A stretch of 39,175 nucleotides of DNA, from assembly GCA_022827025.1 (NCBI GenBank), contig JAJDTT010000299.1, forward strand, positions 1-39,175, read 5' to 3'. The translations under genes were made by a program, and so were the position numbers. This document shows, piece by piece, positions 1-39,175 of this stretch; within the stretch, counting starts at the first letter, position 1; each line of letters starts with the position of its first letter. This stretch comes from Acidobacteriota bacterium. Lineage in GTDB: Bacteria > Acidobacteriota > UBA6911 > RPQK01 > JAJDTT01. A model generated the notes under the pieces. The model was not told where the DNA came from, did no database searches, and saw only the letters and a list, made by a program, of their open reading frames with translations.

Positions 1-34
1 GGACTGGACTCCAACCAGCCCATGAGTCCGGGCT

Positions 35-1288
35 TTACGGAACGTAGAGTTCCACTTCCACCCGGCGATTCTCCTTGCGTCCCTCGCGCGTCTTGTTGTC
101 GGCGATGGGCATGGATTCACCGGCGCTCTTGGTCGCGATCCGGGAATCTCCGACGCTGTGCTGCGTGGTCAGGTAGGCCTTCGCCCGGTCGGCCCGCTTG
201 GCTCCGGCCCTCATGTTGCCCTTCTCGCTGCCCACCGAGTCGGTGTGACCGGTGATGGTCGCCATCAGGCTCGGGTTCTGCTGCAATTTGAGGGCGATCT
301 CGTCCAGTTTGGCCTTGGCCACGTTGTTCAGCCGGCCGTTGACCTGGATGACGATGTTCTCGCGGACCTTGAAGGAGGCCGTGGCCATTCCCTTTCCGCC
401 GCGATCGTCGCTGGCCGTGACCGAAACCGCGTGAGAGCCGCCGCCCATTCCACTGGTGTTGACCGTGTAGGTGCTGCCGGAACCGGACATGCTGCGGCCG
501 TTCACCGCCCAGGCGTAGGTGATGGGATCGCCTTCGGCGTCGCTGGCCTTGGCCGTGGCCATGACCGCCTCACCCATCATGACCTCCGACTTGTTGAGGC
601 TCAGGGTCACCTTGGGATCGGTGTTCGGCCGGCGGGCGACGGTCACGTTGAAGGTGCAACTGGCCGTCATGTCGTCCGAGTCCTTGACCGTCACCGTGGC
701 CCGGTGGGCCCCGACGGAACGGCCGGTGGTCCCGAACTGGAAGCTGGCCATGTTGCCGCTCACCGAACTTCCGTCCACCGCCCAGGAATAGGTCAGAGGA
801 TCGTTGTTGGCATCCGACGCACTGGCCTTCAGCGTAATGCTCTTCCCCTCGGTCACACTCACCGAGCCGGGGTTGCAGGCGATGGTGGGCTTCTGCTTGT
901 TCTTCTCGACGGTGACGTCGATGGAGCAGGTCTCCTGCAGCTTGCGGTCGTCGAGTTCAGCCGTGACCTGGACCACGCCCGGCTTCAAACCGGTCGCATC
1001 GAAGGTGGCGGAAACCGAAACCGGCGTGTTGGCATCCTGGTCCAGCGAGCCTCCCGACACCCGCCCCTGGGTGGCCGACCAGCTGAGCGTCAGCTTGTCG
1101 CTGTCTCCACCGAAACCGAACCGGTCGGGATCGGAGGCCTGAACCGTCAACTGCACGGAACTGCCCTCGACCACGGAAGCTCGACCGGCTCCGCAGTCGA
1201 TCTGCGGCGGACGATTCACACAACCCGTCGCTACCAGAACCGCAAGACCCAGCGCTGATACCGCCAGGAACCGTTTTCTCCAAGCCAT
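35..1288 (-). CDS. OmpA-family lipoprotein with three Ig/PKD-like repeats
   Basis: A 417-residue outer-membrane lipoprotein expected to tether the envelope to peptidoglycan. The N-terminus is a lipoprotein signal (basic MAWRKR, hydrophobic stretch, lipobox VATGC with the acylated Cys near residue 23). Three Ig/PKD-like segments follow at about residues 30-130, 133-218 and 220-310; the last two share a 'DP(L/I)TY(S/A)WAV(D/N)G' core. The C-terminal ~105 residues are an OmpA peptidoglycan-binding domain, with GHTDSVGS followed by the NxxRA(x)RA-like stretch and the closing GRKENRRVEVEL. The ATG is preceded by a G-rich ribosome site and a good promoter lies upstream (1333-1360). The gene stands alone, reading towards the left edge. 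Family assignment is secure; the ligand of the Ig-like segments is unknown. Confidence 0.9.
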   Translation of the reverse strand: MAWRKRFLAVSALGLAVLVATGCVNRPPQIDCGAGRASVVEGSSVQLTVQASDPDRFGFGGDSDKLTLSWSATQGRVSGGSLDQDANTPVSVSATFDATGLKPGVVQVTAELDDRKLQETCSIDVTVEKNKQKPTIACNPGSVSVTEGKSITLKASASDANNDPLTYSWAVDGSSVSGNMASFQFGTTGRSVGAHRATVTVKDSDDMTASCTFNVTVARRPNTDPKVTLSLNKSEVMMGEAVMATAKASDAEGDPITYAWAVNGRSMSGSGSTYTVNTSGMGGGSHAVSVTASDDRGGKGMATASFKVRENIVIQVNGRLNNVAKAKLDEIALKLQQNPSLMATITGHTDSVGSEKGNMRAGAKRADRAKAYLTTQHSVGDSRIATKSAGESMPIADNKTREGRKENRRVEVELYVP

Positions 1289-1332
1289 GACATTCCCCCC
1301 TGTGATTGAATTCGAAGAACTATACAGTCGGC

Positions 1333-1360
1333 ATTATACAGACGCGGTTTCCAATGTAAA
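1333..1360 (-). promoter_or_regulatory. Sigma70-type promoter of the OmpA lipoprotein gene
   Basis: On the minus strand TTTACA (-35), a 16-bp spacer and a perfect TATAAT (-10) lie about 45 bp before the ATG. A run of G bases ends right at the start codon and would serve as the ribosome site. Confidence 0.6.
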
Positions 1361-1401
1361 TACCCCAAGAGAGCCAAAAAGACCGACGACTTCATGTCTC
1401 T

Positions 1402-1433
1402 TGAAATACTGCCGCGTGGAATACTGCCGCATG
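1402..1433. repeat. Short tandem repeat, two 16-bp units
   Basis: Two adjacent units share the core AATACTGCCGC (about 1405-1415 and 1421-1431). They lie immediately downstream of the dehydrogenase stop codon. No function can be assigned. Confidence 0.4.
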
Positions 1434-1434
1434 A

Positions 1435-2433
1435 TCAGGTCCAGTTGATGCAGACGCCGATCATTTCCGCCTCTCCCGCGTCCATTCTGGCGTAGACGTC
1501 CGGCAACTCCTCCCATTCGAACTGGTGGGTGATCATGGGAGCAAATCGCAGGCGCCCGCGGGCGAGGTAATCCAGAGTCAGATCCAGCGAGCGCCGGCGG
1601 TCCCAGCGTTGCCCTGGCGGCGGGTGTCCGTAGGAGGTCTTCAAGGAGAGGTTCTTGCGCAAATAGGGATAGTTCACCGGACTGAAATGGGGCTGGTCGG
1701 TGTGGCGCGCCACCACGACGACCCTGCCCCCGGGACGGGCGATGTCCAAGCCCGTCTCGACGGCCTTCCAGGTGGAGGCCGCCTCCACCACGAGATCGGC
1801 TCCTTCTCCTCCGAAAAGTCCCATGATCCCATCCATGAAACCCTCGTCCACCGGGCTTCCGGTCCAATCGGCTCCCATGGTTCGGGCCACGCTCAGGCGG
1901 CTCCGGTCCAGGTCGAGGACCGCCGTCCGGCAACCGAAGACGCGGCAGTAGGCCAACGCCGAGAGGCCGATGAGCCCCGATCCGATGATGGCCACATTCT
2001 CTCCGGGCAGGACCTCACCCCGCCGCAGGGCGATGTGAGCCACTTCCACGATACTCAGGAAAACACCGGCGTGGTCCGGCACGGCGTCCGGAAGCCGCGT
2101 GGCCGCATCGGCCGGCGACACCGCCACCTGCTTGTGGGTCTGCGGAACGAAGACCCGGTCGCCGGGCCGGAAACCGGAGACGCCGGATCCCGCTTCCACG
2201 ACATCTCCCACCATGGAATATCCGTTCTCCACCGGAAACTGCAGCGGAAAACCGGGATACAGGTACTTCCCCTCCGTGTCCACGGGAATCCCGCGATAGA
2301 CACGAAGCTCGGTCCCCGTGCTGATGGCGGTCATCCGCGCCCGGACCAGCAGGCCGCCGGCCGGACAGGCAGGATCGGGAACCTCTTGGAAACGGGCGTT
2401 TCGGGGACCGGTAACGATGAGTCGCTTGGACAT
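1435..2433 (-). CDS. Medium-chain (zinc-type) dehydrogenase, BchC/sorbitol dehydrogenase-like
   Basis: A 332-residue NAD(P)-dependent oxidoreductase of the MDR superfamily. The N-terminal GroES-like half contains EVxPxxFxLQFPVENGYSMVGDV-type sequence and PGDRVFVP; the Rossmann half carries the nucleotide loop IIGSGLIGLSA and the acidic VLDLDRSR strand end. The usual catalytic zinc segment (Cys-Gly-Ser-Asp) is replaced by STGTE, as in the BchC-like branch, so zinc catalysis is doubtful. ATG at 2433 is preferred; an upstream TTG seven codons earlier is possible but weak. It is divergent from the PhyH dioxygenase across a 103-bp gap with a tandem repeat, which suggests co-control and perhaps oxidation of a product of that enzyme. 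The substrate is unknown. Confidence 0.8.
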   Translation of the reverse strand: MSKRLIVTGPRNARFQEVPDPACPAGGLLVRARMTAISTGTELRVYRGIPVDTEGKYLYPGFPLQFPVENGYSMVGDVVEAGSGVSGFRPGDRVFVPQTHKQVAVSPADAATRLPDAVPDHAGVFLSIVEVAHIALRRGEVLPGENVAIIGSGLIGLSALAYCRVFGCRTAVLDLDRSRLSVARTMGADWTGSPVDEGFMDGIMGLFGGEGADLVVEAASTWKAVETGLDIARPGGRVVVVARHTDQPHFSPVNYPYLRKNLSLKTSYGHPPPGQRWDRRRSLDLTLDYLARGRLRFAPMITHQFEWEELPDVYARMDAGEAEMIGVCINWT

Positions 2434-2471
2434 TCGAGCTTGCGCCTTTCCCAATGCCGCACACTATAATG

Positions 2472-2513
2472 AATTGCCTTTTGCCATACGACAATTGCCT
2501 TTAAGCATACGAC
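2472..2513. promoter_or_regulatory. Two tandem 21-bp repeats in the divergent promoter region
   Basis: Two directly abutting 21-bp units (2472-2492 and 2493-2513) share AATTGCCTTT at the start and CATACGAC at the end and differ at two positions. Two helical turns of spacing places both on one DNA face, as expected of an operator bound by a dimer or tandem regulator. They sit between the divergent dehydrogenase and PhyH genes, next to a TATAAT at 2465-2470. Confidence 0.55.
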
Positions 2514-2536
2514 CAGTGCGGTATCAAGGAGGGTCC

Positions 2537-3283
2537 ATGAGTTACCAGGAATACAGGGCGGACTACAAGCGGGACGGACATCTGGTCATCCGGCAATTCC
2601 TGACGGCGGACGAGTTCCAGGAACTTGCCGACAATGTCGACCGCTACATCCGGGACGTGGTGCCGGGCCAGCCTCCCAGCAAGGCTTTTTATCAGGATCC
2701 CGAGAAGCCCGAGACCCTGAAACAGCTCCAGGACATGGAGGAGGATCCCTTCTTCCGGGATTTCCTCGATCACCCGAAGATGGTTTCTCTCGCCGAGACC
2801 CTGGTGGGGGAGCCGGTCAGAGGGAATACGGAATGGTTCAACAAGCCACCCAACACCGTGCATCCGACGCCGCCTCACCAGGACAACTACTATTTCTGCC
2901 TGATTCCCTGCAACGTCGTGACCCTCTGGCTTCCGCTGGAGCCCGTCGACGAGGAAAACGGCTGCCTGCGGTACGTCACCGGCTCGCACCTGGAAGGCTA
3001 CCGCCCCCACAACCCGACGGAAGTCATCGGCTTTTCCCAGGGGATCACCGACTACGGACCGCGGGACCGGCTCCGGGAAAAGCAGGTCGTACTGCAGCCG
3101 CGCGATCTGGCCGCGCACCATGGGATGATGATCCACAGCGCGGACCCCAACCGCTCCAACCACCGTCACCGTCCGGCGTTCGCCGTGGTCTACAAGGGGG
3201 TCAGTTGCCGCATGGACGAGGATGCGGCCCGCCGCTACCGGGAGAACCTGCAAAGACAGCACCAAGAGGCTGGAATGGCCTGA
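2537..3283 (+). CDS. Phytanoyl-CoA dioxygenase (PhyH) family protein
   Basis: A 248-residue Fe(II)/2-oxoglutarate-dependent oxygenase, predicted to hydroxylate a small organic substrate in the cytoplasm. The double-stranded beta-helix metal triad is visible: His114-x-Asp116 in PPHQDNYYF and distal His200 in MMIHSADPNRS, followed by an Arg-rich HRHRPAF segment that would hold 2-oxoglutarate. Length is normal for the bacterial family. The start is fixed by AAGGAGGG six bases before the ATG; a longer frame running upstream has no such support and would cross the repeats. The next gene follows after 23 bp on the same strand. PhyH family members in bacteria have diverse substrates, so the specific reaction cannot be named. 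Confidence 0.88.
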   Translation: MSYQEYRADYKRDGHLVIRQFLTADEFQELADNVDRYIRDVVPGQPPSKAFYQDPEKPETLKQLQDMEEDPFFRDFLDHPKMVSLAETLVGEPVRGNTEWFNKPPNTVHPTPPHQDNYYFCLIPCNVVTLWLPLEPVDEENGCLRYVTGSHLEGYRPHNPTEVIGFSQGITDYGPRDRLREKQVVLQPRDLAAHHGMMIHSADPNRSNHRHRPAFAVVYKGVSCRMDEDAARRYRENLQRQHQEAGMA

Positions 3284-3306
3284 ACCGCCTGCCGGGCTTC
3301 TGGCGG

Positions 3307-4878
3307 ATGATTTTCGCAACTCTCCTGATCGGTTTCCTGCTCGTCCTGCCGCTGGCGGGTCAGTCCGGTCCCGTTTCCATCGGTTCCGAGAAACAACTCT
3401 TCCTGGACCAGCGGCTGATCCAGTCGAGCCGGAACGTGGAGCTGGTGCTGAACCTTCCCGAACAACCCCGGGAGAATCTCATCCTCAAAGACCGTCCCTG
3501 GGAGCAGGGGCGGGCGGGCGGGTACGCCCATGTCCTTCGGGACGGCGCCCTGTACCGCATGTTCTACAACAGCTTCGACCGTTCCTACCGGCTCCGGTAT
3601 TTCTGCCTGGCCGTCTCTCACGACGGCGTTCACTGGACCAAGCCGAACCTCGGCCTGATCCCTTACGCCGGGGACTTCGATACCAACATCATCGGCCTGG
3701 ACGTCTTCGGCAGCCCCTTCATCGATCTTTTCGACACGCCGGAACGGCGATACAAGCTCTACTCACGGGTCGGGCGGGCCCGGGGAGAGCGCGATCGGAT
3801 CATGCAGGGCGACTCCCCCGATACGAGTTCGTTCTCCTGGCCGCCGGCCCGGGACGCCGATCCCCAGAGCGTCTACCTGCTGTACTCGGGCGACGGCGTC
3901 TACTGGCAGCGGGACCCGGAGCCGGTGATGCCCTTCTATGTGGGCGCGCCCACCTCGGTCTTCTGGGACGAAGACTCCGGCGTCTGGGCCATCTACCCCC
4001 GGGCCTATCTTCCCCGCAACCGGGTGCGGGTCTTCAGCCGGACCACCGCCGGCAAGCATGGCCTCGGGGAAGCCTTCGACCTGGACCTCATGTCGCCGTC
4101 CCGCCGCCGGCTCCAGCGGCAGACCGGATCTCCGGTCACCGGCCTGCTGGACGAACTTCCGGTGGTGCTCAAGCCGGATCTCCAAGACCCCGACGGAATG
4201 CAGGTCTACACCATCTACGCCTACAACTACCCGGCTCAGAGCGCCTACGTGGCGTTTCCCAGCATGTGGTATTCCAGGCGTCCGGACGACTTCGATCGCG
4301 TGGACCCGGGCGCCACTGACACCCTGGAGATCCAGTTCACCTTCTCGCGGGACGGGATTGCCTGGCAGCGGCCCTTCCGGCAGCCCCTGATCTCCCTGGG
4401 TTCGCCGGGGTCGGCCTGGGAGCATCAGATCTACGGGGCCGGACTGGTCGAGAGCGGCGATCAACTCTACTTCTACTACAACGGCCTGCCCAGCGAGCAT
4501 ATGACCATGGACAAGTCCGCCGACTGGACCTGCGTGACCGCCAGGGCCATCTTCCGCCTCGACGGATTCGTCTCGGCCGACGCGGCCTACGAGGGAGGAG
4601 AGTTCACCACGCCGCTCCTCGCCTTCACCGGCTCCAGGCTCCAGTACAACGCCAAGACCGGCGGCGGCGGTTTCATCCGAACCGAGATCCTGGATTCCGC
4701 CGGCACTCCGATCCCCGGATTCACCTTGGCCGAATCGCACCGCGTCAACGGCAACAGCGTCCGTCACCTGGCCTCATGGAAAGGCTCCGCCGACGTCTCC
4801 TCCCTGGCCGGACAGCCGGTGCGCCTGAGGCTGGTGATGCGGGACGCGAAGCTTTTCGCCCTCCAGTTCGTCCGCTGA
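3307..4878 (+). CDS. Secreted beta-propeller protein, glycoside-hydrolase-32/43-like fold
   Basis: A 523-residue exported protein. The N-terminus is a Sec signal peptide (MIFATLLIGFLLVLPLAGQS). The body has blade-like repeats with motifs such as 'AVSHDGVHWTKPN', 'YSGDGVYWQRDPEP' and 'FSRDGIAWQRPF', each a beta-hairpin with SxDGxxW, as in five-bladed propellers of clan GH-F/J or sialidase-like Asp-box proteins. The last ~85 residues form a separate beta-domain (LQYNAKTGGGGFIRTE ... VRLRLVMRDAKL) that commonly closes such secreted proteins in Planctomycetota-like genomes. It probably forms a short operon with the PhyH gene. Catalytic acid residues cannot be assigned by eye, so it may bind or cleave a carbohydrate or be non-enzymatic. 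Confidence 0.72.
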   Translation: MIFATLLIGFLLVLPLAGQSGPVSIGSEKQLFLDQRLIQSSRNVELVLNLPEQPRENLILKDRPWEQGRAGGYAHVLRDGALYRMFYNSFDRSYRLRYFCLAVSHDGVHWTKPNLGLIPYAGDFDTNIIGLDVFGSPFIDLFDTPERRYKLYSRVGRARGERDRIMQGDSPDTSSFSWPPARDADPQSVYLLYSGDGVYWQRDPEPVMPFYVGAPTSVFWDEDSGVWAIYPRAYLPRNRVRVFSRTTAGKHGLGEAFDLDLMSPSRRRLQRQTGSPVTGLLDELPVVLKPDLQDPDGMQVYTIYAYNYPAQSAYVAFPSMWYSRRPDDFDRVDPGATDTLEIQFTFSRDGIAWQRPFRQPLISLGSPGSAWEHQIYGAGLVESGDQLYFYYNGLPSEHMTMDKSADWTCVTARAIFRLDGFVSADAAYEGGEFTTPLLAFTGSRLQYNAKTGGGGFIRTEILDSAGTPIPGFTLAESHRVNGNSVRHLASWKGSADVSSLAGQPVRLRLVMRDAKLFALQFVR

Positions 4879-5099
4879 TCGAGCATGGCGCCCCGCAAAA
4901 CCACGCCAGGAGGGGCGTCATTCTTGGCGCCCTCTTTCGAGCGTTGGGTGAAATCGTAGCTCGGCGGCTGGACGTCCTGGTTCTTTTTTTCGAAGGGAGG
5001 TCGGTCCTTCCGCTCATTTTCGCGCTGTGGGGGTGATGACGAACACATGCAGGTCGAGACGATGCGGCCGCTCGGTTTTTCTCGAATGCGAGGTCGTAA

Positions 5100-5125
5100 G
5101 ACGGCGCCGGGGACGACGCCGCTCC
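5100..5125 (-). repeat. Dispersed GC-rich 26-bp repeat, copy 1
   Basis: Read on the minus strand, this begins GGAGCGGCGTCGTCC and ends in GGCGCCGTC. It matches 11061-11086 on the plus strand at 24 of 26 positions, in the opposite orientation. Both copies are intergenic. Confidence 0.6.
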
Positions 5126-5183
5126 TTCACTTGCAACATGCAAACTCCTCGGCGCGGAGGACGATGCCACGCCGGTGCCGGGC

Positions 5184-5212
5184 GGGTGACCACACACAAG
5201 GGTCGCCCCTAC
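5184..5212. repeat. REP-like hairpin
   Basis: GGGTGACC (about 5184-5191) and GGTCGCCC (about 5200-5207) can pair, with one G-U, around a short ACACACAA loop. The trailing GTCGCCCCTAC resembles widespread intergenic palindromes of environmental bacteria. No transposase is nearby. Confidence 0.4.
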
Positions 5213-5237
5213 GTCTATTTCAGGCACAGCACACCAG

Positions 5238-5266
5238 CCCGCATTGCTCACCTGGGGGCGTGACGA
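5238..5266 (-). repeat. MITE-terminus-like sequence overlapping the end of larA
   Basis: Read on the minus strand, these 29 bases match positions 12878-12906 (right end of the MITE-like element) at 27 positions: shared TCGTCACGCCCCC, GGTGAG and AATGCGGG blocks with single differences between them. The larA stop codon TGA lies within GGTGAG, so the last codons of larA are element sequence. Confidence 0.6.
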
Positions 5267-6549
5267 CGTTTACCGCGGGCGGCCAGGTAGGGAATGGTCT
5301 GCGGTCCCTGGGGAAGGACTCCGAGGCGGGCTTCGGGACCATATTCGTCCAGCAACTCCAGGACGGTGGCCTCCAGATCCCGAACCGGTTCCAGGTGCGC
5401 GCTCCGAACCTGGTGCGGGGTCAACCCGTCCGATTTCAGCAGGACGCGCGCCTTGAGCTGGATCTGGCTCTGGATCTGGACCTGCCACTGGTCGTGCGTG
5501 GTGACGTCGTCACGGCGGATCCGATCCAGAAAACTGGCGGGATCCGTGGTCGAGGCCAGGAGCTTGCGGTACTCGCCATGTTCCGGGATCCCGTCGGAGC
5601 ACTCCGCGGCACAGACGATGGCGCCTCCCCGCCGGACGATGCGCGCCGCCGCCGACATCCCCTTCACCGACTGATAGAGGTTCAGGTCCAGGGGATAACC
5701 GCTGTTGGTGGTGACGACCACGTCGAAGGGCCGGGCCACCGGCTGCATGGCCGTTTGCTTGGCAAAGCGACACGCGGACCTGTGGGCCTGGAAGATCTCG
5801 CCTGCATGGACGCTGGTAATCTCATGGTCGCGATTCAAGGTGACGTCCAGGCTGAAGTCCACGCCGGAGAGCGCGGCCACCTCGCGAATGGCCGTATGAA
5901 TGGGATTCCCGCGGGTGATCCCCCAGGTGGCTCTCGGATGGGCGATCAGGGGAGCGCTGTGGAGCTTCATGATGGTGTCGAACCCCGCCAGACCGGGAGC
6001 CACCAGCTTGGGTCCGCCACTGAACCCGGCGAAGAAATGGGGTTCCACGAAGCCGGTGGTGATCCGCACGTCGGATTCGAGCCAGATCGAGTTGAGCCAG
6101 ACCGGAATCCCGGAGGGAAGGGTGCCCCGGTAGCTGAGCGTATCGGGACGGAAGGACCGGTGATTGACGACCCTGTAGTTGCGGACCACTTCCGCTCCCA
6201 ACATGCCCTCCAGTTCCTCCACGGTGTTGGAACGGTGGGTGCCGGTGGCCACCAGGACGGTGATCCGATCCCGGGGCACATGCGCCAACTCGGCCAGCAG
6301 CACGGGAAGAACCCGGGAACTGGGCATGGGGCGCGTGATGTCGCAGACCGAGATGGCGACGGTCTGGCCGGACCCCGCCAACTCTCTCAGGGGGAGCGTG
6401 CCCATGGGACTTCGGAAGGCCTTCCGCAGCGCCTCCTCTTCGCACGGGACCCCGGGGAGATAAGAGGGCTCCAGAACCGTCGTCCCTGCCCCGGGAAGCT
6501 CCACCTCGAGACCGTTCTTGCCATAGGCCAACTCAACCCGCACGGACAT
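5248..6549 (-). CDS. LarA-like nickel-dependent racemase (DUF2088 family)
   Basis: A 433-residue protein of the lactate racemase family, whose founding member uses a nickel-pincer nucleotide to racemise lactate; other members act on different 2-hydroxyacids. Hallmarks seen are 'SVCDITRPMPS', 'VATGTHRSN' and 'EPHFFAGFSGGPKLVAPGL', which include the His and Lys positions that hold the cofactor in LarA. Length matches the family. The start chosen is MSVRVELAYG at 6549, preceded by GGAGATCGGAGA; it overlaps the tadA stop by 17 bp, indicating co-transcription. No larB, larC or larE cofactor genes are in the window, so they must be elsewhere. The last five codons lie in a repeat shared with a MITE-like element. 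Substrate uncertain. Confidence 0.82.
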   Translation of the reverse strand: MSVRVELAYGKNGLEVELPGAGTTVLEPSYLPGVPCEEEALRKAFRSPMGTLPLRELAGSGQTVAISVCDITRPMPSSRVLPVLLAELAHVPRDRITVLVATGTHRSNTVEELEGMLGAEVVRNYRVVNHRSFRPDTLSYRGTLPSGIPVWLNSIWLESDVRITTGFVEPHFFAGFSGGPKLVAPGLAGFDTIMKLHSAPLIAHPRATWGITRGNPIHTAIREVAALSGVDFSLDVTLNRDHEITSVHAGEIFQAHRSACRFAKQTAMQPVARPFDVVVTTNSGYPLDLNLYQSVKGMSAAARIVRRGGAIVCAAECSDGIPEHGEYRKLLASTTDPASFLDRIRRDDVTTHDQWQVQIQSQIQLKARVLLKSDGLTPHQVRSAHLEPVRDLEATVLELLDEYGPEARLGVLPQGPQTIPYLAARGKRRHAPR

Positions 6550-7075
6550 TCTCCGATCTCCGCCCGGCAACGGCGCTACCGGCTCTCCGGGAGGAGGCGC
6601 TCTTCCCGCCGCGGCGGTTCGTTCTGAGGCGGGAAAAGAAGTCCTGCAGCAACTGGCGCGCTTCCGCTTCCCGGACGCCCGGCACCACCTCGGGGGAGTG
6701 ATTGAACAAACCCGGCCTCAACAGGCGGGCCCGGGAGGAGACGGCGCCCGCCTTCAGATCCGGCGCGGCGTAGAACAGGCGCTCCACCCGGGCCCAGACC
6801 AGGGCGCCGGCACACATGGCGCAAGGCTCCAGCGTCACGTAGAGGTCTGTGCCGGTCAATCGATAGTTGGACAGAAGCTCGCCAGCTCTTCGCAAGACCA
6901 GGATCTCCGCGTGGGCCGTGGGATCGGATTCCTGGATGCTCCGGTTGTGGTCCCGGGCCAGAAGCTCGCCATCGTGCACCAGCACGGCTCCGACCGGCAC
7001 CTCTCCTTCACGGGCGGCCTGCCGGGCCTCTTCCAAAGCGACCTCCATCCAGCGATCCGCCGCTTCCGTCCCCAT
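6533..7075 (-). CDS. tadA: tRNA-specific adenosine deaminase
   Basis: A 180-residue cytidine/deoxycytidylate deaminase-fold enzyme that converts A34 to inosine in the tRNA-Arg anticodon. The zinc site is complete: His55-Ala-Glu57 (proton-shuttling Glu) and Pro84-Cys85-Ala-Met-Cys88. PVGAVLVHDGELLARDHN and FNHSPEVVPGV are typical of TadA. The start at 7075 (MGTEAADRWM) fits the family; a 56-residue upstream extension would be repeat-derived low-complexity sequence and is rejected. The ~30-residue Arg/Ser-rich tail after 'LQDFFSRLR' is longer than usual and overlaps the start of larA. Confidence 0.92.
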   Translation of the reverse strand: MGTEAADRWMEVALEEARQAAREGEVPVGAVLVHDGELLARDHNRSIQESDPTAHAEILVLRRAGELLSNYRLTGTDLYVTLEPCAMCAGALVWARVERLFYAAPDLKAGAVSSRARLLRPGLFNHSPEVVPGVREAEARQLLQDFFSRLRTNRRGGKSASSRRAGSAVAGRRSENVRAG

Positions 7076-7112
7076 CGGGTCCCCAATCCCCCATGTTGAA
7101 CCGATGCCGGAA

Positions 7113-7206
7113 GCATAACAGTCCGTGGTGAAGCTCCGGCGCCGCCGAAGCGAGCCGCTTCCGGAGATTTGCAATGATCCCGCAACACTGGCATAACAGC
7201 CCGTGG
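7113..7206. repeat. Pair of 16-bp direct repeats in the divergent gap
   Basis: GCATAACAGTCCGTGG at 7113-7128 and GCATAACAGCCCGTGG at 7191-7206 are 15/16 identical and 78 bp apart. They lie between divergent tadA and the binding lipoprotein gene. They could be regulator sites or remnants of a duplication. Confidence 0.45.
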
Positions 7207-7248
7207 CAAAATCGACTTCCGGAAGCTGCCGGCACACCCTCACAATCC

Positions 7249-8157
7249 ATGTTCGTTCCCCGAATTTCCCCCGTCATCCTGACCGCACTCCTGGCCTCGT
7301 GCCAACCTTCGACCGAGACCATCACCTTTTTCCACACCGCGAGCCTGTCTCCCCTGGTCGAGACCGTCTCCAAGCGGTTCGAGAGCATGCATCCCAATGT
7401 AGCGGTGATGCGCGAGTCCGGAGCCGGCCTGGACGTCATCCGGAAGTTGGCGGGCCAGTCGCCGGGTCCGGATCTGCTGGCGATTTCGGACCGGCGGCTG
7501 CTGGAGCGGCTCCTGGATTCCGGCAGCGTGAGCCGCGCCTTCGAATTCCTGGGGAACGACATGGTGCTGGCCACCCGGGATCCCGAATTCCTGAGCGCAA
7601 CCCGGCTCTCGGCGAGGTCCCACCGGCGCTGGTACGAGATCCTTCTGGAGCGGGACTACTCCTACGGGATCGCCGATCCCGACCGGGACCCGCCCGGCTA
7701 CTGCGCCCACCTGGTGTGGAAACTGGCCGAGACCCACTATGAACGCCCCGGCCTCTACCGGCGGCTCCTGAATGGGCTGGATTCGCGCTGGATCCGTCCC
7801 GAGTCCGGAGAGCTGGCGGCGCGGCTCCGGTCCGGCGCCCTGGACCTGGCTTTTCTCTACCGGTCCACGGCGCTCCAGAACGATCTGGCCTTTATCGACC
7901 TGCCTCCCCAAATCTCCCTGGGTGAAACCCCCTATCGCGAGTCCTACTCGCAGGCCACTCTTCGGGTCACCGGCAAGACTCCCGATTCCATGGCCGAACT
8001 CAACGGCGTCCCGATCCGGTACGGCGTCGCCCGGATGAAGGAGAGCAGCGCCTGGGCCGAACGCTATCTGAATTACCTTCTGAGCCCCGAAGTCCAGGCC
8101 CTCTACCGGGAGTTGGGCTACCGCAACATCCCTGTGACCCGGATTGATCCCTGGTAG
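7249..8157 (+). CDS. Molybdate/tungstate-type extracellular solute-binding lipoprotein
   Basis: A 302-residue periplasmic binding protein of the ModA/WtpA type (type 2 periplasmic-binding fold). The N-terminus is a short lipoprotein signal with lipobox LLASC. The mature part starts ITFFHTASLSPLVETVSKRFE and has FxxxHPNVAVMRESGAGLDVIRKLA, the oxyanion-binding Ser/Thr pattern of this family, then a C-terminal lobe ending 'LLSPEVQALYRELGYR'. The start at ATG 7249 is set by the signal peptide; an upstream ATG in frame would add 25 residues derived from repeat sequence. No permease or ATPase gene follows, so its transporter must be encoded elsewhere. MoaA in the same strand block makes a molybdenum/tungsten link plausible, but other anions are possible. 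Confidence 0.75.
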   Translation: MFVPRISPVILTALLASCQPSTETITFFHTASLSPLVETVSKRFESMHPNVAVMRESGAGLDVIRKLAGQSPGPDLLAISDRRLLERLLDSGSVSRAFEFLGNDMVLATRDPEFLSATRLSARSHRRWYEILLERDYSYGIADPDRDPPGYCAHLVWKLAETHYERPGLYRRLLNGLDSRWIRPESGELAARLRSGALDLAFLYRSTALQNDLAFIDLPPQISLGETPYRESYSQATLRVTGKTPDSMAELNGVPIRYGVARMKESSAWAERYLNYLLSPEVQALYRELGYRNIPVTRIDPW

Positions 8158-8286
8158 CCAGGGTCGAAGCCTCCCGCCCAATCCGCCCGTTGCTGCCGGG
8201 ATGACGCCGGTTTCTCCGCACCGGAACCGCGTTTGACCCTCCGCAACCTTCTGCACGGCACCGCTTTGGGGTAAAGTGACGCCACC

Positions 8287-10986
8287 ATGGGAAGAATACG
8301 CACGATGATCCCCCTGCTGCTGATTCTGACGGTCTGGGGTGCGCTCGCCGGAGGGATCAGCCTCTACATCGACTATCTCTGGTTCGATGCCGTAGGCTAC
8401 CTGGAAGTCTTCCAGACCACCCTCGCTTCCAAGTTCCTGTTCTGGCTGGCCGGATTCGCCGTCAGTTTTCTGATTCTGGGTTCGAACCTCTATCTTGCCG
8501 CACGGCGTCACCACGGCATCTACTGGATGAGTCCCGAACTCCAGGCAACGGCCCGCAAGGGCACGCAATTCGTCTTCTGGGTCGCCGTTCTGGTCCTGTC
8601 CGTTCTGATGGGAATGGTGGTCCAGAGCCAGTGGCTGGCCTTCCTCCAGTACTGGAACCAGGTGCCGGCGGGATCGCAGGATCCGATCTTCTCCCAGGAC
8701 ATCTCGTTTTACATTTTCTCCCTGCCGGTCCTGAGCTTCCTGGTCCATCTGGGATTGGTTCTGATCGTCCTTTCCGCACTGGCCGCCGCCATCACCTATG
8801 TGACCCATGGTCACCTGGCCTACCTGCAGCGCCTGCAACTGAGCCACGAGGCGCGGGTGCACCTGACCATTCTGGCCGTGGCGGGATTCCTGCTGCTGGC
8901 CGGACGTTTCTGGCTCAATTGTTACGAGATTCTCTACAGCCGCGAGGGGGTCATCTTCGGCGCGGGGTACACGGACGTCTACGCCCGCCTTCCCTGCACC
9001 ATGATCCTGGCCGGCGTGTCCGTCCTGACCGCGGCCGCCTTCGCCGTCTCCATCTTCGGAAGGAACCTTCGGACAGCCGTCTACTCGGGGGTTTTCTTCG
9101 GTGCCGCGTACCTGGCCCTGAACCTCTACCCCATGGTGATTCAGACCTTCATCGTGGAACCCAACGAGCTGCAGATGGAGACCCCCTATCTGGCGCACAA
9201 CATCGGTCTCACCCGCAAGGCCTACAACCTGGACAAGATCGAAGTACACGACTTCTCCGGGACCGGCGACCTCTCCCGTGAGGACATGGCCGCCAACGAG
9301 ACCACCATCGGGAACATCCGCCTCTGGGGATGGCGGCCCCTGATGGACTCCTACAACCAGCTCCAATCGATCCGCTCCTACTACGAGTTCCAGGGGGTCG
9401 ACCTGGACCGCTACGTGATCGACGGGAAGTACCGGCAGGTGATGCTGTCGGCCCGGGAACTGGACTTCAGCAAGATCTCGGAGCAGGCCCAGACCTGGAT
9501 CAACGAGTATTTCGTCTACACCCACGGCTACGGACTCTGCCTGAGCCCGGTGAACGAGGTCACGCCGGAGGGACTCCCCGAGTTCTTCATCAAGGACATC
9601 CCTCCCCAGAGCAACGGGAACTTCGAGATCACCCGTCCGGAGATCTATTTCGGCGAGAAGACCGACAATCCGGTCTTCGTCAAGACCGCTCAGGAGGAGT
9701 TCGACTATCCCATCGGCGACCGGAACGCCTTCACCACCTACCAGGCCGATAGAGGTCTCGGCATCGGCTCCTTCGTACGAAAGCTCCTCTTCGCCTGGGA
9801 ACTGAAGAACTACAAGATCCTGTTCGCCGACGACTTCATGTCCGAGAGCCGCATCCTGCTGCACCGGCGCATCCAGGACCGGGTGCCCAAGATCGCTCCG
9901 CCGGGCCTGGATTTCGATCCGGACCCCTACCTGGTGATCCACGAGGGCCGCCTCTTCTGGATTCAGGACGGCTACACCTCCACCGGCCGCTATCCCTATT
10001 CGGAGCCGACCCGCGGCGGATTCAACTACATCCGAAACTCACTGAAGGTCGTGGTCGACGCCTATCTGGGAGATGTGACCTTCTACGTCTCCGACCCGGA
10101 CGACCCCCTGATTCAGGTCTACTCCGCCATCTTTCCGTCCACTTTCCGGCCCCTGGAGACGATGCCCGACGGCCTACGGCTGCACCTGCGGTATCCCGAG
10201 GTCCTCTTCAACGTTCAACGGGAGATGTTCCGCACCTATCACATGCGGGATACCGGCGTCTTCTACAACAAGGAGGACATGTGGGACATCCCCACCGAGA
10301 TCTACCGGGACCAGGAACAGGTCATGGAGAGCTACTACGTGATCATGAACCTGCCCGGGTCTCAGGAGGAGGAATTCATCCTTCTCGTCCCCTACACGCC
10401 CCGCAACAAGAACAACATGATCTCCTGGTTGGCCGCCCGGTCGGACGGGGAACACTACGGGACCCTGGTTCTCTACCAGTTCCCCAAGCAGGAGCTGCGT
10501 TACGGCCCGCTGCAGATCGAAGCCCGCATCGACCAGGACCCGACGATCTCGCCCCTTCTGACCCTCTGGAGTCAGCAGGGTTCCGAGGTGATTCGCGGCA
10601 ACCTCCTGGTGATTCCCATCGAAGACACCCTGCTCTACGTCGAGCCCCTCTACCTGCAGGCGGAAAAGAGCATGATCCCCGAGCTGACCCGGATCATCGT
10701 GGTGTTCGAGAACCGCGTGGCGCTTGGGGAGACGCTGGACGAAGCCCTGGCCGCCGCCATCTGGCCCGACGAGGCGCCGGGAGAATTCCGGGCGGCGGCC
10801 GTGCAGCAGCTTTCCGTCGATTCCGAGATCGAACCGGGACGCGGCAGCCCCTTGATGGTCCGGGCTCTGCAGATCTTCAATCAGAGCCAGAAATACCTGC
10901 GCGAGGGAAACTGGGCCGCCTACGGAGAGGAACAGGAACGTCTGAAACAGGTCCTGGAACAGTTGGTCCGGCAGTCCAGGGATTAA
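8287..10986 (+). CDS. UPF0182 family integral membrane protein
   Basis: An 899-residue membrane protein of the uncharacterised UPF0182 family (COG1615), whose usual length is 850-1000 residues. The first ~285 residues carry about seven hydrophobic helices, for example near residues 8-28, 45-70, 92-112, 150-175 and 200-220; the rest is a large soluble region with 'VEPNELQMETPYLAHNI', 'ITRPEIYFGEKTDN', 'EFDYPIGDRNAFTTYQ' and 'LPGSQEEEFILLVPYTPRNKNNM', all strongly conserved family blocks. The C-terminal ~80 residues form a helical segment after an acidic linker. Function is unknown in the family. It appears complete, with ATG at 8287, and is a single gene on its strand with an intergenic repeat array after it. 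Confidence 0.9.
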   Translation: MGRIRTMIPLLLILTVWGALAGGISLYIDYLWFDAVGYLEVFQTTLASKFLFWLAGFAVSFLILGSNLYLAARRHHGIYWMSPELQATARKGTQFVFWVAVLVLSVLMGMVVQSQWLAFLQYWNQVPAGSQDPIFSQDISFYIFSLPVLSFLVHLGLVLIVLSALAAAITYVTHGHLAYLQRLQLSHEARVHLTILAVAGFLLLAGRFWLNCYEILYSREGVIFGAGYTDVYARLPCTMILAGVSVLTAAAFAVSIFGRNLRTAVYSGVFFGAAYLALNLYPMVIQTFIVEPNELQMETPYLAHNIGLTRKAYNLDKIEVHDFSGTGDLSREDMAANETTIGNIRLWGWRPLMDSYNQLQSIRSYYEFQGVDLDRYVIDGKYRQVMLSARELDFSKISEQAQTWINEYFVYTHGYGLCLSPVNEVTPEGLPEFFIKDIPPQSNGNFEITRPEIYFGEKTDNPVFVKTAQEEFDYPIGDRNAFTTYQADRGLGIGSFVRKLLFAWELKNYKILFADDFMSESRILLHRRIQDRVPKIAPPGLDFDPDPYLVIHEGRLFWIQDGYTSTGRYPYSEPTRGGFNYIRNSLKVVVDAYLGDVTFYVSDPDDPLIQVYSAIFPSTFRPLETMPDGLRLHLRYPEVLFNVQREMFRTYHMRDTGVFYNKEDMWDIPTEIYRDQEQVMESYYVIMNLPGSQEEEFILLVPYTPRNKNNMISWLAARSDGEHYGTLVLYQFPKQELRYGPLQIEARIDQDPTISPLLTLWSQQGSEVIRGNLLVIPIEDTLLYVEPLYLQAEKSMIPELTRIIVVFENRVALGETLDEALAAAIWPDEAPGEFRAAAVQQLSVDSEIEPGRGSPLMVRALQIFNQSQKYLREGNWAAYGEEQERLKQVLEQLVRQSRD

Positions 10987-10987
10987 T

Positions 10988-11113
10988 GGAGCGGCGTCTT
11001 TCACGCGGAGCGGCGTCTTTCACGCGCCGACTGAAACCGGCGTCCGGAGCGGCGTCGTCCGGAGCGGCGTCGTCCTCGGCGCCGACTGGGACCGGCGTCC
11101 TTCCGGGCGCCGA
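10988..11113 (+). repeat. GC-rich tandem and inverted repeat cluster
   Basis: Two perfect 19-bp units GGAGCGGCGTCTTTCACGC (10988-11006, 11007-11025) are followed by two perfect 15-bp units GGAGCGGCGTCGTCC (11046-11060, 11061-11075). A TCGGCGCC/GGCGCCGA inverted repeat (11076-11083 with 11106-11113) closes the cluster. It fills the gap after the UPF0182 gene. One segment is shared with 5100-5125. Confidence 0.75.
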
Positions 11114-11144
11114 TCCCAGGGGGGTACGTACGCTTTCCGGCCAC

Positions 11145-11172
11145 CGAGGAACGGGGACAGGCCCCCTCCTCG
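11145..11172 (+). repeat. REP-like hairpin with GGGGACAGGCCCC core
   Basis: CGAGGA (11145-11150) pairs with TCCTCG (11167-11172), and GGGG with CCCC inside, around an ACAG loop. The GGGGACAGGCC core resembles hairpins that flank IS200/REP-associated transposases. No transposase is in the window. Confidence 0.45.
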
Positions 11173-11202
11173 TTTGAAGTCGAAAGCTCCCCAGCGTAAA
11201 AT
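11173..11202 (+). promoter_or_regulatory. Candidate promoter of the IscA-like gene
   Basis: TTTGAA, an 18-bp spacer and TAAAAT end 23 bp before the ATG. AGGAGA nine bases before the ATG is the ribosome site. The -35 is only a partial match. Confidence 0.35.
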
Positions 11203-11225
11203 GACGAACCAGGAGACCAATTCTC

Positions 11226-11549
11226 ATGATTACCCTGACGAACAAGGCAGTGAACCAGGTCCAGAAGGTCATCTCGCAACAGGCACACGCGTTTACCGGT
11301 GTCCGGGTGGCGGTGGTGGGTGGGGGCTGCTCAGGCTTCCAGTACGCCATGAACCTGGAGCGGCAGGGCCGGGAGGGCGATGACGTCGTGGAGATCGACG
11401 GCTTCAAGGTCTTTGTGGATCCTCAGAGCATGCTCTACCTGAACGGGACCGAGATCGACTACGTCGAGACGACCCAAGCCGCCGGGTTTCAATTCAAGAA
11501 TCCCAACGTGACCGGCTCCTGCGGCTGTGGCGAGTCTTTTCAAGTCTGA
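11226..11549 (+). CDS. Iron-sulfur cluster carrier protein, IscA/ErpA (HesB) family
   Basis: A 107-residue A-type carrier that receives and delivers iron-sulfur clusters to apo-proteins. The three conserved cysteines are present: the first in VGGGCSGFQY and the pair in the C-terminal GSCGCGESF. Length and the FVDPQSMLYLNGTEIDYVE block match the family. An AGGAGA site precedes the ATG. It sits just upstream of moaA, a [4Fe-4S] enzyme, on the same strand, so supply of clusters to MoaA is a reasonable inference. A second family member lies at 23075-23401. Confidence 0.92.
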   Translation: MITLTNKAVNQVQKVISQQAHAFTGVRVAVVGGGCSGFQYAMNLERQGREGDDVVEIDGFKVFVDPQSMLYLNGTEIDYVETTQAAGFQFKNPNVTGSCGCGESFQV

Positions 11550-11643
11550 ACTCGTTTCTGCTCCACGCTTTTTCGATGCGCCGTCCGTATTCTGCAACGG
11601 CGGTTCGGCCCTTCCTTGAAGCGCTTCCGTCCTGAACTAGATA

Positions 11644-12666
11644 ATGAGCGGCATGGAGACGACCGACGCATTCGGCAGACCCATGAAGGATCTGCGAATC
11701 TCGGTGACGGACCGGTGCAACTACCGTTGCCGGTACTGCATGCCTTTGGACCAGTACGTCTGGATCGAGAAGCGGGAGTTGCTGACTTTCGAAGAGATCG
11801 TCCGGCTGGCGCGCCTCTTCGTCGACCTGGGCGTCGGGAGAATCCGAATTACGGGCGGCGAGCCCCTGGTCCGGCGCGACCTGGACCGACTGCTTGGGGA
11901 CCTCTCCGGTATCGGCGGATTGAAAGACCTGAGCCTCACCACCAACGGCTCGTTCCTGGCCCAATCCGCTCCCGCGTTGAAGCGGGCCGGCCTGCGCCGG
12001 ATCAACGTCAGCCTGGACACTTTGGACCCCGAGAAGTTCAGGGCCATCACCAAACGGGGACGGCTGGAAAACGTTCTGGAAGGGATCCTGGCAGCCCGGG
12101 ACTCCGGAATGGCTCCCATCAAGATCAACACCGTCGTGATCCGGGGCACCAACGACGACGAGATCCTGGACTTGGTGGAATATTCGCGAGAGCACGGTCT
12201 GCAGGCCAGATTCATCGAATACATGGACGTGGGGAACGCCAACGACTGGAGTCTCGAGAGAACCGTCACCAAGCAGGAGATCCTGGACCGGATCCGATCC
12301 CGGTATCCCCTGGAGGCCGTGGGACGGGAGGAGAGCCGCGCGCCCGCGGTCAACTACCGCTTCCTGGACGGCGCCGGACAGATCGGAATCATCGGATCGG
12401 TGACCGAACCGTTCTGCTCCACCTGCAGCCGGGTCCGATTGACGGCCGACGGCCAGATGGTCACCTGCCTGTTCGCCTCCGGCGGCCACGACCTGAAACG
12501 GCTGCTGCGAGGCGGATCCTCCGACCCGGAGATCCGTTCCTTCCTGGAGCAGGTCTGGTCCGTCCGGGAGGACCGGTTCTCCGATCGCCGTTGGCAACGG
12601 ATTCGCACCGACGGCTACCATCGGGAAGATCATCGGAAGATCGAGATGATCACCCTCGGTGGTTAA
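11644..12666 (+). CDS. moaA: GTP 3',8-cyclase (molybdenum cofactor biosynthesis)
   Basis: A 340-residue radical SAM enzyme that with MoaC turns GTP into cyclic pyranopterin, the first step of molybdenum cofactor synthesis. The N-terminal cluster motif is Cys25-x3-Cys29-x2-Cys32 (CNYRCRYC); RITGGEPLVRRDL binds SAM; the C-terminal cluster cysteines are in 'FCSTCSRVRLTADGQMVTC'. The protein ends in the functionally required Gly-Gly tail. Two in-frame ATGs (11644 and 11653) are possible starts. The stop codon TAA at 12664-12666 is part of the TTAA that begins the MITE-like element, so the insertion abuts the final Gly-Gly codons without damaging them. Confidence 0.95.
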   Translation: MSGMETTDAFGRPMKDLRISVTDRCNYRCRYCMPLDQYVWIEKRELLTFEEIVRLARLFVDLGVGRIRITGGEPLVRRDLDRLLGDLSGIGGLKDLSLTTNGSFLAQSAPALKRAGLRRINVSLDTLDPEKFRAITKRGRLENVLEGILAARDSGMAPIKINTVVIRGTNDDEILDLVEYSREHGLQARFIEYMDVGNANDWSLERTVTKQEILDRIRSRYPLEAVGREESRAPAVNYRFLDGAGQIGIIGSVTEPFCSTCSRVRLTADGQMVTCLFASGGHDLKRLLRGGSSDPEIRSFLEQVWSVREDRFSDRRWQRIRTDGYHREDHRKIEMITLGG

Positions 12667-12910
12667 CCCGCATTTCTCATCAGGTCGCTATGCGTTTGAT
12701 AAAAAATAATCTGTTTTTGAGCATTTCCGCGGATTTTGCTAAGGATTTTCCGGGACAGACTGCGCTGGGCGCGCGCTCGCTGGTCTTTTCGCCCTCAGCG
12801 CGCACATGCTCCCTCAAGCGTAGTCACCACTACGCTCTCGGTCACGAGCACGCGCTGAGGGCGAAAATCCTGCGCGATCGTCACGCCCCCTGGTGAGAAA
12901 TGCGGGTTAA
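12663..12910. mobile_element. MITE-like non-coding element with 22-bp terminal inverted repeats
   Basis: The 248-bp element has ends that pair at 21 of 22 positions; the outer 17 bases TTAACCCGCATTTCTCA are perfect. Inside, TTTTCGCCCTCAGCGCG (12786-12802) is repeated inverted at 12851-12867, and AGCGTAGT/ACTACGCT (12817-12824 with 12829-12836) forms a central hairpin. The outer TTAA on each side may be a 4-bp target duplication instead of part of the repeat. No transposase is encoded, so it would need one in trans. It lies between moaA and the transketolase gene and could also act as a transcription barrier. Confidence 0.8.
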
Positions 12911-13072
12911 GGGCCCATGCCGAGTCATGAAGATTCGGTCAATATGCCCCGGTTTTCTGGTCCGGTCCGCGAGAAAAAGTTAGTCTGGCGTCACCCCCCG
13001 GAGAGATACTGTTGCCGTCCGGGGCAGACTGCGAATCCATAGTTTCGATAATTCAGACACCACAGGACAGCC
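12911..13072 (+). other. Leader region of the transketolase gene
   Basis: About 160 bp between the MITE-like element and the transketolase start. An AGGA ribosome site precedes the ATG. No convincing promoter pair or riboswitch was recognised. Confidence 0.3.
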
Positions 13073-14953
13073 ATGACATCAAATCCAGATTCTCCTGTAG
13101 TCACTCCCGACCGAATCCGATCCCTCCAGGGGATGGCCGACCGTTTGCGGCGCCACTCGCTGGTCTCCACCACCGAGGCCGGTTCGGGACATCCCACTTC
13201 CTGCTTTTCCTGTGCCGACCTGGTCTCCACCATCTTCTTCCAGTTCCTGCGCTTCGACGTCGCCCGGCCGGATCATCCGGCGAATGACCGCTTCGTGCTC
13301 TCCAAGGGACATGCCGCACCGGTCCTTTGGGCGGCCTTGGCCGAAGGCGGCGCTTTCCCGACCGACAGGCTGCTCACGCTGCGCCGAATCGACAGCGAGT
13401 TGGAGGGTCATCCCACCCCGCGAAGCCGCTGGGTAGACGTCGGCACCGGATCCCTGGGCCAGGGACTGGCCATCGGCGTGGGCATGGCGCTGGCTCTCAA
13501 GAACAGCCCGTCGGGAAACCGGGTCTACGTCCTCATGGGAGACGGAGAGACTGCCGAGGGAGCGGTGTGGGAGGCGGCCGCTTTGGCTGGATTCTACGGA
13601 CTGGACAATCTCATCGGCGTGGTGGACGTAAACGGTTACGGCCAGAGCCAGGGCACCATGTACGGCCATGACGTGGACGGCTACTGCGATCGTTTTCGAG
13701 CCTTCGGCTGGCACGCGGTGGCCGTGGACGGCCACGATGTGGGAGAGATCGCCACCGCGCTTCAGGACGCGCGCGACCAGGCCGGAAGGCCCTCGGTCGT
13801 TGTCGCCCGCACTCTCAAGGGAAAGGGAGTCTCCTTCATGGAGAACCTGGACGGGTGGCACGGCAAACCGATTCCCCGGGGGACGGACTTGGAGCGGGCG
13901 CTGGAGGAGCTGGGTCCGGAGGCGCCGGCAGATCCATCGCTGCGCGTGGCGCTACCGGCCGGGAACGGCGATTCCGGAGCGACAGATTCCGATGATGCCG
14001 CCGAGATGGAGCCCCCCAGCTACACCGAAGAGGATCGGGTGGCCACCCGCGTCGCGTACGGGACCGGCCTGCAGAAGCTGGGAAACGCCAATCCCAAGGT
14101 GGTGGCTCTGGACGGCGATACCAAAAACTCCACGTACTCGATTCGGTTCATGGAACGACATCCGGACCGGTTCTTCGAGTGTTTCATTGCAGAGCAGGCC
14201 ATGGTCGGAGCGGCGGTTGGCATGGGCGCCGTCGGAAAGATTCCATTCGCCTCCACCTTTGCCGCCTTCATGACCCGCGCCTACGACCTGATTCGGATGG
14301 CGGCCATCTCGCAGAGCAATCTCAAGCTCTGCGGCTCTCATGCCGGCGTCTCCATCGGTGAGGACGGCCCCTCGCAAATGGGGCTGGAGGATCTGGCCAT
14401 GATGCGGGCCATCAACGGTTCCACGGTCCTCTATCCCAGCGACGCCGTTGCCGCCGAGCGCCTGGTCGAGTTGGCCTCCCGGACTCCGGGCATCGTCTAC
14501 ATCCGAACCACCCGGCCCAAGACCGTCATCCTCTACGATGCGGCGGAGACCTTCGTCCGCGGCGGGTCCAAGACCGTTCGAACCAGTTCCTCCGACCGGG
14601 CCACGGTGGTGGCCGCCGGGATCACCCTTCACGAAGCGCTCAAGGCACATGGTCAACTGCAGGAAGAGGGGATCGACATCCGTGTCATCGACCTGTATTC
14701 GGTCAAGCCGGTGGACGCCGAGACTCTGGCGCGGGCGGCACGGGAGACCGGAGCCATCGTCACGGTCGAGGACCACTACGCCGACGGGGGTCTCGGAGAC
14801 GCGGTGGTGGACGCCCTGGCGGGACAGCAGTACCGCCACCGGAAGCTGGCCGTGACCGACCTTCCCAGGTCCGGTCCGTCGGCCGAGCTGATGGACAGCC
14901 ACGGCATCGGAGCCCGCGCCATCATGGAGGCGGTGCGGGAACTGGTCTCTTAG
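13073..14953 (+). CDS. tkt: Transketolase
   Basis: A 626-residue thiamine-diphosphate enzyme that moves two-carbon units between sugar phosphates in the pentose phosphate pathway. The N-terminal half has EAGSGHPTS, LSKGHAAPVLWAALAE and the ThDP site GDGETAEGAVWEA ... VVDVNGYGQSQ; the central half has 'FIAEQAMVGAAVGMG' containing the catalytic Glu, and the C-terminal domain is complete. The sequence resembles the shorter animal-like transketolases (about 620 residues) more than E. coli TktA (about 660). A ~30-residue linker (residues ~285-320) separates the two ThDP-binding halves. Start ATG 13073 follows ACAGGACAGCC. Confidence 0.92.
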   Translation: MTSNPDSPVVTPDRIRSLQGMADRLRRHSLVSTTEAGSGHPTSCFSCADLVSTIFFQFLRFDVARPDHPANDRFVLSKGHAAPVLWAALAEGGAFPTDRLLTLRRIDSELEGHPTPRSRWVDVGTGSLGQGLAIGVGMALALKNSPSGNRVYVLMGDGETAEGAVWEAAALAGFYGLDNLIGVVDVNGYGQSQGTMYGHDVDGYCDRFRAFGWHAVAVDGHDVGEIATALQDARDQAGRPSVVVARTLKGKGVSFMENLDGWHGKPIPRGTDLERALEELGPEAPADPSLRVALPAGNGDSGATDSDDAAEMEPPSYTEEDRVATRVAYGTGLQKLGNANPKVVALDGDTKNSTYSIRFMERHPDRFFECFIAEQAMVGAAVGMGAVGKIPFASTFAAFMTRAYDLIRMAAISQSNLKLCGSHAGVSIGEDGPSQMGLEDLAMMRAINGSTVLYPSDAVAAERLVELASRTPGIVYIRTTRPKTVILYDAAETFVRGGSKTVRTSSSDRATVVAAGITLHEALKAHGQLQEEGIDIRVIDLYSVKPVDAETLARAARETGAIVTVEDHYADGGLGDAVVDALAGQQYRHRKLAVTDLPRSGPSAELMDSHGIGARAIMEAVRELVS

Positions 14954-15044
14954 CCGTTGGCTGAAACCCTTTGAATTTATGGATATCCTGGCGGCGGTTC
15001 GCCTGACGTAGAGGCCTACCGATGGAGCGTATCTCCGCCAGACG

Positions 15045-18000
15045 ATGAGTGCATCCACCTCTGTCGCAGCGCAACTCGACCGGTCTCGCCGGGACCTCCT
15101 TGACCTCACCCTGCGCAATCCGCTTCTGAACTTTCGCCCTTCCAAGACCCGCGGACTGACCATCACCGGCGAGATCTCACGGGAGATATTCCGGATCATC
15201 GCTCGGGATGAACGTCTGATGTATTTTCTGCCGGCGGGTTCGCGTGACGCAGACAAGTCACTTGAAGAGGGGATTCCGCGGGCACTCCTGGCGTCGATAG
15301 CCGAACACGAGGACCCTTCCTCCGAGCCGGCAGCTCATCACGTCGACAATCGGCTTCAGACACCCTACTCGGCAACCCAGTTGGAACTCCGGCTCAAGAA
15401 CACTTTCAGGACGGCTCACACCTCCATCGAAGAGCAAGGCGTCAACATTCTCTTTCTCGCTCTGGGCACCCTCAACTGGTACGAATCCGAATCGAGCGAA
15501 ATGCGCCGCATGGCACCTCTGATCCTGGTTCCGGTGGAGCTTTCGCGCACCAGCATCCGGGCACACTACCGAATCGGTTACACCAACGAAGAGATCGGGG
15601 CCAATCTCTCCCTGGAAGCGAAGCTGAAAGCGGACTTCGACATCCGGCTGCCGGAACTTCCGGATGTGGAAGACCTGGACGTCAGCGACTATTTTCAAAG
15701 GGTCCGCCTTGCGATTTCCAGAAAGGAGAGATGGACGGTTGACCCCAACGCCATCTTCCTGGGCTTCTTCTCGTTCAGCAAGTTGCTGATCTACAAGGAC
15801 TTGGACCCGGCGTCGTGGCCGGAAGACACACCGCCGTCGGATCATCCCGTCATTGAAGCCCTTCTCAGCCCGGATGGTTTCCGAAATGATGCACCGGACG
15901 ACATCGAAGAAGCTGGCCTCGACCCGCTTCTGACCGCTCCGGACGCTCACCAGATCCTCGATTCCGACAGCTCGCAGACGCTTGCCGTCATCGATGCCAT
16001 GAAGGGCCGCAACCTGGTCATCCAAGGCCCGCCGGGAACCGGAAAGTCGCAGACCATCACCAATCTGATCGCCGAAGCGATCGCCCAGGACAAGAAGGTG
16101 CTCTTCGTCGCCGAGAAGATGGCGGCTCTCGAGGTGGTGAAGCGGAGACTCGACAGCGTCCACATCGGAGACGCCTGCCTCGAACTGCACAGCCATACCG
16201 CCAACAAGAAGGCCGTTGTCGACGAACTCAGGCGTACTCTTCACTTGGGGAAACCCCAGCTCAAGGATGTGACCGAAGACCGGTTGCTGATGGACAGGCG
16301 GAGAAAACGGCTCGATGAGTACTCGACCGCCATCAATACGCCCATCGGCCAAAGCGGCTTCACTCCCCACGAGGTCATTGGAAGACTGGCCCGGTTCGAG
16401 GAATTGGATCCCGGAACCGAATGGCCACTTCTCTCCGGCGGCGTCATGGCCTCTTGCGGGAGGCGCGAATTCCTGATGTTCCGGGAGTCGGTGGCGGCGT
16501 TTCAGGAGTCGGTGGGTACCATCGGCAAACCCCGCGAGCACATCTTCTGGGAAAGTACCCGAACATCGTTCCTGCCGACGGAACGGTTGCGGATCCTGGC
16601 GGCACTCCGTAATGCAGTGGACGCCATTGGCAAGCTCCGCGATTCGGTCCTGACGCTCCAGGAAGCCGTTCGTTGGATTGATTCGGAGCCGGACCTGGAG
16701 AAGGTGGCAAGACTGATCCGCACGGTGTCGCGCGCCACCGGGAAACCGGACCTCGGGGATGTCGATCACCAACATCCGGATTGGAGACTTCGGCACGATG
16801 ACATCGAGGAAATCGCCCGGGATGTTCTTGAGTTCTCAGAGCTCCATTCCCGGTACGAGTCCATCCTGATTCCCGAAGCCTGGGACCAGAATGTCTTGAG
16901 CTACCGTCGCCCTCTGATGGAATATGGCGGCAAGTGGTGGCGGTTTCTCTCCGGCCAGTACCGCGCGGCCCGCAATGGATTGTACGGGCTCTGCCGGAGC
17001 GAGACCCCTTCCGAAGGAGCCGCTCAGGTGAAAATCGTGGAGGCGATTCTCCGCGAGCAACGCCTTCGGAGAAGGTTCGAGGGCTCACGTCTTCTCTCCC
17101 GTCTCTTCCCCCGATTGAGGATGGACCGGAATCCCGCAAAGAATCGTCAACTGAACGAGGTGATGAACTGGTTTCTCGTCCTTCACCGCGAGATAGCCGG
17201 TGAAGCGGTCGATGAGCGAGTCCATGAACTGCTCGACCTTGATCTGGACCGCGTAAAACTGAATCACCTGGCGGAGTCCTGTAGACGCGACGCGGAAAGA
17301 CTTTCTGGAGCTCTCGAAGCCGTGGCGGGTATTCTCAAGTTGAACACGTCACGCACCCTCACAGGTACCGGACTGACCGATCGCCGATTCTCCGATCTGG
17401 AGATCTGGCTCGATACTGCCCGGAACCAGCTCAACTCACTCCACGAAATCGTCCGTTTCAACAACAGCGAGAAACGACTGGCCGAATCCGGTCTGCAGGA
17501 GATGATCGATACTGCCGTTACCTGGCAACATGCCGGAAATCATTTGGTCGATCTGTTCGAGCGCAGTTGGCTGGTTGCCCTGATCGAGACAGCCCTTCAA
17601 GAACGTCCGGTGTTGAGTGAATTCGATGGGAGAACGCATCAGAAGTTCATCGAAGAGTTCTGCAAGTTGGACACCGATTTTTTCCAGCACAATCGGGCCC
17701 TCGTCGCGCAAGCGCATTGGGAGCGGCTTCCTCGTCACCATGGCGGCGGGCAACTCGGTGTCCTGAAGCGTGAATTCGAGAAGAAGAGAAGGCATCTTCC
17801 CCTGCGAAAACTCATGGCCAAGGCCGGAAACGCGATCCAACAGGTCAAACCGATCTTCATGATGAGCCCGCTCTCCGTGGCGAAGTTCATACCTCCGGAA
17901 TCGGTCCGGTTCGATCTCGTCATTTTCGACGAGGCGAGTCAGGTCAAGCCGGTTGAAGCCATGGGCGCCATCCGCCGCGGCCGACATTCGATTGTGGTGG

Positions 18001-19796
18001 GTGACAGCAAGCAATTGCCACCCACTCGTTTCTTCGAACGGATCGTCGAGGGGGCGGAAGACGAGGATCAGTTTGCGACGAGCGACATCGAAAGCATACT
18101 GGGACTGTTCGCCGCTCAAGGAGCCCTGGAGCGGATGCTGCGCTGGCACTACCGTAGCCGGCATGAATCGTTGATCACCGTCTCGAATCATGAGTTTTAC
18201 GAAAATCGGCTCGTGATCTTTCCGAGTCCGGACGCCGGGCGGAAGGAGGTCGGACTCCAGTTCAGGTGCGATCCCGCCACCTACTACGAGCGTGGCGCTC
18301 GGAGGAGGTTTAACCGGGGCGAGGCGCGTGCGGTGGCTGAAGCGGTGATAGAACATGCGCAAACTCAACCCGATCTGACGCTGGGAGTCGCCGCCTTCAG
18401 CATTGCCCAGGCCCGAAGGGTCGAGGACGAACTGGAAATTCTCCGCCGACGAGACCCCGCCCATGAGTCGTTCTTCGCCAAGCACCCGGACGAGCCGTTT
18501 TTCGTCAAGAATCTGGAGAACGTTCAGGGCGACGAACGGGATGTGATCCTCATCAGCATTGGCTATGGCAAGACCGAGGATGGGCGCTTGCCGATGAATT
18601 TCGGCCCGCTCAACCAGGACGGCGGCGAGCGGCGCCTGAACGTATTGATCACGCGTGCCCGCCGGCGTTGCGTCGTCTACTCGAATTTCAACGCCGACGA
18701 CTTGGACTTGAGACGAACCAAAGCCCGCGGCGTCCAGGCGCTCCAGACCTTCCTGAAGTACGCGGCGACTGGAATTCTTGAAGTCCCGCGACCCTCGGGA
18801 GGTGAGGCCGACTCCCCATTCGAAGAGGCTGTCTCTGCGAGATTGAAAGAGCGCGGCCACACCGTGGATCACCAGATCGGATCGAGCGGATTTTTCGTGG
18901 ACCTGGGGATCATCGACCCGGCTCGTCCGGGACGTTATCTGCTGGGAATCGAATGCGACGGGGCCACCTACCACAGCGCCCGCTCGGCACGTGATCGAGA
19001 CCGCCTCCGGCAACAGGTCCTTGAAGGGCTGGGATGGACCATCCATCGCATCTGGAGCACCGACTGGTTCCATCATCCGGACCGGGAGATGGAAAAGGTC
19101 GAGGAAGCGATCCGGCAAGCCAAGCAGGACGAATCGTTCAGCGAACGGACTCCCAAGAGATCCGGGAGCCGCGCGGCGCCGATTTCACGCGTCGAGGTTC
19201 CGGAGACTGCCGAGGTCGCCGAACCCTATCAGGTGGCAACTCCCGAGTTTCGCCTTTGGGGCGAGGAACTCCATGAAGTGGGATCCGAGGACTTGATGAG
19301 TTGGATTCTCCAGGTTGTCCAAGTGGAGAGTCCCGTGCACCTTTACGAGGTGGCGCGGCGAATTGCCACTACGGCTGGTGTGAAGCGGGTCGGGAGTCGA
19401 ATTCGAAATCGTATTCAGACTGCTGCCGACGCTGCCGCCCGTAGCGGGAAAATCTACCGGATAGGCAACTTCCTGTGGCGTGGCGATCACAAACAGGTGC
19501 CGCTTCGGCGCCGGGACCATCTGCCGCCCGCGATGCGCCATATCGATCTGATCTCACCCCAGGAACTCGGAGCGGCCCTGCTTCAAGCCGTCCGTGCCAG
19601 CCACGGCATCGACGAAGCCGGCGCCATCAATGAGGCAGCTCGGCTATTCGGGTTCAAACGGGTCGGTCCGAGTATCCGGTCAAGCTTCAAGACCATCCTG
19701 GGCGGACTTGTCGAGAGCGGCATTCTGACCCACGAACGGCAGCACCTGCATCCGGGTTCAAATGAGATTCCGATTCCGGGGGGAGATGGGAGATAA
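15045..19796 (+). CDS. DUF4011 superfamily 1 helicase with Vsr-like nuclease and DUF3320 domains
   Basis: A 1583-residue ATP-dependent nucleic-acid translocase fused to a nuclease. Order: DUF4011 (about 10-230, RDLLDLTLRNPLLNF); helicase motif I GPPGTGKS at 328-335; a ~600-residue helical insertion; motif II DEAS at 962-965; motif III GDSKQLPPTRFF; motif VI LNVLITRARRR near 1200; a Vsr/DUF559-like nuclease at about 1258-1365 with Asp1286 and Glu1303-Cys-Asp1305; then DUF3320 (about 1405-1500). The last ~75 residues repeat the DUF3320 core (see findings). Such proteins occur as single-gene, defence-associated modules; Hhe systems also combine helicase and Vsr parts, but no HEPN partner is seen here. 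All motifs are intact. The ribosome site is weak. Confidence 0.85.
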   Translation: MSASTSVAAQLDRSRRDLLDLTLRNPLLNFRPSKTRGLTITGEISREIFRIIARDERLMYFLPAGSRDADKSLEEGIPRALLASIAEHEDPSSEPAAHHVDNRLQTPYSATQLELRLKNTFRTAHTSIEEQGVNILFLALGTLNWYESESSEMRRMAPLILVPVELSRTSIRAHYRIGYTNEEIGANLSLEAKLKADFDIRLPELPDVEDLDVSDYFQRVRLAISRKERWTVDPNAIFLGFFSFSKLLIYKDLDPASWPEDTPPSDHPVIEALLSPDGFRNDAPDDIEEAGLDPLLTAPDAHQILDSDSSQTLAVIDAMKGRNLVIQGPPGTGKSQTITNLIAEAIAQDKKVLFVAEKMAALEVVKRRLDSVHIGDACLELHSHTANKKAVVDELRRTLHLGKPQLKDVTEDRLLMDRRRKRLDEYSTAINTPIGQSGFTPHEVIGRLARFEELDPGTEWPLLSGGVMASCGRREFLMFRESVAAFQESVGTIGKPREHIFWESTRTSFLPTERLRILAALRNAVDAIGKLRDSVLTLQEAVRWIDSEPDLEKVARLIRTVSRATGKPDLGDVDHQHPDWRLRHDDIEEIARDVLEFSELHSRYESILIPEAWDQNVLSYRRPLMEYGGKWWRFLSGQYRAARNGLYGLCRSETPSEGAAQVKIVEAILREQRLRRRFEGSRLLSRLFPRLRMDRNPAKNRQLNEVMNWFLVLHREIAGEAVDERVHELLDLDLDRVKLNHLAESCRRDAERLSGALEAVAGILKLNTSRTLTGTGLTDRRFSDLEIWLDTARNQLNSLHEIVRFNNSEKRLAESGLQEMIDTAVTWQHAGNHLVDLFERSWLVALIETALQERPVLSEFDGRTHQKFIEEFCKLDTDFFQHNRALVAQAHWERLPRHHGGGQLGVLKREFEKKRRHLPLRKLMAKAGNAIQQVKPIFMMSPLSVAKFIPPESVRFDLVIFDEASQVKPVEAMGAIRRGRHSIVVGDSKQLPPTRFFERIVEGAEDEDQFATSDIESILGLFAAQGALERMLRWHYRSRHESLITVSNHEFYENRLVIFPSPDAGRKEVGLQFRCDPATYYERGARRRFNRGEARAVAEAVIEHAQTQPDLTLGVAAFSIAQARRVEDELEILRRRDPAHESFFAKHPDEPFFVKNLENVQGDERDVILISIGYGKTEDGRLPMNFGPLNQDGGERRLNVLITRARRRCVVYSNFNADDLDLRRTKARGVQALQTFLKYAATGILEVPRPSGGEADSPFEEAVSARLKERGHTVDHQIGSSGFFVDLGIIDPARPGRYLLGIECDGATYHSARSARDRDRLRQQVLEGLGWTIHRIWSTDWFHHPDREMEKVEEAIRQAKQDESFSERTPKRSGSRAAPISRVEVPETAEVAEPYQVATPEFRLWGEELHEVGSEDLMSWILQVVQVESPVHLYEVARRIATTAGVKRVGSRIRNRIQTAADAAARSGKIYRIGNFLWRGDHKQVPLRRRDHLPPAMRHIDLISPQELGAALLQAVRASHGIDEAGAINEAARLFGFKRVGPSIRSSFKTILGGLVESGILTHERQHLHPGSNEIPIPGGDGR

Positions 19797-19806
19797 CCCC
19801 ACGGGA

Positions 19807-20658
19807 TCAGTCCAGATTGTCTTCACCGACTCCCTTGGTGGGGTCTTTCTTGATGGAGATGATGGTCCGGTCATCGGTCTGCCGGCCGGCGCCGCCGAAG
19901 GCCGCGACATCCGCCACGATGGCGTCGCAGATCTGCTTGGCGGAGCGGTCCCGGTTGGCCCAGGCCAGCCGTCGCAGGGCCTCAACGCCGTATTCCCTGC
20001 CCTCCCCGTTTCGAGTCTCGATGATGCCGTCGGTGTAGCCGACGAGCACGTCGCCCATCTCCATCCTCGTCTCGCCAACCCGATACTCGATGGGTGGAGT
20101 CCAGAAGGCCCCGAGGACCAGGCCGCCGACATCCAGGGTCTCGATCCGATCCCTTTTCAGGATCAGGGGGCTGAAGTGGCCGGCGTTGATGTACCTGACG
20201 GTCCCGTCCTTGTGAACCTCTCCGTAGAACGCGGAGATGAACTGGTCGGTTCGGGACGACCGGAACATGCGGCGGTTGATCTTGGAGAAGAGGAGATTGG
20301 TCGTGTCCCGGGCGTAGACCGCCTCGAAGGCGATGGCCGTATAAAGGGCCGTGTTGAAATCCCGGATCAGCATCGCCGCCACCAGGCCGTGACCGGCGGC
20401 ATCGGCAATGACGACGCCGAAGCGGTCCTTGAGACCGAATCGCCCTTCCAGGTTGATGAAATCGTAGAAGTCCCCGCCGACGACGGCGGTGGGAAGGGTC
20501 ATGCCGAAGATGTCGTAGTCGGCATACGCCGTGACCCGACCCGGATCGGGCATGATGCGGCGCTGCATGTCGGCCAGGGAGACGAACTCCTCTTCGATCT
20601 CCCTCAGGTCCATGCGGGCGATACGGGTAAGCTTGTCCGGATCGCGCGCCTCGGTCAC
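19807..20658 (-). CDS. SpoIIE/RsbU-type PP2C serine phosphatase
   Basis: A 283-residue metal-dependent protein phosphatase of the type that dephosphorylates anti-sigma-factor antagonists. Metal-binding motifs are intact: VGGDFYDFI, VIADAAGHGLVAAML, YINAGHFSPLIL, GYTDGIIETRN and the closing DDRTIISIK. An N-terminal ~50-residue helical segment (LREIEEEFVSLADMQRRIMP) is the usual signalling linker; no sensor domain is fused, so the input is unknown. The start is GTG, overlapping the stop of the ygfZ-like gene as GTGA, which indicates translational coupling. It converges with the helicase gene with only 10 bp between stops. No antagonist or anti-sigma gene lies nearby. Confidence 0.88.
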   Translation of the reverse strand: MTEARDPDKLTRIARMDLREIEEEFVSLADMQRRIMPDPGRVTAYADYDIFGMTLPTAVVGGDFYDFINLEGRFGLKDRFGVVIADAAGHGLVAAMLIRDFNTALYTAIAFEAVYARDTTNLLFSKINRRMFRSSRTDQFISAFYGEVHKDGTVRYINAGHFSPLILKRDRIETLDVGGLVLGAFWTPPIEYRVGETRMEMGDVLVGYTDGIIETRNGEGREYGVEALRRLAWANRDRSAKQICDAIVADVAAFGGAGRQTDDRTIISIKKDPTKGVGEDNLD

Positions 20659-21695
20659 GCATCCTCTTTCGTAAAGCGGTCCACGACCCGCACCTGGACC
20701 AGACTCTCGTGACCCATCTCCACACCTAGAATCTGTCCCGGACGGGCGAATGCCCGCCTCACATACCCCAGGGCGATGGGTCCCTTCAGACGTGGAGAAA
20801 CGGCGGAACTGGTGACCAAACCGATGGCCTTGCCTTCAGGACTCAGGACACGGGCTCCCGGCTCCGGCGGCTCTTCTCCATCCAGGACCAAGCCCATGAG
20901 AAACCTGCCGACGCCGCCGATGTAGGTGGCCTTGGCCACGACCTCCTGCCCCAGGTAGCATCCCTTGGTCAGGCTGATGGCCGCATCCAGACGGGCCTCC
21001 ATGGGGTAGTTGCGCCCGTCCATGTCCACGCCGAATTGGGGTATGGCGGCCTCGATTCGAAGCAGGTTCCAGACCTCCGGATCCAGCCTCCGGACGGGAA
21101 ACGATCCGTTCCACTCCGACAATGCTCGATTCAAAGAGGATGCGGTCTCGCGCGGCGCCAGGATTTCGCAACCGGCCACGCCGATGTCCGCCTTGTGGAC
21201 CAACAAGGTGGCGGCTCCGTCCGAATGCTTCTCCAAAACGTGAAGGGGTCGGGCCGGGATCTCGGCTTGAAGCAGCGCTCGCACCAGATCTCCCGTACGG
21301 GGACCCTGGAGGGAGAAGTGGCTGAAGCGGTCGCTGTGCGAGAACTCCACCTCGTCCATGATGACGTAGGCTTCCAGCGCCTTCCGGGTCCGCTCGGCCA
21401 GGGATAGGTCCACGTCCATGAGAACCATTTGTGGCAACCGGTAGTAGTAGAAATCGGCAACCATCTTGCCGCGGGCGGTCAGAAAGGTGCCATACCGGCC
21501 CTGGTAGTCAACCAGACCCTCGACGTCATTGCTGATCATGGAATGGAGAAAGCGGACGCGGTCCGCTCCGGTCACCTGGAGCTTTCCCCGATCCGAAAGG
21601 TCCCGCCAACCGACACCGGTACGAACCGAAAGGTATTGGTTCCGACTTTCAGGCTTCATCTTCCGCCGGAGTTGCGTGTGCGCCGAAGGATCCAC
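20655..21695 (-). CDS. ygfZ: Folate-binding protein YgfZ (GcvT-like)
   Basis: A 346-residue protein of the YgfZ/GcvT family, which uses folate and helps repair or assemble some iron-sulfur enzymes, including tRNA-modifying ones. The signature KGCYLGQEVVAKATY, with the conserved Cys, is clear, and the C-terminal barrel (GAIALGYVRRAFARPG-like) is present. The start may be GTG at 21695, with GGAAGG 12 bases before, or ATG at 21659 (MKPESRNQYL), which gives a more usual N-terminus. The two IscA-type carriers in the window make an Fe-S link plausible. Coupled to the downstream phosphatase gene by a 4-base overlap. Confidence 0.85.
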   Translation of the reverse strand: MDPSAHTQLRRKMKPESRNQYLSVRTGVGWRDLSDRGKLQVTGADRVRFLHSMISNDVEGLVDYQGRYGTFLTARGKMVADFYYYRLPQMVLMDVDLSLAERTRKALEAYVIMDEVEFSHSDRFSHFSLQGPRTGDLVRALLQAEIPARPLHVLEKHSDGAATLLVHKADIGVAGCEILAPRETASSLNRALSEWNGSFPVRRLDPEVWNLLRIEAAIPQFGVDMDGRNYPMEARLDAAISLTKGCYLGQEVVAKATYIGGVGRFLMGLVLDGEEPPEPGARVLSPEGKAIGLVTSSAVSPRLKGPIALGYVRRAFARPGQILGVEMGHESLVQVRVVDRFTKEDA

Positions 21696-21743
21696 TCATA
21701 TCCGGAGCCTTCCGGACTCCGGCCGTCCCGGCGCATTCGACTG

Positions 21744-22454
21744 TTACAGAGTCTCTCCAGGACTCATGGCGATGACCTCGGTCCCCAGATCGCGGGTCAG
21801 CCGGGCCAACTCTTCCGGAGTGCCGGTGAGGATGGGAAAGGTCCCGTAGTGCATGGGAATCACCTTGCGGGCGTTCATCAGCCGACAGGCATAGGCCGCC
21901 TCCACGGGCCCCATGGTGAAGTGGTCTCCGATGGGCAGGAAGATCAACTCCGGCTGGTAGATCTCGGCGATGATCTTCATGTCGCCGAAGACGCAGGTGT
22001 CGCCGGCGAAATAGATGCGCAGACCGTTTTCGAACTCCACGACGTACCCGGCGGGTTCTCCGCCATTGATCATGGTGCCGTCGTCACCCATGATCCCGGA
22101 ACTGTGCCGGGCATCCACCATGGTGACGCGAACATCGCCCACCGCGACGGTTCCACCCTTGTTCATGGCCACGATATTGGAGACTCCCTTGTTCTCCAGC
22201 CAGTTTCCGACCTCAAGGATGCAGACGACCTGGGGCTCCAGCCGGGTAGCCAGGCTCACGGCATCCTGAATATGGTCGAAGTGCCCATGGGTCACCAACA
22301 TGACGTCCAGGGAATCGATCTGCGCCGCGTCCTTGGGACAGGCCGGGTTGTGGTCGGTCCAGGGATCGATCAGCAGCCTCCCTCCGGACGGTGAAGTGAA
22401 CAGGAACGTACTGTGACCCAGAAACTGAATCTCGACTCCGCGACCGATGCCCAT
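21744..22454 (-). CDS. UPF0173 metal-dependent hydrolase (metallo-beta-lactamase fold)
   Basis: A 236-residue cytoplasmic MBL-fold hydrolase. The metal motif is THGHFDHIQDA; further ligands are in VDARHSSG, FAGDTCVFGDM and IPMHYGTFP. Length (about 225-240) and 'LIDPWTDHNPACP' match UPF0173, whose substrate is not known. Start ATG 22454 is fixed by AAAGGAGG at the right spacing. A longer in-frame start upstream would read through the promoter and is rejected. Confidence 0.9.
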   Translation of the reverse strand: MGIGRGVEIQFLGHSTFLFTSPSGGRLLIDPWTDHNPACPKDAAQIDSLDVMLVTHGHFDHIQDAVSLATRLEPQVVCILEVGNWLENKGVSNIVAMNKGGTVAVGDVRVTMVDARHSSGIMGDDGTMINGGEPAGYVVEFENGLRIYFAGDTCVFGDMKIIAEIYQPELIFLPIGDHFTMGPVEAAYACRLMNARKVIPMHYGTFPILTGTPEELARLTRDLGTEVIAMSPGETL

Positions 22455-22476
22455 GGCAACCTCCTTTTGGGGGCAC

Positions 22477-22505
22477 AATATACTCGCCCCGGCGAATCGA
22501 GTAAA
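22477..22505 (-). promoter_or_regulatory. Promoter of the UPF0173 hydrolase gene
   Basis: On the minus strand TTTACT, a 17-bp spacer and TATATT end 22 bp before the start codon. A direct repeat GGGGCGAGT sits before the -35 and in the spacer, so a regulator could bind there. Confidence 0.5.
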
Positions 22506-22523
22506 CTCGCCCCGCTGGTGAGA

Positions 22524-22561
22524 GTCCCGCGTGACGCCGAGACCGGGAACGCCTGCGGGAC
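22524..22561. repeat. Hairpin upstream of folB
   Basis: GTCCCGC (22524-22530) and GCGGGAC (22555-22561) form a 7-bp stem with a 24-base loop in the divergent gap before folB. Its role is unknown. Confidence 0.3.
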
Positions 22562-22659
22562 ACGACGCGGCTACTTGATCGCAACCCGTACGGTTGCCCT
22601 TCTCATCCGATCGCCCGAGGCTGCCCGGTCGCCACGGCGGTTCGCATGCGACGCCCGAA

Positions 22660-23016
22660 ATGGATAGCCTCCGCCTGCTGGACATCGAGTGCCGGTCCCG
22701 CATCGGCGTGACCCGCGAGGAACGATCGCAGCCCCAATCGATCCGGGTCGACCTGGAGCTGAGCCTGGACCTGGAGGCGGCCGGCAACAGCGATGCCATC
22801 GACCTGACGGTGGATTACGTGAAGGTGGTGGACCGCGTGCAGGCCATCGCCGCCGGGAGGGAGTACCGCCTGGTGGAGGCGCTGGCCCGGACCCTCTGCC
22901 GGCGCCTGCTGGAAGAAAACCCTATTGACCGGGTTCAGGTGACGGTCAGGAAACGGCCTGAAGAACTGAGAGAAAAACTGAGTGAGGTGGCGGTGACCAT
23001 GACCCGCCCCGCCTGA
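22660..23016 (+). CDS. folB: Dihydroneopterin aldolase
   Basis: A 118-residue enzyme of folate synthesis that splits 7,8-dihydroneopterin to 6-hydroxymethyl-dihydropterin and glycolaldehyde. Family features are the opening LLDIECRSRIGVTREERSQPQSIRVDLEL, TVDYVKVVDRV and the active-site VEALARTLCRRLLE (conserved Glu). ATG at 22660 (MDSLRLLDIE) matches the family start; an earlier ATG would add an unrelated 22 residues. Single gene, divergent from the UPF0173 hydrolase. Confidence 0.9.
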   Translation: MDSLRLLDIECRSRIGVTREERSQPQSIRVDLELSLDLEAAGNSDAIDLTVDYVKVVDRVQAIAAGREYRLVEALARTLCRRLLEENPIDRVQVTVRKRPEELREKLSEVAVTMTRPA

Positions 23017-23074
23017 TCTTCCGACCGGCGACCGCGGTCAGGGGTGACGCACGGGTTCGGAGGCTCCCCGGCAG

Positions 23075-23401
23075 TCAGATTCCGAAGGACTGGCCGCAAC
23101 TGCAGGTCCGGCTGGCGTTGGGATTCACGAAGGTGAACCCCTGCTGCATCATCGACCCCTGCCAGTCCAGTCCCATGCCCTTCAGGAAGAGATAGCTCTT
23201 CATATCCACGAAGACCTGCACGCCGTAATCTTCGAAGATCCGGTCACCCGGCTTCTTCTCCTCCTCGAATCGCATGACGTAGCTCAGTCCGGAACATCCC
23301 CCTCCGCGGACTCCCAGGCGAAGCCCACCTCGCGTGAGCCCTTCCTGCAGGAGGCCCTGCTTGATCTTATCCGCTGCCGCTGCCGTGATGGTGATGGACA
23401 T
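23075..23401 (-). CDS. Iron-sulfur cluster carrier protein, IscA/ErpA family (second copy)
   Basis: A 108-residue A-type carrier with the three cysteines in RGGGCSGLSY and RTCSCGQSF. 'FVDMKSYLFLKGMGLDWQGSMMQQGFTFVNPNA' is close to canonical IscA/ErpA, more so than the copy at 11226. The ribosome site GAGAGGAC abuts the ATG. It is divergent from the MobA-like gene with only 46 bp between them, containing a TATAGT-like -10 for this strand. Having two carriers suggests different target enzymes. Confidence 0.92.
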   Translation of the reverse strand: MSITITAAAADKIKQGLLQEGLTRGGLRLGVRGGGCSGLSYVMRFEEEKKPGDRIFEDYGVQVFVDMKSYLFLKGMGLDWQGSMMQQGFTFVNPNASRTCSCGQSFGI

Positions 23402-23447
23402 GTCCTCTCGGTGCTCCCGCTTCGTCCAGCTACTATACTACCATCCA

Positions 23448-24047
23448 ATGCTGAACCGGGTCGCCTCCGTGATTCTGGCCGCAGGCGACTCCCGCCGCAT
23501 GGGGCGCCCCAAGGCCCTGCTGCCACTGGGACGCAAAGCCTTTCTGCAACATATTCTCGACGGCCACCTGACTCTCGGTACCGCCCCCTGGGTGGTGCTG
23601 GGGCGGCAGCATCGCCAGATCCGGAGCCGCGTGGACCTGACGGGAGCCCGGGTCCTGGTGAACCCCGATCCGGACCGGGGTCCACTCTCCAGCCTCCTTC
23701 TGGTCCTGGAGAAACTCGATGGCTACGACGGCGCGCTGGTGCATGCAGTGGACCATCCCCTGGTGGCCAGGTCCACTCTCCATGCCCTTCTCAGGGAGCA
23801 TTTCCGGTGTCCCGCCTGCATCCTGATTCCCCGGCACCGTGGAAAAAAGGGACACCCGGTGCTGTTCCCGCAACGGTTCTTTGCCGAACTGAAGCAAGCT
23901 CCGCTGAACCAGGGGGCGCGCTGGGTGGTGAGGCGCCGATTGAGCTCCCAGTTGTTGGTGCCCGTAGTGGACGCGGGCGTGGTGACCAACATCAACCTGC
24001 CGGGGCAGGTGGATCGCCTCCGGCGAACCGGACACCGTGTGGGTTAA
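23448..24047 (+). CDS. MobA-like nucleotidyltransferase (molybdenum cofactor cytidylyl/guanylyl transferase)
   Basis: A 199-residue NTP-transferase of the MobA/MocA group, which attaches CMP or GMP to molybdopterin. The loop LAAGDSRRMGRPKALLPLG is complete, the metal Asp lies in HAVDHPLVA, and GKKGHPVLFP precedes the C-terminal substrate region. The ATG at 23448 places the loop near the N-terminus as in the family. With moaA it supports a working molybdenum cofactor pathway, although its exact nucleotide specificity cannot be read. Its stop codon TAA overlaps the stop of the convergent cysO::moeZ gene. Confidence 0.85.
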   Translation: MLNRVASVILAAGDSRRMGRPKALLPLGRKAFLQHILDGHLTLGTAPWVVLGRQHRQIRSRVDLTGARVLVNPDPDRGPLSSLLLVLEKLDGYDGALVHAVDHPLVARSTLHALLREHFRCPACILIPRHRGKKGHPVLFPQRFFAELKQAPLNQGARWVVRRRLSSQLLVPVVDAGVVTNINLPGQVDRLRRTGHRVG

Positions 24048-25471
24048 TACGCCGGGACGGAGGGGTCCACGTCCCGGGCCCAGGCCAGGATTCCGCCCTC
24101 CAGGTTCCGGACCTTCCGAAAGCCCGCCTGCCGCAATAGCTGAACGGCTTGGGCGCTCCGGGCGCCTGATCGGCACTGGGCCACGATCTCCCGGGAGGTG
24201 TCCAGCTCGTTGAGGCGGTTGAGCAGATCGCCCAGGGGGATCAGGTGGGCCCCCTCGATTCGGCAGATCTCGTATTCGGGCGGGTTGCGCACGTCCAGAA
24301 TGAAGACGTCGTCGCCCCGGTCCAATTCCTGCTTCAGCCCCACCGCCGTGATCTCCTCCACCGCCGTGGCCGGCTCGGGCTCGATGCCGCAGAACTGTTC
24401 GTAGTCGATGAGCTCGTGCAGGGTGGGTTCGTCACCGCAGACGGGGCATTCGGGGTCTCTGCGCAGCTTCAACTCCCGGAACGTCATGCCCAGGGCGTCG
24501 AACAACAGCAGACGGCCCACCAGCGGGTCTCCCTGCTCCAGGATGAGCTTCACGACTTCGGTCGCCTGGATGATCCCCACGATCCCCGGAAGAATCCCCA
24601 GGACCCCCCCCTCGGCGCACGAGGGAACCAAGCCGGGGGGTGGCGGCTCCGGGTAGAGGCAGCGATAGCAAGGTCCGTCCGGGAGCCCGAAGACCGAGAC
24701 TTGGCCCTCGAACCGGAAGATGCTGGCGTAGACGTTCGGTTTGCCGGTCAGCACACAGGCGTCGTTGACCAGGTAACGGGTGGGGAAATTGTCGGTACCG
24801 TCGGCGATGATGTCGTAGTCTCGGAACAGGTCGAGCGCATTCTCGGAGCTGAGCCGTACCGGGTGGGTCTCCACTTGGACATGGGGGTTGATCTCGGCCA
24901 ACGTGTCCCGCGCCGACTCCAGCTTGGAGCGTCCCACATCGCCGGTCCCATGGAGGATCTGGCGCTGCAGATTACTCTCGTCCACGACGTCGAAATCCAC
25001 GATTCCGAGGCGTCCGACTCCGGCCGCCGCCAGGTACATGGTCAGGGGCGACCCCAGGCCGCCTGCGCCGACGCACAGGACGCTGGCCTGCTTCAGCTTT
25101 CGCTGACCCTCCAAACCCACCTCGGGCATGATCAGGTGGCGACTGTACCGCCGGATCTCCTCGTGGCTGAGAAGGCCGGGCGGGGCAGCCGCCACGCTGC
25201 CACCGGCGATGGAGGGAACGATGCTGACCGTATCGCCGTCGCTGACGACCGTGTCTTCCCTCTGCAGGTATCGAATGTCTTCGTCGTTCAAATAGACGTT
25301 GACGAAATTCCTCAGGCGCCCCTGCGGGGTGTACAGGTGCTTGCGGAGCGTTCCGTGTTGCTCCGTGAGGCTCCGCAGCACTTCCCCAATGGTGGCGCCC
25401 TCCAACTCCAACGACTCCCGGTTGCCCACGTGGGGCCTCAGGGGAGTGGGAATGAACACCTTGACAGCCAT
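24044..25471 (-). CDS. CysO-MoeZ fusion: sulfur-carrier protein, E1-like adenylyltransferase and rhodanese
   Basis: A 475-residue three-domain protein. Residues 1-91 are a ubiquitin-like carrier very close to mycobacterial CysO (VKVFIPTPLRPH, FVNVYLNDEDIRY, IVPSIAGG), with Gly90-Gly91 where free CysO ends. Residues ~100-350 are a ThiF/MoeB E1: ATP loop GAGGLG (135-140), zinc cysteines 268/271 and 342/345, Cys285 in PSCAEGG. Residues ~375-475 are a rhodanese with active Cys433 in CRSGAR. In mycobacteria MoeZ charges CysO as a thiocarboxylate for cysteine synthesis. Here the Gly-Gly is followed by a SVAAAPPG linker and cannot be adenylated unless cleaved. ATG 25471 follows GAGGAGGAAAGCT. It is last of the rrf2-cysM-mec operon. 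Confidence 0.9.
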   Translation of the reverse strand: MAVKVFIPTPLRPHVGNRESLELEGATIGEVLRSLTEQHGTLRKHLYTPQGRLRNFVNVYLNDEDIRYLQREDTVVSDGDTVSIVPSIAGGSVAAAPPGLLSHEEIRRYSRHLIMPEVGLEGQRKLKQASVLCVGAGGLGSPLTMYLAAAGVGRLGIVDFDVVDESNLQRQILHGTGDVGRSKLESARDTLAEINPHVQVETHPVRLSSENALDLFRDYDIIADGTDNFPTRYLVNDACVLTGKPNVYASIFRFEGQVSVFGLPDGPCYRCLYPEPPPPGLVPSCAEGGVLGILPGIVGIIQATEVVKLILEQGDPLVGRLLLFDALGMTFRELKLRRDPECPVCGDEPTLHELIDYEQFCGIEPEPATAVEEITAVGLKQELDRGDDVFILDVRNPPEYEICRIEGAHLIPLGDLLNRLNELDTSREIVAQCRSGARSAQAVQLLRQAGFRKVRNLEGGILAWARDVDPSVPAY

Positions 25472-25511
25472 AGCTTTCCTCCTCATTGGAAACGAACAGA
25501 TCTCCTGATCC

Positions 25512-25937
25512 CTAGGATACCAATTCCCATTCTTCCGGCTCGAAGCTGGAGCGGTCCTCCATCAAGAGCCAGGACAATATTTCCGCCGTCTTTCCCCGGC
25601 GCACCGAAGCGATCAGGTACGAATACCAGGGCCACGCATGGTCCCGGTCATACCGGGACGGACGGGCCGGCACGTCCGGGTGGCTATGAAAAAAACCCAA
25701 TATCTGCGATGGACTCCCCCGGAGCCGCTTTTCCCATTCCAGCAGAAACTCGGGAGCGATCAGGTACCGATTGGCCGCGCTGTCGCTCCTCTGGTTCTGC
25801 GCCTCCACCACCCGCGTAACCCGCTTGAACCCGGCTCCTGCCGAACCGACCAGGAGTCCGCAGCACTCGTGAGGATAGGTCTGCTCGGCAATAACCTTGA
25901 TGCGATCCAGGTCCTCCGGTTTCAAATAGAGCATCAT
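25512..25937 (-). CDS. mec: JAMM/MPN metalloprotease, Mec-like (CysO-cysteine hydrolase)
   Basis: A 141-residue zinc isopeptidase/peptidase of the JAB1/MPN family. All catalytic residues are seen: Glu24 in PHECCG, His84-x-His86 in FFHSHPD, Ser94 and Asp97 in PSRYD. In Mycobacterium the homologue Mec releases cysteine from the CysO-cysteine adduct. Its start ATG overlaps the cysM stop as ATGA, and it is followed after 40 bp by the cysO::moeZ fusion, which gives the same pathway context. It could also cut after the buried Gly-Gly of the fusion; that is inference. Confidence 0.88.
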   Translation of the reverse strand: MMLYLKPEDLDRIKVIAEQTYPHECCGLLVGSAGAGFKRVTRVVEAQNQRSDSAANRYLIAPEFLLEWEKRLRGSPSQILGFFHSHPDVPARPSRYDRDHAWPWYSYLIASVRRGKTAEILSWLLMEDRSSFEPEEWELVS

Positions 25938-26857
25938 TCACTCTCCCAGAACGCCTCCGAGAGGTACTTGTCTCCCGAATCCGGGAAAATGGCCACGACG
26001 ACGCCCTGATCCAGGTTCCGAGCGACGTCGAGCGCCGCCGACATGGCCGCGCCGGCGGAGATCCCCGCAAATATTCCCTCCTCCCGGGCCAACCTCAGGA
26101 CCATCTCCTGACCCGCTTCGGTGGAAATCTCCATATTCACGTCGGCCAGGTCCGGATCGTAGATGGCGGGGACCAGCGCCGTGGGCATGTGCTTGAGCCC
26201 CTCCAGGCCATGGAAGGGAGAATCGGGTATGAAGGAGATGGCCTGAATCCGAGGGTTCAGCTCCTTGAGACGACGGGTCGATCCAACAAAGGTTCCACTC
26301 GTTCCCAGACCCGCCACGAAGTGGGTGACTTCGCCGTTGGTCTGCCGGTAGATTTCCAGCGCCGTGGTTTCGTAGTGGGCCATCCAGTTCGCGTCATTGC
26401 TGTATTGGTCCGGGTAGAAATACTTTTCCGGCGATTCCTGGTAGAGCCTGCGGATCGCCCGGATCGCCCCGTCAGAGCCCTCCAGCGGATCGGTCAGACG
26501 AATCCTGGCCCCATAGGCCCCCAGAATCTTCTTCCGTTCGATGCTGGCGTTGGAGGGCATGGCCAACAGGACATCGTAACCCCGGGCGGCTCCGATCATG
26601 GCGTAGGCGATTCCCGTATTGCCGCTGGTGGAGTCGATGAGCGTGCGCCCCGGCCGCAGCACCCCCTGTTCCTCGGCGGTCCGGATCATGTTGTACGCGG
26701 CCCGGTCCTTGACCGATCCGCCGGGGTTGAATCCCTCCAGCTTTGCCAGGATGCGGACCCGGCCCGGCGGCAGAATCCGCCGGATCTCCACCAACGGCGT
26801 GTTGCCGATCCGGCTCAGCAAACTCTCTCTCGGCTCGACTTCCAACTCGACTTCCAT
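25934..26857 (-). CDS. cysM: Cysteine synthase CysM, CysO-dependent type
   Basis: A 307-residue PLP enzyme that makes cysteine from an activated serine (O-phosphoserine in the mycobacterial relative) and thiocarboxylated CysO. The PLP lysine is Lys50 in GGSVKDRAA, the phosphate loop TSGNTG is at 77-82, and THFVAGLGTSGTF and EGIFAGISAGAA are conserved. 'FHGLEGLKHMPTALVPAIYDPDLAD' is an insertion/segment typical of the CysO-linked CysM rather than CysK. It lies 18 bp downstream of the Rrf2 gene and overlaps mec by 4 bases. Substrate identity is inferred from the operon. Confidence 0.9.
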   Translation of the reverse strand: MEVELEVEPRESLLSRIGNTPLVEIRRILPPGRVRILAKLEGFNPGGSVKDRAAYNMIRTAEEQGVLRPGRTLIDSTSGNTGIAYAMIGAARGYDVLLAMPSNASIERKKILGAYGARIRLTDPLEGSDGAIRAIRRLYQESPEKYFYPDQYSNDANWMAHYETTALEIYRQTNGEVTHFVAGLGTSGTFVGSTRRLKELNPRIQAISFIPDSPFHGLEGLKHMPTALVPAIYDPDLADVNMEISTEAGQEMVLRLAREEGIFAGISAGAAMSAALDVARNLDQGVVVAIFPDSGDKYLSEAFWESE

Positions 26858-26875
26858 GAGTCTCTTGCACGCTCC

Positions 26876-27292
26876 TCAAATATGGTAAACCAGTACCCCT
26901 TCATCCCGGATCTTTCGGCGAACCAGGTCCTCGACGGTGATGGATCCGAGCCTTTCCACGAACTCCTGCTCGATCTCCTGCCAAACCTTGTACAGGACGC
27001 AGCTTGGCTTCACCCTGGAATCGAGGAGGGTTACGTCCCCCTCCACCGCTTCCATGATCCGGGCCAGACTGATCTCTCTTGCCGGACAGGCCAGTTTGTA
27101 TCCTCCCGCGGCTCCCCGGACACTCTCGACCATGCCCGCTTTCTTGAGCTGAATCAGAATCTGTTCCAGGAACCTCAACGGAATCTCCTGACTCTTGGCC
27201 AGCTCTCGGGCCTGCACTCGAATCGTTTCAGGATGCTGCGCCAATTCGAAGATGGCCAGGATGGCGTAATCGGCTCGCGCGGTGATCTTCAT
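26876..27292 (-). CDS. Rrf2-family transcriptional regulator, CymR-like
   Basis: A 138-residue winged-helix repressor of the Rrf2 family. The helix-turn-helix and wing read 'YAILAIFELAQHPETIRVQ' and 'SVRGAAGGYKLACP'. The three closely spaced cysteines used by IscR/NsrR to hold an Fe-S cluster are absent; only single cysteines near residues 89 and 98 remain. This is like CymR, which controls cysteine metabolism and binds CysK instead of a cluster. It is first in the operon with cysM, mec and the cysO fusion, and probably controls them and itself through the site at 27304-27328. Confidence 0.85.
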   Translation of the reverse strand: MKITARADYAILAIFELAQHPETIRVQARELAKSQEIPLRFLEQILIQLKKAGMVESVRGAAGGYKLACPAREISLARIMEAVEGDVTLLDSRVKPSCVLYKVWQEIEQEFVERLGSITVEDLVRRKIRDEGVLVYHI

Positions 27293-27303
27293 TGAACCCC
27301 CAC

Positions 27304-27328
27304 AATCCCTACCTTTTTAGTCAACTTT
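27304..27328 (-). promoter_or_regulatory. Candidate Rrf2-type operator
   Basis: On the minus strand GTTGACTAAAAAGGTAGGG lies between the -10 box and the start codon of the Rrf2 gene, covering the expected transcription start. It resembles the TTGACTaaa-N-GTcGGG type of operator known for several Rrf2/IscR regulators, with one or two deviations. It would allow autorepression. Confidence 0.4.
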
Positions 27329-27335
27329 CGCCGGC

Positions 27336-27365
27336 ATTATGGGATTGGTCTCAAGCTGGTGTCAA
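27336..27365 (-). promoter_or_regulatory. Strong sigma70-type promoter of the cysteine operon
   Basis: On the minus strand a perfect TTGACA (-35, 27360-27365), an 18-bp spacer and CATAAT (-10, 27336-27341), ending about 43 bp before the Rrf2 ATG. Confidence 0.65.
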
Positions 27366-27390
27366 CAGCCCGGAGCGCGGGATCTACTCG

Positions 27391-28230
27391 TCAACAGGTC
27401 ACGAATTCGACGTCCGGCCGGTGGGGAATCAGGCCGGCGGAATATCCGCGTTCCAGGAAGAGGCGGACCGCCCGCCGCCCTTCCTCGCCATAGCTGAGGG
27501 TGCGCTGGTTGACGTACATCCCAACGAACTGGTCGCCCTGCCGGCGTCCCAGTCCCCTGCCGAAGCTCAGAGCATAGTCCAAGGCCTCGTCCCGATGTTC
27601 CAGGGCGTAGCGGATGCTTTCCTTCAAGAGCCGGCAGACCTGGTGGATCCGTTCCCTTCCCAGGTCCCTGCGGATCACGTTCCCTCCCAGAGGGAGAGGA
27701 AGGCCGGTGCCTTGGTTCCACCATCGGCCCAGATCCACCACACAATGAAGGCCCAGGCTCTCGTACAGCAATTGGCCCTCATGGATGATCAGACCCGCAT
27801 CCACTTCTCCTGCCTGAACCGCGGGGATGATCCGGTCGAAGTCGATCACCCGGTATCGGAGATCGGGCTCCAGCAGCTTGAGCGCCAGGAGGGCGGAGGT
27901 CCTTTCGCCCGGCGCCGCCACCAGCAGGGACGAGATTCGTTCCGCACCCAACGGTTCCCGCGCCACCAGAACCGGCCCGTAGCCCTCGCCCATGCTGGCT
28001 CCGCTGTCCAGCAGCGCATAGCGGTCGGCGAGATAGGCATAGGCGTGGATGCTCACCGCCGTCACCTCGTACCGGCCTTGCTTGGCATCCTGATTCAAGC
28101 TCTCGATGTCCTTGAGCTCGTGAACGAATTGAAGTCCGCCCGTGTCCATGGCGCCGGTGGCCAAGGCGTAGAACATGAAGGCGTCGTCACTGTCCGGACT
28201 GTGAGCGACGTGAATCACCTGGTCTTTCAC
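27391..28230 (-). CDS. mqnD: 1,4-dihydroxy-6-naphthoate synthase (futalosine menaquinone pathway)
   Basis: A 279-residue enzyme that converts cyclic dehypoxanthinyl futalosine to 1,4-dihydroxy-6-naphthoate. The fold is a periplasmic-binding-protein-like enzyme. Length and blocks match Thermus MqnD: KDIESLNQDA, DRYALLDSGASMGEGYGPVLVA, AGEVDAGLIIHE, VDLGRWWNQGTGLPLPLG and YVNQRTLSYGEEG. The start is GTG at 28230 with CAGGAG nine bases before; no ATG fits. No other mqn gene is in the window. It implies menaquinone-based respiration. The neighbouring HAD gene lies 58 bp upstream on the same strand. Confidence 0.9.
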   Translation of the reverse strand: MKDQVIHVAHSPDSDDAFMFYALATGAMDTGGLQFVHELKDIESLNQDAKQGRYEVTAVSIHAYAYLADRYALLDSGASMGEGYGPVLVAREPLGAERISSLLVAAPGERTSALLALKLLEPDLRYRVIDFDRIIPAVQAGEVDAGLIIHEGQLLYESLGLHCVVDLGRWWNQGTGLPLPLGGNVIRRDLGRERIHQVCRLLKESIRYALEHRDEALDYALSFGRGLGRRQGDQFVGMYVNQRTLSYGEEGRRAVRLFLERGYSAGLIPHRPDVEFVTC

Positions 28231-28288
28231 TGGGGATCTCCTGTTCGACGGGACGTTCGGCCCAGGCCGGTACCGTCGAGAGGCTGCA

Positions 28289-29011
28289 CTATAGCAAAAA
28301 TGAAGCGATGTCCTGCAATTCCTCGACGCGGTGTTCGGCGCGTCCCGTCCAACGCCGGCCGGGATCGTAAAGCAGAGCGTGCAGGCCGGCGGCCCGGCCG
28401 GCGTCGTAGTCCTCCTCCGGATGGTCTCCCACATGGAGGCACCGGTCCGGGACCGCCCCCGCCCGCCGGATCACCATTCGAAACATCGCTTCATCCGGTT
28501 TGGCATGAGGCAACTGGGAGGAAACCGATATCAGATCGAAGAAATGCCGGATTCCCAACGACTCCAGAACCGGGTCGATCCGGCTGTCGAAGTTGGAGAT
28601 GATTCCCAGGTTTCGCCCCTGACGCTTGAGACGATTCAGGACCCGCCGGCATCCGGGCTCCAGTTCCCACGCGGCGTCAGTGGCGAAGAGATCGAACACC
28701 GATTCGAAGAAATCGTCGAACCGGGGAAACGGCCCCAGGTCCCGGAAGGTTTCCCGGACCACCTCCCTCCACCACTCCTTCTGGGCGGATTCTCCCGTTC
28801 TTTCGGCCAGAGGAGACGCCGTCTGAACCGTCCGAAAGGCTCGCTTGAAGGCACGGTCGATGGCGCGGTGCCCCGGACGATCCGGAGCGCCCTTGAACCC
28901 GTAACGGAACGCCTCCCGACCGTAAACCTCGCCCACCGAGCCGCGCACCTGAAACAGGGTTCCCACCGCGTCGAAGAAGACCCACTGTATCGTCCAGGGC
29001 GGTCCCATCAT
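28289..29011 (-). CDS. HAD-superfamily hydrolase, HDHD3/REG-2-like
   Basis: A 240-residue HAD phosphatase. Motif I is FFDAVGTLF: the nucleophilic Asp is kept, and Val replaces the second Asp as in the REG-2/HDHD3 branch. Motif II is IISNFDSR, motif III the Lys in PHAKPDEAMF, and motif IV HVGDHPEEDYDAG. A helical cap lies at about 20-110. The start at two adjacent ATGs (29011, 29008) matches the family; longer frames upstream overlap the MBL gene in another frame and are rejected. Substrate unknown, probably a small phosphate ester. Confidence 0.85.
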   Translation of the reverse strand: MMGPPWTIQWVFFDAVGTLFQVRGSVGEVYGREAFRYGFKGAPDRPGHRAIDRAFKRAFRTVQTASPLAERTGESAQKEWWREVVRETFRDLGPFPRFDDFFESVFDLFATDAAWELEPGCRRVLNRLKRQGRNLGIISNFDSRIDPVLESLGIRHFFDLISVSSQLPHAKPDEAMFRMVIRRAGAVPDRCLHVGDHPEEDYDAGRAAGLHALLYDPGRRWTGRAEHRVEELQDIASFLL

Positions 29012-29043
29012 TGTCTTTCGGAAGGGGTCGTTGCCTGTGCCGG

Positions 29044-29706
29044 CTAAAAGCCGGCAGGGCGGGCCGCACCCGTCAGGAACGGGTTGTAGAGGCGCTCCTC
29101 GCCGACCGTGGTCATGGGTCCGTGGCCCGGATAGAGGACGACGTCGTCGCCCAGGGAGAGAATCCTGTTTCGAATCGTTTCCATCAGGACATCGTAGGAC
29201 GCCGCGGGCAGATCGGTTCGGCCGATGGATCCCTGGAATACAGTATCGCCACAAAACAAGTGACTCTCGACCTCCAGCGATACGCTGCCGGGGGAGTGGC
29301 CAGGGGTGTGGTGCACGCGGATCTGAAGGCAGTCCAAGTTCAAGATCTGACCGTCCTCCAATACATCCGTCGGTGGAGGGGCGGGGTCGCAAGAAACTCC
29401 GAACCAGCGCCCCTGCTCGGAAAGAGCATCGTAGAGAAATCGGTCCTCCGGGTGCAGGTAGACGGGGGTTCCCCACTCTTCCACCACTTGGCCGACACCG
29501 GTGATGTGATCCACGTGGGCATGGGTCAACACCACGGCGATCAGGCTGAGGCTCCGCTCCCGAACGCGGGCCAGCAGTTGGGGAACCTCGTCCCCGGGGT
29601 CGATGTAGATGGCGTTTCCGCTGTTCGGACACGACAGGATGTAGCCGTTCTTGAAGAACGGCTCCACCGCGTCCGACTCGATCTCGAAGGAACTCACGAC
29701 GCGCAT
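29044..29706 (-). CDS. MBL-fold hydrolase, glyoxalase II-like
   Basis: A 220-residue metallo-beta-lactamase-fold hydrolase of the YcbL/glyoxalase-II-like group. Two-metal site: THAHVDHITG, then HHTPGHSPGSVSL, LFCGDTVFQGSIGRTDLP and VLYPGHGPMTTVGEE, all complete. It may hydrolyse thioesters such as S-lactoylglutathione-type compounds; the substrate cannot be read. It lies 32 bp upstream of the HAD gene, so HAD and MqnD may be transcribed with it. Confidence 0.88.
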   Translation of the reverse strand: MRVVSSFEIESDAVEPFFKNGYILSCPNSGNAIYIDPGDEVPQLLARVRERSLSLIAVVLTHAHVDHITGVGQVVEEWGTPVYLHPEDRFLYDALSEQGRWFGVSCDPAPPPTDVLEDGQILNLDCLQIRVHHTPGHSPGSVSLEVESHLFCGDTVFQGSIGRTDLPAASYDVLMETIRNRILSLGDDVVLYPGHGPMTTVGEERLYNPFLTGAARPAGF

Positions 29707-29822
29707 ATTCTCGGGGACATGTAACCGCAGGTCAACTCGATCGCCGGCGAGGCCCTCCGCGATATCGAGAACCGAACCCGCTCCCTTTTCCTGGATGTCA
29801 GAGCATGATCAGCACACTGGTA

Positions 29823-30269
29823 TCAATAGTCTCGATCATCCAGGACTGTTGTCGAAATCGAGCCGCCACGAATTTGGATCGGGATAAAGTGGGACGTCTG
29901 TCCGGTGGCATCCGCCCGAAATCGCCGGTGACCTCGATTCAGTCGAATCACCGTCGTTGGGTGCGACGGCGAGTTCGGATTGTGCACCTTTGAAGTTCGT
30001 ATCAGTTGCCGCTTGATCGCACGGTTAAGCAATAGCCGCACCGTCTCTGAATTGCGGACCCATTCGTGGGTACATTCGGCAACCAGGAACCGGTCACGAA
30101 ACCAAGTCAGACCTACAAACGCCCGACGTTCCTCGGCCTTGGTGAGCTGTTCAATGAGTTGGTCCAGAGCCACCTCCATATCGACCTCCCCGCCGGTTTC
30201 GGCGGAATCAGAACCTGTTGAATCTGAAAAACTCGATGGCGAACCGACTTGCGAAGCGTAAATCGTCAT
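29823..30269 (-). CDS. Hypothetical protein with probable winged-helix fold
   Basis: A 148-residue protein I do not recognise. The first ~30 residues are Ser/Gly/acid-rich and look disordered. A helix (VALDQLIEQLTKAEERRA) is followed by 'SETVRLLLNRAIKRQLIRTSKVHNP' and 'PTTVIRLNR', which reads like a helix-turn-helix with a beta-wing, suggesting DNA binding. The last ~35 residues are basic. The ATG overlaps the stop of the upstream winged-helix gene as ATGA, so the two are translated together. Codon use looks more AT-tolerant than in neighbours. Function beyond probable DNA or RNA binding is unknown. Confidence 0.55.
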   Translation of the reverse strand: MTIYASQVGSPSSFSDSTGSDSAETGGEVDMEVALDQLIEQLTKAEERRAFVGLTWFRDRFLVAECTHEWVRNSETVRLLLNRAIKRQLIRTSKVHNPNSPSHPTTVIRLNRGHRRFRADATGQTSHFIPIQIRGGSISTTVLDDRDY

Positions 30270-30604
30270 GAACCGAGGGAGGCAGATGATCGGGATCGCC
30301 GCCGGACCGCGTCCAGCTTGTAGCCACGCCCACGCCTGGTCTGGATTCGTTGCCCCACCTTGCCCAGCTTCTTCCGGAGCCGTCCAATGTGGGTATCCAC
30401 TGTGCGCTCACCGCCCTGGTAGTTCTCACCCCAAGCCGCATCCAGCAACTGACGGCGGCTCAGGACCCGTCCCGGGTTCCGCAACAGGCAGACCAGAAGA
30501 TTGTATTCGGTGAGAGTCAGGCGGAGCACGCGGCGTCCGGCCCGGGCCGTACACCGGTCCAGGTTCACGGAGATGCCTCCCGCCCGGATGACGTCAGGAG
30601 ACAT
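30266..30604 (-). CDS. Stand-alone OmpR/PhoB-type winged-helix DNA-binding protein
   Basis: A 112-residue protein made only of the C-terminal DNA-binding domain of OmpR/PhoB response regulators. TLTEYNLLVCLLRNPGRVLSRRQLLDAAWG, ERTVDTHIGRLRKKLG and the wing QTRRGRGYKLD are textbook. The receiver domain that would be phosphorylated is absent, and the frame upstream has none, so it is an orphan effector or a truncated regulator. It is coupled by ATGA to the hypothetical winged-helix gene. A perfect 8-bp palindrome stands 17 bp before the start, a likely operator. Confidence 0.8.
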   Translation of the reverse strand: MSPDVIRAGGISVNLDRCTARAGRRVLRLTLTEYNLLVCLLRNPGRVLSRRQLLDAAWGENYQGGERTVDTHIGRLRKKLGKVGQRIQTRRGRGYKLDAVRRRSRSSASLGS

Positions 30605-30620
30605 GGGAGCCCGTGCCGCA

Positions 30621-30642
30621 GGTCCGGCATGCCAGCCGGACC
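30621..30642. promoter_or_regulatory. Palindrome upstream of the orphan winged-helix gene
   Basis: GGTCCGGC (30621-30628) and GCCGGACC (30635-30642) form a perfect 8-bp inverted repeat around ATGCCA. A CATTAT-like -10 on the minus strand lies directly upstream. It may be an operator or a leader hairpin. Confidence 0.4.
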
Positions 30643-30795
30643 CATAATGCGCCGGCCCTCACGAGGGAGGAACACTCTCGTGCCCTCCTCCCGTCATCCG
30701 GCAGAATGTAAACGGAGCATAACGCCGCGGGGCGGGATTCAGTGCCCATCGATCCTCGCGATTGCTCTAGGAGCCTGCGGTTCCCGTCCCCCGGT

Positions 30796-33330
30796 TCAGG
30801 ACCGAACCAGGACGAGATCCTGACCCCGGCTGGATGCGAACTCCGAATCGGGCCGCGTGATGCGGGCCAGGGTCTTGGCCAGGGGATACGAACTCTCCAC
30901 CTTGGAGGCCCCGACCCCTACCGGGATGAAGTTGCCGCCCTGCGCATCCCAAATGGCCTTGTTCACGCGATAGGCGCGTTCTCGAGCCGCCTCGTAGGAG
31001 GGGTCCGCGAACATGTCCCGGAATTCGGTCATGCGGCCCGATTCATCCAATTGGATCCAGGCGGAGACGGCCACTCCCCGGCTGGAGATGGTGGCGATGG
31101 CGTCCCGGAAGGAAAGGGGCGTCGGAAACATGTAGTGGGACCCCCGCCCGTCTCCCTGGGTCATGTAGAAGTGATCCCGCATGAAGAGGTTGAGCCCGTC
31201 CGCCAACGGTTCCACCGAAAGCAGCACCGGATCATCCTTGCCCAGGTACTCGCCACCCGAAATGACGGCCAGCTTCTCGGTAGAGGCCGACAGCAGGACC
31301 TCGTCCAGGAATTGGTGCGGTTGCGCCGGATCGAACGCGCCGTTCCGACTCCAGACGCGCTTGACGTTGAACTTCTCCACGGCGCCCAGCAGGGTCTGAC
31401 AATGCCCCGGCTCGGTCTCCAGGTCCAGGAAGATCCGGCGGTGGTGCTCCACGTCCCAGACCTCCAGCACGGCCCCCACGCCGCCGATGGATTCGAGATG
31501 CCGTTGCAGCGAACCGCTGGTCCGGGCGTGGTTCAGGCTCCACCAGACGGGCAGGTTGAAGGCCGATGGTCCCGCCTTGTCGATGGAGAGGAGACCGACC
31601 CGCTGCGTCCGGTTGAGAGGCAGCTCCGCGAAGCCGGGTCCCTGCCCCGAGACGTTGCCGGAGAAGACCGGTTCGGGCTCGCCGGCCTCGATCAGCCCGG
31701 CCTTCCAGTCCCGGTAGGCCTTCTCGAGGACGCCCAGTTGAGACCGCTCGGCAGCGGGCAGGTGATCGGCCAACAGTTCCAGAAACCGATCCGTCAGATG
31801 AGCCAACTCCTCCGTGGGCCGGCCGGCTGAGGCGTCCCCCACCAGATCCTGGCCCAGGCCGTACCACTTGTAGCCCAGGGTGCTGGCAACCCAGACCTGG
31901 CGAAAGAAGGTTCGGTAGGCGAAGAGGTGGACCGCGTTGTCGTCGGCGCCGCGGGAATGGGTCATGAGCAGGTGCTCGTCGTCGCCCACCTCGATGATCT
32001 CGGAGGTCGACGAGATGAGGCCCAGTTCCGTCGCTTCCTGGAGACTCGCCTTGGCAACGAACCGGAAGTGGTTCGGCGGCGTCGTGTGTCCCACCTTGCC
32101 TCCGCCGTCGGCCTTGATGTCGGAGATGGTGAATCGCGCCCGCTGGTTGGCGCCGGCAATCAGAGGATCCTGATCGGGAATGGCCTCGAGCCGTCCCGAG
32201 AGTTGTGCAGCCAATTCCGCAGCCCTGGATTCCGACGCTTGAGGATTCAGATAGGGCTCGAACTCGCCTTGCCCGGCCATGTGCCGGATCAGGTCGGCCG
32301 CATCCCTCTGCAGGCAGCGGGTTTCGGGCCGATTCTGGTCGAAGACGTCCACCACATCGGTGTCCGACGGGATGCGGCCTCGATCATACGACTGGTAGGC
32401 GTAGGCCACGATCCGGGCGGCGCCCTCTCCGGAGTGGAGGGCCCGGCTTCCGGGAAAGTCCACCGGCACCAGCCCGACCCGGTACTCTCCGCCGCGCCCA
32501 CCCGGACCGAAATGAAACTCGCCGGCAGCCTGGGTGAATTCGCCGATGGCGGGCAGCCCCGACTGGGAGCGTCCGATCAGGATGGGATTGAAGCTGCCGC
32601 CCACCAGCGCAGCCGGCTCATCCCGCAGCGCGCCCTCCGCGAACCGGCCCCGGACCGCGTAGACCTGGCTCAGACGCCACTGCTCGGCGTCGGCGATGAG
32701 AGCCACCAGCTCGTTCAGTTGACCCGGTCCGAACTCGTAGGTCCGGATTCGCTCCCGGCCCGCGGCCAGGTCTTCGATCGACTCGACCACTCCGAGATAG
32801 TCGTTGGCCTCGATCCTCCGGCCGGAGCCCTTGTCGGGATTGAAGAAGAGGTTGAAGAGAGACCGGTTGAAGAAGCCCCAGGCGCCGTCCAGGGCCTTGG
32901 CCACGAAAATGGGTTCCGCTCCCCGCTCGGTATAGGGGAAATTCAGGAGGCGGATGCCCAGAGCTTCACGCTGGGCGTCCGGGGCCAGGGAGAGGACCTC
33001 CGCCGCTTCGGGTCCGGCCAGACCGGCCGCCAACGCGTATTCCAGGCCCTTCAGTCCGCCTTGCAGTCCGATCCGGGCCGAGACGTCAACCGCATTCTCG
33101 TCGGCAAAGTCTCCGTTGAGGCTGGAGAGGTGGAGGTGAAGGTCTCCCCCGAAGCCTCGAACCCAGGACCCGCGGAGTCCCGCTTGGAGGCCCGAGGCGT
33201 CCACTTCAGCTCTGACGGCCTGCACCATGGCAGCCGGAATCTCCGACGCGGTCCAGCGGCCCAGATCGACGGAAACAATAGTGACATTGGATTGTTCGGA
33301 GACGGAATTCCCCGTTTTCATGTTGCTCAT
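30796..33330 (-). CDS. Double-domain fructose-1,6-bisphosphate aldolase/phosphatase (archaeal class V type)
   Basis: An 844-residue protein, about twice the 360-400 residues of family members, which make fructose 6-phosphate from triose phosphates in gluconeogenesis. The C-terminal copy (about 399-815) has all catalytic residues: Asp408 and His415 (IKADGGGKVGH), Asp450-Asp451 (GDDEH), Gln494 (GLGQDL), Asp584-Lys585 (SIDKAGPSAFN), and Tyr695, Schiff-base Lys698, Asp699-Asp700 (YLGKDDP). The N-terminal copy (about 16-370) follows the same order but is degraded: VDLGRWTA without His, GGDLH, VAKALDGAWGFFN, and SFNPILIG for the KDD block. ATG 33330 (MSNMKTG) is preceded by GGGAGTC; the second ATG is also possible. 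The gene stands alone. Confidence 0.85.
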   Translation of the reverse strand: MSNMKTGNSVSEQSNVTIVSVDLGRWTASEIPAAMVQAVRAEVDASGLQAGLRGSWVRGFGGDLHLHLSSLNGDFADENAVDVSARIGLQGGLKGLEYALAAGLAGPEAAEVLSLAPDAQREALGIRLLNFPYTERGAEPIFVAKALDGAWGFFNRSLFNLFFNPDKGSGRRIEANDYLGVVESIEDLAAGRERIRTYEFGPGQLNELVALIADAEQWRLSQVYAVRGRFAEGALRDEPAALVGGSFNPILIGRSQSGLPAIGEFTQAAGEFHFGPGGRGGEYRVGLVPVDFPGSRALHSGEGAARIVAYAYQSYDRGRIPSDTDVVDVFDQNRPETRCLQRDAADLIRHMAGQGEFEPYLNPQASESRAAELAAQLSGRLEAIPDQDPLIAGANQRARFTISDIKADGGGKVGHTTPPNHFRFVAKASLQEATELGLISSTSEIIEVGDDEHLLMTHSRGADDNAVHLFAYRTFFRQVWVASTLGYKWYGLGQDLVGDASAGRPTEELAHLTDRFLELLADHLPAAERSQLGVLEKAYRDWKAGLIEAGEPEPVFSGNVSGQGPGFAELPLNRTQRVGLLSIDKAGPSAFNLPVWWSLNHARTSGSLQRHLESIGGVGAVLEVWDVEHHRRIFLDLETEPGHCQTLLGAVEKFNVKRVWSRNGAFDPAQPHQFLDEVLLSASTEKLAVISGGEYLGKDDPVLLSVEPLADGLNLFMRDHFYMTQGDGRGSHYMFPTPLSFRDAIATISSRGVAVSAWIQLDESGRMTEFRDMFADPSYEAARERAYRVNKAIWDAQGGNFIPVGVGASKVESSYPLAKTLARITRPDSEFASSRGQDLVLVRS

Positions 33331-33661
33331 GACTCCCAGGCGATAGTTAAAACGATTACCCCGTACCGGCGACCGGATCTGCTGGAGGGGCACCACAGCG
33401 GTCGATCAGCCAACTCTCACTCGGACGGCGCCATTGTACCCTTATCCACCGAAAAAAACGTCGCCGGCCGGCGCTCCCGGCTACACATGGCAACCCCCCG
33501 AAGGAGGGACTGAAAAAAGGTCTCCGTGAGGCTGCGTTCCCAAGGGGCCTCTGACGCGGACTTGTGACGAAGTATGGTGTTGGCAGTCGCTCGTCAACGA
33601 GGAGCGGCATCGGACCCGGAAACGCCACTACCCGTCAGGAGGAGGCGACATCGCAACGCGG
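33331..33661. other. 330-bp intergenic region upstream of the FBP aldolase/phosphatase
   Basis: No gene is credible. The minus strand holds a TACAAT -10-like box (about 33435-33440), a GC-rich CGCCGGCCGGCG palindrome followed by a T-run (about 33460-33480, possible terminator for the radical SAM gene) and a CCCTCC/GGGGGG hairpin. None is certain. Confidence 0.35.
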
Positions 33662-35185
33662 TTATGCTCTCGACCGGCGAAGTTCCCGGATGCCTTCGGA
33701 CAGAATGCGCAGAAAGCTGGACCGGTTCTGCCAGAGCAACAGGATCCAATGCCGCTTCTTCATCTGGGGAAAGTAGATGCCCCGGAACGCCAGCCGCGTG
33801 AAGAACATCAACGTTCGTTCGTGGAAGGGACGCCCCTCGATTTTCTTCAGGGCCTGGGCCGTGGTCTCGGGTGAGTAGGACCGGCTCCAGGCTTCGTGAA
33901 CTTCCGCCTCCGCCGCCTTGATACTGATGTTGTTGGGAGTGAAGGCCATCCGGAAAGGCCTGAAGTCCAGCCAGTGCTTGGGACGGGTCAGCCGATTCTG
34001 CGCCAGCAGGCGATCGTACAGCGGGGTCGCGGGATAGGGCGTCAGCAGACCGAACACCGGCAGCCCCGGAGGCCAACTGTCGATGACATCCAAAGTCTTC
34101 CGGGCCACGCCCGGGCGATCGCCGTCCATTCCGAAGATGAAGGAGGTAATGGAGTAGATGCCGCGCTTGGCGAGGCGTTCCAGAACCTCGGAGTATTGCG
34201 CCGGCTTGTTGAAGCCCTTGTTCACGTCCTTGAGGTTCTCCGTGTCGATGGACTCGAGACCCATGAAGATCCACCGGCCGCCGCTCTCCTTGATCAGATC
34301 CACCAGTTCTTCGTCCTTCAGCAGGTTCACGCTGATCTGGGCCACCCAGGGAATCTGGGCATCCTGGGCAATGATTTCCCGGAGCAACGATTTGGTCCGC
34401 CGCTTGTGGAGGGCGAAGTTGTCGTCGATGAAGAAGACGCCGACTCTGCTTCCCTCCTTTCGAGCCCGGGCCTTGAGCCGCAGCATCTCGTCAACCACGC
34501 TCTGATCGCTTCGGAAGCGAATGGAGTCGCCGAAGAACCCGGTGACGGTGCAGAAATCGCATCCGTACGGACAGCCCCTGCCGGACTCGATGGGTACGAC
34601 GTAAAGGCCCTTCCAGGTGTTTCCCGCTTTCTTCAGCAGGTAGCGGCCCCAGTTGGGGATCTTGGCCATGAGGTCGAACTGGCTCAAGTCCAGATCTTCC
34701 CATGGAATGTGGGGATAGTTGTCCAGAGAGGGCTTGATCTCACGGCCCGTCTCATCGACCGGCTTGTAGACTTCCTGAAGCTGGCCCGCCTCCGCGTCGG
34801 CCACGATCTTGGGCCAGAGATCATCCGCTTCCCCGAGGGCCACGGCGTCGGCGTGGCGGGGTTCGCCACTCTTTCCGATGGGCTCGTCGGGAACCTCGGT
34901 CACATGGGGTCCCCCCATCACGACCTTGGCGCCCGCCGACCGAATGGCGTCGGCCATCTGGTAGGCGCGTGCCGCCATCCGGGTCATGGCCCCGATGCCG
35001 GCCAACCGGATATCGTTGTCCTTGACGAATTGGATGATGTCCGCCCGGGTCATGGGCTGGGCGTTCCCGTCGATCAGGAACACCTTGTGCCCCGGCGGCG
35101 TCACCGCCTGCAGCACAAACATCCACAGATGCGGCATGTAATTCTTCGTCACCTGGTTGTCGGGGTTGTAGAGCAAAATGTTCAT
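33662..35185 (-). CDS. B12-binding radical SAM protein
   Basis: A 507-residue radical SAM enzyme. Residues ~1-135 are a cobalamin-binding-like Rossmann domain (MNILLYNPDNQ, 'LAGIGAMTRMAARAYQMADAIR', VMGGPHVTEVPDE). The radical SAM core follows with Cys205-x3-Cys209-x2-Cys212 in ESGRGCPYGCDFCTVTGFFG, then FIDDNFALHKRR and IFMGLESIDTENLKDVNKGFN. This layout is shared by BchE/HpnP-like methylases and cyclases. The C-terminal ~80 residues are basic and aromatic. The start MNILLYN at 35185 follows AAGGAAG; a longer in-frame extension upstream is not supported. The substrate is unknown; it is last in a minus-strand cluster of two PLP enzymes and an ornithine-cyclodeaminase-like enzyme. Confidence 0.85.
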   Translation of the reverse strand: MNILLYNPDNQVTKNYMPHLWMFVLQAVTPPGHKVFLIDGNAQPMTRADIIQFVKDNDIRLAGIGAMTRMAARAYQMADAIRSAGAKVVMGGPHVTEVPDEPIGKSGEPRHADAVALGEADDLWPKIVADAEAGQLQEVYKPVDETGREIKPSLDNYPHIPWEDLDLSQFDLMAKIPNWGRYLLKKAGNTWKGLYVVPIESGRGCPYGCDFCTVTGFFGDSIRFRSDQSVVDEMLRLKARARKEGSRVGVFFIDDNFALHKRRTKSLLREIIAQDAQIPWVAQISVNLLKDEELVDLIKESGGRWIFMGLESIDTENLKDVNKGFNKPAQYSEVLERLAKRGIYSITSFIFGMDGDRPGVARKTLDVIDSWPPGLPVFGLLTPYPATPLYDRLLAQNRLTRPKHWLDFRPFRMAFTPNNISIKAAEAEVHEAWSRSYSPETTAQALKKIEGRPFHERTLMFFTRLAFRGIYFPQMKKRHWILLLWQNRSSFLRILSEGIRELRRSRA

Positions 35186-35361
35186 GAACGCTTCCTTTTT
35201 CCAGGGAACGGCAAACCCTTCACCGTTCGAACAATAGAACGCAGGAACCCGCGGCTGATCGTGGACGAACTCAAGCGCAGAGTTTACTTGAGGCAGACCT
35301 GCTTGTACAGGTTTCCACCCAAAGCCGCCGAGGTTCCCTCCACGGCCAACAAGGGGTTCCC

Positions 35362-36738
35362 CTACCCCGCCAGGGTCGGCGCGAGTCTCCTGACTTTCCG
35401 GACTGCCGCCGCGATCTCCTCCATGTCGGAACGCGAACCCAGAAAGACCGATTGTCCCAGCCAGACGGCCTCTTCGCAGAGGCGGTCGTTCTCGGGGCAA
35501 CGATTCCGCTCGGGCCACTCCTTGAGCAATTTTTCCGGATAGATCCTCCGAAAGGCCCGGGACTGGAGGGCCTGCTCCAGGAAAGGCTGCCGGTTCAGCG
35601 GCCGATAGCCGGGCGAGCATCGAATCCCTTCCGCTCGAAGCGCCTCCAGGAAGCGGTCCCGCGCAATTCCCGCAAAGGCTTCGGGCCGGTAGCGGAACAT
35701 GTAGAGATGATAGGCGTTGCCGGTGCAGCCCGAGTATTCCCGGGTCGGCTCGATGCCGGGAATCTCGTGGAACAGCCGAGTCAAGTAGGCCGCGTTCTCC
35801 CTTCGAAGTCGGGTCTGGGCTTCGAGGCGCCGCAATTGGGCCACCAGCAGCGCCCCCTGAAATTCGGTCATGCGCCGGTTGTCGCCGCTTCGCACGTGGG
35901 CCAACGGCGCGGCCGCCCGCTCCAGGCGACCGTCGGGGTTCGCCTGGTAGCCCCGCCCGGCGTCCTGAAAACTGGTGCAGGTCGCCAGGAGTTCGGCGTC
36001 ATCTCCCGAAATCGCTCCCCCTTCTCCACAATTGAGATTCTTGGACGCCTGGAAGCTGAAACAGCCCAGATCCCCCAACGTGCCGACCTTGCGGCCTCGC
36101 CACTCCGCCAGATGGGACTGGCAGGCGTCCTCCACCACCTTCAGCCCCCGGCTCCGGGAGATCTTCAGGATCCGGTCCATGTCACACACGTTGCCGCCCA
36201 GATGCACCGGGATGACGGCCCGCGTCCGATCGGTGACCGCCGCCTCGATCCGCGACGCATCCATCTGGGAGGTCTCCCGGTCCGAGTCCGCGAAGATGGG
36301 AAGGGCGTGGCAGAGTAGAACCACGTTGATGGTCGCGACGAAGGTGTATGGGGGGACGATGACCTCGTCTCCGGGACCCACGCCCAAGGCCTGCAACGAG
36401 GTGTAGAGGGCGCTGGTCCCGCTGGAGGTCGCCACCACGTATCCGGCGCCCAGCCGATCCCTCCATTCCGACTCGAAGCGCTCGACGTAGCTGCCACCCC
36501 TGCGGTTCCAGCGGCGCGTTTCCAGCACCTCTTTCCAGAGTTCCCGGTCGCCGTCCTCGAGAATCGGCCACGAGGTGAAGGGCTGCGACCGGACCGGAGT
36601 TCCCCCCAGCAGAGCCAGCCGATCGTCTCGGGTCGTTTTGGCCAGCGGCGCCGGGGCCGCCCGGCCCGTCAGCCGGACGCCTGCGAACGCGGCCGAGGCG
36701 CCCAGAAAAAAACGGCGCGACCAACTCTTGCCTTTCAT
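35362..36738 (-). CDS. Tat-exported DegT/DnrJ/EryC1/StrS-family aminotransferase
   Basis: A 458-residue PLP aminotransferase of the sugar-aminotransferase type. It opens with a Tat signal: SRRFFL at residues 7-12 and a hydrophobic [12 protein letters not shown] tail, so the folded enzyme should cross the inner membrane with its cofactor. The PLP lysine is Lys233 in [17 protein letters not shown], with [19 protein letters not shown] and [22 protein letters not shown] before it. Family members normally act in the cytoplasm on nucleotide-linked keto-sugars, so periplasmic placement is unusual. ATG 36738 has a GGGAGG site. It lies 46 bp after the cyclodeaminase-like gene. Confidence 0.88.
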
Positions 36739-36784
36739 TTGCACCTCCCGTCGATGGCTCCGGTTTGATCCTCCACCGGCCGGT

Positions 36785-37780
36785 TCAGGAAAACGCGACG
36801 TGGACACCCAGATCCTGGTCGCGGGCCTGCTGGTAAATGGTGCGGGCGATCGTAGTGTCCTGGATGCCGATGCCCACTCCGTCATAGAGGGTGATCTGGT
36901 CCCGGCCGGTCCGGCCCGCGACGTCCCCGTTGATGACCTGGCCCAGCGAGCCGGCGTAACAGTCCTGTCCCAGAATTCCGGCCCCCACCGCCTGACTCGC
37001 CTCGCCCCGAACCAGGGCATGCTCCACGAAGTCGGCGAACATCCGGCAGCGCGGCATCAACTCCATCTCGCACTCGATCTTCTCGGCCAGATCCGACCCC
37101 ATGCAGCAGAGGTGGGTTCCGGGCCGCACCCAATCGGAGCGGACGATCGGCCGTCGGCTGGTGGTGGCGGTCACGATGACGTCCGCCCCGCGGCACGCTT
37201 CCTCGGCATCCGCCACCTGGATCGGCGCCGGCGCCTCCCCGGCCAGGTCGTTGCTCACCTGCTCGGCCGCTTCCTGGCGCAGATCATGGAGGTAGATGCG
37301 GCTGAAGGGCCGGACCGAGCTCACCGCCCGCAGGCACTGGCGTCCCAACTGGCCGGCGCCGATCACGGCCAGCGTCTCCGAATCGGGACGGCTCAAGTGC
37401 TTTGCACTCACCGCCGCAGCCGCGCCGGTGCGGTACATGGTGGGCAGCGTGCCGTCGCAGATCATCAGGAGCTCGCCCGTCCGGGGCTCGAAAGCGGCGA
37501 TCCAACTGTTGGTCGTGGGCAGGCCCCACTCCAGGTTGCCGGCGCGTTCCTGCCCCACCTTCATGGAAAGCAGGTCCGCGGCCTGCGTATAGCCGGTGAT
37601 GCAGGCCGCCATACCCCCGCTGGTGCCCGGAATGGACAACGGATAGATGGCCTTGGGGGGCAGGAAGTCATTGCCCCGTTCGAACTCTCCCATGGCGTGC
37701 TCGATGGCGGGGATGGCGGCCCTGATGTCGATTCGGGAACCGATGTCCTTGCGGGTCAGAATGATTGTTTCTCGAGCCAT
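36785..37780 (-). CDS. Ornithine cyclodeaminase/mu-crystallin family protein
   Basis: A 331-residue NAD(P)-dependent enzyme of the ornithine cyclodeaminase/alanine dehydrogenase family. The Rossmann loop is [65 protein letters not shown] and [15 protein letters not shown] are typical. Members cyclise ornithine, reduce imines or deaminate amino acids, so the substrate cannot be told. Start ATG 37780 with an AAAGGATG site; it overlaps the upstream aminotransferase by 25 bp, so they are in one operon. Confidence 0.85.
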
Positions 37781-38922
37781 GGAATCATCCTTTCGAATGC
37801 CTTCTCGATCTGGTCCATGGAAGTGGCGAAGCTGATGCGCAGGGCGTTGTTGCAGGATCGGCCGAATGCGCCCCCCGGGATGGTGCAGACCCGGGCCTCC
37901 CGGAGTAGCCGCATGGCCACCTCGAAGCCATCGGCGCCCTCGGGAAGGAAGGGCATGATGAAGAACGCGCCTCCCGGCGTGTAGCCGGTCAACGCCGGCG
38001 CCTGATCCACCAGTTCCACGATCCGGTCCCGGCGCCTGCGATATTGCCGGACCATCTCGTCGACGCAACTCTGGTCCCCTTCCAGAGCCGCCACCACGGC
38101 CCACTGGGAAGCCGTGTTCTCGGTGGTGCTGATGAACATGTGGTAGCGCTGAAGGTCCACGATGTTGCCGGCGCTGGAGATGGCCCATCCCAGGCGCAGG
38201 CCGGCCATGGAGTAGGTCTTGGACACGCTGCTGGCCACGATCACATGATCCAGCGCCGGGGAGCAGGTCAGGGCGCTGGCGTACTCCACGTCGTCGAGAA
38301 TGAGGCACTCGTAGACCTCGTCGCTGATCAGGGCCAGTCCCCGCTCGGCCGCCGCCTCGCTGATGGCGCGAACCGTCTCCTCGGGGTAGATGGCCCCCGT
38401 CGGGTTCCCCGGAGAATTGAGCATGATGGCGCAGGTGCGGTCGTTGATGGCGTCGATCACCGCCTGCGGATCCAACTGGTACCCTTCGCCGGCCGTCGTG
38501 ACCAGGGGCCGGGGGATGGCTCCGGCCATGCGAATGATGTGGACCAGGATGAAGACCGGCTCCACCACGATCACCTCCATGCCCGGTTTGACAGCGGCGG
38601 TGAGAGCCATGAACATGGCCTGGCAACAGCCGGTGGTGATAAGGACGTTGTCGGGTCCGAGTTCAATGCCGTAACGGAGGTTGTACCAGCCGGCGACGGC
38701 CTCCCGGAGCCGGGGCAGGCCGGCGTCCAATTCATATCGTGTCTTGCCCTCACGGAGCGCTTGGACGTGTGCCTCGACGATGTGGGAGGGAGTAGGAAAA
38801 TCGGGCTGGCCGATGGACAGATGAACCACATCCTCCATGGCGGCGGCGGTGTTGAAGTACTTGCGAATGGGAGAGAACGGAAGCTCGGCCAGACTCGGAT
38901 TCCAGTCGATGCCTGCGGTCAT
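37756..38922 (-). CDS. Class I/II aminotransferase, aspartate-aminotransferase-like
   Basis: A 388-residue fold-type I PLP transaminase. PLP Lys235 is in SSVSKTYSMAGLRLGW, LNSPGNPTG and ISDEVYECL are canonical, and FIMPFLP plus LRISFATS carry the C-terminal substrate Arg. ATG 38922 has GAGGG five bases upstream; a longer frame adds ten residues with no support. It overlaps the cyclodeaminase-like gene. A transaminase beside a cyclodeaminase suggests amino-acid or imine interconversion. An inverted repeat stands upstream (38960-38976). Confidence 0.88.
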   Translation of the reverse strand: MTAGIDWNPSLAELPFSPIRKYFNTAAAMEDVVHLSIGQPDFPTPSHIVEAHVQALREGKTRYELDAGLPRLREAVAGWYNLRYGIELGPDNVLITTGCCQAMFMALTAAVKPGMEVIVVEPVFILVHIIRMAGAIPRPLVTTAGEGYQLDPQAVIDAINDRTCAIMLNSPGNPTGAIYPEETVRAISEAAAERGLALISDEVYECLILDDVEYASALTCSPALDHVIVASSVSKTYSMAGLRLGWAISSAGNIVDLQRYHMFISTTENTASQWAVVAALEGDQSCVDEMVRQYRRRRDRIVELVDQAPALTGYTPGGAFFIMPFLPEGADGFEVAMRLLREARVCTIPGGAFGRSCNNALRISFATSMDQIEKAFERMIPWLEKQSF

Positions 38923-38959
38923 GAGCCCTCGGCGCGTGCGTCCCGATCCCAAGAATTCG

Positions 38960-38976
38960 TATTCCGTTTCGGAATA
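38960..38976. promoter_or_regulatory. Palindromic operator candidate upstream of the aminotransferase cluster
   Basis: TATTCCG-TTT-CGGAATA is a perfect 7-bp inverted repeat 38 bp before the aminotransferase start. Its size and symmetry fit a dimeric repressor site. No matching regulator gene is within the window. Confidence 0.45.
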
Positions 38977-39037
38977 ACGGACCCGGCAAATGCTCTACCA
39001 AGCCTCATACAGTGTCAAGAAGCCTGGGAGTCTGCGC

Positions 39038-39175
39038 GGTAGAAATGATCGTAGCGAGAAAGTGGAGAATCGAGGCCAGATTTTCACGATTTTGAGGTGC
39101 ATAGTTGTTCTATTCGCCGAGAAATCGCACGAATATGGACCGATTCTACGCTTTCGCAGTAGATTGATTTCTGCC
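39038..39175. repeat. About 138-bp imperfect foldback element at the window edge
   Basis: The region 39038-39104 and the reverse complement of 39110-39175 align over their whole length, around a TTGTT loop (39105-39109) flanked by ATAG/CTAT. Outer ends share GG(T/C)AGAAAT, the middle shares GAGAATCG/TAGAATCG, and the inner part shares CGATTT and ATAG. The right end may reach beyond the window. Confidence 0.7.

Follow-up and report, generated by a model that had tools for sequence, protein, structure and literature searches.

The window analyzed here, i.e. the whole stretch of 39,175 nucleotides of acidobacterial DNA, contains a gene for a double-length protein related to the bifunctional FBP aldolases/phosphatases (FBPase class V; Pfam family FBPase_3). 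A first-pass annotation, made from the sequence alone, described the product as an FBP aldolase/phosphatase preceded by a degraded copy of its own domain. The locus raises the question of what a second, catalytically dead copy is doing on the chain of a central-carbon enzyme, and whether "degraded" is the right word for it.

The gene is a single open frame of 844 codons on the minus strand (30796–33330). Its ATG lies at 33330, with TGGGAG in front of it, and its stop codon at 30796–30798. An alternative GTG start at 33396 would add 22 aa, and the same longer frame is present in locus L061. The ATG at 33330 was taken as the start, since the aligned congeners all have MS(N/K)MKTGNSVS at this point. 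A scan of the gene region for consensus promoters and terminators found nothing. The features of the gene are listed in Table 1.

Table 1. Features of the tandem FBPase_3 gene (positions in the window).
Feature	Position	Strand	Basis
Tandem FBPase_3 gene, 844 aa	30796..33330	-	ORF, Pfam, orthologues
N-half, aa 1-397, catalytically dead FBPase_3 domain	32140..33330	-	Pfam, PDB phmmer, AF2 + Foldseek, dN/dS
N-half ERGAEP, aa 135-140; canonical invariants gone from C-half	32911..32928	-	alignment
N-half FFNPDKGSGRR, aa 162-172; largely N-half-specific	32815..32847	-	alignment
N-half RSQSGLPAIGE, aa 254-264; canonical R.Q..PA.GE, in C-half lost and partly deleted	32539..32571	-	alignment
C-half, aa 398-844, FBPase_3 domain with catalytic residues	30799..32139	-	Pfam, residue alignment
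C-half D-x6-H, aa 408-415, metal ligands	32086..32109	-	alignment
C-half GDD, aa 449-451	31978..31986	-	alignment
C-half QD, aa 494-495	31846..31851	-	alignment
C-half insertion after GQDL, about aa 503-554	31669..31824	-	alignment
C-half DK, aa 584-585	31576..31581	-	alignment
C-half YLGKDD, aa 695-700, Schiff-base lysine K698	31231..31248	-	alignment
C-half RGSH, aa 729-732	31135..31146	-	alignment

The first-pass annotation had placed two domains of one family within this frame and had named profile search and structure prediction among the means of checking the N-half. Both bore it out. The family otherwise consists of single-domain proteins of about 370 aa. Against the 361-position Pfam FBPase_3 profile (PF01950), the N-half alone scored 57.5 bits over positions 4–338 (E=1.7e-15); 185.4 bits (E=2.2e-54) were obtained for the C-half, and both scores exceed the curated cut-off of 25 bits. 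In a single-sequence phmmer search with the N-half, PDB entries 3r1m and 1umg were matched over residues 15–363 (E=3e-15). Modelled with AlphaFold2 (pLDDT 77.4, pTM 0.81), the N-half gave Foldseek matches at E ≤ 0.001 to FBP aldolase/phosphatase entries only, the best two with TM of 0.73–0.81; the input alignments of this model and of the full-length one contained single-domain family members. The full-length model (pLDDT 81.1, pTM 0.79) has a target-normalized TM of 0.84 to 1umg. Since random placement of two 400-aa domains would normally score much lower, its pTM suggests that the halves stand in a defined mutual arrangement.

Direct comparison of the N-half with the C-half gave E=0.081 in BLASTP. 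When small alignments of the two halves were compared by hhalign, the probability was 21% (E=0.001); both results are too weak to be used alone. The repeat is therefore provable only via profiles, structure and relatives, and the homology of the halves rests on the match of each to the FBPase_3 family. The protein lies within the FBPase class V superfamily, by the PF01950 profile in both halves and by the 1umg/3r1m fold, and outside the NF041126 equivalog (bifunctional FBP aldolase/phosphatase) by score (231.4 bits vs a cut-off of 520).

The fate of individual residues was examined in an alignment of 60 single-domain proteins (fetched loci), ST0318 and the halves of 11 full-length tandem proteins from Acidobacteriota and a Deltaproteobacteria-labelled lineage. 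Canonical residues are given by index; the ST0318 sequence was, except for its first residues, rebuilt from search alignments, and the published number equals the index plus one where checked (PDB 3t2g is described as Y229F, consistent with index Y228). The blocks that had been paired by eye between the two halves occupy the same alignment columns. The D-x6-H (408/415), DD (450/451), QD (494/495), DK (584/585) and YxGKDD (695–700) motifs of the C-half do not vary across the alignment, whether in tandem or in single-domain proteins; the metal ligands, the Schiff-base lysine and its tyrosine lie within one domain in 11/11 tandem proteins, as the annotation had it for the window's own protein. 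The loss of catalytic positions from the N-half was likewise borne out: H18, D52, D131, K132, Y228, K231 and D232 are missing from all 11 N-halves, and Q94 from most or all of them. D11 is retained in eight of the 11 and D53 in every one. The losses extend to part of the canonical pocket (K132, R265, S267 and H268).

Two features set the C-halves apart. All of them carry an insertion of about 50 aa just past GQDL, which is absent from single-domain proteins and N-halves. The column of the canonical C-terminal-loop tyrosine after the ME motif, to which we assign a presumed role in the aldolase step, is occupied by S, Q or P, and an invariant tyrosine (Y815) stands two columns further on.

Columns at least 90% invariant in the single-domain proteins number 115; 47 of these are kept by the C-half only and 14 by the N-half only, while 12 survive in both halves and 42 have been lost from both. 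The chemistry lies in the C-only set, which includes H18, D52, Q94, D95, D131, K132, Y228, K231, D232, D233, R265, S267 and H268. The N-only set, present in its entirety in all 11 N-halves, consists of A84, E119, R120, E123, P124, F146, P149, R239, Q241, P245, A246, G248, E249 and G287. Two motifs within it, ER..EP and R.Q..PA.GE, are found in every N-half and are gone from all 11 C-halves, where the alignment has a gap at R239 and Q241; published Gln242 (index 241) is presumably a substrate contact. On its own, the C-half is therefore short of residues present in nearly all the single-domain enzymes sampled, and by the standard of FBPase class V it is itself incomplete. In the sequence, both motifs lie some 6–17 residues away from the catalytic DK and KDD; we infer that they are on the same strands, toward the strands' far ends. 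The N-only and C-only labels are clustered along the chain (11 runs vs 22.6 expected; none of 20,000 shuffles was as low), whereas the overall anti-correlation of retention between the halves is not significant (Fisher p=0.66).

The tandem gene was found in 4/4 genomes examined of the window's genus (the other three copies at 92–96% identity). Within the same order, a second family has it in three genomes (65–66%), and another genus yielded a fragment of its C-terminal part. A genome-contig scan added an Acidobacteria MAG (L064, 58%) and a Deltaproteobacteria-labelled MAG (L066, 43%). Among 297 genomes sampled from the window's phylum, FBPase_3 occurs in 37, five of which are accounted for by tandem genes. 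Of the 297 sampled from the phylum of L066, 92 contain FBPase_3; four are tandem carriers (G302, G350, G396 and G425), and most of the others have one full-length match. Genome G010 contains a second, partial tandem copy at a contig edge (L022:1-505 / L068, G010:C187), probably a strain variant within the MAG or a paralogue.

In trees of the separated domains, the N-halves form one fully supported group and the C-halves another, with identical internal branching order. The two-domain gene is therefore old and its halves have travelled together. The internal duplication first proposed is allowed by the tree, since a single N+C clade was not rejected (p-AU 0.69) and beat the free quick search by 7 log units. 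The stems are long (3.0 and 2.5 changes per column for N and C, respectively), the two groups stand apart in the midpoint-rooted tree, and these long branches weaken the support, so that the tree neither shows in-place duplication nor decides between it and a fusion of two FBPase_3 paralogues whose divergence was already ancient. We rate such a fusion, which is favored by the long separate stems and the midpoint-rooted tree and is compatible with any functional reading, at somewhat below even chances. Against it stand the N+C clade that was not rejected and the lack of any stand-alone N-type protein among the eight genome-contig matches to N-half patterns, all of which were tandem genes or a contig-end fragment. 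A weak N-half match in G360 was rejected as a stand-alone N gene, as this 373-aa frame occupies the same place as the canonical FBPase_3 match of that genome.

The N-halves share 91 identical positions, 24 of them canonical invariants and 67 non-canonical. In the FFNPDKGSGRR motif, the F, P, D, K, G, S and last R are identical in 11/11 N-halves. Such new motifs (e.g. FFxPDKGSxxR) suggest an added function, either contact with the C-half or a ligand site. Pairwise dN/dS values (NG86) of 0.08–0.19 for the N-half and 0.05–0.15 for the C-half show that the former changes faster yet is clearly constrained, under strong purifying selection. Given these values and the agreement of the N and C trees, the N-half is selected rather than decaying. 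The first-pass annotation was right that it is catalytically dead, and its interpretation as a pseudoenzyme largely holds, but the word "degraded" is misleading for a domain with so many identical positions and a set of invariants that it alone has kept: it is a specialized, conserved and complementary partner, not wreckage. A pseudogene or assembly artefact is ruled out by the low dN/dS and by intact ORFs in other genomes and several families.

The metabolic setting was explored by Pfam search. In the window's genus, all four genomes searched gave no match for GlpX, class I FBPase, class II aldolase or class I aldolase; their sole DeoC-family match was rejected as an FBP aldolase, the copy in the window's own genome being an LsrF-type equivalog (477 bits vs 297). 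For GlpX and class I FBPase together, 8/12 tandem genomes gave no match, the remaining four having GlpX (G303) or class I FBPase (G010, G396, G425). The tandem protein is probably the gluconeogenic FBPase of the cell; that it is the sole FBPase is probable rather than shown, because the genomes are, in all probability, all draft MAGs and the inventory of other FBPases covered GlpX and class I.

In G007 and in the second family, the gene that follows encodes pyruvate phosphate dikinase, a gluconeogenic neighbor (Pfam-tested in G010, elsewhere read from the translation). No gluconeogenic gene adjoins the tandem gene in the window, where radical SAM/B12-binding and DegT genes lie upstream and winged-helix and metallo-beta-lactamase genes downstream.

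Several other features of these regions were recorded. The winged-helix gene of the window (30266–30604, minus strand) encodes a 112-aa protein comprising only a Trans_reg_C domain, without a receiver domain. Two long ORFs on the plus strand (2833–4878, 681 aa; 5047–6627, 526 aa) have no Pfam match at 1e-6, and a third (15045–19796, plus strand) encodes a 1583-aa DUF4011/AAA helicase/MTES_1575 nuclease/DUF3320 protein, a composition known from candidate defence proteins. In the second family, divergent genes adjoin the tandem gene (L062:2690-7462, L063:2388-7432, L110:11485-16060); read by eye, they encode ketoacyl-synthase-, alpha/beta-hydrolase-, acyl-CoA-ligase- and epimerase-like proteins in an olefin-type oleABCD order.

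The reading we prefer, to which we give even chances, is that the tandem protein is an obligate enzyme/pseudoenzyme fusion of FBPase class V, a pseudo-dimer acting as a gluconeogenic FBPase. It is favored by the confinement of the catalytic residues to the C-half, with almost none in the N-half, by the 14 clustered N-only invariants, the congruent trees, the low N-half dN/dS and the pTM of the full-length model. The gluconeogenic role is favored by the eight genomes without GlpX or class I FBPase, the lack of class I/II aldolases in the genus and the pyruvate phosphate dikinase neighbor. For this fusion we infer an intramolecular pseudo-dimer, dependence of the C-half on the N-half, the activity and the oligomer: (i) the C-domain would perform metal-dependent FBP hydrolysis, with the aldolase half-reaction also possible; (ii) the N-domain, unable to catalyze, would pack on it as the second subunit of a former homodimeric unit, supplying the family-invariant ER..EP and R.Q..PA.GE that the C-domain has lost; and (iii) the tandem chain would replace the homodimer, a domain octamer becoming a tetramer of chains. 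The cellular role would be that of a gluconeogenic FBPase. Counted against the obligate fusion are the non-significant Fisher test, the 42 invariants lost from both halves, the other FBPase in four tandem genomes, the window's lack of a gluconeogenic neighbor and the shifted C-half tyrosine.

A stricter version, which we consider rather unlikely, is complementary degeneration of a shared active site. The site of the single-domain oligomer would then combine the catalytic end of one subunit with the ER..EP/R.Q..PA.GE end of its neighbor; after duplication or fusion, each half of the tandem protein would have kept one end, and every site would be an obligate N+C hybrid, with neither half working alone.

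Doubtful, in our judgment, is a regulatory N-half, with a metabolite bound at the altered former active-site region or at the new conserved motif and the C-half under its control. The preponderance of non-canonical residues among its identical positions (67/91, including FFxPDKGSxxR) is in keeping with this, as is the origin of regulatory halves by tandem duplication in 6-phosphofructokinase (PFK; PMC12203962), and a separate fusion of FBPase_3 to a Sugar-bind domain (described below) suggests that there is pressure to regulate FBPase_3 enzymes. The ligand is hypothetical, however; K132, R265, S267 and H268 of the canonical pocket are lost, and regulation leaves unexplained why the C-half has lost exactly the elements that the N-half kept. 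It is improbable that the N-half does no more than scaffold the oligomer, with the C-half a complete enzyme whose 50-aa insertion compensates for the lost elements: every metal and Schiff-base residue does sit in the C-half, and the insertion directly after GQDL is common to all C-halves, but residues that never vary among the single-domain proteins, the N-only set, are gone from all C-halves, and constraint on the N-half is strong.

Returning to the obligate fusion, its relation to known proteins is as follows. The tandem protein resembles the FBPase class V enzymes (PF01950; PDB 1umg, 3r1m, 3t2b-3t2g) in the fold of both halves and the catalytic residues of the C-half. It differs from them in having two domains per chain with a dead N-half, and a C-half without ER..EP and R.Q..PA.GE and with the insertion of about 50 aa, and its score is far under the NF041126 cut-off. 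In the collection of papers searched, none describing a double-domain FBPase_3 was found.

Two genomes of the G302 phylum encode Pfam-tested fusions of FBPase_3 to a C-terminal Sugar-bind domain (PF04198; L112:1047-2960 and L113:1187-3097, both minus strand), and about seven more have similar ORFs, judged by frame length alone (644–705 aa). Sugar-bind is the effector domain family of CggR/SorC-type regulators, and the fusion is possibly a self-sensing FBP aldolase/phosphatase. Like the tandem protein, it has an extra, plausibly regulatory domain on an FBPase_3 chain; unlike in the tandem protein, this domain is unrelated and C-terminal, and the catalytic domain is canonical (590–596 bits).

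The division of invariant residues between the halves provides specific, testable residues for the question of how an active domain comes to depend on a pseudoenzyme partner. In the lineages concerned, a rare group of uncultured bacteria in which a key sugar-building enzyme has been made double-length, the tandem enzyme may be the only FBPase. The closest parallel for its possible working mode is the tandem-duplicated eukaryotic PFK, whose N-half carries out catalysis and whose C-half regulates (PMC12203962). Both are double-length central-carbon enzymes with one catalytic half and one that is not, but their folds are unrelated and the catalytic half is N-terminal in PFK and C-terminal here. 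The tandem FBPase_3 thus has the appearance of a bacterial, FBPase-side counterpart of tandem PFK, in which catalysis and support (or regulation) are split between two copies of its own fold.
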